From a virus, in the IMG/VR virus record IMGVR_UViG_3300025127_000104, positions 1 to 37,255 of that record: DNA of 37,255 bases; one strand, given 5' to 3'. Positions within the stretch are counted from its first letter, which is position 1, and each line of letters starts with the position of its first letter. Below the pieces are notes generated by a model. That model was not told where the DNA came from. It ran no database searches and saw only the letters and a list, made by a program, of their open reading frames with translations. Both the position numbers and the translations under genes were made by a program. Positions 1 through 37,255 of the stretch are shown here, piece after piece.

Positions 1-1
1 A

Positions 2-208
2 AAAAAAGTGGCAGGCCTTATCGTAACAGAAGATACCGATCAAGACAATAGATACACTAAAGCGAAAGTAATTTCTGTAGGTAATCTAGTCGAAGGTATA
101 AAAAGCAACGACGTCGTGTATTACGATAAACACGCAGGCCACGGTGTTCAGTATAAAGACATATTGTATTACGTTATACGTTCAGTTGACGTAGTATTAA
201 TAGATTAA
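2..208 (+). CDS. Co-chaperonin GroES-like protein, 5' end missing
   Basis: This is the C-terminal part of a GroES (Hsp10) fold; the reading frame is open to the window edge, so the start lies outside. The GTG at position 8 is probably just an internal valine codon. The visible 68 or so residues follow the GroES order: an AGLIV strand after the mobile-loop region, an AKVISVGN strand, a KSNDVVYYDKHAG segment matching the usual 'VGDxVLFxKYAG', and a final YYVIRSVDVVLID strand matching 'YLIxRESDILAVI'. Family knowledge: GroES caps the GroEL folding chamber, and phages such as T4 (gp31) carry their own version to fold capsid protein. A second, divergent GroES-like gene lies 4 kb downstream. I am fairly sure of the fold; I cannot see the mobile loop that contacts GroEL. 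Confidence 0.8.
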   Translation, partial: KKVAGLIVTEDTDQDNRYTKAKVISVGNLVEGIKSNDVVYYDKHAGHGVQYKDILYYVIRSVDVVLID

Positions 209-285
209 ACCTAAACCATAAACTAAAACCCTTAAACTTAAAATCATAAATTAAACTAATTATTAACAAATAAAAAATTACAATT
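209..285 (+). promoter_or_regulatory. AT-rich intergenic leader with repeated TAAAC
   Basis: This 77-base gap separates the GroES gene from the run of virion-type genes and is one of the longer gaps in the window. It is almost entirely A, T and scattered C. The pentamer TAAAC recurs at about 206, 212, 219, 233 and 252. No Bacteroidetes-type TTTG / TAnnTTTG promoter pair and no stable hairpin is visible. It could hold a phage promoter or only an untranslated leader; I cannot tell which. Confidence 0.25.
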
Positions 286-594
286 ATGCAAATGATGTAT
301 TTTCAAACAGGAGCAGATGACGCTAGTGCTTTTCCTGTAAAAGATCTTATAGCTATTGATGCTGCTGGTACTGCTGTTACTTGTTATTTTGGCTCTCAAG
401 ATGATATAGTAAGTAACGTTGCTTTAACAGTTACAGCTGGTGAAGAAGAAAATGTTGTTAAAGCTATTATAGCTGAAATTAACAAAGGACCTCACGCTGA
501 TGGCTTACACGTTATAGCTGATGACGCTAACAGTGTGTATGTTCACGTTGGTATCACTGCTTGCGGTGCAATTACGCTTGACGTAACTCCGTAA
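286..594 (+). CDS. Small acidic protein of unknown function
   Basis: This encodes 102 residues and I do not recognise a named family. It opens MQMMYFQTGADDASAFPVKDLIAIDAAG, i.e. a short strand, then a 'pVkDliaId' segment, followed by alternating strands and a helix (ENVVKAIIAEI). That style is typical of small proteins encoded beside structural genes in marine phages. The sequence is rich in Ala, Val and Asp and has no signal peptide or membrane segment. The ATG follows an A/T leader (TTACAATT) with no Shine-Dalgarno sequence. Its position beside head and tail genes suggests a virion or assembly role, which is inference only. Confidence 0.6.
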   Translation: MQMMYFQTGADDASAFPVKDLIAIDAAGTAVTCYFGSQDDIVSNVALTVTAGEEENVVKAIIAEINKGPHADGLHVIADDANSVYVHVGITACGAITLDVTP

Positions 595-601
595 TCTTAA
601 A

Positions 602-1042
602 TTGAGATTAACCGCGCAAGATTTGCGTGACATGAATATCCTTAAGTATTACAGGCTCGTTAGAAAATGGGCCTGTAAAACTTACGGGTTAAAAGACGCA
701 GACTTAGAACTTTTAATTTATTTAGATTGTAAAAAAAGATTTACACGACAAGAATTTATCGACGGTACATACACTTACTCATGGGATAAAAACAGATGGG
801 AACGATTAAGGCGCGATGGTTGGATTGAAGCTTGGAGACATCGTAACAGAACAACAATTAAATACTCAGTGTTTAAAACATCGTTTAAATGTTCTCAGCT
901 TATAAGTAGAATATATAGAGTATTACTAGGTGAAGAAGATTTACCTATATCTGAGCGTAGTACTTTTTTTAACAACAAATCATATACGGATAAAGTTTAT
1001 AATAAAGCTATTGATGATATGATAAAAGATAATACAAGATGA
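602..1042 (+). CDS. Winged-helix-like DNA-binding protein
   Basis: This encodes 146 residues starting at a TTG just after the preceding stop; an in-frame ATG at 632 is an alternative, but residues before it (TAQDLRD) look like part of the domain. The order helix (ILKYYRLVRKWACKTYGL), helix (DADLELLIYLDC), 'RFTRQEFIDGTYTYSWDKNRWERLRRDGWI', then a basic wing (WRHRNRTTIKYSVF) resembles a MarR-type winged helix: 'xFTxxeF' followed by a recognition-helix-like 'WxRLRRDGWI'. The C-terminal third (LISRIYRVLLGEEDLP) is helical. Similar proteins sit in marine phage structural regions. It could be a late regulator or a packaging-associated DNA-binding protein. The fold is inferred from pattern only. Its end overlaps the next start by four bases (ATGA). 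Confidence 0.6.
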   Translation: MRLTAQDLRDMNILKYYRLVRKWACKTYGLKDADLELLIYLDCKKRFTRQEFIDGTYTYSWDKNRWERLRRDGWIEAWRHRNRTTIKYSVFKTSFKCSQLISRIYRVLLGEEDLPISERSTFFNNKSYTDKVYNKAIDDMIKDNTR

Positions 1043-1230
1043 AAAAAGCACCTTTTAAAATGAAAAGAAAATCTGTTGGACCTATTGCAACTAAAAGAAA
1101 AGTTAAAAGAGATCCTAAATCTTTCACACCTGGTTATGAAGATCCAATAAAAATACAAAAAGTACAAAGAGAAGGTGTAACGCCATATTCTCAAAAGTTT
1201 GGTAAATTAGCATCAAACAAAAGAAGATAA
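1039..1230 (+). CDS. Very basic 63-aa protein
   Basis: This encodes 63 residues, about a third of them Lys or Arg, with almost no hydrophobic core, so it is probably disordered and nucleic-acid binding. It begins MKKAPFKMKRKSVGP, which resembles the KKSPTKLKMK segment of the basic protein at 35682-36437. It starts inside the previous stop (ATGA) and its own stop overlaps the next start (TAATG), suggesting coupled translation. An antisense reading frame covers the same bases but looks like a shadow. The function is unknown; a DNA-condensing or capsid-internal peptide is a guess. Confidence 0.6.
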   Translation: MKKAPFKMKRKSVGPIATKRKVKRDPKSFTPGYEDPIKIQKVQREGVTPYSQKFGKLASNKRR

Positions 1231-1652
1231 TGGCATACAAACTAGGTAAAGGTTACAAACCTTATATGACAAACGGTAACATACGTGCTAAACTTAGATT
1301 TAGTCAAGAAGCTGGTGGTGACGCCTCAGTACCTGGTACACCTGTAATTAGAAAGCCGCTTGGTGAAGGTATTATGGGTGAAGCTAATATGGATGGTAGT
1401 ATATTTATAAATGAAAATATAGTACCTGGTAGTGCTGAAGAAAGAGAAGTTGTAAATCACGAAATGAGACACTCTACTGATATGCGTATTGGTAAATTAG
1501 CTTATGGTGACAACTTTGTGAAGTATAACGGCGAAACTTATTTAAGACAAACTATTAACGGTAAAGATATGATTATAGTAGATGGTGTTGCAAAAGAAGC
1601 TGGTAGCCACGATTTTCCTTGGGAAAATGATGCTAATAATGGTAATAAATAG
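1230..1652 (+). CDS. Predicted small zinc metallopeptidase (HExxH)
   Basis: This encodes 140 residues. Residues 77-81 read HEMRH, a clean HExxH zinc-binding motif inside a helix (REVVNHEMRHSTDM), preceded by a 'DGSIFINENIVPGSAEE' strand-turn segment. This strand-turn-helix layout resembles the DUF4157 / eCIS-core type of metallopeptidase, in which an N-terminal strand reads 'a.t.gn.I.f.pg....s.eg..ll.HE..H'. No signal peptide or membrane segment is visible. It sits 15 bases upstream of a probable holin and among structural genes, so it may process virion proteins or act in lysis or entry; neither is shown. A third zinc ligand cannot be assigned with certainty. Start: TAATG overlap with the upstream gene. 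Confidence 0.6.
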   Translation: MAYKLGKGYKPYMTNGNIRAKLRFSQEAGGDASVPGTPVIRKPLGEGIMGEANMDGSIFINENIVPGSAEEREVVNHEMRHSTDMRIGKLAYGDNFVKYNGETYLRQTINGKDMIIVDGVAKEAGSHDFPWENDANNGNK

Positions 1653-1667
1653 AAATAACAAGTAATT

Positions 1668-2060
1668 ATGAGTATATTAGGAAAAATATTTTCAGCTGGT
1701 GCTGGTGAACTTGTAAAGAACGTAGGTGGAGTTTTAGATAACTTAACTACAACTAAAGAAGAAAAGCTAGCTGCTGAAGCAAAAATAAAAGATTTGATAA
1801 TGGGTTACGAAGCTGAAATGCAAAAGCAAGTAACTGAGAGATGGAAGCTTGATATGAATAGTGATTCATGGTTAAGCAAAAACATAAGACCACTAGTTCT
1901 AGTGTTCTTAGTAATAAGTACAGTATTGTTAGTTTTTATCGATGCTGGCTTTATAAATTTTGACGTAAAAGACTCATACGTAGATCTTTTACAATTAGTA
2001 TTAATAACAGTGATCGGTGCTTATTTTGGCGGACGATCACTTGAAAAAGTAAAAAAATAA
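1668..2060 (+). CDS. Probable holin (GTA-type 3TM holin family)
   Basis: This encodes 130 residues. An N-terminal amphipathic, Gly-rich segment (LGKIFSAGAGELVKNVGGVL) is followed by a charged helix (KEEKLAAEAKIKDLIMGYEAEMQKQVTERWK). Then comes SWLSKNIRPLVL, leading into a membrane segment at about 74-91, and a second at about 105-121, ending in a basic tail (GGRSLEKVKK). The 'SWLxxNxRPL' entry to the first membrane segment and the short loop between membrane segments match the 3TM holin family known from gene transfer agents and many marine phages (Pfam PF11351 from memory). Holins make inner-membrane lesions that start lysis. No endolysin is recognisable next to it. Confidence 0.7.
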   Translation: MSILGKIFSAGAGELVKNVGGVLDNLTTTKEEKLAAEAKIKDLIMGYEAEMQKQVTERWKLDMNSDSWLSKNIRPLVLVFLVISTVLLVFIDAGFINFDVKDSYVDLLQLVLITVIGAYFGGRSLEKVKK

Positions 2061-2392
2061 TGGGAATAAATTCAACAGAAGTAGCTTATAACTTTGGACA
2101 ACTTGGTAGTGGTCATACTCAAGGCACGAGCGCTTTAACACCACCAACAGGTAAAGTAATAGTTGCTATTACGTTTTTAGATAATATAAGTTTAAGTGCT
2201 TTAGTTCCAGAACAAGTTTATGGTGCAGATACATATTTTGGTACAGGTGCTACAGCTAATACAGCTAATAACAGTGAAGTTATAGATAGTAGCGTACAGT
2301 TTCCAAAAGGCGTTACAATATACGGAAGATTTACTTCTGTAACAATGTCAGCTGTTAATGATAATGGTATAATCTGTTACTTCGGTCAATAG
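2060..2392 (+). CDS. Small beta-rich putative virion protein
   Basis: This encodes 110 residues with no recognised domain. The composition is that of a virion beta-protein: many Ser, Thr, Gly and Ala, alternating hydrophobic strands (GKVIVAITFLDNI; GVTIYGRFTSVTMSA) and no Cys until near the end. It starts by TAATG overlap with the holin gene, and its stop overlaps the GTG of the next gene, a LamG-type adhesin. Similar small proteins next to fibre genes are common in marine phages. A decoration or fibre-associated protein is the likeliest reading, but this is inference from neighbours. Confidence 0.55.
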   Translation: MGINSTEVAYNFGQLGSGHTQGTSALTPPTGKVIVAITFLDNISLSALVPEQVYGADTYFGTGATANTANNSEVIDSSVQFPKGVTIYGRFTSVTMSAVNDNGIICYFGQ

Positions 2393-3606
2393 TGTTAGGT
2401 ATAGCGGGTAACGTTACAAACAGCTGTGACACAACGTATAGATTATTATCTAATAGAGGCTCTGTTATTTTTGATGGCTCAGATGATTTTGTAGATGCAT
2501 CAACAGTTAGCTCTAGGATTAGTAAATTATCTGGTACTATATCTCATTGGGTTAGAATAACAACATCAGCTAATAACGAAGTATTATTCTCTTGTTCTGA
2601 CGGTACATCTGGTAGTGATAAAGTACAAACTGTATTTATGACTGCTACTAGCTCTGGTCAGTTTCAAGCCGTATATAAAGCTGGCGGAACAGCTTATAAA
2701 GCTGTGTATAATTTTGCAGCGTCGAGTATACCAGGTGCTGGTTGGTTTCATTTAGCAATGACTTATGATAAAGTTGATACTGATCTTACTATAAAGCTGT
2801 ATTTTAACGGTGTTTTACAAAACACTTTTTCTGGAACAGCAGATACTATTGGAGAAAGTGTTACATTTGATAGAGTTATATTAGGTAAAAACGCTAACGC
2901 AGATAATAGTTATTTAACAGGTTATATGGATGAGTGCGCTTATTTTTCTAGAGTTTTATCAGCTACAGAAATAGCAAGAATATATAATGAAACAGGAAAG
3001 TTTAATTACGCTGAAGATTTAGATTTAACAGGTAGCGCAAACGCCTTAAAGCAATGGTTGCGTTTTGGCGATGGTAGAATTCAAAATACTAGCGATACAA
3101 CAAGTATTATTTTTGACATGGGTGATACTAGTCTTGGTAGTGAGAAAATAGTTAACGGTGGTTTTGACAGTGACAGTATATGGAGTAAAACTAACGCTAC
3201 TATAGATAATGGTGTTGCTACGGTTACAGTGCCTGAAGATGGTCAGTATAGCGCTTTGTTTCAAAGTGAGGCTAAAATGAACGGTTCTTTAACTTCTGGC
3301 GAAGCGTATATACTAAAAGCTACTGTTAACGGTACTTCTGGAAAAGAAATGAGATTTCAAGATGACGCAAATAACCTCGGAGGTTTAACATCTGCTAACG
3401 GTGTTGTTGCACTAACAGGTTCTCCTCAAAATATAGAAATTTGCTGGGTAGCAAACAGTAATTCTAATGGTATAAATATAGCAAGAAATACTGGTGCACC
3501 TTATACCTTTACAGTAGATAATGTATCTGTAAAAAAAATTGAAGGTAACTTTGGTTTTTGTAGTGGTACTTCTAACTTAATTAATCAAAACAATTTACCA
3601 GGATAA
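2392..3606 (+). CDS. LamG/CBM adhesin, likely receptor-binding tail protein
   Basis: This encodes 404 residues from a GTG overlapping the previous TAG. Residues about 22-205 form a concanavalin/LamG-type jelly roll: GSVIFDGSDDFVD, a WFHLAMTYD strand, LKLYFNG-like 'IKLYFNGVLQNTF', 'VILGKNANADNSYLTGYMDECAYFSR' and 'LSATEIARIYN', all hallmarks of LamG_3 domains. Residues about 255-383 form a second beta-sandwich of the carbohydrate-binding type, opening NGGFDSDSIWSK and closing FTVDNVSVKKI. Both fold types bind sugars, so attachment to a surface polysaccharide or glycoprotein is likely. Its place upstream of the terminase, away from the other tail genes, is unusual. The GTG start is kept because the first strand would otherwise lack a start. 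Confidence 0.75.
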   Translation: MLGIAGNVTNSCDTTYRLLSNRGSVIFDGSDDFVDASTVSSRISKLSGTISHWVRITTSANNEVLFSCSDGTSGSDKVQTVFMTATSSGQFQAVYKAGGTAYKAVYNFAASSIPGAGWFHLAMTYDKVDTDLTIKLYFNGVLQNTFSGTADTIGESVTFDRVILGKNANADNSYLTGYMDECAYFSRVLSATEIARIYNETGKFNYAEDLDLTGSANALKQWLRFGDGRIQNTSDTTSIIFDMGDTSLGSEKIVNGGFDSDSIWSKTNATIDNGVATVTVPEDGQYSALFQSEAKMNGSLTSGEAYILKATVNGTSGKEMRFQDDANNLGGLTSANGVVALTGSPQNIEICWVANSNSNGINIARNTGAPYTFTVDNVSVKKIEGNFGFCSGTSNLINQNNLPG

Positions 3607-3839
3607 TGTTTGAAAATATAAAATACGTAATAATAAACGCAAGTGATGTTTCCTCTATAGAGTTTGATAAAGTAATAGAAAGAAGTGAAGAAACATTAAG
3701 ATACAATAATGCTGGGACTAAAACCTTTGTAAAGTTTGAAGGTGATACTCCAGAGTTTTTAAGCGGTAAAACGCAATATACATATTCAGAAATAAAAGCT
3801 GAATTAAATAAGTCTGAGTGGATAAACACAGAAGATTAA
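3606..3839 (+). CDS. Small protein following the adhesin
   Basis: This encodes 77 residues, unrecognised. It has a strand-rich N-terminus (IKYVIINASDVSSIEFDKVIE), a 'TFVKFEGDTPEFLSGKTQYTYSEIKAEL' segment and an acidic C-terminus. It starts at a TAATG overlap with the adhesin gene, suggesting it is made with it. It could be a fibre chaperone or an accessory virion protein, but nothing in the sequence decides this. There is no signal peptide and no membrane segment. Confidence 0.55.
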   Translation: MFENIKYVIINASDVSSIEFDKVIERSEETLRYNNAGTKTFVKFEGDTPEFLSGKTQYTYSEIKAELNKSEWINTED

Positions 3840-3861
3840 TAATTAATTTAAATTAAATAAA

Positions 3862-4143
3862 ATGGCAAAAAAAGAAGAGTTGGTTGACTTAAAACCAGAG
3901 AAGGTTACGCCTTCGCAATTAGAAAAAATACAAACAATTGTAAGTAATATTAACAAAGCTCAAATGGAGATTGGTAGACTTGAAACATCTAAACACATGA
4001 TCTCTCATCAAGTAGTTAGCATGCAAGACGAGCTTAGAAAAATACAAGACGAGCTTGAAAAAGATTATGGCACAGTAAATGTTAATATTGAAGATGGTAC
4101 AATACAATATCCTGAAGATGGCGAAGCTAATAAGAAAGATTAG
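3862..4143 (+). CDS. Coiled-coil protein of unknown function
   Basis: This encodes 93 residues. Positions about 17-70 form a continuous amphipathic helix (TPSQLEKIQTIVSNINKAQMEIGRLE, then MQDELRKIQDELEKDYG), almost certainly a coiled coil. A short strand tail follows (TVNVNIEDGTIQY) with an acidic end. Small proteins of this build are frequent in marine phage late regions, but I know no proven function. The ATG follows an A/T-only leader. The 3' end overlaps the next gene by 26 bases. Confidence 0.6.
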   Translation: MAKKEELVDLKPEKVTPSQLEKIQTIVSNINKAQMEIGRLETSKHMISHQVVSMQDELRKIQDELEKDYGTVNVNIEDGTIQYPEDGEANKKD

Positions 4144-4339
4144 TGTAGGTAAAGATTATAAGAACGATGCAATGCATTACGCTGTTGGTCAAGAAGTTTA
4201 CGGTGGACATACTATTTGTGATATAATAGAAGAAGATGATAAGTTTTCAATATATATTAGAAAAGGTAAAGAAGTTTTACCATGGAAAGACTTTAACAAA
4301 AACATGGCTGTATCTGTAGAATATAATCTAGAGTACTAA
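4118..4339 (+). CDS. Conserved-looking small protein, function unknown
   Basis: This encodes 73 residues when started at ATG 4118; the frame is open to an earlier ATG at 4079, but those 13 residues lie inside the upstream gene and look non-native. The sequence contains GKDYKNDAMHYAVGQEVYGGHTI, then a strand pair (FSIYIRKGKEVLPWKDFN) and NMAVSVEYNLEY. From memory, similar 'gg.yk..amhy.vgq...g..i' proteins occur near structural genes of marine phages. It is probably a small beta-barrel-like protein. Role unknown. Its stop overlaps the next start (TAATG). Confidence 0.55.
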   Translation: MAKLIRKISVGKDYKNDAMHYAVGQEVYGGHTICDIIEEDDKFSIYIRKGKEVLPWKDFNKNMAVSVEYNLEY

Positions 4340-4929
4340 TGAAAAGCGTTTACAACTTTGTTGTAAAGCCAATAGGTAAAAGATATAATAACGTAAAGAA
4401 GGTTGGAGATAAAGAGTTAATTGTTAACACTGAAATCTTCAATCATCAATACGTTAACAGACAAGCAACTGTAATATCAAAGCCTATTATTGGTAATACA
4501 GATATAGATATAGGTAGTGATGTTATATTACATCATAACGTGTTTAGACGCTGGCATAATGTTAAAGGTGTAGAAAAAAATAGTAAAAGCTATTTTAACG
4601 AAGACACTTATATAGTGCAGCCAGATCAAATATTTTTATATAAAAAGTTTTGGCAATGGCACTCACCAAAAGGTTTTTGTTGGGTTAAACCTATAAAAAA
4701 CAAAGATAAGTACGCTAATAGTGAAACACAAGAAAATATAGGTATTGTAAAATACACTGATGGTAGTTTTAAAACAAAAGATCTTGTAGGTTTTACACCA
4801 ATATCTAATTACGAGTTTGTTATTGATAATGAGCTACTGTACAGAGTATACACTAAATTTATTACAATTAAATATGAATATCAAGGAGACGAAAAAGCTT
4901 ATAATCCAAGCTGGGCACAAAGCAGTTGA
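4339..4929 (+). CDS. Divergent tandem GroES-like protein
   Basis: This encodes 196 residues that read as two GroES-type barrels in tandem. Half 1 (about 5-102) has FVVKPIGKRYNNVKKVGDKE, a strand LIVNTEIF, QATVISKP, then DIDIGSDVILHHNVF (the GroES 'vkvGDxVlf' segment) and a closing YIVQPDQIFLYK strand. Half 2 (about 112-182) repeats the scheme: FCWVKPI, ENIGIVKYTDG, TKDLVGFTPISNYEFVID, then LLYRVYTKFITIKY. Both halves start 'F-x-W/V-V-K-P-I'. Identity to true GroES is low, and neither half shows a clear mobile loop, so GroEL binding is doubtful. It may be an assembly chaperone or a structural protein built from the same fold. It sits directly before the packaging genes. Confidence 0.6.
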   Translation: MKSVYNFVVKPIGKRYNNVKKVGDKELIVNTEIFNHQYVNRQATVISKPIIGNTDIDIGSDVILHHNVFRRWHNVKGVEKNSKSYFNEDTYIVQPDQIFLYKKFWQWHSPKGFCWVKPIKNKDKYANSETQENIGIVKYTDGSFKTKDLVGFTPISNYEFVIDNELLYRVYTKFITIKYEYQGDEKAYNPSWAQSS

Positions 4930-5152
4930 AGAGCTTATTAATGTTGCTAAAGAAAAAATAATAACTAACACAGAAGATGATGTTAGTGCTGATAGATTAA
5001 AAAACGCTGCAGCTACAAAAAAGTTAGCTATATTTGATGCGTTTGAAATATTAAACAGAATACAAGAAGAAGAGAATATACTTGAAGGTAAAGAGCCAGA
5101 AGAAAAGAAACAAAGAGTGTTTAGAGGTTTTGCTGAAGGTAGATCAAAATGA
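4874..5152 (+). CDS. Probable terminase small subunit
   Basis: This encodes 92 residues from ATG 4874; an in-frame ATG at 4817 would add 19 residues copied from inside the upstream gene and is less likely. The protein is nearly all helical: NIKETKKLIIQAGHKAVEELINVAKEKI, then VSADRLKNAAATKKLAIFDAFEILNRIQEEE, then a charged tail. It lies immediately upstream of the large terminase and overlaps it by four bases (ATGA), the standard place for the small subunit, which binds viral DNA and starts packaging. No clear helix-turn-helix is visible, so the call rests mainly on position and on recall of similar proteins before TerL in marine phages. Confidence 0.5.
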   Translation: MNIKETKKLIIQAGHKAVEELINVAKEKIITNTEDDVSADRLKNAAATKKLAIFDAFEILNRIQEEENILEGKEPEEKKQRVFRGFAEGRSK

Positions 5153-7359
5153 GTTACGAACAAACATTAGTTAAAATAATTGAACCTGTTAAACGTACGG
5201 CTATAACTCGTATGAACAGGGGTAAAAAATGGCAATATGGATATAATAAAGAACACGATATTATCGTTATATCAAAAACTGGTAAAATTGGTGAAATCAT
5301 TGAGCTGCAAGGTTTGCGCATTGCTCTGCCGTTGGAACCAGTGCGAGTGCATGTGCACAGTAAAAACAAATGGCAAAGGTTAGAATATCCTAAAGAATTA
5401 TCTAAACTAAAGAACATATTTGACTGGCGTAGTTATCCTGAAGAAGCTAAAGACCAATGGTATGATTATATAGACGAAGAGTTTAAACGAAGAGACGAGG
5501 GTTTCTGGTTTAAAAACAACGGTAAGTCAACATACATAACAGGTAGTCACTACATGTATTTACAGTGGAGTAAAATAGATGTAGGTGCACCTGATTTTAG
5601 AGAAGCTAATAGATTATTCTATATATTTTGGGAAGCATGTAAAGCTGATAAAAGATGTTATGGTATGTGCTACTTAAAAAATAGACGATCTGGTTTTTCT
5701 TTTATGTCATCAGCTGAAACAGTTAACTTAGCTACAATATCAAGTGATAGTAGATATGGTATATTATCAAAAAGTGGAGCAGATGCAAAAAAAATGTTTA
5801 CAGACAAAGTTGTACCAATATCTGTTAACTATCCGTTTTTCTTTAAACCGATACAAGATGGTATGGATAGACCTAAGTCTGAGCTTGCTTACCGTGTACC
5901 TGCGAGTAAGTTTACTCGTAGAAAAATTACTGCAAACGAAAAGCAAGAAGACTTACAAGGATTAGATACAACTATAGACTGGAAAAATACTGGTGATAAT
6001 AGTTATGACGGTGAAAAGCTAAACTTGTTAGTACACGATGAAAGTGGTAAGTGGGAAAGACCAGATAATATATTAAATAACTGGCGTGTAACTAAAACAT
6101 GTTTACGTTTAGGTGCTAGAGTAGTTGGTAAGTGTATGATGGGTAGTACTAGCAATGCTCTTGATAAAGGAGGTGATAACTTTAAAAAATTATACTATGA
6201 CTCAGATGTTAATAGACGAAACCGTAATGGACAAACAAAGTCTGGGCTTTATTCTCTCTTTATCCCAATGGAGTGGAACTACGAAGGATTTATTGATGAA
6301 TACGGACATCCAGTCTTTAATAGTCCAAGTAATGATGTTTTCGGACCAGACGGTGAATTAATAGATTACGGTATAATAGATCATTGGCAAAACGAAGCTG
6401 ATGGTTTAAAAAACGATCAAGATGCGTTAAACGAATTTTACAGACAGTTTCCAAGAACTGAAGAACACGCGTTTAGAGATGAAGCAAAAAATAGTATATT
6501 TAATTTAATTAGAATATACGAACAAATAGATTATAATGAAGGTGTAAAACCACCAATTAACACAGGTAATTTTCAATGGATTAATGGTATAAAAGATACA
6601 CAAGTAATATTTTATCCAGACCCAAAAGGTAGATTTAATATTAGTTGGGTGCCACCATCACAATTACAAAATAAAATTAAATTAAAAAATGGAAGCAAAT
6701 ACCCTGGCAACGATCATCTGGGCGCTTTTGGCTGCGATAGCTACGACATTAGCGGTACTGTAGATGGTAAAGGTTCAAAAGGCTCGTTACACGGACTTAC
6801 AAAGTTTAGCATGGAAGAAGCACCTGCTAATCAATTTTTTTTAGAATATATAGCTAGACCACAAACAGCTGATATATTTTTTGAAGATGTATTAATGGCA
6901 TTAGTGTTTTACGGTATGCCGTTACTTGCAGAAAACAACAAACCAAGATTATTGTACTATTTACGAAGACGTGGTTATAGAGGTTATAGTATGAATCGTC
7001 CTGATAGATCTTGGAATAAGCTGTCGACAGCTGAAAAAGAAATAGGTGGTATACCTAATTCAAGTGAAGACATTAAACAAGCACATGCTGCTGCAATAGA
7101 AATGTATATACAAGGCCATGTTGGTCAGATGCAAACAGGTAGTTATGGAAGCATGTACTTTAACAGAACTTTAAACGATTGGGGTAAGTTTGATATAAAC
7201 AAACGTACAAAGTTTGACGCAACGATTAGTAGTGGTTTAGCTATTATGGCTTGCAATAGACATTTGTACGCGCCAAATCCAAACGTTGAAAAACAAAAAC
7301 TAAATATAAACATATCCAGATATAGTAATGCTGGTTATAATTCTAAAATAATAAAATAA
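5149..7359 (+). CDS. terL: Terminase large subunit (packaging ATPase/nuclease)
   Basis: This encodes 736 residues. An N-terminal extension of about 110 residues precedes the ATPase. The ATP-binding loop is non-classical (NRRSGFS at 178-184, in the place of a Walker A). Walker B plus the catalytic acid is LLVHDES, with D297 and E298. The coupling motif is GSTSN, followed by KGGDNFKKLYYDSD. The RNase H-like nuclease begins with FGCDSYDIS (D530), followed by 'ADIFFEDVLMAL' and a late 'FDATISSGLAIMA' acidic segment. These are the ordered motifs of TerL, which drives DNA into the prohead and cuts it at the end. It is at the upper end of the usual length. The gene overlaps the probable small subunit by four bases and is followed after two bases by the portal gene. 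Confidence 0.93.
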   Translation: MSYEQTLVKIIEPVKRTAITRMNRGKKWQYGYNKEHDIIVISKTGKIGEIIELQGLRIALPLEPVRVHVHSKNKWQRLEYPKELSKLKNIFDWRSYPEEAKDQWYDYIDEEFKRRDEGFWFKNNGKSTYITGSHYMYLQWSKIDVGAPDFREANRLFYIFWEACKADKRCYGMCYLKNRRSGFSFMSSAETVNLATISSDSRYGILSKSGADAKKMFTDKVVPISVNYPFFFKPIQDGMDRPKSELAYRVPASKFTRRKITANEKQEDLQGLDTTIDWKNTGDNSYDGEKLNLLVHDESGKWERPDNILNNWRVTKTCLRLGARVVGKCMMGSTSNALDKGGDNFKKLYYDSDVNRRNRNGQTKSGLYSLFIPMEWNYEGFIDEYGHPVFNSPSNDVFGPDGELIDYGIIDHWQNEADGLKNDQDALNEFYRQFPRTEEHAFRDEAKNSIFNLIRIYEQIDYNEGVKPPINTGNFQWINGIKDTQVIFYPDPKGRFNISWVPPSQLQNKIKLKNGSKYPGNDHLGAFGCDSYDISGTVDGKGSKGSLHGLTKFSMEEAPANQFFLEYIARPQTADIFFEDVLMALVFYGMPLLAENNKPRLLYYLRRRGYRGYSMNRPDRSWNKLSTAEKEIGGIPNSSEDIKQAHAAAIEMYIQGHVGQMQTGSYGSMYFNRTLNDWGKFDINKRTKFDATISSGLAIMACNRHLYAPNPNVEKQKLNINISRYSNAGYNSKIIK

Positions 7360-7361
7360 AT

Positions 7362-9785
7362 ATGGCAGAGTCTGCGGTAAAAAGTTATTTTCCAAGTCAA
7401 GTTGTAAGTGATGCTGAAAAGTTAAGTTACGACTACGGTTTAAAAGTTGCTAAAGCTATTGAAACAGAGTGGTTTTACAATGATTATAATCAAACTAGAT
7501 ATACAACTAATAAAAACAATTATCATAATTTAAGATTATACGCTAGAGGCGAACAGTCAATACAAAAATATAAAGATGAGTTATCTATAAATGGTGACTT
7601 AAGCTATTTAAATCTTGATTGGAAACCTGTACCTATAATACCTAAATTTGTAGATATAGTTGTTAACGGTTTGTCAGATCGTGTATATGATATAAAAGCT
7701 TACTCACAAGATCCGTTTGGTGTTCAAAAAAGAACTGATTACATGGAAAGTATATTGATGGATATGAGAACTAAAGAGCTTGATGAGTTTTCTCAAAAAG
7801 CTTTCAATATAAGATTATCAGAAAATGATCCTGAAGTATTACCTGGTTCTGAAGACGAGCTGCAACTTCACATGCAGTTAAACTATAAACAATCAGTTGA
7901 GTTAGCAGAAGAACAGGCTTTAAACACTTTAATGCAAGGTAATAATTATGATTTAATAACAAAGCGTTTTTATTACGACTTAACAGTACTAGGTATTGGT
8001 GCTGTAAAAACTAGTTTTAACACTTCTGAAGGTGTTACGATAAACTATGTAGATCCTGCTGATTTAGTTTATTCGTATACAGAATCACCTTATTTTGATG
8101 ATTTATATTATGTAGGTGAAGTTAAAAAAATACCTGTAAACGAATTAGCTAAAGAGTTTCCGTTTTTAGAGCAAGAAGATTTAGAAGATATAATTAAAAA
8201 CAAAAATTATCACCAAACTAATTACGATCAAGGCTCAGCGCAATATAAAGAAATAGATAATAACAAAGTTCAAGTTTTATATTTTAATTATAAAACTTAT
8301 ATGAACGAAGTGTATAAAGTAAAAGAAATTGGTAGCGGTGCAGAAAAAGCTATTGAAAAAGATGATACTTTTAATCCACCAGAAGATAAAGAAGGTAACT
8401 TTACGAGACTACATAGAGCTATAGAAGTTTTATACGAAGGCGCTTTAATATTAGGTACTAATAAACTATTAAAATGGGAAATATCTAAAAACATGATGCG
8501 TCCTAAAAGCGATTACAATAAAGTAAAAATGAATTATTCTATTGTTGCACCTCGTTTATATAAAGGTAAAATTGAAAGTTTAGTTAGACGTATAACTGGT
8601 TTTGCTGATATGATACAGCTTACTCATTTAAAAATACAACAAGTGCTATCACGTATGGTGCCTGATGGTGTTTATTTAGATGCTGATGGTTTAGCTGAAG
8701 TTGATTTAGGTAATGGTACTAATTATAACCCACAAGAAGCTTTAAACATGTTCTTCCAAACTGGTAGTGTTATTGGTAGATCAATGACTTCTGATGGTGA
8801 TATGAACCCTGGTAAAGTACCAATACAAGAAATAACAAGCGGTAGTGGTGGTAATAAAATGCAAGCGCTTATTGGTAATTATAATTACTACTTGCAAATG
8901 ATTAGAGATACTACCGGGCTTAATGAAGCTAGAGATGGTAGCACACCAGATAAAAACGCTTTAGTTGGAGTACAAAAGCTAGCTGCTGCAAATAGTAACA
9001 CAGCAACAAGACATATATTACAAGCTGGTTTATTTTTGACAGCTGAAATAGCAGAGCAATTATCATTAAGAATATCTGATATTATAGAGTATTCACCTAC
9101 AAAAGACGCCTTCATACAAAGTATAGGTACACACAACGTTGCTACATTAGAAGAAATGTCTAATTTACACTTATACGATTTTGGTATATTTATAGAATTA
9201 GCTCCAGATGAAGAAGAAAAAGCAATATTAGAAAACAATATACAAGTTGCATTACAACAAGGTTCTGTTGATCTTGATGACGTTATAGATATACGTGAAA
9301 TTAAAAACATCAAATTAGCAAATCAAATGCTAAAAATACGTAGAAAAAAGAAGCTAGAACGTGATCAAATGATGCAGCAACAAAACATACAAGCTCAAGC
9401 ACAGGCTAATGCACAAGCCCAACAAGTTGCGGCTCAAGCAGAAATACAAAAGAATCAAGCTAATGCTCAAGTGCAAGCTCAGTTAGAACAAGTTAAAGCT
9501 CAGCTTGAAGCTCAAAAGCAAGCGCGAGAAGTTGAGTATAAAAAACAACTTATGTCTTTAGAGTTTCAAATGAACATGCAGCTTAAAAATTTAGAGGTTG
9601 AAGGTGTAAAAACTAGAGAAAAAGAAAGAGAAGATCGTAAAGATGAAAGAACTAGAATACAAGCTTCACAACAAAGTGAACTTATAGATCAAAGAAATAC
9701 AGGTAAACCACCTAAAAACTTTGAGTCTGCAGGTAATGATATACTTAGCGGAGACTTTAATTTAGGTACATTTGATCCTAGATAA
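7362..9785 (+). CDS. Portal protein
   Basis: This encodes 807 residues, in the range of podovirus portals with long C-terminal extensions. The N-terminal part reads TRYTTNKNNYHNLRLYARGEQS, then PVPIIPKFVDIVVNGLSDRVYDI, typical of the wing. The centre has GIGAVKTSF and 'INYVDPADLVYSYTESPYFDDLYY', typical portal strands. A crown-type helix pair follows (LTHLKIQQVLSRMVPDGVYLD; RDTTGLNEARDGSTPDKNALVGVQ), the 'tGlnearDGs' segment being common in phage portals. Residues about 665-770 form a Gln/Ala-rich coiled coil, probably a barrel reaching into the capsid. The portal is the dodecameric ring through which DNA passes. Its position between TerL and the scaffold and capsid genes supports the call. 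Confidence 0.88.
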   Translation: MAESAVKSYFPSQVVSDAEKLSYDYGLKVAKAIETEWFYNDYNQTRYTTNKNNYHNLRLYARGEQSIQKYKDELSINGDLSYLNLDWKPVPIIPKFVDIVVNGLSDRVYDIKAYSQDPFGVQKRTDYMESILMDMRTKELDEFSQKAFNIRLSENDPEVLPGSEDELQLHMQLNYKQSVELAEEQALNTLMQGNNYDLITKRFYYDLTVLGIGAVKTSFNTSEGVTINYVDPADLVYSYTESPYFDDLYYVGEVKKIPVNELAKEFPFLEQEDLEDIIKNKNYHQTNYDQGSAQYKEIDNNKVQVLYFNYKTYMNEVYKVKEIGSGAEKAIEKDDTFNPPEDKEGNFTRLHRAIEVLYEGALILGTNKLLKWEISKNMMRPKSDYNKVKMNYSIVAPRLYKGKIESLVRRITGFADMIQLTHLKIQQVLSRMVPDGVYLDADGLAEVDLGNGTNYNPQEALNMFFQTGSVIGRSMTSDGDMNPGKVPIQEITSGSGGNKMQALIGNYNYYLQMIRDTTGLNEARDGSTPDKNALVGVQKLAAANSNTATRHILQAGLFLTAEIAEQLSLRISDIIEYSPTKDAFIQSIGTHNVATLEEMSNLHLYDFGIFIELAPDEEEKAILENNIQVALQQGSVDLDDVIDIREIKNIKLANQMLKIRRKKKLERDQMMQQQNIQAQAQANAQAQQVAAQAEIQKNQANAQVQAQLEQVKAQLEAQKQAREVEYKKQLMSLEFQMNMQLKNLEVEGVKTREKEREDRKDERTRIQASQQSELIDQRNTGKPPKNFESAGNDILSGDFNLGTFDPR

Positions 9786-9813
9786 AATTTATTAATTATT
9801 ATTATATTATATT
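9786..9813 (+). promoter_or_regulatory. A/T-only leader shared with the gene at 12607
   Basis: The 28 bases before the scaffold gene consist only of A and T and end TTATTATATTATATT before ATGGCAAAA. An almost identical leader precedes the gene at 12607, whose coding start is also ATGGCAAA. There is no Shine-Dalgarno sequence. This could be a promoter or a strong unstructured ribosome landing site of the Bacteroidetes type. The similarity is visible; the function is inferred. Confidence 0.35.
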
Positions 9814-11019
9814 ATGGCAAAAAAACAAAAAGAAAAAGTAGCTGAAAAGACTACTGATAATGTTACTAAGGTAGATCTTAGTGCAAAAAAAGAAACAATA
9901 GATGATAATATCATCAAAGTAGATTTAACTAAAAAAACAGAAACAGATGCCGTTCCAGAGCAAAGCACAGATGAGGTTCCTGTACGCGACAAATCCGAAA
10001 CTAGCGAAAAAGTACTCGAAGAAAACGTCGAAGCAACAGATGAAAAACCTGCCGGAGAAGAAGTCTCCGAACAAGTTCAAGATGAAACACCCGTTATTGA
10101 GGAAATAACAGATGAACAAGTTGAAGAACAAACAGAAGAATTAGTTGAAGAAACTAAAGAAGCTATAGCTGAAGCTCAAGAAACAGGTAAAGCGTTACCA
10201 GAAAATATACAAGAGCTAGTTAACTTTATGGAAGAAACTGGTGGTAGCGTTGAAGATTATGTTAGACTAAATCAAGATTACACTAAATACGATGACAATA
10301 GCGTATTAAGAGAATATTATAAACAAACTAAAAAGCATCTTACAGATGAAGAAATTAGTTTTTTGATAGAAGACTCTTTTTCATACGATGAAGAAGAAGA
10401 TACTGAAAGAGATATAAAAAGAAAAAAACTAGCGTTTAAAGAGCAAGTTGCCAGCGCTAGAAGCCACCTAGACGGGCAAAAGTCTAAATACTATAAAGAA
10501 ATTAAAGCTGGGTCAAAGTTGACTCCTGAACAACAGAAGGCTATGGATTTCTTTAATAGATACAACAAAGAATCAGAAGAGAATAAAAAAGTTGTAGAAC
10601 GTCAAGCTAATACTTTTAAATTAAAAACTGACGGATTATTTAATAAAAACTTTAAAGGTTTTAATTATGATGTTGGTGATAAAAAGTATAGGTTTAACGT
10701 TAAAAATACTAATGAGATAAAAGAAACTCAAAGCGACATTAATAATTTTGTAAAGAAGTTCTTAAACAAAAACAATGAAATGGAAGATGCTGCAGGTTAT
10801 CACAAATCTTTGTTTACAGCAATGAATCCTGATGCTGTTGCTAGACACTTTTACGAACAAGGTAAGGCTGATGCTTTAAAAGAAAGTATAGCTAAATCTA
10901 AAAACGTTGATATGAATCCAAGACAAGCTTTTGGTGAAGTTGAAGCTGGAGGTGTTAAAGTAAAGGTTTTAGGTAGTAACTCTAATGATTTTAAGTTTAA
11001 AATTAGAAACAATAAATAA
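9814..11019 (+). CDS. Putative scaffolding protein
   Basis: This encodes 401 residues. After a short Lys-rich start, residues about 30-130 are extremely acidic and low in complexity (many Glu, Asp, Val, Thr), then follow helices: ALPENIQELVNFMEETGGSVEDYVRLN, LREYYKQTKKHLTDEEISFLIED and LAFKEQVASARSHL. The C-terminal part (FTAMNPDAVARHFYEQGKADALKES) is the conserved-looking end. A highly charged, helical, Cys-free protein lying between portal and major capsid genes is the classic position and make-up of a scaffold, which templates prohead assembly and leaves before packaging. The C-terminal basic residues (VKVKVLG ... FKFKIRNNK) may contact capsid protein. The call rests on context and composition, not on a recognised domain. 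Confidence 0.7.
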   Translation: MAKKQKEKVAEKTTDNVTKVDLSAKKETIDDNIIKVDLTKKTETDAVPEQSTDEVPVRDKSETSEKVLEENVEATDEKPAGEEVSEQVQDETPVIEEITDEQVEEQTEELVEETKEAIAEAQETGKALPENIQELVNFMEETGGSVEDYVRLNQDYTKYDDNSVLREYYKQTKKHLTDEEISFLIEDSFSYDEEEDTERDIKRKKLAFKEQVASARSHLDGQKSKYYKEIKAGSKLTPEQQKAMDFFNRYNKESEENKKVVERQANTFKLKTDGLFNKNFKGFNYDVGDKKYRFNVKNTNEIKETQSDINNFVKKFLNKNNEMEDAAGYHKSLFTAMNPDAVARHFYEQGKADALKESIAKSKNVDMNPRQAFGEVEAGGVKVKVLGSNSNDFKFKIRNNK

Positions 11020-11040
11020 CAAATTTAAAATTACAAAATT

Positions 11041-12540
11041 ATGGCAATTTCAAATCCTGGTAATTTATTAAACAGTACACCTGGCGTATCACAACAGGCT
11101 ACTGCTTCAAATTACCTAGACCTTTCAACTAACGCAGGTTGGGGTCAACAATACGTTCCAGATTTAATGGAAAAAGAGGCTGAGGTTTTTGGACCTCGTA
11201 CAATTTCAGGTTTCTTAGCACAAGTAGGTGCTGAAGAGCCTATGACTGCAGATCAAGTTATTTGGTCTGAGCAAGGTAGATTACACTTAGCATATACATG
11301 TACAATTACTGATGTTGATGGAGTAAGTGGTGGTTCTGTAACTAATGGTGGTGAAATAACTATTACTGACCATATAGACACTAACGCTACTTATACAGCA
11401 ACTTCTCACGGTGTAAGAATTAACGATACTATTATAGTAGCTACTTCAGCTGCTGTACTAAAATGTATCGTAGTTAGAATCGATGGAGATTCAATTTCAG
11501 TAGAGCCTTATGGTGCCGCTGACATTACCGCTCTTGGTGAAGGTAATACTGGTACACTATTAGTTTACGGTTCTGAGTACGGTAAAGGTAGTCAATATAC
11601 TTCCGCTTATGGAGGTGCTGCTGCTTCTTCTAGCAGCCATAGAGCTAATGAGCCAGAATTTAACACTTTTACTAACAAACCAATAATCATGAAAGATTAT
11701 TACGAAGTTAACGGTTCTGATGCTTCAAGAATTGGTTGGGTAGAAATATCAACTGAGTCTGGACAATCAGGTTACTTATGGTACTTAAAAGCTGAGTCTG
11801 ACACAAGAGCAAGATTTACTGACTACATTGAAATGGCAATGTTAGAAGGTGAGCTAGCTGCTCAAACTACTGATGATGTAGCTGCGTTTTTAGGACCTGC
11901 TGCAACTGATTCAGCTGGTACGCAAGGTTTATTCGCTGCTATTGAGTCTAGAGGTAACGTAACTACTGGTATAACTGGTGTTAACGCTGCTACTGATTTA
12001 GCTGAGTTCGATGCGATCTTAGCTGAGTTTGATAAGCAAGGTGCTATTGAAGAGTACATGATGTTTGTTAACAGATCAACTAGCTTAGCTATTGATGATA
12101 TGTTAGCTTCAATGAACTCTTACGGAGCTGGTGGTACATCTTACGGTGTATTTAACAACTCTGAAGACATGGCTTTAAATTTAGGTTTCACTGGTTTCAG
12201 AAGAGGTTCTTATGACTTCTACAAGTCTGACTTCAGATACTTAAATGACAAAGGTACAAGAGGTGGTATTAACGATGTCGCTGGTGCTAATGCAATCAGA
12301 GGTGTTATGATTCCTGCTGGTACTTCTTCAGTTTACGATCAAACTGTTGGAGCTAGCATGAAGAGACCTTTCTTACATGTAAGATATAGAGCTTCACAAA
12401 CTGATGACCGAAGAATGAAAACTTGGGTTACTGGTTCTGTAGGTGCTGCTACATCTGCTTTAGACGTAATGCAACTACATTTCTTAACTGAAAGATGTTT
12501 AATCACTCAAGGTGCTAACAACTTTATGTTAATGAAGTAA
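11041..12540 (+). CDS. Major capsid protein
   Basis: This encodes 499 residues. It follows the scaffold gene and precedes a strong terminator, and its codon use shifts toward C-ending codons compared with its neighbours (AAC, TTC, TAC), as expected for the most highly expressed gene. The N-arm region reads 'YVPDLMEKEAEVFGPRTISGFLAQVG', and a Gly/Thr-rich insertion of about 100 residues (about 85-190) is probably a surface domain. The spine-helix and P-domain part includes 'EYMMFVNRSTSLAIDDMLASM' and 'GFTGFRRGSYDFYKSDFRYLND', and the protein ends near 'HFLTERCLITQGANNFMLMK'. Tailed-phage capsid proteins share the HK97 fold; I infer that fold here rather than see it directly. Confidence 0.85.
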   Translation: MAISNPGNLLNSTPGVSQQATASNYLDLSTNAGWGQQYVPDLMEKEAEVFGPRTISGFLAQVGAEEPMTADQVIWSEQGRLHLAYTCTITDVDGVSGGSVTNGGEITITDHIDTNATYTATSHGVRINDTIIVATSAAVLKCIVVRIDGDSISVEPYGAADITALGEGNTGTLLVYGSEYGKGSQYTSAYGGAAASSSSHRANEPEFNTFTNKPIIMKDYYEVNGSDASRIGWVEISTESGQSGYLWYLKAESDTRARFTDYIEMAMLEGELAAQTTDDVAAFLGPAATDSAGTQGLFAAIESRGNVTTGITGVNAATDLAEFDAILAEFDKQGAIEEYMMFVNRSTSLAIDDMLASMNSYGAGGTSYGVFNNSEDMALNLGFTGFRRGSYDFYKSDFRYLNDKGTRGGINDVAGANAIRGVMIPAGTSSVYDQTVGASMKRPFLHVRYRASQTDDRRMKTWVTGSVGAATSALDVMQLHFLTERCLITQGANNFMLMK

Positions 12541-12551
12541 ATCATTATTTA

Positions 12552-12584
12552 AAAGTCGGGGCTTCGGCCTCGACTTTATTTTAT
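12552..12584 (+). terminator. Strong rho-independent terminator after capsid gene
   Basis: An 11-bp stem (12552-12562 with 12567-12577, one G-T wobble) closes on a c(UUCG)g tetraloop, the most stable RNA loop known, and is followed by a T-rich tract (ATTTTATT). It begins 12 bases after the capsid stop codon. It probably stops most transcripts after the capsid gene and protects that message's 3' end, leaving limited read-through into the tail genes. Confidence 0.85.
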
Positions 12585-12606
12585 TAATTTTATTATATAT
12601 TATATT
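12585..12606 (+). promoter_or_regulatory. A/T-only leader, near copy of 9786-9813
   Basis: The bases between the terminator and the ATG at 12607 are only A and T (TTAATTTTATTATATATTATATT). They closely match the leader of the scaffold gene at 9814. Lying directly after a terminator, the segment could carry a promoter that restarts transcription for the neck and tail genes; no recognised promoter consensus is visible. Confidence 0.35.
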
Positions 12607-13431
12607 ATGGCAAAGAAAAAACAAGCAAAAGAAAAGGTAGAGGTACCTATTGTTGAAACACCAATTGTTGAAACACCAAAACCTAAAAAAGTTGAGCCTA
12701 AAAAACCAACTTGGGAAATAAAAGATAGAGCTTATTATTTAAAATCAAATAGAAAACCTTTATCTTATATGTTAAAAACAAATGGTATTTACTGGTTTGA
12801 CGAAGAAAAAGGTTACGAAAGAGAACTTAAATATTGTCAAAATCAAAAAACACCATTTGTAGATGAAATGAAAGGCGATCAAAGATTAGAGCATGTTGTT
12901 TTTAGAAATGGCGCTTTATTTGTAGAAAAACAAAAAACAACTTTACAAAAGTTATTGTCTTTATATCACCCTCATAGAGATAATATATTTTACGAACATC
13001 AACCTGAAGTTGAAGCTGCTGATGAAATAGAAGTGTTAGAGTTAGAAGCAGACGCAATAATCATAGCTAGAGATATGGAATTAGAATTAGCAGAAGCTAT
13101 TATGCGTGTAGAAAAAGGTTCTAGCGTAGCTAACATGAGTTCTAAAGAGCTTAAACGTGATTTACTAGTGTTTGCTAGAAAAAATCCCGCTTTGTTCTTA
13201 GAATTAGCTTCTGATGACAACGTTCAGCTTAGAAACTTTGGTATTAAAGCTACAGAACTTAAAATTATTAAGTTATCTAATGATCAACGTAAATTTATGT
13301 GGGGATCAAACGATAGGGTTATAATGACAGTTCCTTTCGACGAACACCCTTATACTGCGCTTGCTCATTGGTTTAAAACTGATGAAGGTATGGAAATATA
13401 TGCAAGTATAGAAAAACGATTAAACTCGTAA
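12607..13431 (+). CDS. Putative virion protein downstream of capsid
   Basis: This encodes 274 residues. It starts MAKKKQAKEKVEV, then carries a direct repeat PIVETPIVETPKPKKVEPKKP (a Pro/Lys-rich flexible arm). A compact domain (about 38-130) follows: TWEIKDRAYYLKSNRKPLSYMLKTNGIYWFD and RNGALFVEKQKTTLQKLLSLYHP. The C-terminal half is helical (EVLELEADAIIIARDMELELAEAIMRVEKG; KELKRDLLVFARKNPALFLELASD) and ends in a 'KFMWGSNDRVIMTVPFDEHPYTALAHWF' segment. I do not recognise a named family. Similar proteins next to capsid genes occur in marine phages, so a head or neck component is plausible. It is isolated between two UUCG hairpins, suggesting its own expression level. Confidence 0.6.
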   Translation: MAKKKQAKEKVEVPIVETPIVETPKPKKVEPKKPTWEIKDRAYYLKSNRKPLSYMLKTNGIYWFDEEKGYERELKYCQNQKTPFVDEMKGDQRLEHVVFRNGALFVEKQKTTLQKLLSLYHPHRDNIFYEHQPEVEAADEIEVLELEADAIIIARDMELELAEAIMRVEKGSSVANMSSKELKRDLLVFARKNPALFLELASDDNVQLRNFGIKATELKIIKLSNDQRKFMWGSNDRVIMTVPFDEHPYTALAHWFKTDEGMEIYASIEKRLNS

Positions 13432-13444
13432 CAACCTTAGTAGA

Positions 13445-13468
13445 GTAACCACTCTTCGGGGTGGTTAC
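13445..13468 (+). other. Second UUCG hairpin, without T-tract
   Basis: A 10-bp stem (GTAACCACTC, 13445-13454, with 13459-13468) closes on the same c(UUCG)g tetraloop as the terminator after the capsid gene. It is followed by an A-rich sequence and the ATG at 13488, not by a run of T. It is therefore not a textbook rho-independent terminator. It may be an RNA-processing or stability element, a leaky terminator, or a block that sets translation of the next gene. Confidence 0.7.
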
Positions 13469-13487
13469 AATACTACAAAAAAATATT

Positions 13488-14168
13488 ATGGTAAATATAG
13501 ATACAGTATATCAAACGGTTTTAGCTGTAGCAAATAAAGAACAAAGAGGTTACATAACTCCTCAAGAATTTAATTTATATGCTAAAACAGCTCAGCTTCA
13601 AATTTTTGAACAATATTTTTATGATATAAATCAGTTTAGTAGATTACCTGGTAACGATACAGAGTACTCTGATATGTTAGATTTATTAAATGAAAAAATA
13701 AATGTATTTGAAACAACAGCTACTTTAACTAGTACTAATAATAATAATGTTTTTGACTTACCAACAGATTTTTACAGATTAGGCACTGTAATTAGTTCTC
13801 GTAAAGAAGTAGAGCAAGTTAATGAAAATGAGTTGTTGTACATAAACTTATCACCTTTAGCTAAACCTACAGATGAAAGACCTGTGTATACTTATAGCAA
13901 TGATAAAATAACAGTAATTCCAGAATCAATAACATCTATAAGCTGTACTTATGTTAAAATACCTAAAGAGCCAGAGTGGGGCTATGTTGTTGTAGGTGAA
14001 AATGCTGTTTGGAATCCAGGTCAAACCGATCACTTCGAACTTCACCCATCAGAGCAAGTTGAGTTAGTAAATAAAATATTACAACTTGCTGGAATATCAA
14101 TGGGTAAAGATATATATCAAATAGCTAGTCAAGAAGATTTACAAAACGTTCAACAAGAAAAAGCTTAA
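13488..14168 (+). CDS. Putative head-tail adaptor protein 1
   Basis: This encodes 226 residues from ATG 13488; the frame opens earlier at a GTG within the hairpin, which is unlikely to be used. The N-terminal helices (VNIDTVYQTVLAVANKEQRGYITPQEFNLYAKTAQLQIFEQYFYDINQF) are a pattern I recall as highly conserved in neck proteins of marine podoviruses. The rest is strand-rich (NVFDLPTDFYRLGTVI; YSNDKITVIPESITSISCTYVKIPKEPEW) and ends with a helical 'PSEQVELVNKILQLAGISMGKDIYQ'. This helix-strand-helix plan fits connector or adaptor proteins that dock to the portal. It is followed after three bases by a second adaptor-like gene. Exact family not named. Confidence 0.6.
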   Translation: MVNIDTVYQTVLAVANKEQRGYITPQEFNLYAKTAQLQIFEQYFYDINQFSRLPGNDTEYSDMLDLLNEKINVFETTATLTSTNNNNVFDLPTDFYRLGTVISSRKEVEQVNENELLYINLSPLAKPTDERPVYTYSNDKITVIPESITSISCTYVKIPKEPEWGYVVVGENAVWNPGQTDHFELHPSEQVELVNKILQLAGISMGKDIYQIASQEDLQNVQQEKA

Positions 14169-14171
14169 TAA

Positions 14172-15044
14172 ATGGGATTATTAGACAATCAAACTCAATT
14201 ACAATACCAAAACTCAGGTAATCTTGGTGGTTATCAATTTACTTCATTAAGCGATATAATAAATCAGTTTATAATAGCTTATGTTGGAGAAAACAAAATA
14301 ATATCAAAAATAAAAAGAACAGATGTTGCTTTTCATGCTCAAAGAGCTTTACAAGAGTTATCATTTGATACTTTTAAATCTACAAAAGCTCAAGAAATAG
14401 AAGTACCAGAAAATCTTCAAATGTTGTTACCTCAAGATTACGTTAACTATGTTAAATTATCTTGGAGTGACGCTGCTGGTATTGAGCATGTTTTATACCC
14501 AGCTATTAAAACATCAAATCCTAAAAATATAAAACAAAAAGCTGACGGAACCTATAACTTAACCGCTAGTGATGAGTTAGATTTTGAAACAGAATCAGAC
14601 ACTTGGACATCTTATAAATCACACATGCCTGGTGATAATGTTGATAGATATGATGATGGTACTTATGATTTAATTATAGGTGAAAGGTATGGTATAGATC
14701 CACAGTATGCTCAAGTTAATGGTAACTTTTATATTGATGAGCTTGTTGGTAAAATACATTTTAGCTCTAACGTTGGTGGTAAAACTTTAATACTAGAATA
14801 TATAAGTGATAGTTTAGGTACTGACGATGAAATGAAAGTTCATAAGTTTGCTGAAGAAGCTATGTATAAATATATTGCTCATGCAATATTAGCTACTAGA
14901 GCTAACACGCCAGAATATTTAGTTGCTAGATTTAAAAAAGAAAAATCAGCTGCTATTAGAAAAGCTAAGTTAAGATTATCAAATATTAAATTAGAAGAAA
15001 TAACACAAATACTTAGAGGTAAATCTAAGAGAATAAAACACTAA
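14172..15044 (+). CDS. Putative tail tubular A / P22 gp4-like adaptor
   Basis: This encodes 290 residues. The N-terminal part (TSLSDIINQFIIAYVGENKIISKIKRTDVAFHAQRALQELSFDTFK) and the C-terminal helices (HKFAEEAMYKYIAHAILATRANTPEYLVARFKKEKSAAIRKAKLRL) enclose a strand region (PQDYVNYVKLSW; GKIHFSSNVGGKTLILEYIS). Helices flanking a small beta-domain, with a basic C-terminal helix, match the adaptor fold of T7 gp11 and P22 gp4, which form the ring below the portal. The gene lies three bases after adaptor 1 and three before the nozzle gene, matching the gene order of podoviruses. Confidence 0.7.
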   Translation: MGLLDNQTQLQYQNSGNLGGYQFTSLSDIINQFIIAYVGENKIISKIKRTDVAFHAQRALQELSFDTFKSTKAQEIEVPENLQMLLPQDYVNYVKLSWSDAAGIEHVLYPAIKTSNPKNIKQKADGTYNLTASDELDFETESDTWTSYKSHMPGDNVDRYDDGTYDLIIGERYGIDPQYAQVNGNFYIDELVGKIHFSSNVGGKTLILEYISDSLGTDDEMKVHKFAEEAMYKYIAHAILATRANTPEYLVARFKKEKSAAIRKAKLRLSNIKLEEITQILRGKSKRIKH

Positions 15045-15047
15045 AGT

Positions 15048-18000
15048 ATGCCAGAGATAAAACAGGGTTTTTCGTCAGGTCGTATGAATAAAGATCTTGA
15101 TGAAAGATTAATACCTAACGGTGAATATAGAGATGCTATGAATATACAAGTGTCAACTTCAGATGACTCTGACGTTGGTGTTGTGCAAAACGTTTTAGGT
15201 AACGTAAAGCTTTCTAATATTCCAACAGATCCTTTTAGTGTTTTAAAATGTGTAGGTACTATTAGTGACGAAAAAACAAACTCTGTTTACTGGTTTACAA
15301 CAAATGAAAACGAATCTATAGAACTACTTGATGGTGAGTTTACTGTACCTGAAAACGCTTTACCAACGCCAGACAACTGGGGGACTAGAGCTCAAAATTT
15401 AAGTTCTGCTTTTCAGAATTTAAGAATAGACACTATAGCTGAATTTTCAGTTAATCAAACAAACCCAGTTGTTGTTGATGTTTACAACGTAGACATACAC
15501 GTTGACTATACTGATTTATTTGGTTTTTTTCCAGTTACACCTATAGACTCAATACAAACTTTTGATTTAAACTTTAATCAAGAAGAAGTTATTTACATAA
15601 AAGAAAATATGGAAATAATTGTTTTTTGTGATGATGGTTCTGGTGAGTTTATAAACTCTGTGTTAGGTTTAAATTTAAAAGTTCAAGAAATAATTGGTAA
15701 TAAAATTATTTTTAATAAACCAATAGCGCCTACACAACTAATACCACAAGGTACTACTTTAGTAGGTTTTAGATTTAAGTCTTCAAGAGCTTTAAACTTT
15801 ATTTCTAAAAATATAATTACTGCTATTTCTATTATTGATGATTTTTTATTTTGGACAGATAATTTTTCTGAACCAAAAAAAATTAATATAAATGACTGTA
15901 AAAGAGGTACGTTAGATTTTACTACACCTACGAAGCTAATAGTTGAAGATAGAGATATAAGTATAAACAGTAATATTTACTTAGAAGAAAAACACATAAC
16001 AGTAATAAAACCTTCACCTTTAAATCCTTTGTTTGTAAAAACAGAATCTGCCGCTCAAAAAAATACAAACTTTATTGCTCACAAAACTACGGGTACTAAT
16101 GGTGTAACAAACTCTACTAATTTTGTTTCATCAGGTACAACTTTGTTACAGCCAGGCCAAACACACTGGATGTCTATTATAAATCAACAAAACTCTTTGT
16201 TAGATATAAACAATGGTGATGTTTTACTTTTAAAATCTATTTCAACTAACATTGGCGCAAGTGTTTCTGCAGGTGTCTTTCCTGTTGTAGATGCTGAGAT
16301 TAGAGCTATTGTAAATAATTTTTCTTTTACAGTACCAAACGCAGCTGGTATTGGTCAACAAATAAATATAAACATAACTATACAAGCTATATCTCCAGAC
16401 ACGCCTGTTGGAACAAACCTTGTTTTTGCCGGCTCACTAGAAGAAAAAGAAAATAATTTATTTGAAGATAAATTTGTAAGGTTTAGTTATAGGTGGAAAT
16501 ATAAAGACGGTGAGTATTCTACTTTTGCACCTTTTACTACTGTAGCTTTTGATCCTGGTATATTTAATTTACATCCTACAGTTGGTTATAACTTAGCTAT
16601 GGAAAATACAGCTTATAATATAACACTTCAAGATTTTATTACTCCAGATTTACCAGATGATGTTATTGAGTTAGATCTTTTATATAAAGACTCTGTTTCT
16701 CCAAACATATATATTGTTGACAGTTTAAAATACAAAGACACTAACCCAAATAGTGGGCTTAACCCTTGGAGATCACAAGGTTCTACAGCTGATTTAGTAG
16801 ATGCTGGTATTTTAACTAACTCAATAAACTCAGATATACAAGGATCTTACTCTTTAAAATCAGAGTCTATATTTAAAATATTACCTTCAAATCAATTAAT
16901 AAGAACTTTTGATGATGTACCTAGAAAGGCTAAGTCTTTAGATATAACCGCTAATAGATTAATATATGGTAACTACGTTAAAGACTATAACCTTGTAAAA
17001 ACAGCTAATGAAAAATGGGATTTTTTAGTTGATCAATTTACAACTATAAAATACCTTGCGGAAACAAAATCTAATAGAATAGGTGCTCCATCTATAAAGT
17101 CATTAAGAGAATATCAAATAGGTATTGTTTATAGAGATACTTACGGAAGAGAAACTCCTGTGTTTACAAATTCTGAAGCTAGCCATAGAGTACCTAAAAC
17201 AAAATCTAGTCAAACTAGTAAATTAAGAATAAACCCAGGTAATCACCCTACAAACAAAGAAATAGAGTATTACAAGTTTTATATAAAAGAAAGTTCTAAC
17301 GAATATTACAACATGGTTGTTGATAGGGTTTACAACGCTGAAGATGGTAATGTTTGGTTAAGTTTTCCTTCAGCTGAAAGAAATAAAATAGACGAAGATA
17401 CTTATCTAATATTAAAAAAAGGTAGAGGTCAAAACAATGTTGTTGAAGATACTACTAAATATAAAGTTTTAGCTATATCTAACAACGCGCCTGATTTTGT
17501 AAAAACAAGAAAAGCTTTATTAGGTAAACTTCCATTATCACCACAGACTATACATTTCCCAGCTAATAATGAGTTAGATCAAACTTTTGACGGTGCAACT
17601 ACAGTTAGAACACCAGTTAACTTTTCTAACTCTAACGTTGACTTAGAAGCTGTTGATAGTTTTACTATTATCTTAGATAATGACGATGTTAGTACTGATG
17701 GTTTACGAGATAAATACGCAACGTTAAACTTTGGAGATTTATTTTCTAGTGAAATAACAAACGTAAACACAAGGTATAGAATAAGATTTGTAAATGAGTC
17801 TAAAAACTTAAAATCAAGATTTTACAACGTAGTATCAGTAATGCAAGTAACTGCTCGTGCAGAGTTAGAACAAACACCTCAAATAGCTTTTAACCACGAA
17901 AGTGATGAAGGTAGATTTAACTTTGTTCTAGAGCAACCTATAAGACCTGATACTGGTGGTGAAGCAAATTCGTTAGGTCATTTTATAATGAACACTACTG

Positions 18001-20648
18001 GTGCTGTAGATGGTAGTTCTACTTTAAACTCAAATTGTTTTATTGAGTTTTATGACTATAAAGTTAGAAATAAACCTGAGTTTGATGGTAGATTTTTTGT
18101 AAAAATATTTAAAGATGTTTTAATAACAGAGCAAGTTTTACCTACTCAAGCAAACAATAAAAGACAAGTTATAGCTTCAAGAAGCTTACATTATATAAAT
18201 GGCACTAATTTTGATTTAGGATCTTCTATAAGTAATAGTTCTGTAAACGGTACGATAAGTTCAAATACTACTGACTTTGATACTTTAGAGCATTGGAAAA
18301 GATTTGCAACTCAAAACGGTAGTGAGTTAGCTAAAGGAAGGTGGTTTGTTGATGAAGCTTATTATTACGCTAAAGCGGAGCCACCAACTACAAGTTCTAG
18401 CTCTACACTTGTGTGTAGCTCTGATACGCACGATGACTTAGATTTTGGTTTAGGTGGTGCTATAGGCGTAGCTTTTACTGCTGCTAGTACTTTAAGTAGT
18501 AATTTACCTGATTTTAGAAATAAAGGTGTTAGAGCTACTACTGATTACGCTTCAGATTTACCTGCGAATATAAGAGTAGGTACACCTATAGAAAACGCTC
18601 AAAGCAGTATTGATATAGCTTATAGTTATATATCTAACTCTGATTACGATCCGTTACCATCGCAAGATCTTGACATGTTATTTAGTTTTAAACCTGGTAA
18701 TTTTATACAGTTTAATTCAGACACTACTGTGTATAAAATAATTGCTGTTTCTTCAGCTAACTATGTAAACGCTAATTTAAATACAAGCACAGGTATCTCT
18801 TCAAACGCGCATAGCTCTTCTATAAATCTTGAACAACAAAGAAGAGTTGTTTTTAGACTTCATTTAGATAAAGATTTTACAACTGATCCTATTGCTAGCT
18901 CTGCAACTACACCAACACCAGACAATAATAGTCTTAACTTTAGAGTGTTTGCTTCTTTTTCTTCAGCATTAGATGATGAAAATGAAATACCAGATTTTCC
19001 AGCTATATTTGAAACAGAGCCAAAAGAAGATGTTGATTTAGATATATATTACGAAGCTAGTCAAAATTATCCTTTAAAATTTACAAAACAAAACGCTCAA
19101 CTTTATATACCTATTGGAACAGAAGTAAAAGCACATAACAGTTTAGGCATAACAAATGCTGGTTCTACTTTAGATCAAAATGGTACTAATGCAATGATAA
19201 TAGCTAATCATGTTGAAGGTTATATAACTATTACTAATGTAAATAATTCTAATTCACTACTATTATTTCATGGAGATCTTTTAGAATTAACACATCCATT
19301 ACATAAAACTAAATTAACAATAGCTATTGATCACCCAAGCGGTCCTGGTTCTTTTTATAGCGATACTGAAGAAGTAAGAATTAATCCTAGCGCTGGCGGT
19401 GATAAACAATTAAACTGGTTTAACTGTTTTTCTTTTAGTAACGGTGTAGAGTCTGATAGAATAAGAGATACTTTTAATCTTCCTAGACTAGATAAAGGTG
19501 TTAAAGTTTCTACTGTAACTGAAAAAGCTTATGGAGAACAAAGACTTGAAGGTGGTTTGATATTTTCCGGGATATATAACGGTAAAAATAGTATTAATAA
19601 TTTAAATCAATTTATATCAGCTGAAGGTATAACAAAAGATTTAGATCCTACTTATGGTAGTATACAAAAGCTTTTTGCAAGAAACAGTGATTTAGTTGCT
19701 CTTTGTGAAGATAAAATAGTTAAAATATATGCTGATAAAGATATACTTTTTAACGCTGACGGTAATACTCAGTTAACGGCAAGTAATAGGGTTTTAGGTC
19801 AAGCTCAACCTTTTATAGGTGATTATGGTATATCTCAAAATCCAGAAAGCTTTTCTAAAGAAAGCTATAGAGCTTATTTTACAGACAAACAAAGAGGTGC
19901 TGTACTTAGACTTTCCATGGACGGTTTAACAAACATATCTGATTATGGTATGAAAGACTGGTTTAAAGATAGGTTGAAAAATGCCAGAACTTTAATAGGC
20001 TCTTATGATGATAAAAAATCAGAATATAATTTAACTTTAGAAATTTTACCAACGTCAAAAGTAAAAGAGCAACACACGGTAACATATAAAGAATCAGTTA
20101 ATGGTTGGTCTAGCTTTAAATCTTTTATACAAGAGCTAGGCGGTAGTGTGTCAAACGACTATTATACTTTTAAACAAGGTCAAATATATAAACACCACAT
20201 TGAAGGTATTCACAATACTTTTTATTCAGATATTACAGACGCTGAATCAACTGAATCTAGTGTGACTTTTATATTTAATGAATCTCCTAGTTCTATTAAA
20301 AACTTTAAAACTTTAAACTACGAAGGAACTCAAAGTAAAGTTAGGCAAGATAATCAAATGTACACTGGTTATTATAACTTGCAAGATAAAGAAGGTTGGT
20401 TTGCTGAGTACGTGCAAACAGATCAAGATATTGGTGCTGTAAACGAGTTCAGAAAAAAAGAAAACAAATGGTTTAATTATATAAAAGGAAGAACTGGTTT
20501 AAATGAAGGTAGTAATATTAATGTTGGTGATGTTGTAGATATAGATACAGATAAATTTAATTTTCAAGGTTTAGGTAGCAGTAACGACTATACAGGTTTA
20601 GTTTCTGTACAAAAACTAATAATAAAAGACTCAAATGACACAGACTAA
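15048..20648 (+). CDS. Giant tail nozzle / stabilisation protein
   Basis: This encodes 1866 residues. The N-terminus (KQGFSSGRMNKDLDERL, then IPNGEYRDAMNIQVSTSDD) and the C-terminal segment (DLVALCEDKIVKIYADKD, then QPFIGDYGISQNPESF, YRAYFTDKQRGAVLRLSMDG) are patterns I recall as conserved in marine phage stabilisation proteins. They fit the T7 gp12 / P22 gp10 role of a beta-propeller nozzle that plugs the adaptor ring and stabilises packaged DNA. The central region is almost all beta-strand and is far longer than in T7 or P22 (about 470 to 800 residues), so extra beta-domains, perhaps fibre-docking, have been inserted. There are no signal or membrane segments. Its 3' end overlaps the next gene by 14 bases. 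Confidence 0.75.
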   Translation: MPEIKQGFSSGRMNKDLDERLIPNGEYRDAMNIQVSTSDDSDVGVVQNVLGNVKLSNIPTDPFSVLKCVGTISDEKTNSVYWFTTNENESIELLDGEFTVPENALPTPDNWGTRAQNLSSAFQNLRIDTIAEFSVNQTNPVVVDVYNVDIHVDYTDLFGFFPVTPIDSIQTFDLNFNQEEVIYIKENMEIIVFCDDGSGEFINSVLGLNLKVQEIIGNKIIFNKPIAPTQLIPQGTTLVGFRFKSSRALNFISKNIITAISIIDDFLFWTDNFSEPKKININDCKRGTLDFTTPTKLIVEDRDISINSNIYLEEKHITVIKPSPLNPLFVKTESAAQKNTNFIAHKTTGTNGVTNSTNFVSSGTTLLQPGQTHWMSIINQQNSLLDINNGDVLLLKSISTNIGASVSAGVFPVVDAEIRAIVNNFSFTVPNAAGIGQQININITIQAISPDTPVGTNLVFAGSLEEKENNLFEDKFVRFSYRWKYKDGEYSTFAPFTTVAFDPGIFNLHPTVGYNLAMENTAYNITLQDFITPDLPDDVIELDLLYKDSVSPNIYIVDSLKYKDTNPNSGLNPWRSQGSTADLVDAGILTNSINSDIQGSYSLKSESIFKILPSNQLIRTFDDVPRKAKSLDITANRLIYGNYVKDYNLVKTANEKWDFLVDQFTTIKYLAETKSNRIGAPSIKSLREYQIGIVYRDTYGRETPVFTNSEASHRVPKTKSSQTSKLRINPGNHPTNKEIEYYKFYIKESSNEYYNMVVDRVYNAEDGNVWLSFPSAERNKIDEDTYLILKKGRGQNNVVEDTTKYKVLAISNNAPDFVKTRKALLGKLPLSPQTIHFPANNELDQTFDGATTVRTPVNFSNSNVDLEAVDSFTIILDNDDVSTDGLRDKYATLNFGDLFSSEITNVNTRYRIRFVNESKNLKSRFYNVVSVMQVTARAELEQTPQIAFNHESDEGRFNFVLEQPIRPDTGGEANSLGHFIMNTTGAVDGSSTLNSNCFIEFYDYKVRNKPEFDGRFFVKIFKDVLITEQVLPTQANNKRQVIASRSLHYINGTNFDLGSSISNSSVNGTISSNTTDFDTLEHWKRFATQNGSELAKGRWFVDEAYYYAKAEPPTTSSSSTLVCSSDTHDDLDFGLGGAIGVAFTAASTLSSNLPDFRNKGVRATTDYASDLPANIRVGTPIENAQSSIDIAYSYISNSDYDPLPSQDLDMLFSFKPGNFIQFNSDTTVYKIIAVSSANYVNANLNTSTGISSNAHSSSINLEQQRRVVFRLHLDKDFTTDPIASSATTPTPDNNSLNFRVFASFSSALDDENEIPDFPAIFETEPKEDVDLDIYYEASQNYPLKFTKQNAQLYIPIGTEVKAHNSLGITNAGSTLDQNGTNAMIIANHVEGYITITNVNNSNSLLLFHGDLLELTHPLHKTKLTIAIDHPSGPGSFYSDTEEVRINPSAGGDKQLNWFNCFSFSNGVESDRIRDTFNLPRLDKGVKVSTVTEKAYGEQRLEGGLIFSGIYNGKNSINNLNQFISAEGITKDLDPTYGSIQKLFARNSDLVALCEDKIVKIYADKDILFNADGNTQLTASNRVLGQAQPFIGDYGISQNPESFSKESYRAYFTDKQRGAVLRLSMDGLTNISDYGMKDWFKDRLKNARTLIGSYDDKKSEYNLTLEILPTSKVKEQHTVTYKESVNGWSSFKSFIQELGGSVSNDYYTFKQGQIYKHHIEGIHNTFYSDITDAESTESSVTFIFNESPSSIKNFKTLNYEGTQSKVRQDNQMYTGYYNLQDKEGWFAEYVQTDQDIGAVNEFRKKENKWFNYIKGRTGLNEGSNINVGDVVDIDTDKFNFQGLGSSNDYTGLVSVQKLIIKDSNDTD

Positions 20649-21468
20649 TAATTTAGATAATAAATACACAGTAGATATAATCACAGATCCTACAGGTGGT
20701 GATGGTACACCTACAACTAGTGGTTACGAAAATAAATATATTATGAAGATAACACCTAAACCAGGTGAAGATATATTTGCTGGTGATTTTAAAATAGAAT
20801 CTTTGTCAAGCACCGTAGACAGCGATGTAACGCCAATTACACCTCACGGTGTAACTACATCTTACGATCACGTTGATGTAGCTACAGGCGCACAGGAAAA
20901 CACTAGTTATCAACTGTATACTTTTCCTGCTAGTGGAGCTTTACAAGCTAAAAATATAGAAACAATAGATATATATGAAGTTTACGCAGACACTGATGGT
21001 AATCCTACGAGTGTAAAAAATCCTACTGGTAAACCAGAAACTGAAGTTATATTTCACATAGAATTAGAAATAAATTTAACACAGTCTTTTTTATCTACAC
21101 CCGCGCTTACTTCAACTACTATAGATATAGATATTGATATGTTTAGTGGAGTTATTTTTGGTTGTACAGACTCAACTATGTTTAATTACAATTCAGCGGC
21201 TACAGTTGATGATGGTTCATGCGTTCCATATATTTACGGATGCACTGACACTAATGCTTTGAATTATAATCCTAACGCTAATACAAATGATGGTTCTTGT
21301 ATTGCTATTGTTTACGGCTGTACAGATCCAGCGGCTATTAATTATTTTCCAGGCGCTAATGTTGATGATGGTTCATGTTGTTTTATTGCGGGCTGTACAG
21401 ATCCAGCGGCAACAAACTATAATCCTAATGCTTGTATAGATGATGGTAGCTGTGTATTTCCTACTTAA
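20635..21468 (+). CDS. Tail-associated protein with four GCTD/DDGSC repeats
   Basis: This encodes 277 residues. The first 170 or so are strand-rich and acidic (KYTVDIITDPTGGDG; MKITPKPGEDIFAGDFKIESL; EVIFHIELEINLTQSFL). The last 100 carry four copies of a 21-residue repeat, GCTDxxAxNYNPxAnxDDGSC, each with a Cys at position 2 and at position 21. The same repeat is common at the ends of secreted, probably surface proteins of marine Bacteroidetes, and is also seen in virion proteins of marine phages. The paired Cys suggest disulfide-closed loops and the Asp-rich end suggests Ca2+ binding; both are inference. It overlaps the nozzle gene, so a distal tail or surface-binding role is likely. No signal peptide is present, as expected for a virion protein. 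Confidence 0.7.
   Translation: MTQTNNLDNKYTVDIITDPTGGDGTPTTSGYENKYIMKITPKPGEDIFAGDFKIESLSSTVDSDVTPITPHGVTTSYDHVDVATGAQENTSYQLYTFPASGALQAKNIETIDIYEVYADTDGNPTSVKNPTGKPETEVIFHIELEINLTQSFLSTPALTSTTIDIDIDMFSGVIFGCTDSTMFNYNSAATVDDGSCVPYIYGCTDTNALNYNPNANTNDGSCIAIVYGCTDPAAINYFPGANVDDGSCCFIAGCTDPAATNYNPNACIDDGSCVFPT
21160..21453 (+). repeat. Four 63-bp coding repeats (GCTD...DDGSC)
   Basis: Four in-frame 63-bp units run at 21160-21222, 21238-21300, 21316-21378 and 21391-21453. The spacers are 15, 15 and 12 bases, giving a period of 78, 78 and 75. Each encodes GCTD, then NY at residues 10-11 and (D/N)DGSC at the end. Base identity between units is moderate, so the array is old or under protein-level selection and not a recent slippage product. 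Confidence 0.9.
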
Positions 21469-21479
21469 AATAAAGTAAA

Positions 21480-23132
21480 ATGATAATAAAAAATATAGGT
21501 TTTTATTTAAAAGAAATTAATCAAGTTAAAAGCAATGATACTATAACTACAGAAACTTTTTCTGGCGATAGTACTGTTTTAACAACTTTAGCAGTAACTA
21601 ATACAACTAGTAGTTCTTTTATAACAGATGTTTATAAAGGAACTATAAAGTCTAATATTGATAACGTAATATTTACTAAAACATTTAAAGCTGATGTAAA
21701 TAGTTATTACGCAGAAGATCCTACAGTACAAATAACTGGTAATAATCAGTCTAATTATATTATAGAAGAATCTGAAAATGAAGAAATTATAGAGACAAGT
21801 GGTTTTATTGGTAATGTAACTAGTAGTTTAAACGCTAGCAGCTCATGCACTGTAGAATCTACAAAAGGTATATTACCAGGTATGCTAGTTGTTTCAAAAG
21901 ACGGCACAACGTTGGCTGAAAGTAATTTAGTTAGAGTTGTTTCAGTTGATGGTCCTATATCTTTAACTTTATCTAGCTCTAGTTTTTCTGCACCTGCAAA
22001 TACAAAACTTTTATTTAAAAGAGTTAGTGATAGTGGTAAAATATTTTTAAAAAGTTTTACTATAAAGTATAATAACTCTGAAAAATCTAGCTTAATAGAT
22101 AATGATACTATTGTTTTTACAAGATCAGTAATATCGGAACCTTCTACTACAAAGTCTATTAGATCTTTTTCAATGGACAAAAGCGAATTATCATCTATAT
22201 CACAACAAAGAAGTTTTAATATTGTAGGTGATGCAGGGGCTGTTTTTGATATAGTAATTACAAAGCTTGGTGAATTAACTGGTAGTAGTAGTGTAACAGA
22301 TAAAACTTACGATTTTACATCAGATACTTTTACAACAGCTTCAACATTGTTAGACAATGCTACTATTCCAGCTAGTGGTATTTATAGCGATACGGTTACT
22401 TTTCCATCAGTATCTTCTGATGATGACTATCAGTTTACTATTACAGCTGGTACTAGTTCAGCTTTAGATGCTAGTGAGTTTGGCTCTTCACCATCAACAC
22501 CAACGTTTACAATAACGCAAAGAGCTCAAAAAACAGTTACATTTACTTGCGTTTCTACTTCTAATAACGCTGATTTTTCTAGTAAAGGTAGCAATTTAGT
22601 TATAACTGGAAACACGGGTGACGTTGTTAACTTTGAACACTCTTTTGCTTTAGTAAGTACTGATGCTGATAATAAAGCTTTTAGTTTAATTAGACAGCCA
22701 TTGCTTTCTGATTTTGACAACATTGGAGCTAACGGCGTTGAAGTAGAGTTTAGTTCTTTAATATTTGATGTAGGTATAACAAAAGTAACTACAGTTGCTA
22801 CAACCGGTACTACAGCTGGACCTTACACAGCGGTTTCAGGTTTTAGTCTTCGTGGATTAAAAAAACATAGCACAGCTTCGAGAGCATCTAATATAACAAG
22901 TAATAACGCTCAAACAACAGATGATATTCCTTCTATAAGTTTAAGTACTTATACTGGAACATCTGGTGAAGGTACATATAATACAAATCAAGTGTTTGAA
23001 GCTGGAGAAGAAATAACTTTTAATACTTCTAAAAACGCAGAAGTAACAATTATTGGGTCTGTAATAATAGGCTCTGCTAATACAACTATAAGTCTAGAAC
23101 TTGATAATATAGTTGACGGAAATATAACTTAA
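21480..23132 (+). CDS. Beta-rich tail fibre-like protein
   Basis: This encodes 550 residues, dominated by Ser, Thr, Val and Gly with regular strand-turn spacing, no Cys-rich or membrane part and no enzyme motif. Segments such as RSFNIVGDAGAVFDIVITKLG and LVITGNTGDVVNFEHSFALVS look like diverged copies of one beta-module; 'f.v.Gd.GavF.i' modules recur in tail-fibre proteins of marine phages. A 'GKIFLKSFTIKYNNSE' segment and a 'ILPGMLVVSKDG' segment suggest further small beta-domains. It lies between the GCTD-repeat protein and a small conserved tail protein. A fibre or appendage is the likeliest role. Confidence 0.6.
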   Translation: MIIKNIGFYLKEINQVKSNDTITTETFSGDSTVLTTLAVTNTTSSSFITDVYKGTIKSNIDNVIFTKTFKADVNSYYAEDPTVQITGNNQSNYIIEESENEEIIETSGFIGNVTSSLNASSSCTVESTKGILPGMLVVSKDGTTLAESNLVRVVSVDGPISLTLSSSSFSAPANTKLLFKRVSDSGKIFLKSFTIKYNNSEKSSLIDNDTIVFTRSVISEPSTTKSIRSFSMDKSELSSISQQRSFNIVGDAGAVFDIVITKLGELTGSSSVTDKTYDFTSDTFTTASTLLDNATIPASGIYSDTVTFPSVSSDDDYQFTITAGTSSALDASEFGSSPSTPTFTITQRAQKTVTFTCVSTSNNADFSSKGSNLVITGNTGDVVNFEHSFALVSTDADNKAFSLIRQPLLSDFDNIGANGVEVEFSSLIFDVGITKVTTVATTGTTAGPYTAVSGFSLRGLKKHSTASRASNITSNNAQTTDDIPSISLSTYTGTSGEGTYNTNQVFEAGEEITFNTSKNAEVTIIGSVIIGSANTTISLELDNIVDGNIT

Positions 23133-23133
23133 T

Positions 23134-23496
23134 ATGGCAACAATAAATTTTCAAAATCCTTTAAACGTTTCTTGCCAGGTTGGTGATGAGGTGTATTATA
23201 CTTTAACGTCTAACTCCAGCGGTTTTACAACTTCAACTACTGGTAACTCTATAATACTAGTAGGTACTATAACTAGTATAACTGTTGGAGCAACGCAAAC
23301 AAGTATTTTTATACAAAACGGTTTATTACCACCTCAAGGTAGCAACCCGTATTTTATGTTTAGAAAGGCAAGGTCACATAACACGGACGGCGTTAAAGGT
23401 TATTATGCTGAAACAAAAATGGTAAACTCAGATTCAAAAAACAATAAAGTAGAGCTCTATGCAGTTAGTTCTGAAGTAGATGAAAGTAGTAAATAA
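23134..23496 (+). CDS. Small tail/structural protein, marine phage type
   Basis: This encodes 120 residues. It opens MATINFQNPLNVSCQVGDEVYYT and contains 'NPYFMFRKARSHNTDGVKGYYAETKMVNSDSKN' and 'VELYAVSSEVDESSK' at the very end. From memory, the pair 'GYYAxvkmxNxS...' and 'aELfaVgSEvxeSSK' is shared with structural proteins of marine T4-like cyanophages, where it sits in a tail or baseplate-region protein. Its presence here suggests a conserved peripheral tail component that is exchanged between phage types. It starts one base after the previous stop. Confidence 0.6.
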   Translation: MATINFQNPLNVSCQVGDEVYYTLTSNSSGFTTSTTGNSIILVGTITSITVGATQTSIFIQNGLLPPQGSNPYFMFRKARSHNTDGVKGYYAETKMVNSDSKNNKVELYAVSSEVDESSK

Positions 23497-23533
23497 AACT
23501 TAAAAAGTGTAACTATAATTAAAAAAGAAAAAT

Positions 23534-24265
23534 ATGGCAACAGGAAGTTTTCAAATAAATAAAAATAAAAAATCACCTTTTGAAAAAGAAGGTGAGGCTG
23601 GATATTTAGGTAAAGCCTCTGATTTTTTGTTTGGAACTAAATACAATGAAAGAGCTAAAAGAGCTTTTGAAGATAAACAAGCTGTAGAAGACTCTATAAA
23701 ACAGTTTGAGGGTTTAGATACTAGCAATTTGTATGCTGACTTTCAAAATTTAGCAGGTGGTGTAGGTAATGTTTACTCTGACATGGAAAATGTTTTTGAA
23801 GACGCTACTGTTGATCAAAGAGCTGCTCAGTTTCAAGCGCAGCAAGCTTCACAACAACAAGCTAATATACTAGACGCTATACAGTCTGGTGGTAGCTTTA
23901 GTGCTGGTAACATACAAGCTTTAGCTAATCAAGCACAGACAGGTGCTCAACAAGCAGCTGCTAGTATAGGTCAACAAGAAAGACAAAACCAAATGATGGC
24001 TATGCAAGAGTCTTCTAGACTTCAAGGTTTAGAAAGAGAAGGTGCTCGACAAGCTATGATGACTAGACTTGCTGGCGCTCAACAAGCTCAACAAATGCAA
24101 TTTCAAGGAGCTGCAGACGCTAGAAACTTAAAGTTTCAAAAAGTACAAGGTATTATGGCTGCAAGAGCTGGTCAAGCAGCAGCAAGTGAACAAGCTAGAG
24201 CTCAAGGTATACAAGCAACTACAGATTTCTTTGGTAATGTAATAGATGCGGTTCTTCCGGGTTAA
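23534..24265 (+). CDS. Putative internal virion (ejection) protein, Gln/Ala-rich
   Basis: This encodes 243 residues. After a basic start with a KKSPFEKEG segment, residues about 95-235 are a long Gln/Ala-rich amphipathic helix array (QFQAQQASQQQANILDAIQSGG; IQALANQAQTGAQQAAASIGQQERQ). It ends in a hydrophobic helix (TTDFFGNVIDAVLPG). This composition matches small ejection proteins of podoviruses (T7 gp14, P22 gp7 type), which leave the capsid first and insert in the outer membrane. The two genes that follow are also ejection-like, giving the usual set of three. The call rests on composition and order. Confidence 0.65.
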   Translation: MATGSFQINKNKKSPFEKEGEAGYLGKASDFLFGTKYNERAKRAFEDKQAVEDSIKQFEGLDTSNLYADFQNLAGGVGNVYSDMENVFEDATVDQRAAQFQAQQASQQQANILDAIQSGGSFSAGNIQALANQAQTGAQQAAASIGQQERQNQMMAMQESSRLQGLEREGARQAMMTRLAGAQQAQQMQFQGAADARNLKFQKVQGIMAARAGQAAASEQARAQGIQATTDFFGNVIDAVLPG

Positions 24266-24283
24266 TAAAATTAAAAATAAAAT

Positions 24284-25771
24284 ATGGCACAAGTAGTAAA
24301 TTACGAAACTTTATATAAAGCTGGTTACGCAACACGAGCTAAAACAGCTGTTGATTATGGTAAAATTTACGCAGGAGTAAATAATTATGTTAAAGATAAA
24401 AAAGAGCGAGCTTTAGCTTATCAAGAAGCCTATCCAGATGATATTAAGCTAGAAAATGTAGATGCTCAAATAAGACCAAAATTATCTCGTTATTTACAGC
24501 AAGAAAGAGAAGCTTATAACGAAGCTGCTAAAACAGCTAGTAGATTTCCTTCTTGGAGTAAAAAACATAAAGAAGCTGTTGAAGAGATGAACGATATAAA
24601 GCAGGGTTATTTAAACGTTAGTAATGGTTTAAATAATTGGAAAAAAACTGTAGTTGAAGCCGGTGAGTTAATAAAAAAAGGTGATCTTGCTCCTAGTGAT
24701 AATCAAGAGCAAAACGCAAATACTTATATAGCCGCGGGTGGAGATTATAGTGAGCTTAACTTTGAGTTTAAAAGAAATGGTATGCTTTATAAAACCGCAG
24801 GTGAATATGGTTATTCGGATATATCAACATTTAAAATTGGAACTTTAGATGATAAAGCTGGTATTAAGTTAAGAACAACTCACGAAAATGCTGTTGTAAG
24901 CCTTGTGCAAGATGGTAAAGTTCTTACGGAAAATCAAGCTAGAGAGTACGCAGAGCAACTAATAGATAACTTATCAGATAAGCAGTTGAAAAATTACATG
25001 TTTAAAAACAAAGATAGTTATGTTAACAAGTTAATCACTGATAAAGGCCTTACGTATACTGAAATAGATGAAAATAAAGATTATGCTCCTGGTGAAAAAG
25101 AAAAATTAGAAGAGCAAAATAGAGACTACAAGGCTTTTGTTGAGTTATTACGTTACGATACAGAATTAGCTGGTGAAAAATTTATTGAACATTACGCTAA
25201 TGGTTTAATGAACATTTACAATGAAAACAAAAAAGCTTCTATTGAAGAAGAAAATAGAAAAATAGATCAAAAGCTAGACACAGAAGAAAAATCTTTAGAG
25301 ACACGAGAAGAGTTTAAAATAAGATCAGAACAAAGAAATGTACAAAACCAAAAAGAAATGGTTAGGTACAACGTAACGTATAAAGAAGGTAGAGATCTAG
25401 AGAGAATAGATATTGAGCAAGCTAACTACGACAAGGTTTTAGCTGATTTAAAACCATCTATGTTAGAAGCTATAAGAAGTGGTGAGGGTAGCGCTGTTGA
25501 TAAAAAAGGATCTAATTCTATGGCTGTGAGATTACTTTTACCTACGTTTAAAAATCTTATATACAAAGATTACGACGTAACTGTAAACAGTGTTGGTGAT
25601 TTAATAATAACAACTAAACCAGGAGCTCAAATTGTAGATCCTATTAGCGGAGAAGTTATTCCAGATCAAAGTAAACTACCTATAATGTATAACGCGGGTA
25701 ATATTGCAGACGTAAAAATGTCAGATATTAGTAAGTTTATAGATTACAAAAAGCCAATAAAAAGACCTTAA
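24284..25771 (+). CDS. Putative internal virion (ejection) protein, helical
   Basis: This encodes 495 residues, mostly charged helix. It opens QVVNYETLYKAGYATRAKTAVDYGKIYAGVNNYVKDKKER and has a long coiled-coil-like stretch at about 315-385 (NENKKASIEEENRKIDQKLD, then KSLETREEFKIRSEQRNVQN). It ends with 'LVGDLIITTKPG'-type strands followed by KLPIMYNAGNIADVKMSDISKFIDYKKP. No enzyme motif, signal peptide or membrane helix is visible. It lies between the Gln/Ala-rich ejection protein and the 2397-aa protein, the place taken by the middle ejection protein (T7 gp15 type) in podoviruses. Function inferred from order. Confidence 0.55.
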   Translation: MAQVVNYETLYKAGYATRAKTAVDYGKIYAGVNNYVKDKKERALAYQEAYPDDIKLENVDAQIRPKLSRYLQQEREAYNEAAKTASRFPSWSKKHKEAVEEMNDIKQGYLNVSNGLNNWKKTVVEAGELIKKGDLAPSDNQEQNANTYIAAGGDYSELNFEFKRNGMLYKTAGEYGYSDISTFKIGTLDDKAGIKLRTTHENAVVSLVQDGKVLTENQAREYAEQLIDNLSDKQLKNYMFKNKDSYVNKLITDKGLTYTEIDENKDYAPGEKEKLEEQNRDYKAFVELLRYDTELAGEKFIEHYANGLMNIYNENKKASIEEENRKIDQKLDTEEKSLETREEFKIRSEQRNVQNQKEMVRYNVTYKEGRDLERIDIEQANYDKVLADLKPSMLEAIRSGEGSAVDKKGSNSMAVRLLLPTFKNLIYKDYDVTVNSVGDLIITTKPGAQIVDPISGEVIPDQSKLPIMYNAGNIADVKMSDISKFIDYKKPIKRP

Positions 25772-25774
25772 ACT

Positions 25775-28700
25775 ATGAGATATACTTATAACGGTACAGA
25801 AATATCTTACGATCAGATATTAGACGCCGCTCGTCAGAGTGGTGTTTCTATAGATGACTATATTGAAGCTACTGGTATACAAATAGACAACACAATAGAC
25901 GAAAACTCTTTTATCTCAAGTTTGCAAAAATATTTAGATCAGCCAAACGTAATGTTTGGTGAAAAGTTTCTTAAATCTACAGCCGTGCCTTTTGCTTTAG
26001 GTATTGCTAGAAATATATCTGGAGATACTCCTGAAGTAAAAGAAACTGATACTTTTGCTGATAATCCTTTTAAAGACTTTTTTAATGACATTTATAAAGA
26101 AAGCGCAAAAGGCTGGGAGCAAGGTAAAGAAATAGATGCTGCTAAAAGATTACAAGAAGCTTTATCTCAAGGTAAAGATCCTAGTGAAAAAGATATTTTT
26201 AAAGTAGCTAGTAATCATGCTAAAATATCTAAAATGAAGCCTATTGATGAGATTCAAGCTTATCAAAGTACTTACGATAAAAATAAAGAAAAATATAATG
26301 GCTTTACTGCTTTTTTTATGGCTATAGCAGAAAATCCTACTTTTATATTAAGCTCTTACTCTTCTTCTTTTATGATGCAAGCTAGCGCGTTCGCTAATAA
26401 TCCAGAGGCTAGAGAAGAGGCTATAGGTAAAGGTCTTTTTACTGCTGGTGGTGTTTTAGCTTTAGGTCAATTAGGCCCGCAAGCTTTTGCTCCTGAAGAA
26501 CTTATTACTGGACCTGTTGCTTTTATGTCAGGACTTTTTGGAAGTGTAAGTGGTAGTTTAGAACAAGCTACAACTTTTAACGAAATAATGCAAGAAGGCT
26601 TACAAAACGATGATAAAGAGTTTACTCCTGAAAACATAAAATCTTTTTTAAATGATAAAGAAGTTGTAACTTTTAAAAGCCCTAGAGGCTCTATGTTTGA
26701 TATAACTGGAACTAGAGCTGAAATAGCTAGAAAAAGAGCTTTAAAAAGAAGTATTGCTGTTGAAACAGTAGATACATTTACAGCTTTATTAGGTGGAACT
26801 GTTGTTAGGCAGGCTTCTAAAGTAGGTAAAACTAAAAAAGCTATAGGTACGATAGGTAGTGCTACCGCTATAGGTGGTGGTTTAGCTAGTGAAACTTTAG
26901 GTCAAATAGCTGGTGGTCAAGAGCTTGAAGTTGGTGAAATATTACTTGAGGGTATTACTGAAAAAGCTATAGCGATGACAGGTATAACTACAATACCTTC
27001 ATTGCTTAGTAAAAATCCTGTTTATAAGTTTAATGGTCAATCAATGACTGAAAAACAGTTGTTAAGAGAGTTAAACAAAATGTCTGATGTTGAGATTGCT
27101 GAAATACAAGATAAAATAGAGATAAAAAACGATAATTTTACTAAAAACAGAATACAACAACGAGCTACTAAAGGTACTTATGAAGCAAGAATAGCTGAAA
27201 AAGTAACTGATAAAGCGGACAGAAAACTTTTAGCTAAAAAACTTGCAGAGTTAGACAGAGAAAAAGCTAAAGACAGATCTAAAAAGAAAAAAGACGATGT
27301 ATTATCACCTTTTGTCGAAGCTCAAAACGATAACGTAACATTACTTGAAAACCAAATAAAAAATATATTAAACAAATATCAAGGGCCTACAGATACAAAA
27401 GCTTTTCAAGAAAGAAATAAAAAAATTAAAATTGCTCGTTTAAATTTTTTAAAAAATGAAATAACAGAAGGTGTTAAGAAAACGAAAGCTTACAAGAAGA
27501 TGGATATTGATACAGAAGAAGTTAGTGCTGATCAAGCTGTTGAAAAGTTTTTTGCTCAAGAAGAACAAAACTTACTTTATGATTTATCTTTATTAAACGA
27601 AAATTTAGAGCAAGCAACTGATAACAAAACAAAAAAAGAAATAAGAAAAAAGATTAAAGAAGTTGAAGCTGAATATAATAGTTTAGAACAAAACGCGCAA
27701 GAGGCAAGAGCTTCTCAAGGTTTTTTATTAGAAGACAATGCTACTGGTAAAATGACTATTGTTATTAATGAAGATGTAGCTTTGACTGATGGCATTAATA
27801 TAAATGTAGCTGCTCATGAATTATTACACGCCGTGCTTCGTAATACGTTTTTAACTGAAAAAGGTTTTAGAGCAAGAGAAGCTAAAGGCGCTGGTATTCA
27901 AACAGGTCAAAGTCTTTTAAATTATTTACTTGAAAACAAAGAAGGTGAGTTATTAATTGATGGTGGTATTTTAAATAGATTAAAATCTTATGATAACGCG
28001 AGTAGTGATGTTCAAGGTCAAGAAGTTTTAAATTTATTGTCTGATGCTTTTGTTAATACACAATACCAAAGTAAAGCTGAAAGTTTTTTAACTGGTATTG
28101 GTGAGCGTATATCTGATATATTAAAAGCTTATTTACCAGAAAAATATGCTAATCAATTAAACTTTGCTAATGGTAAACAAGTTTTTGATTTTGTTAAAAC
28201 TTTTAACAAAGCCATTAGAGGTGATAAAGTTGCAAATAGAATTATTGAAAGAGTTAGTAGAAGAGGTATAGATGTTAGTGAAAATATAACTAAAGAAGAA
28301 ACTGGTAAAGCTTCAAAAGCTCCTATGTCAAAAGCTGCTTCTGATAGAGTGCAAAGTATATACGAAACTAAAGGTGTTGATGGTGCTTTTGAAATAATAG
28401 AACAGTTTAAACCTATAACTACAAGGTTAGCTAGAAAATATAGAAATGTACCTGGTTACGATCAAGACTTGTTAGTTGATGAAATAGAAACTGGTAGAAG
28501 AGGTATATATGATTTAATAACTGAATATAATCCTAACTCAAACGTACCTTTAGCTGCTTATATAAATAAATTTTTACCAGCAAGAGCTATAGAAGCTGCA
28601 GATCGTATATTGGAAACAGAGTTTACTCAAGATGTTTCTGAAAGAACTGATATAGCTGCTGAAGAAACTACTGTTGAAACAGCTGACACTCCAAAACCTA

Positions 28701-31700
28701 GACAAATAAAACTTGCTGATAGACTTAATATATCTGAAAAAGTTGAAGAGCAAATAAATGCGGCTGTAGCTACATTAAACTTAGACAATGTAAACTTTAA
28801 AAACTTAAAGGATTTAATGCCAGAAATAACTAGCGAACTTTTTGGCATACCTGTTAAAAAATTAATTAGTGGCGCTAACTTAACTAAAGGTGAACTACAG
28901 TCTGCACAGATGTTTATTAATAAAAACGCAGACTTATTAATTAAAGTTTTACCAGAAGGTGGTACTGCTAGTGGTACAGCTACTGGTGTACCTAGAACTT
29001 TATTAAATGAATTTTACACAAAAGGTGGAAGAGTAAAAGCTGCTAAAACCGGTAGTAGAGCTGGTTTAGCTGTTCAAGAAAAAAAGTCTATAAATAAAAA
29101 ACAATTTTTAGAAGTATTTGGTATTGTTGATGGTAGACCACAGCGTGATGATAGAAATACATCAGCTAGAGTTTTAGCTATGGCTAATGTTACGGGTAAA
29201 ATGATAACTAATCAAGCTGTAAGAGAAAAACTAGCTCAAATAGAAGGTACTGAACAAATATCTCAAAGATTATCAGATGGTAAATCTTCTGTAATGTTTT
29301 CTAAAGGTTTTGTAGAAAACCTTGTAGATAAACCTCTTAACCCTAAAAGTGGTAATGATAGAAATAAAATGAAAATTTTTCTTGAAAAAACTTTTCCTAA
29401 GTTTTTACTACCAGTATATAGATCAGATAGTTTTGGCCCAAGAACAAGTCTTGAAAATAATCAAGAGTTAGGGTTTTTTATTTCTGCAGCTGAAAGGAGG
29501 TCTTTACAAAATAAAGCTAAAAAAGTAAAAAATAATTTAAATACAAAGCAAGTAAATCTTATAAATTCTTTTATAACTGACAAAAGAAATAATTTTAACC
29601 AGTTAAACGATGAAAAGTTTAGCAAAACTTTTGAGGATCATTGGCAAGGTGCTGAAATTTACGTTCAAAAATTAGCTGATATGTTTCATGCTGGTAGCAG
29701 TCAAGAGGTTATAGCTATTTTATCAACATCTGCTAGAACTAGTAGTCATTTTATAAGAATTATGGGTTTACCCATTGGTATTGCAGATGATGTTATTATT
29801 ACAAGAAATGCTAGCGGAACACAAGTTTTAGTAAATAAAAACAAAAAGCTAAAAGGTAAGCCACAAAAAGAACATGTTTTTCAAACTAGTCTAGCTACAA
29901 ATTTTATCGCACAAGCTATTTCATTAGATAAAATACATCCAGGCGCTGTTAAAAGAGCTATGGCGTATTTAAAGAAAAACTATTATGTAGTAGGTATAAA
30001 CAGTGAAGATAACGCAAAAGTTGATGCAGAATATAGTGAAACACAACCTAAAGAGTTTAATGATTTATACGGTAAAAACTCTGTAAAATATTTAAAAGGT
30101 GAGGTTAACATAAGTGAAATGCCTGACCCTGTTTTAAGATTAGTACATCCAAATGTAAATGTAGACATATCTAAATATAAACTATATGATGGTACAACTT
30201 TACGTAATAAATATTTTGGGGCTGATAACGCTACTATATTTAAGTATTTAAGCAAAACAGATCCTACTATTAATGAAAAGTATTTAAAAGAAAAAGGTAA
30301 AATACCTATGAGTAAAGGTATTATACCTATAACTAAAGCTGGAGAATTACAAACTAAAGCTAGATCTGTACAGTTTAGTAAAAAAGCTAGAGGTATGAGT
30401 ACTTTTGACTTTGATGAAACACTTATAATTGACGGTAAGAATTTTGTTATAGCTACTATTGGTGATGAAACTGTAAAAGTAAGTAGCGCACAGTGGCCAG
30501 TTAAAGGACCAGAACTAATGCAACAAGGTTATAAGTTTAATTTTGATGACTTTGTAAACGTACGTGGTGGTGTTGAAGGCCCGTTGCTACAAAAGATGCG
30601 TAATCAAATAAACAAATTTGGCGTAGAAAATGTTTTTGTTTTAACGGCAAGGCCACAGGCAGCTAGCACAGCAATACAAGGTTGGTTAAAATCAAAAGGT
30701 ATAAACATACCGTTAAAGAATATAACTGGCTTAGGTAACTCTACTGCAGAAGCAAAAGCTATGTGGATGATAGATAAGTTTTCGCAAGGTTATAACGATA
30801 TGTATTTTGTTGATGATGCTTTATCAAATGTTAAAGAAGTTAAAGCTGCTTTAGAACAATTAGATATAAAATCAAAAGTAGTTCAAGCTAAAGTACAATT
30901 TAGTAAACAAGGTAGTCAAGAGTTTAATAAGATACTAGAAGAAGTAAAGGGTGTAAAAAGAGAAAAAACATTTAGTAGAGTTGTAGCTGAAAAATTTGGA
31001 GCTGGTAAAGGTAGATATAGATTTTTTGTACCACCATCACATGAAGATTTTATAGGTTTGCTTTATAATTTTATAGGTAAAGGTGAAGCTGGTAATAGAC
31101 ATAGAAAGTTTTTTGAAGATAATTTAATTAAACCACTTAACAAGGCTTTTGTTAATTTAAATAAAGCTAGACAAGCTATATCTAATGATTATGCTAGTTT
31201 ATTAAAACAATCGCCAGGTTTACGTAAAAAATTAAGTAGTAAAATACCTGGTACAGAATTTTTTTACTCTGATGCTGTAAGGGTTTATTTGTGGGATAAA
31301 GCTGGTTTTGATATACCTGGTTTATCTAGTCAAGATATAAAAGAACTAGTTAAAACAATAACCTCTAATGAAAAGCTACATGTTATTGCTGATATTGTTG
31401 GTGTAATATCTAGACAGGCCGACGGTTATGTTCAGCCAAACGAAAACTGGATAGTTGGAGATATAAGAACAGACTTACAAGATGCCACTGGTAGAGTTGG
31501 TAGAGCTAAGTTTTTTAATGAGTTTTTTGAAAATGCAGATGTAATATTTAGCGAAGAAAACCTAAATAAAATAGAAGCTATATACGGTAATAACGTAAGA
31601 GAAGCTATACGTCACATGTTAGACTCTATTAAAACAGGTAAAACTAGAAACCCTGGTGATAAAAGAACAAATCAATTTTTAGATTATATAAATGGATCTG

Positions 31701-32968
31701 TTGGCGCAACAATGTTTTTTAATATAAGATCTATGTTGTTACAGCAATTATCTAATATTAATTTTATAAATTGGGGTGACAATAACATTTTTAAAGCTTC
31801 AGCTGCTTTTGCAAATCAAAAACAATACTGGAACGATTTTGCGTTTTTATTTAATTCAGACTTTTTAAAACAAAGAAGATCAGGTATAGCTTTTGATGTT
31901 AATGGTAATGAGTTAGCAAAAGAAATATCAAAGTCAAAAGAACCATTTAGAGCTACTGTAAGATTTTTACTACAAAAAGGCTTTGCACCAACACAATTTG
32001 GTGATAGTTTAGCTATAGCTATGGGTGGTGCTACTATGTATAGAAATAGAGTTAAAACTTATATAAAACAAGGTTTAAGTAAAACTGAAGCTCAAAACAA
32101 AGCTTTTCAAGATTTTGTTGAAGTAGCTGAGTCTACACAACAATCCGCGCGTATGGATATGATAGGTATGCAGCAGAAATTACCTATCGGTAAAATATTA
32201 CTTGCTTTTCAAAACTACGGCTCACAAGTTGTTAGAATAAAGAAAAAAGCTGTATTAGATTTAATTAATAGAAGAATAACGCCACCATATAAATCACAAA
32301 AAGCTAGCGATATGGCTAATGTTTCTAAAATAATACATTACGCTGTAGTTCAAAACGTTTTGTTTCACGGTTTACAAACAGCTTTATTTGCTTTAGCTTT
32401 TAGCGATGATGAAGAAGATAAAGAATTAATAAAAACTAAAAAAGGTAGATTTTATAACGGTATGGTAGATACTATACTAAGAGGCACAGGTATAGCTGGT
32501 GGTGTCGTTAGTGTTCTTAAAAACACAGCCATTAAATGGGTTGAAGAACAAGAAAAACCAAAATGGAAAAGAGATAAGTTAATTACGTTTAGAGAACTTT
32601 TAAAAATATCACCACCACTTAGTATAAAAGAACGAAAAGTAGCGCAAGCAGATAATACTAGATTGTGGGATGAAGATGTTATGAAAGAAATGCCATTAAC
32701 AGATCTTGATAATCCTATATGGCCTATGATATTTAAATATGTTGAAGGTATTACAAACTTACCAATAGACAACGCTTATCAAAATTATCAAAATTTAAAA
32801 GCAGCTTCTGACACAGAAATAACTTGGTGGAAAAGATTAGCTTTATTAGCTGGTTGGAGCCGGTGGGATGTTAATGTTAAAAACGAAGAGCTTGACGCTG
32901 TAAAAGATGAAATAAAAAAAAGAAAAGCAAAACAAAAGAAAAAAATAAAAAGCATTAGATACTATTAA
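25775..32968 (+). CDS. Giant modular ejection protein: peptidase, sigma-like, HAD
   Basis: This encodes 2397 residues, the largest gene here and the likely third ejection protein. About 170-450: Gly/Ala-rich hydrophobic helices that could insert in membranes. About 450-660: charged coiled coil. HELLH at 681-685 is an HExxH metallopeptidase signature. About 872-952 resembles sigma-70 region 2 (FKPITTRLARKYR, QDLLVDEI, YNPNSNVPLAAYINKFL). About 1540-1705 is a HAD phosphatase: FDFDETL (D1545, D1547), VLTARP (T1624) and FVDDAL (D1680, D1681). Short [FM]SK motifs lie at 851, 1174, 1512, 1534 and 1709, several at module edges. The C-terminal 690 residues are helical with a hydrophobic patch near 2195. 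It resembles the multi-domain 'polyvalent' proteins of phages, thought to enter the cell with the DNA. No RNA polymerase motif was found. Activities are inferred from motifs. Confidence 0.75.
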   Translation: MRYTYNGTEISYDQILDAARQSGVSIDDYIEATGIQIDNTIDENSFISSLQKYLDQPNVMFGEKFLKSTAVPFALGIARNISGDTPEVKETDTFADNPFKDFFNDIYKESAKGWEQGKEIDAAKRLQEALSQGKDPSEKDIFKVASNHAKISKMKPIDEIQAYQSTYDKNKEKYNGFTAFFMAIAENPTFILSSYSSSFMMQASAFANNPEAREEAIGKGLFTAGGVLALGQLGPQAFAPEELITGPVAFMSGLFGSVSGSLEQATTFNEIMQEGLQNDDKEFTPENIKSFLNDKEVVTFKSPRGSMFDITGTRAEIARKRALKRSIAVETVDTFTALLGGTVVRQASKVGKTKKAIGTIGSATAIGGGLASETLGQIAGGQELEVGEILLEGITEKAIAMTGITTIPSLLSKNPVYKFNGQSMTEKQLLRELNKMSDVEIAEIQDKIEIKNDNFTKNRIQQRATKGTYEARIAEKVTDKADRKLLAKKLAELDREKAKDRSKKKKDDVLSPFVEAQNDNVTLLENQIKNILNKYQGPTDTKAFQERNKKIKIARLNFLKNEITEGVKKTKAYKKMDIDTEEVSADQAVEKFFAQEEQNLLYDLSLLNENLEQATDNKTKKEIRKKIKEVEAEYNSLEQNAQEARASQGFLLEDNATGKMTIVINEDVALTDGININVAAHELLHAVLRNTFLTEKGFRAREAKGAGIQTGQSLLNYLLENKEGELLIDGGILNRLKSYDNASSDVQGQEVLNLLSDAFVNTQYQSKAESFLTGIGERISDILKAYLPEKYANQLNFANGKQVFDFVKTFNKAIRGDKVANRIIERVSRRGIDVSENITKEETGKASKAPMSKAASDRVQSIYETKGVDGAFEIIEQFKPITTRLARKYRNVPGYDQDLLVDEIETGRRGIYDLITEYNPNSNVPLAAYINKFLPARAIEAADRILETEFTQDVSERTDIAAEETTVETADTPKPRQIKLADRLNISEKVEEQINAAVATLNLDNVNFKNLKDLMPEITSELFGIPVKKLISGANLTKGELQSAQMFINKNADLLIKVLPEGGTASGTATGVPRTLLNEFYTKGGRVKAAKTGSRAGLAVQEKKSINKKQFLEVFGIVDGRPQRDDRNTSARVLAMANVTGKMITNQAVREKLAQIEGTEQISQRLSDGKSSVMFSKGFVENLVDKPLNPKSGNDRNKMKIFLEKTFPKFLLPVYRSDSFGPRTSLENNQELGFFISAAERRSLQNKAKKVKNNLNTKQVNLINSFITDKRNNFNQLNDEKFSKTFEDHWQGAEIYVQKLADMFHAGSSQEVIAILSTSARTSSHFIRIMGLPIGIADDVIITRNASGTQVLVNKNKKLKGKPQKEHVFQTSLATNFIAQAISLDKIHPGAVKRAMAYLKKNYYVVGINSEDNAKVDAEYSETQPKEFNDLYGKNSVKYLKGEVNISEMPDPVLRLVHPNVNVDISKYKLYDGTTLRNKYFGADNATIFKYLSKTDPTINEKYLKEKGKIPMSKGIIPITKAGELQTKARSVQFSKKARGMSTFDFDETLIIDGKNFVIATIGDETVKVSSAQWPVKGPELMQQGYKFNFDDFVNVRGGVEGPLLQKMRNQINKFGVENVFVLTARPQAASTAIQGWLKSKGINIPLKNITGLGNSTAEAKAMWMIDKFSQGYNDMYFVDDALSNVKEVKAALEQLDIKSKVVQAKVQFSKQGSQEFNKILEEVKGVKREKTFSRVVAEKFGAGKGRYRFFVPPSHEDFIGLLYNFIGKGEAGNRHRKFFEDNLIKPLNKAFVNLNKARQAISNDYASLLKQSPGLRKKLSSKIPGTEFFYSDAVRVYLWDKAGFDIPGLSSQDIKELVKTITSNEKLHVIADIVGVISRQADGYVQPNENWIVGDIRTDLQDATGRVGRAKFFNEFFENADVIFSEENLNKIEAIYGNNVREAIRHMLDSIKTGKTRNPGDKRTNQFLDYINGSVGATMFFNIRSMLLQQLSNINFINWGDNNIFKASAAFANQKQYWNDFAFLFNSDFLKQRRSGIAFDVNGNELAKEISKSKEPFRATVRFLLQKGFAPTQFGDSLAIAMGGATMYRNRVKTYIKQGLSKTEAQNKAFQDFVEVAESTQQSARMDMIGMQQKLPIGKILLAFQNYGSQVVRIKKKAVLDLINRRITPPYKSQKASDMANVSKIIHYAVVQNVLFHGLQTALFALAFSDDEEDKELIKTKKGRFYNGMVDTILRGTGIAGGVVSVLKNTAIKWVEEQEKPKWKRDKLITFRELLKISPPLSIKERKVAQADNTRLWDEDVMKEMPLTDLDNPIWPMIFKYVEGITNLPIDNAYQNYQNLKAASDTEITWWKRLALLAGWSRWDVNVKNEELDAVKDEIKKRKAKQKKKIKSIRYY

Positions 32969-32969
32969 T

Positions 32970-33542
32970 ATGAAACGTTTTTTGTTGTGCATAATTTTGC
33001 TTACAACCTGTGAAAAAATTGATGATGACGGTTTTAGAGTGTTTAAAATAAACAAAGGTGAACACAGGTCTGGTACGTACTTACATAACGACGCGCCTTA
33101 TAAAATAAACTTTTTAGTTAAAGTTACAGAGTCAATGATATATGATTTTGGCGGTAATACTAGAGATCAATACGATGTAAATAAAATATACGGTTTTAGT
33201 GACTTTGGCCAAATACATCAAGAAGCGTCTATAAGACTTGGTTGGTCATATTACACTGAAGGCGAAAAAGCTGGTGAGTTGTGGTTTAGATGGTTAAAAC
33301 ATACTTGGGGCCAGCATAAAGCAGGTGACTTGATGGAGGTTGAAGTTGATGAAATATATAATGTTACAATAGAACAAAGATTAATACATTATATTTTTAC
33401 TATAAACGGTAAAGAATTTATTGTTGATAGAGATATAGAGCAAAACAGAAGATTAGATTATATAGATAGATATTATTTATACCCATATTTTGGTGGTCAA
33501 AAAACAGCGCCACACGATATAAAAATTAAAATAAAAGAATGA
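32970..33542 (+). CDS. Lipoprotein resembling a Bacteroidetes family
   Basis: This encodes 190 residues. A short lipoprotein signal (MKRFLLCIILLTTC, lipidated Cys at about 14) is followed by EKIDDD; an acidic stretch just after the Cys is the type of signal that sends Bacteroidetes lipoproteins to the outer face of the outer membrane. The mature part is strand-rich: VFKINKGEHRSGTY, YDVNKIYGFSDFGQIHQEASIRLGW, then IHYIFTINGKEFIV and YYLYPYFGGQKTAPHDIKIKIKE. From memory, Flavobacteriia encode lipoproteins of unknown function with the same 'kiKkGeH', 'yGfSD', 'YPYFGG...APHDI' landmarks, probably with a concanavalin-like fold. Transfer from a host is likely. It starts one base after the giant gene's stop and overlaps the next by four. 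Confidence 0.65.
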   Translation: MKRFLLCIILLTTCEKIDDDGFRVFKINKGEHRSGTYLHNDAPYKINFLVKVTESMIYDFGGNTRDQYDVNKIYGFSDFGQIHQEASIRLGWSYYTEGEKAGELWFRWLKHTWGQHKAGDLMEVEVDEIYNVTIEQRLIHYIFTINGKEFIVDRDIEQNRRLDYIDRYYLYPYFGGQKTAPHDIKIKIKE

Positions 33543-34621
33543 AAAGATTAATTATAATAATGTGTATAGCATTAGTAGCTTGCGCAGCGCCAAAAAAATG
33601 TTGCAGTCAAGATTTACAGTCATTGTTAAAGTTTTCTACATTTTACGCAGCAGTAAACGGTGGTACATCACTTTCAGATGTTGATGTGTTTTCTGTAGAT
33701 AACGGTTTATCAACTAGCACAATATCTACGCCATACGATTATAACTTAACAGTTGGTTTACGTAAAATAGCTAGATTTGGTTATGAAAATAAAGCACAAA
33801 CATTTTATGACGGTACAGAATCAAATTATAGTGACGCTGCTACAGTTGGTAAAATTAGAGGTTTAGAGTATTTAATTGAGATGGATTACAAAAGACAAGA
33901 AGGTGTAGATTATACAGATCAACATCATTTTGTACGTTGGAGTTCTGATGACGGTTGTGAAAGTGAAGTTTGTATAAACTTCTTTGCTTTAAAGCTAGAA
34001 TACTTACAAGATGGTTTTGCTGACGTAGAATACTTTGAAGCATCTGAAAGATATAGATATAGAAAACATAAAAACTTATCATGGAATATAGGTTTAGCTC
34101 ACAGATTAGCTGAGCCGTACGGTTATAACCCGCTAGATGAGTGGATGTTATCAAACGGTAATTTACATTATACGTATTTAGCATTACAAGAAGGTTATAA
34201 CGTAGATGTAGCTAACTCAGTGTATACAGATCCAAACGGTGAAGTTGTAGCTACAAACGCAGAAGTATGGGAAGCTGTAGTAATACCACAAGTATTATCT
34301 GATTATACAGAGAAAAAACGAAACGAGCTTGACAGAATAATACAGCACTCTGTTGTAGTTGGTTTTGATTATTATAAATATAACAAACAAACATGGTTAC
34401 ATGCATGGGGTAATTTAATGCCATATCATTATGATAGTGGTAACGAGTTCTCATATCACAACTTTAATGACGGTGAACAGTGGTATGATTATAGTGGTGG
34501 ACTAATATACGGTATAAAAGTAAACAAAAGCTTAGGTTATTTCTTTGAAGGTAAATACAATAAGTATTGGAATAGAGAGTGGTACGACTTTAAGTTTGGC
34601 GTAAACTATGTAATATTTTAA
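33539..34621 (+). CDS. Outer-membrane-type lipoprotein, beta-rich
   Basis: This encodes 360 residues with a clear lipobox (LVAC, Cys15) after a hydrophobic signal, then CAAPKKCCSQ. No acidic export signal follows the Cys, unlike the previous lipoprotein. The rest is rich in Tyr, Trp and Asp with amphipathic strands and ends FKFGVNYVIF, i.e. with a terminal Phe, as in outer-membrane beta-barrels. A 'TVGLRKIARFGYENKAQTFYDG' segment and 'AHRLAEPYGYNPLDEW' look conserved; I recall related proteins in marine phage structural regions. It may sit in the host outer membrane (superinfection exclusion, lysis) or be part of the virion. The alternative that it is a non-barrel lipoprotein cannot be excluded. 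Confidence 0.6.
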   Translation: MKRLIIIMCIALVACAAPKKCCSQDLQSLLKFSTFYAAVNGGTSLSDVDVFSVDNGLSTSTISTPYDYNLTVGLRKIARFGYENKAQTFYDGTESNYSDAATVGKIRGLEYLIEMDYKRQEGVDYTDQHHFVRWSSDDGCESEVCINFFALKLEYLQDGFADVEYFEASERYRYRKHKNLSWNIGLAHRLAEPYGYNPLDEWMLSNGNLHYTYLALQEGYNVDVANSVYTDPNGEVVATNAEVWEAVVIPQVLSDYTEKKRNELDRIIQHSVVVGFDYYKYNKQTWLHAWGNLMPYHYDSGNEFSYHNFNDGEQWYDYSGGLIYGIKVNKSLGYFFEGKYNKYWNREWYDFKFGVNYVIF

Positions 34622-34640
34622 CTTATAACTACTCACTAAA

Positions 34641-34922
34641 ATGGCAAAAGAATTAAATGAAGATACTAGCTTTAAAATAAGCGTAAAAACATTGATAGCA
34701 ATAGGTGCTGGGTTATCAGCTTTAATAGGCATGTGGTTTACACTACAAGCTGATATTGCAGAAGCAAAAGAATTACCAGTATCAACACCAGAAGTTACAC
34801 GTATGGAGTTTGATATGAAAGATCAATTAGTTAGACAAACAATTATGTCCACACAAGAAGATGTTGCAGAGATAAAAGAAGATATAAAACGTATTGAAGA
34901 AAAAATAGACAAACTAAGATGA
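34641..34922 (+). CDS. Membrane-anchored coiled-coil protein, spanin-like
   Basis: This encodes 93 residues. A short cytoplasmic N-terminus is followed by one membrane helix at about 17-36 (LIAIGAGLSALIGMWFTLQ) and a coiled coil at about 64-93 (VRQTIMSTQEDVAEIKEDIK, then RIEEKIDKLR). This is the layout of inner-membrane spanins (Rz type) and of XhlA-like accessory lysis proteins. Lipoprotein genes lie directly upstream, so an inner/outer membrane pair is conceivable, but their size is unlike typical outer spanins. It overlaps the next gene by four bases (ATGA). Confidence 0.6.
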   Translation: MAKELNEDTSFKISVKTLIAIGAGLSALIGMWFTLQADIAEAKELPVSTPEVTRMEFDMKDQLVRQTIMSTQEDVAEIKEDIKRIEEKIDKLR

Positions 34923-35272
34923 AAGCTATAGATATGTCAACTGTTGTCTACGTTTTAATAATGATACTTGTTTTTATATCAGCAACAGCTTTTGGACAGA
35001 TAAAAGTAATTCAGTTTAATGCTGAGTGGAATAAAACAAATCAAGTGCCTTGGGTACAAGAGTTAAAAGACTGTAAAACTATAAGTTTTATTGACATTGG
35101 TAAAAATGCTGATGATGCTAAAAAACATAAAATTGCAGTTATACCTACTATAATTATATTTAAAGACGGAGAAGAAGTTGCTAGGTTTCAAGCTGATTTA
35201 AGCTTTAAAATGGTAGCAACACGTGAAGAGATACAAGAAGAAATAGATAATCAATTAATGAGCGACTTTTAA
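34919..35272 (+). CDS. Exported thioredoxin-fold protein lacking CxxC
   Basis: This encodes 117 residues. A hydrophobic segment at about 9-26 (VVYVLIMILVFISATAF) acts as a signal peptide or anchor. The mature part follows the thioredoxin order: IKVIQFNAEW, where the active site WCxxC is replaced by W-N-K-T-N (37-41), then TISFIDIGKNADDAKKHKI, the cis-Pro loop AVIPTIIIFKDGEEVARF (P76) and a final helix (TREEIQEEIDNQ). The fold is clear but both redox cysteines are missing; the only Cys is at 52. It therefore cannot act as a normal thiol oxidoreductase and probably binds a partner, for example in the periplasm. It is the last gene of the envelope cassette. Confidence 0.75.
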   Translation: MKAIDMSTVVYVLIMILVFISATAFGQIKVIQFNAEWNKTNQVPWVQELKDCKTISFIDIGKNADDAKKHKIAVIPTIIIFKDGEEVARFQADLSFKMVATREEIQEEIDNQLMSDF

Positions 35273-35273
35273 C

Positions 35274-35678
35274 ATGCCAGGATCACCAATGCAAAATAAT
35301 ATGTTTACAACTAGCTCTGGTTACAAGCAAAAAGGTAATCCTTTTCCTGTAACTAGTTGTGGTAGACGTAGAAATACTGGCTCACCTTTGTTTAAAGCAG
35401 AGCCACGTAGAACTATAGGGCCAGGTAAAAACTTTAATAAAGTTTCTAAAGACAAAAGCGCTACTGGTGGAGCTGCTGGTGGTGGTATGACACAAAAAGG
35501 AGTTAATGAATACAAACGTAAAAATCCAGGTAGTAAGCTAAAAACAGCTGTAACAACTAAGCCATCAAAGCTAAAACCTGGCAGTAAAGCTGCTAAACGT
35601 AGAAAATCATTTTGTGCTAGATCAAAAAGCTGGACAAGTGAAAGAGGTAAAGCTGCTAGAAGACGTTGGAACTGTTAA
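35274..35678 (+). CDS. Basic protein with conserved KRRKSFCAR end (DUF6321-like)
   Basis: This encodes 134 residues, strongly basic. The N-terminus is low in complexity (MPGSPMQNNMF ... GSPLFKAEPRRT). The C-terminal 65 residues, GGGMTQKGVNEYKRKNPGSK, then LKTAVTTKPSKLKPGSKAAK, RRKSFCARS and a final ARRRWNC, follow a pattern I recall from small phage and giant-virus proteins (DUF6321, name from memory). Two Cys near the end could bind metal with Cys or His neighbours, but no full site is visible. The function is unknown; a DNA-binding or capsid-internal protein is plausible from charge and location. Confidence 0.65.
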   Translation: MPGSPMQNNMFTTSSGYKQKGNPFPVTSCGRRRNTGSPLFKAEPRRTIGPGKNFNKVSKDKSATGGAAGGGMTQKGVNEYKRKNPGSKLKTAVTTKPSKLKPGSKAAKRRKSFCARSKSWTSERGKAARRRWNC

Positions 35679-35681
35679 GAC

Positions 35682-36437
35682 ATGAAAGCAACATTAAAAA
35701 ACATAGCAAAAAATTTAAAAAAGTCTAGCAAAGTACATGCTAAACAATCAAAACAAATAGAGAATATTATGAAAAAATCACCAACTAAGCTGAAAATGAA
35801 ACCTGCAAGCGTGTATGCAGTAGGTCACAAAAAAGGTGGCATTAAAACAAACATTGACGGTACAGTAAAAAGAAAAAGTAAAGCAAAACTTAAAAAATCA
35901 CCAGCAAAACAAAATTTTATGGGAAAAGTTACAGGAAAATTAGAAAGAAAACGTAAAGGCCCTGTTAAGCCAAAGTTTCCTATGGATCCAAGAGGAAGAG
36001 GGGTTATTGATGGTATTGATGATAATTTACTTAGAGATCGCGGGCCATATAAACCTAATCAAGATGTAAAACGATTAGAAAAAATAATTAAAAAAGAAGG
36101 TTATAAGCTTCCTAAAAAGTCTACGCCTAAAATAGTAAACACTCCAAAATTTAAATCACCAGCTAAAAATAAAGCTAAAAACTTATTAAAAGCAGTGCCT
36201 AACAAAGCTGCGTTTGATAAATTATCACCTGAAGATAAAAAAGGTTTTACTAAAGCTGCTAAAAAAGCAGGTTTACCTACTAAAAACATAGCGTCAGCTT
36301 TAAAAATGAAAAAGTCACCTGCTTTAGCTAAGCTTAGTGCTAGTTGTAAAGCGGCTGCAAAAAGAAAATTTAAAGTATATCCATCTGCATACGCTAATAT
36401 GTGGGCTGCTAAAACGCAGAGACAAGGTAAGTGTTAA
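35682..36437 (+). CDS. Lys-rich protein with KSPxK repeats and VYPSAYAN end
   Basis: This encodes 251 residues, about a third Lys or Arg, and mostly disordered by composition. KSP motifs recur at 32-36 (KSPTK), 72-76 and 158-162 (KSPAK) and 211-215 (KSPAL), recalling histone H1-like tails. A short helical domain lies at about 165-205 (FDKLSPEDKKGFTKAAKKAG). The C-terminus, CKAAAKRKFKVYPSAYANMWAAK, carries a 'KfkVYPSAYAN' motif I recall from small phage proteins of unknown function. Likely roles are nucleic-acid binding or packing inside the capsid. The start ATG lies three bases after the previous stop. Confidence 0.6.
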   Translation: MKATLKNIAKNLKKSSKVHAKQSKQIENIMKKSPTKLKMKPASVYAVGHKKGGIKTNIDGTVKRKSKAKLKKSPAKQNFMGKVTGKLERKRKGPVKPKFPMDPRGRGVIDGIDDNLLRDRGPYKPNQDVKRLEKIIKKEGYKLPKKSTPKIVNTPKFKSPAKNKAKNLLKAVPNKAAFDKLSPEDKKGFTKAAKKAGLPTKNIASALKMKKSPALAKLSASCKAAAKRKFKVYPSAYANMWAAKTQRQGKC

Positions 36438-36710
36438 ATGTATACGCAAAGTAATAATCCGTTTAAAAAGCGTATGGGTGATTTTAAACACTCTGACGCG
36501 CCAGACGCTAAAGGTAAATTTAAAAGTTTATCAGCGTCAAGTCTAGCTAGCTGGATGATAAAGTCTCGTAAAGGTAACTTATCAAGAATTATTAGTAGTT
36601 TAAATCAACAAGTTGTTTTTAATAGAGGTAAAAATCCTAGCTATGCAGCTAAAATGAAAAAAACTATGAATATAGTTAGAAAACGTTTAGGTAAGAAAAA
36701 AGATGAGTAA
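36438..36710 (+). CDS. Small basic protein of unknown function
   Basis: This encodes 90 residues, basic, with no recognised family. It has an N-terminal SNNPFKKRMGDFKHSD segment, a central helix pair (SASSLASWMIKSRKGNLSRIISSLNQQVVF) and a Lys/Arg-rich end (KMKKTMNIVRKRLGKKKDE). It begins immediately after the previous stop with no gap and overlaps the next gene by eight bases. Context suggests the same nucleic-acid-binding cluster as its neighbours. Confidence 0.55.
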   Translation: MYTQSNNPFKKRMGDFKHSDAPDAKGKFKSLSASSLASWMIKSRKGNLSRIISSLNQQVVFNRGKNPSYAAKMKKTMNIVRKRLGKKKDE

Positions 36711-37158
36711 AGCATATAGAGGTGTATTAAAAGCTCGTATATCAAAGCTATATGGTGGTGATGTAACTGTTAATAAGGCTAGAAGATTAAAAGCCAGAAG
36801 AGATGCTACAGCTAGAGATAAGCAATTAGCTAACTGGTTTATTAATATGCAAACTAATAGGCCATCACCTGTTAAACGTAAAGATCCACTTGTTGGTACT
36901 GGTAAAAAGCCTAAAGGTAGTGGTAGACGCTTGTACACTGATGAAAACCCAAAAGATACAGTACGTATTAAATTCGCTACTCCTAGTGATGCTAGGGCAA
37001 CCGTAGCAAAAGTTAAAAGAATAAATAAGCCTTACGCACGTAAGATACAAATATTAACCGTAGGAGAGCAGAGAGCAAAAGTCATGAAAAAAGCTCAAGT
37101 CGCAGCAATATTTAAACGTGGTAAAGAAGCAATAAGAAAAGCAAGAAAAAATGTTTAA
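36703..37158 (+). CDS. Basic protein with GRRLYTDE motif (DUF5872-like)
   Basis: This encodes 151 residues, strongly basic. Residues about 64-125 read KPKGSGRRLYTDENPKDTVR, IKFATPSDARATVAKVK, then KPYARKIQILTVGEQRAKVM. The pattern 'SGRRLYTDE.p.DTV.vkF.t..d...T' followed by 'aRk.QIl...eQR' is one I recall from small proteins of phages and nucleocytoplasmic large DNA viruses (DUF5872, name from memory). An SPVK segment (about 53-56) links it to the KSPxK proteins upstream. Function unknown. It overlaps the preceding gene by eight bases and the following gene by eight. Confidence 0.65.
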   Translation: MSKAYRGVLKARISKLYGGDVTVNKARRLKARRDATARDKQLANWFINMQTNRPSPVKRKDPLVGTGKKPKGSGRRLYTDENPKDTVRIKFATPSDARATVAKVKRINKPYARKIQILTVGEQRAKVMKKAQVAAIFKRGKEAIRKARKNV

Positions 37159-37255
37159 AGATTTTGATATAAGTAGTTTTAAAAAGATGAAGCCGCCAGG
37201 TGATAATACTTTTGATACTATGCAAGAGATTAAAGCATTAAAAAAAATACCTATA
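37151..37255 (+). CDS. Protein cut by the window end
   Basis: Only the first 35 residues are in the window: MFKDFDISSFKKMKPPGDNT, then FDTMQEIKALKKIPI. The frame is open to the last base and the ATG overlaps the previous gene by eight bases, matching the local style. The 'f.fkk...P.ddt..t.qEIk.L.kiP' opening resembles proteins in marine phages that I recall as PA-phosphatase-like phosphoesterases, but the catalytic part would lie beyond the window, so no function is assigned. Confidence 0.5.
   Translation, partial: MFKDFDISSFKKMKPPGDNTFDTMQEIKALKKIPI

Follow-up and report, generated by a model that had tools for sequence, protein, structure and literature searches.

The giant gene and its relatives

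The window analysed here (the whole 37,255-base stretch of virus record IMGVR_UViG_3300025127_000104, with 32% G+C) carries, in this order, a GroES-like gene, genes for terminase, portal and major capsid protein, several virion genes, a large muzzle-like gene, more genes, and a gene encoding a protein of 2397 aa. The latter gene (25775..32968, plus strand, as are all the features of its product given below) is uninterrupted over its full length and, as seen from synteny, is the last large gene of the structural operon. Same-order genes covering most of the operon were detected by BLASTP in Maribacter phage Panino, Manatee Spring phage ctfjg026, Flavobacterium phage elemo and Cellulophaga phages phi38:1 and phi19:3; Tenacibaculum phage Gundel_1 gave further BLASTP matches to genes of the window. 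With portal identity to named records reaching 54% at best, the phage is related to Flavobacteria-infecting podoviruses and stands far from every named record. We characterized the source as a marine podovirus-like phage, kin of the Pachyviridae, Pervagoviridae and Elemovirus phages of Flavobacteria. The muzzle-like protein (1866 aa, 15048-20648) has the crAss muzzle C-terminal Pfam domain, and this crAss-type C-terminus is found in a phage with a portal closest to Flavobacteria podoviruses. A scan for sigma-70 promoters gave no excess over shuffles.

Scans of the whole 2397-aa protein against Pfam and PHROGs returned no family; tblastn of the full protein in 50,697 phage records gave no match, and neither did tblastn of the sigma-like segment in phage records. 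A profile search with the whole alignment against PDB produced no meaningful match; we dropped weak Pfam matches, e.g. FTR_C, which at E 0.056 fell below the cut-off. On the other hand, 26 viral contigs were matched by tblastn with the full protein, and many more relatives came to light when the sigma plus partner region and the C-terminal module (at least 535 confirmed for the latter) served as queries; the sigma plus partner region found no relative in genome contigs.

Five profiles were used to type the 125 relatives left after removal of duplicates. Complete relatives are 2032-3420 aa long, and the orders most often seen in them are zincin-sigma-partner-HAD-C-terminus (31 proteins), zincin-HAD-C-terminus (31) and zincin-partner-HAD-C-terminus (19). 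HAD and C-terminus form a near-constant pair among the 125 typed relatives; the pair is not universal, however, as a later search with the sigma module gave some members with no HAD match. An earlier note on this DNA had placed zincin, sigma-region-2 and HAD modules in one polypeptide, and this was borne out, all three being conserved in relatives. The order in which it listed them stands as well; the list had omitted a partner domain (residues 969-1174), the region 1180-1530 and the C-terminal part, where the last 683 residues make a separate conserved helical module. Both the conserved partner domain and the fast-changing region 1180-1530 (29312..30364), a variable module with two to three sequence relatives found, lie between the sigma-like segment and HAD. 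Other variable segments of relatives hold zeta toxin (two cases), phage lysozyme (one) and LPD14 (one); Pfam gave no match to an LPD-type domain in the 2397-aa protein.

The N-terminal region (residues 1-635, 25775..27679) is poorly conserved, with about 10-30% identity in most relatives, and no conserved packaging signal was seen when looked for there. The extreme N-termini of relatives (e.g. L158, L163, L147) consist of tandem units of 25-30 residues that differ by lineage; by eye, the N-termini of L139 and L156 appear to carry a lytic transglycosylase domain.

Zincin and HAD modules and a motif between modules

An HExxH signature, expected to arise by chance in a protein of the same composition 0.007 times, is present as HELLH just where the earlier note had put it, at residues 681-685 (27815..27829). 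By motif and conservation it would provide zinc ligands and the general base of a zincin-like metallopeptidase module (residues 636-827, 27680..28255). H681 and H685 are invariant in 107 of 107 relatives, and so is E750 (28022..28024), a candidate third zinc ligand situated in the model on a helix downstream of HELLH; residue 682 is E in 103 relatives and D in four. The ligands are invariant even though the domain overall is about 20% identical among relatives. The first five PDB matches of the zincin profile include two Spartan SprT domains and two small neutral zinc proteases of snapalysin type (E 0.1-0.6); these matches are weak but appear right in kind. In the AlphaFold2 model the zincin part shows a helix-strand-strand-helix arrangement, while the fold list of the joint 636-1180 model was filled by the sigma domain. 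A homologous zincin (E 2.2e-12) is present in the giant protein of phage elemo, at the same place of the genome.

The HAD-like phosphatase module (residues 1536-1704, 30380..30886) is DUF2608-like (PF11019, 4.8e-5): PF11019 is matched by each of the 19 first-set members, the 2397-aa protein itself scoring 23.4 bits against a cut-off of 22.6. The AlphaFold2 model of residues 1528-2397 has pLDDT 82 and pTM 0.73, and at 1536-1701 the rows returned by VIA-align were mostly HAD phosphatases (Z up to 9.4), phosphoserine phosphatase, EYA2 and Legionella Lem4 among them; a HAD profile search against PDB gave no meaningful match. The motif residues D1545/D1547, T1624 and D1680/D1681, named previously from the sequence, were confirmed at these positions and found conserved in relatives together with K1661. 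They correspond to motif I (DFDET, residues 1545-1549, 30407..30421), motif II (T1624, 30644..30646), motif III (K1661, 30755..30757) and motif IV (D1680 and D1681, 30812..30817), all recognized by conservation. Among 119 HAD segments T1624 is retained in 117, K1661 in 115, the DD pair in 115 and the two aspartates of motif I in about 110; five of the ten motif I exceptions keep the motif elsewhere in the HAD domain because of an insertion. In L006, L065, L100, L135 and L141 we saw insertions in the HAD fold, between motif I and the remainder or close to the end of the fold, resembling an inserted cap or effector module.

Since a few relatives have no HAD motif I, this module may have a role besides catalysis. 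One could go further and suppose that the module is mainly structural, with catalysis not needed: in complete relatives it almost always adjoins the C-terminal module, about five relatives have no motif I, and some relatives found with the sigma module have no HAD match. Retention of motifs II, III and IV in 115-117 of 119 segments, and of motif I in most, speaks against this explanation, which we consider quite unlikely.

Several of the borders between modules carry the tripeptide FSK, picked up by motif enrichment: at residue 1175, after the partner domain (29297..29305), at residue 1534, before HAD (30374..30382), and at residue 1709, after HAD (30899..30907); in the 2397-aa protein FS(K/R) also occurs at 1282 and 1733. 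The 125 proteins contain 348 FS(K/R) against 118 expected in shuffles, a count that overstates independence, as orthologous positions were counted repeatedly. Outside the profiled modules the density of FS(K/R) is 1.5 per 1000 residues versus 0.4 inside, with FSK being the most over-represented tripeptide outside; in other ORFs of the same loci the motif was found 162 times versus 104. As judged from sequence statistics, FS(K/R) is a marker of module boundaries; that it may also be a cleavage site is our guess.

The C-terminal module and the probable link to virions

The all-helical C-terminal module (residues 1715-2397, 30917..32965) was delineated with AlphaFold2, a BFVD fold search and comparison with Gundel_1 gp74. 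A search of predicted viral structures (BFVD) with the 1528-2397 model gave 59 matches with E no higher than 0.001. Close relatives, with 28-51% identity, make up the first four; for further matches listed identity is 10-15%, and many of these bear annotations as large polyvalent, PolyVal ADP-ribosyltransferase or MuF C-terminal proteins. The fold search against PDB gave no convincing match to this module.

It is this relation to proteins annotated, in many cases, as large polyvalent, at 10-15% identity, that places the 2397-aa protein among polyvalent-type phage proteins, of which it is a new one; the chain joins several unrelated effector domains, modules are swapped in relatives, and the gene is encoded together with virion genes. 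The filing under polyvalent proteins proposed earlier is thus supported, relatives with LPD14, zeta toxin and lysozyme included. The large polyvalent proteins described in PMC5512222 are alike in combining unrelated effector domains with a zincin, the typical hub domain of such proteins, in the C-terminal fold, in the virion-gene setting and in the swapped zeta toxin, lysozyme and LPD14 modules. The sigma-region-2 and HAD phosphatase modules set the 2397-aa protein apart from those covered in the main text of that 2017 survey (Iyer et al., PMC5512222), a text in which the words sigma and phosphatase are absent.

Named phages provide several points of comparison. Gp74 of the Tenacibaculum phage Gundel_1 (2482 aa, annotated as structural, product of a late structural gene, with one HExxH) has a homologous C-terminus (profile 1.4e-11, BLASTP 6.5e-5), whereas zincin, sigma, partner and HAD profiles had no significant match in it. 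The giant structural protein of Flavobacterium phage elemo (3694 aa) occupies the same position and has the homologous zincin, while sigma, HAD and C-terminal profiles gave no significant match. In Cellulophaga phage phi18:3 the last giant gene of the syntenic structural operon encodes gp123, a protein detected in virions by MS/MS; its close homologue, phi19:3 gp129, has no HExxH, no DxDxT and no significant profile match. The window also shares the crAss-type muzzle C-terminus with the group of phi-crAss001, a related phage group whose giant virion cargo is the RNA-polymerase cargo gp47, gp49 and gp50 (PMC10172136); the DxDGD catalytic motif of the crAss-type virion RNA polymerase is absent from the 2397-aa protein.

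Given that the gene is the last in the structural operon, at the position of the MS/MS-detected phi18:3 gp123, and that the C-terminus is homologous to that of Gundel_1 gp74, the 2397-aa protein is probably present in virions. Its role might end with assembly: a zincin with conserved ligands, together with the boundary motifs, would suit a scaffold protein that cuts itself in the course of head maturation with no delivery into the cell, and there is a precedent in DdrB of phage P1, processed before packaging (PMC5512222). Still, the protein at the same position in phi18:3 is present in mature virions, and the zeta toxin and lysozyme modules of relatives make most sense if delivered; an assembly role of this kind seems to us improbable.

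The sigma-region-2-like module and its possible role

Residues 849-949 (28319..28621) have a predicted sigma-70 region-2-like fold. The AlphaFold2 model of 636-1180 has mean pLDDT 82 and pTM 0.46, the sigma part being mostly above pLDDT 90. When this model was compared by Foldseek with 350,542 PDB chains, almost all of the top 50 were sigma factors, at modest E of 0.05-0.8; the SigE N-terminal domain gave TM 0.67 over its own length. All 50 VIA-align rows were sigma factors (Z up to 9.3), nearly all aligned within 849-949. In hhalign comparisons with five E. coli sigmas region 2 came out in register, with E 0.015 for the sigma plus partner alignment and 0.00028 for the sigma module alone, both values being pairwise and not corrected for database size. 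Profiles A2 and A10 weakly listed sigma factors in PDB (E 0.48 and 0.85). Sigma and HAD folds were thus both retrieved from AlphaFold2 models at the segments proposed for them in the earlier note, with one adjustment: the predicted structure puts the sigma-like fold slightly earlier in the chain, at 849-949, than the suggested range of about 872-952. Pfam Sigma70_r2 had no match in 40 members, so that the assignment is one of fold and not of sequence family. An apparent similarity of the SLFGW subgroup to sigma region 3.2 (E 0.014) was dropped, as that group had no PDB or Pfam support.

The hhalign register shows the counterparts of sigma70 residues with roles in RNA polymerase contact and DNA melting. 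D403 corresponds to D or S at 902, Q406 to E905 and E407 to T or I at 906; Y425, F427 and W433 are replaced by V, L and K. The equivalent of Y430 is aromatic in 43 of 43 sequences (Y929 in the 2397-aa protein); equivalents of E407, Y425, F427 and W433 are not conserved.

The module was found in at least 238 viral loci, and the domain downstream of it is of several different kinds. Of these 238, 80 loci were kept for analysis of context: in 66 the ORF also matches the C-terminal or HAD profile, the module again being part of a giant protein of this type, and the remaining 14 ORFs end at contig or locus edges. The stretch after the sigma module is, by eye, of several kinds, although a single domain in strongly diverged forms may account for some of them. 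In the 2397-aa protein it is the partner domain (residues 969-1174, 28679..29296), replaced or strongly diverged in other relatives; the domain, with its AQMFINKNA and TGVPNTLL stretches, is very strongly conserved and was found in these giant proteins only. There were also 33 partner-domain proteins with no match to the sigma profile; they include three subgroups with related divergent modules in the sigma slot (9.5e-6, 1.6e-9 and 5.7e-19 in pairwise comparisons, versus 0.1-0.2 for reversed controls).

The fold may have been reused outside transcription, e.g. to bind packaged DNA or some other protein of the virion. Reuse comes easily to small helical folds, the slot is occupied by several divergent subfamilies, Pfam has no sigma match and the residues are divergent. 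However, the sigma module shows about 60% identity, versus 15-25% for its N-terminal neighbours, which suggests a conserved partner, and among 350,542 chains the fold match was specific to sigma factors; reuse of this sort is, in our opinion, rather unlikely.

Relatives have a sigma factor of their own. A separate gene with Sigma70 region 4 was present in each of the 12 long contigs of relatives that were searched (60-72 kb; those behind L006, L140, L157, L155, L165, L154, L141, L153, L057, L086, L068 and L132), making dependence on a bacterial-type RNA polymerase plausible. In nine of these contigs the separate sigma genes match the region 2 model as well, with E not above 0.1, and 12 proteins of 246-255 aa from 11 contigs match an E. 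coli sigma profile (1.8e-13 or lower). The separate sigma gene is usually followed by an ORF of about 160-190 aa. Within the 37-kb window, a genome fragment, the separate sigma gene was not found, and a search of the whole window at sequence level did not find the region 4 HTH (PF04545). A search of relatives for T7-type RNA polymerase had no match, and control genomes likewise gave none, so that the negative result is no sign of absence.

The 'transcription-directing' activity suggested for the protein earlier needs modification. With region 2 present and region 4 absent, no Pfam sigma match and a separate sigma gene in relatives, the module looks like a docking or handover piece and falls short of a full sigma factor; a role in polymerase docking or handover, or as a decoy, is a better fit than that of a sigma factor acting alone. 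As a decoy or anti-sigma, the region-2 module would compete with the host primary sigma for the beta-prime clamp helices and switch host transcription off, phage genes not being directed by it. Such action would agree with the presence of region 2 alone, with the loss of most melting aromatics from a retained fold and with the availability in relatives of a separate sigma factor for directing; yet a partner domain, conserved or replaced, always follows the sigma module, suggesting more than a plug, and we regard pure competition as rather unlikely.

The working model that we favour, with a probability of about one half, is that of an ejected cargo protein that docks on host RNA polymerase through its sigma-2 module. 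The conserved C-terminal helical module would serve to pack the 2397-aa protein in the virion, and the protein would enter the host cell together with the DNA. The zincin may cut the chain at linkers, possibly where FS(K/R) marks the module borders. The sigma-region-2 module would dock on the beta-prime clamp helices of the host RNA polymerase, and, once docked, would either perturb host sigma or keep the polymerase near the incoming genome until phage sigma is made; the HAD module would dephosphorylate a host or phage substrate. We counted against this model that Pfam Sigma70_r2 reaches none of the 40 members, that equivalents of sigma70 E407, Y425, F427 and W433 are not conserved, that region 4 is absent, that HAD motif I is missing from a few relatives, and that the giant protein of phi19:3, the close homologue of phi18:3 gp123, has no significant direct match to the 2397-aa protein. 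A bolder version, which we put forward tentatively and with some doubt, is that the module binds host polymerase straight after entry, with the variable partner domain conferring specificity, so that takeover precedes phage gene expression and is then continued by phage sigma.

Virion-borne takeover factors described in the literature searched are whole RNA polymerases (N4, crAss type) and enzymes that modify the host polymerase (T4 Alt); we found no description of a virion-delivered sigma module there. A delivered sigma-region-2 module, if true, would be a third takeover strategy, present in at least 238 viral loci. With FS(K/R) motifs near an embedded zincin, the cutting of polyvalent proteins into working pieces becomes testable. 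The combination of modules suggests that such phages could begin the takeover of transcription in the host ahead of any expression of their own genes.

Follow-up and report, generated by a model that had tools for sequence, protein, structure and literature searches.

We found that the giant protein encoded by a phage of the flavobacterial podophage lineage contains a domain very likely homologous to region 2 of the sigma-70 factors, and not a chance look-alike. The window (the whole stretch of DNA that was analysed) is the virus record IMGVR_UViG_3300025127_000104 of 37,255 bases. Its giant open reading frame of 2397 aa (25775..32968, plus strand) is the final gene of the head/tail cluster and carries the sigma-2 module at residues 853-955 (28331..28639, plus strand), as supported by AlphaFold2, Foldseek, VIA, hhalign, conservation and dN/dS. 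A first-pass annotation, made from the sequence alone, had claimed that residues ~872-952 resemble sigma region 2. This claim held, with homology supported by profile, by fold and by the direct Pfam match of a divergent relative (L229), and the peptides quoted for it are in frame where they had been placed in the ORF 25775-32968 (FKPITTRLARKYR at residues 878-890, DQDLLVDEI at 896-904, GRRGIYDLITEYNPNSNVP at 907-925 and LAAYINKFLPARAIEAA at 926-942). We propose that the domain, within a giant polyvalent virion protein, engages host RNA polymerase or promoter DNA as the phage enters and steers transcription; both delivery and function are inferred, and we consider this proposal as likely to be wrong as right.

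The window sequence alone had no significant match in Pfam, PHROG or NCBIfam, and the whole 2397-aa protein, scanned as a single sequence against Pfam and PHROGs, had no credible match either. When 177 aa around the segment were compared with the whole PDB by phmmer, a sigma factor ranked top and in register (8b3z SigE region 2, E 0.79), and a 43-member profile placed two sigma factors at the top of the PDB list (E 0.29 and 0.83). Scanned singly, the same 43 members matched SigI more than any other family in NCBIfam (15 members, best E 0.0023) and 'RNA polymerase sigma factor' more than any other in PHROGs (13 members, best E 0.0063). The divergent relative L229 matched Pfam Sigma70_r2 (PF04542) with E 0.00036 and TIGR02937 with E 0.00069. 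The curated cut-off of PF04542 is 24 bits, and the best relative reached 20.7 bits; this cut-off is a curation threshold, not a biological feature.

Profile-to-profile comparison agreed with these searches. Against diverse sigma factors, hhalign gave a score of 43.1 (93%). To avoid circularity, the comparison was repeated without the sigma sequences that had been reached via the domain family itself, and the score was 35.3 (81%). Against cellular sigma factors only, the score was between 28.4 and 43.8 for different query profiles, the higher value being obtained with 15 diverse members as the query (93.4%, E 2.5e-7). The 100 shuffled controls for the 15-member query had a mean of 11.4 and a maximum of 19.6 (shuffle maxima were 17.8 to 19.6 across queries), and eight other segments of the same giant scored 8-14. 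The narrowness of the phage-encoded sigma profile accounts for the weak match to it alone (1.8%); broadening that profile to diverse sigma factors raised the match. RpoH and RpoE were not included in the region 2 alignment of sigma factors.

AlphaFold2, run with 43 sequences, predicted a compact helical domain with a mean pLDDT of 82 and a core above 90. The helices of the model, at construct positions 8-32, 34-42, 52-61, 66-72 and 81-110 (DSSP), follow the order of region 2, and the region 2 fold, a bundle with a long 2.3-2.4 helix, is thus present in the predicted model. In Foldseek against the PDB, 50 of the 50 listed matches were sigma-factor chains covering region 2, the best region 2 match being SigE 8b3z (probability 1.00, E 0.077, TM 0.67 by target); the small size of the domain keeps the E-values modest (best 0.08). 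VIA-align gave Z-scores up to 8.9, and its listed rows were also sigma factors. In a viral structure library, a 1475-aa uncultured-virus protein ranked top, followed by many phage sigma factors. A Z-score of 8-9 is by itself modest for a helical domain, and the stronger argument is the sigma-only match list. The first-pass annotation had held that a confident but unrelated structure, or the lack of a conserved acidic helix in homologues, would refute its reading. The Foldseek comparison that it had suggested was run, the confident prediction matches sigma region 2 and the acidic helix is conserved, as detailed below; the reading was not refuted on either count.

An alternative explanation is that a short helical bundle resembles sigma region 2 by chance. 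In its favour, small helical domains give middling structural scores, and the lone window sequence matches no sigma model significantly. Against it, the top 50 fold matches are sigma chains only, the shuffled and same-protein controls score lower, and L229 matches Pfam and TIGRFAM directly. We therefore consider chance resemblance very unlikely.

Within the domain, the N-terminal helices (residues 853-887, 28331..28435, plus strand) take the position of regions 1.2-2.1 by DSSP on the model and by the hhalign register. The acidic helix QDLLVDEIET (residues 897-906, 28463..28492, plus strand) takes that of the beta'-clamp-binding helix of region 2.2 in the hhalign register, and the long helix LAAYINKFLPARAIEAADRILETEF... 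(residues 926-955, 28550..28639, plus strand) that of regions 2.3-2.4 according to the model, the hhalign register and conservation. In RpoD, D403, Q406 and E407 are known to contact the beta' clamp helices. In the hhalign register these align to D902, E905 and T906, and RpoD F427, Y430, W433 and W434 align to L926, Y929, K932 and F933. Among 141 distinct sequences, the acidic helix retains D902 in 118, E903 in 134 and E905 in 117, so that an acidic helix is preserved in altered form, with T at the E407 equivalent. The positions used by sigma factors to melt and read the -10 element are half retained (W433 to K, F427 to L). On the same helix, N931 and R937 are invariant (141/141 each), Y929 is found in 138/141, K932 in 139/141, and F or Y at position 933 in 138/141. 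Because helix 926-937 is nearly invariant while the acidic helix, conserved in the main group, is looser in divergent members, we infer that the side facing DNA matters no less than the side that binds core.

These residues bear on a second explanation, a host shut-off decoy, in which the ejected module would fill the sigma-binding site on the beta' clamp and block or displace the host primary sigma without guiding promoter choice, the phage sigma guiding transcription later. A decoy would fit with the role of region 2 as the chief core-binding portion of sigma factors, with the failure to find a region 4 in the giant, with the conserved acidic helix, and with the separate gene for a complete sigma factor in larger relatives. 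However, the most invariant residues lie on the DNA-facing 2.3-2.4 helix and not on the core-binding helix. Such invariance is unexpected for a pure core-binding decoy, and we regard this explanation as unlikely.

It had also been claimed that no region 4 lies near the domain, and this held. The adjacent 190 aa downstream had no similarity to region 4 by hhalign (10.7, against a shuffle mean of 11.5), and a Pfam scan found no match to a sigma family elsewhere in the giant protein. Assignment of the downstream domain as region 4 was considered and is unsupported: the top Foldseek row, SigH (E 0.005), extends past sigma-2 only at 22 A rmsd, and the VIA rows end at residue 114. By homology, the segment belongs to the region 2 superfamily; it is not a complete sigma factor, and it would function like a sigma region 2 if the inferred role is right. 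With neither a region 4 nor any other -35 module detected, any promoter targeting would be partial.

Homologues in other giant phage proteins, which the first-pass annotation had proposed to look for, were found in number. The 107-aa segment had 123 relatives among 2.9 million viral contigs, the best 80 at 59-69% identity, and a profile scan of viral contigs counted 239; additional seeds extended the family to members at 31-50% identity. The relatives from the segment scan all lie within giant or truncated giant ORFs, and the domain occurs in the giant ORFs of well over 100 IMG/VR contigs. Along 51 complete giants, segment 900-950 is the best-conserved stretch (mean majority-residue frequency 0.85-0.92), and the median pairwise dN/dS of the domain is about 0.18 by a simple counting method. 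No copy of the domain turned up in cultured phages, in plasmids or in 84,980 prokaryote (bacterial and archaeal) genomes, and a tblastn search of 50,697 phage records with the single protein was negative. With the family consensus and E up to 10, the only phage record matched was that of Rossellomorea phage phiT1, where the hit fell on region 2 of a sigma factor (E 8). This giant protein family is common among marine viral metagenomes and has no entry in the family libraries that were searched.

The giant has further domains, in the order HExxH, sigma-2, alpha/beta and HAD-like DUF2608. A zincin-type motif HELLH (HExxH; residues 681-685, 27815..27829, plus strand) is identified by motif only. 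In 77 of 80 giants an HExxH lies at most 330 aa upstream of the sigma-2 domain, at a median distance of 161 aa, and none of the 80 has one downstream of it. The downstream alpha/beta domain (residues 981-1172, 28715..29290, plus strand) is an AlphaFold2 prediction, not predicted alone, and searches of Pfam, NCBIfam and PDB sequences returned no credible family for it. The HAD-like/DUF2608 domain (30362..30910, plus strand) scores above the cut-off of PF11019 (E 4.6e-5) and has a DFDETL motif at residues 1545-1550. The giant can thus be described as a polyvalent-type protein, in which several unrelated domains are joined (HExxH, sigma-2, HAD-like DUF2608 and a shared C-terminal block), with the zincin fold inferred from the motif. 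Alignment of L011, L040 and L049 with the window showed that the domain directly after sigma-2 is swapped for other sequences across lineages while sigma-2 stays constant, which suggests that sigma-2 is a modular, independently working unit. Separately, one giant has a LysM peptidoglycan-binding domain (E 7.7e-9) immediately before its sigma-2 domain (L014:7161-7985), and the window has a small 140-aa ORF at 1230-1652 that contains HEMRH, an HExxH motif, and may be a zincin-like peptidase in its own right.

The terminase large subunit of the window (5149..7359, plus strand; phrog_6681, E 3.7e-172) places the phage in the flavobacterial podophage lineage. It is 63% identical to that of Caudoviricetes ctfjg026 and 45% identical to those of Flavobacterium phages of Elemovirus, and it also matches Cellulophaga, Tenacibaculum and Maribacter phages; the portal agrees on the lineage. 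The gene order of terminase, portal, capsid, tail genes and the giant last is common to Elemovirus, Callevirus phi38:1 and Bacelvirus phi46:3, and giant 'structural proteins' hold the same slot in Callevirus phi38:1, Elemovirus, Bacelvirus and Gundelvirus. The C-terminal block of the window giant matches gp74 of Tenacibaculum phage Gundel_1, annotated as a structural protein (E 3.4e-11). Because the gene order is shared and the giants of relatives are annotated as structural proteins, the giant is likely located in the virion, as had been supposed; this remains inferred, as no virion of the lineage has been analysed. A tail-region ORF of the window (20635-21468) has C-terminal repeats CTDPxAxNYNPxAxxDDGSC, which resemble calcium-binding-type repeats.

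The virion context raises a third explanation, that the sigma-2 fold has been reused to bind nucleic acid or protein during genome packaging, ejection or circularisation and plays no part in transcription. The module sits in a structural protein, its core-contact and melting residues are partly replaced, and the invariant N931, K932 and R937 could bind any nucleic acid. However, the sigma-type tyrosine, glycine and acidic positions are retained, and the cultured relatives with the same structural gene cluster, in which the sigma-2 domain was not detected, do without it. We consider fold reuse improbable.

Of 30 related contigs, 19, among them all eight of 60 kb or more, encode a complete sigma factor of about 250 aa as a separate protein. 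It has regions 2 and 4 and matches the PDB with E 3e-11 (L162-L169, on the contigs of L001, L010, L029, L036, L049, L070, L075 and L079), and in most cases a conserved helix-turn-helix-like neighbour of 211-219 aa lies just before its gene. The window and other short records lack a separate sigma gene, and such records are probably fragments. In the contig of L050 (IMGVR_UViG_3300050343_000147), the terminase and sigma genes (about 28957-31000 and 65743-66500) are split over frames with many stops, probably through assembly errors. No multisubunit RNA polymerase was found in 12 large relatives, in a search with working controls, so these relatives likely use the host polymerase. The PF00940 search for a single-subunit RNA polymerase had no positive control and is not counted as evidence of absence.

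Our preferred reading remains that the module steers transcription at entry, although it is no better than an even proposition. In this model, the giant protein would be packaged and ejected with the DNA, an inference from synteny and from the structural annotation given to its relatives. The sigma-2 module may then be released through cleavage of the polypeptide by the peptidase-like HExxH segment shortly before it; the module would dock on host RNA polymerase via the acidic helix, contact single-stranded -10 DNA via the Y-x-N-K-[FY] helix, or both. Initiation on the incoming phage DNA would be favoured before any phage gene is expressed, and control would pass later to a complete sigma factor encoded by the phage itself, as seen in larger relatives. 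This reading is supported by the homology and the predicted fold, by the strong constraint, by invariant residues on the helix that in sigma factors melts and reads the -10 element, by the partly kept sigma-type surfaces (the acidic helix and the Y430 equivalent), by the placement of HExxH, by the virion context, by the separate complete sigma in larger relatives and by the likely use of host polymerase there. Against it stand the missing region 4 or -35 module, the changes at W433, F427 and E407, the lower conservation of the acidic helix than of the 2.3-2.4 helix in the most divergent members, the modest Foldseek E-values, and cultured relatives without the domain. There are no virion proteomics, polymerase binding or infection data for the lineage, and the earlier claim that the module steers host RNA polymerase to early promoters remains an inference. 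A bolder reading, that this is the first virion-delivered sigma module, injected within a polyprotein, and reprograms host RNA polymerase at time zero before the phage's complete sigma is made, is possible, but we lean against it.

Injection of entire RNA polymerases, or of enzymes that alter the host polymerase, is known from phages. If the steering reading is true, an injected sigma piece would be a different and cheaper takeover of transcription at the first moment of infection, and the best-conserved portion of a family of giant proteins would gain a function. Because a probably virion-carried giant of these uncultured marine flavobacterial phages holds a real relative of sigma region 2, which in bacterial sigma factors holds RNA polymerase and opens promoters, the phages may deliver a transcription-steering piece with their DNA, which bears on how flavobacterial podophages without a recognised RNA polymerase begin early transcription. 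The domain is small (about 110 aa) and directly testable. We found nothing relevant on virion-borne sigma factors in the open-access literature searched.

Compared with known sigma-70 region 2 (PF04542; SigE, SigK, SigI, RpoH, RpoD), the phage domain has the same predicted fold, helix order and DLIQEG/GL/Y430 register, with homology at the profile level. Unlike it, the phage domain is embedded in a virion-type protein of 2000-3000 aa without a detected region 4, has K, L and T in place of W433, F427 and E407, and has the extra invariant N931, K932 and R937 and a conserved P-L-A-A-Y-I-N-K signature. GafA, the activator of the Rhodobacter gene transfer agent (PMC6363796), also combines a sigma-like region with another domain in one protein and likewise belongs to a system derived from phages, but it is a cellular regulator of GTA expression and not a virion protein. 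Callevirus phi38:1 gp101, Elemovirus gp18 and Gundelvirus Gundel_1 gp74 occupy the same slot in the structural gene cluster, and Gundel_1 shares the C-terminal block, but no sigma-2 domain was detected in them. The polyvalent proteins of phages and conjugative elements (Iyer et al. 2017, PMC5512222) are likewise giant, multidomain, likely delivered with DNA and equipped with an HExxH metallopeptidase-type motif, and a role in jump-starting transcription has been proposed for them; the word 'sigma' is absent from the main text of that paper, and a sigma-2 domain is not among the domains named there. Finally, in virion RNA polymerases (N4 vRNAP, and the P23-45 RNAP fused to the tail tape protein, a precedent for such fusion; PMC10770324), transcription machinery within a giant virion protein starts the early genes. 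The giant described here carries a promoter-factor piece and not a polymerase, and it would therefore need the host core enzyme.
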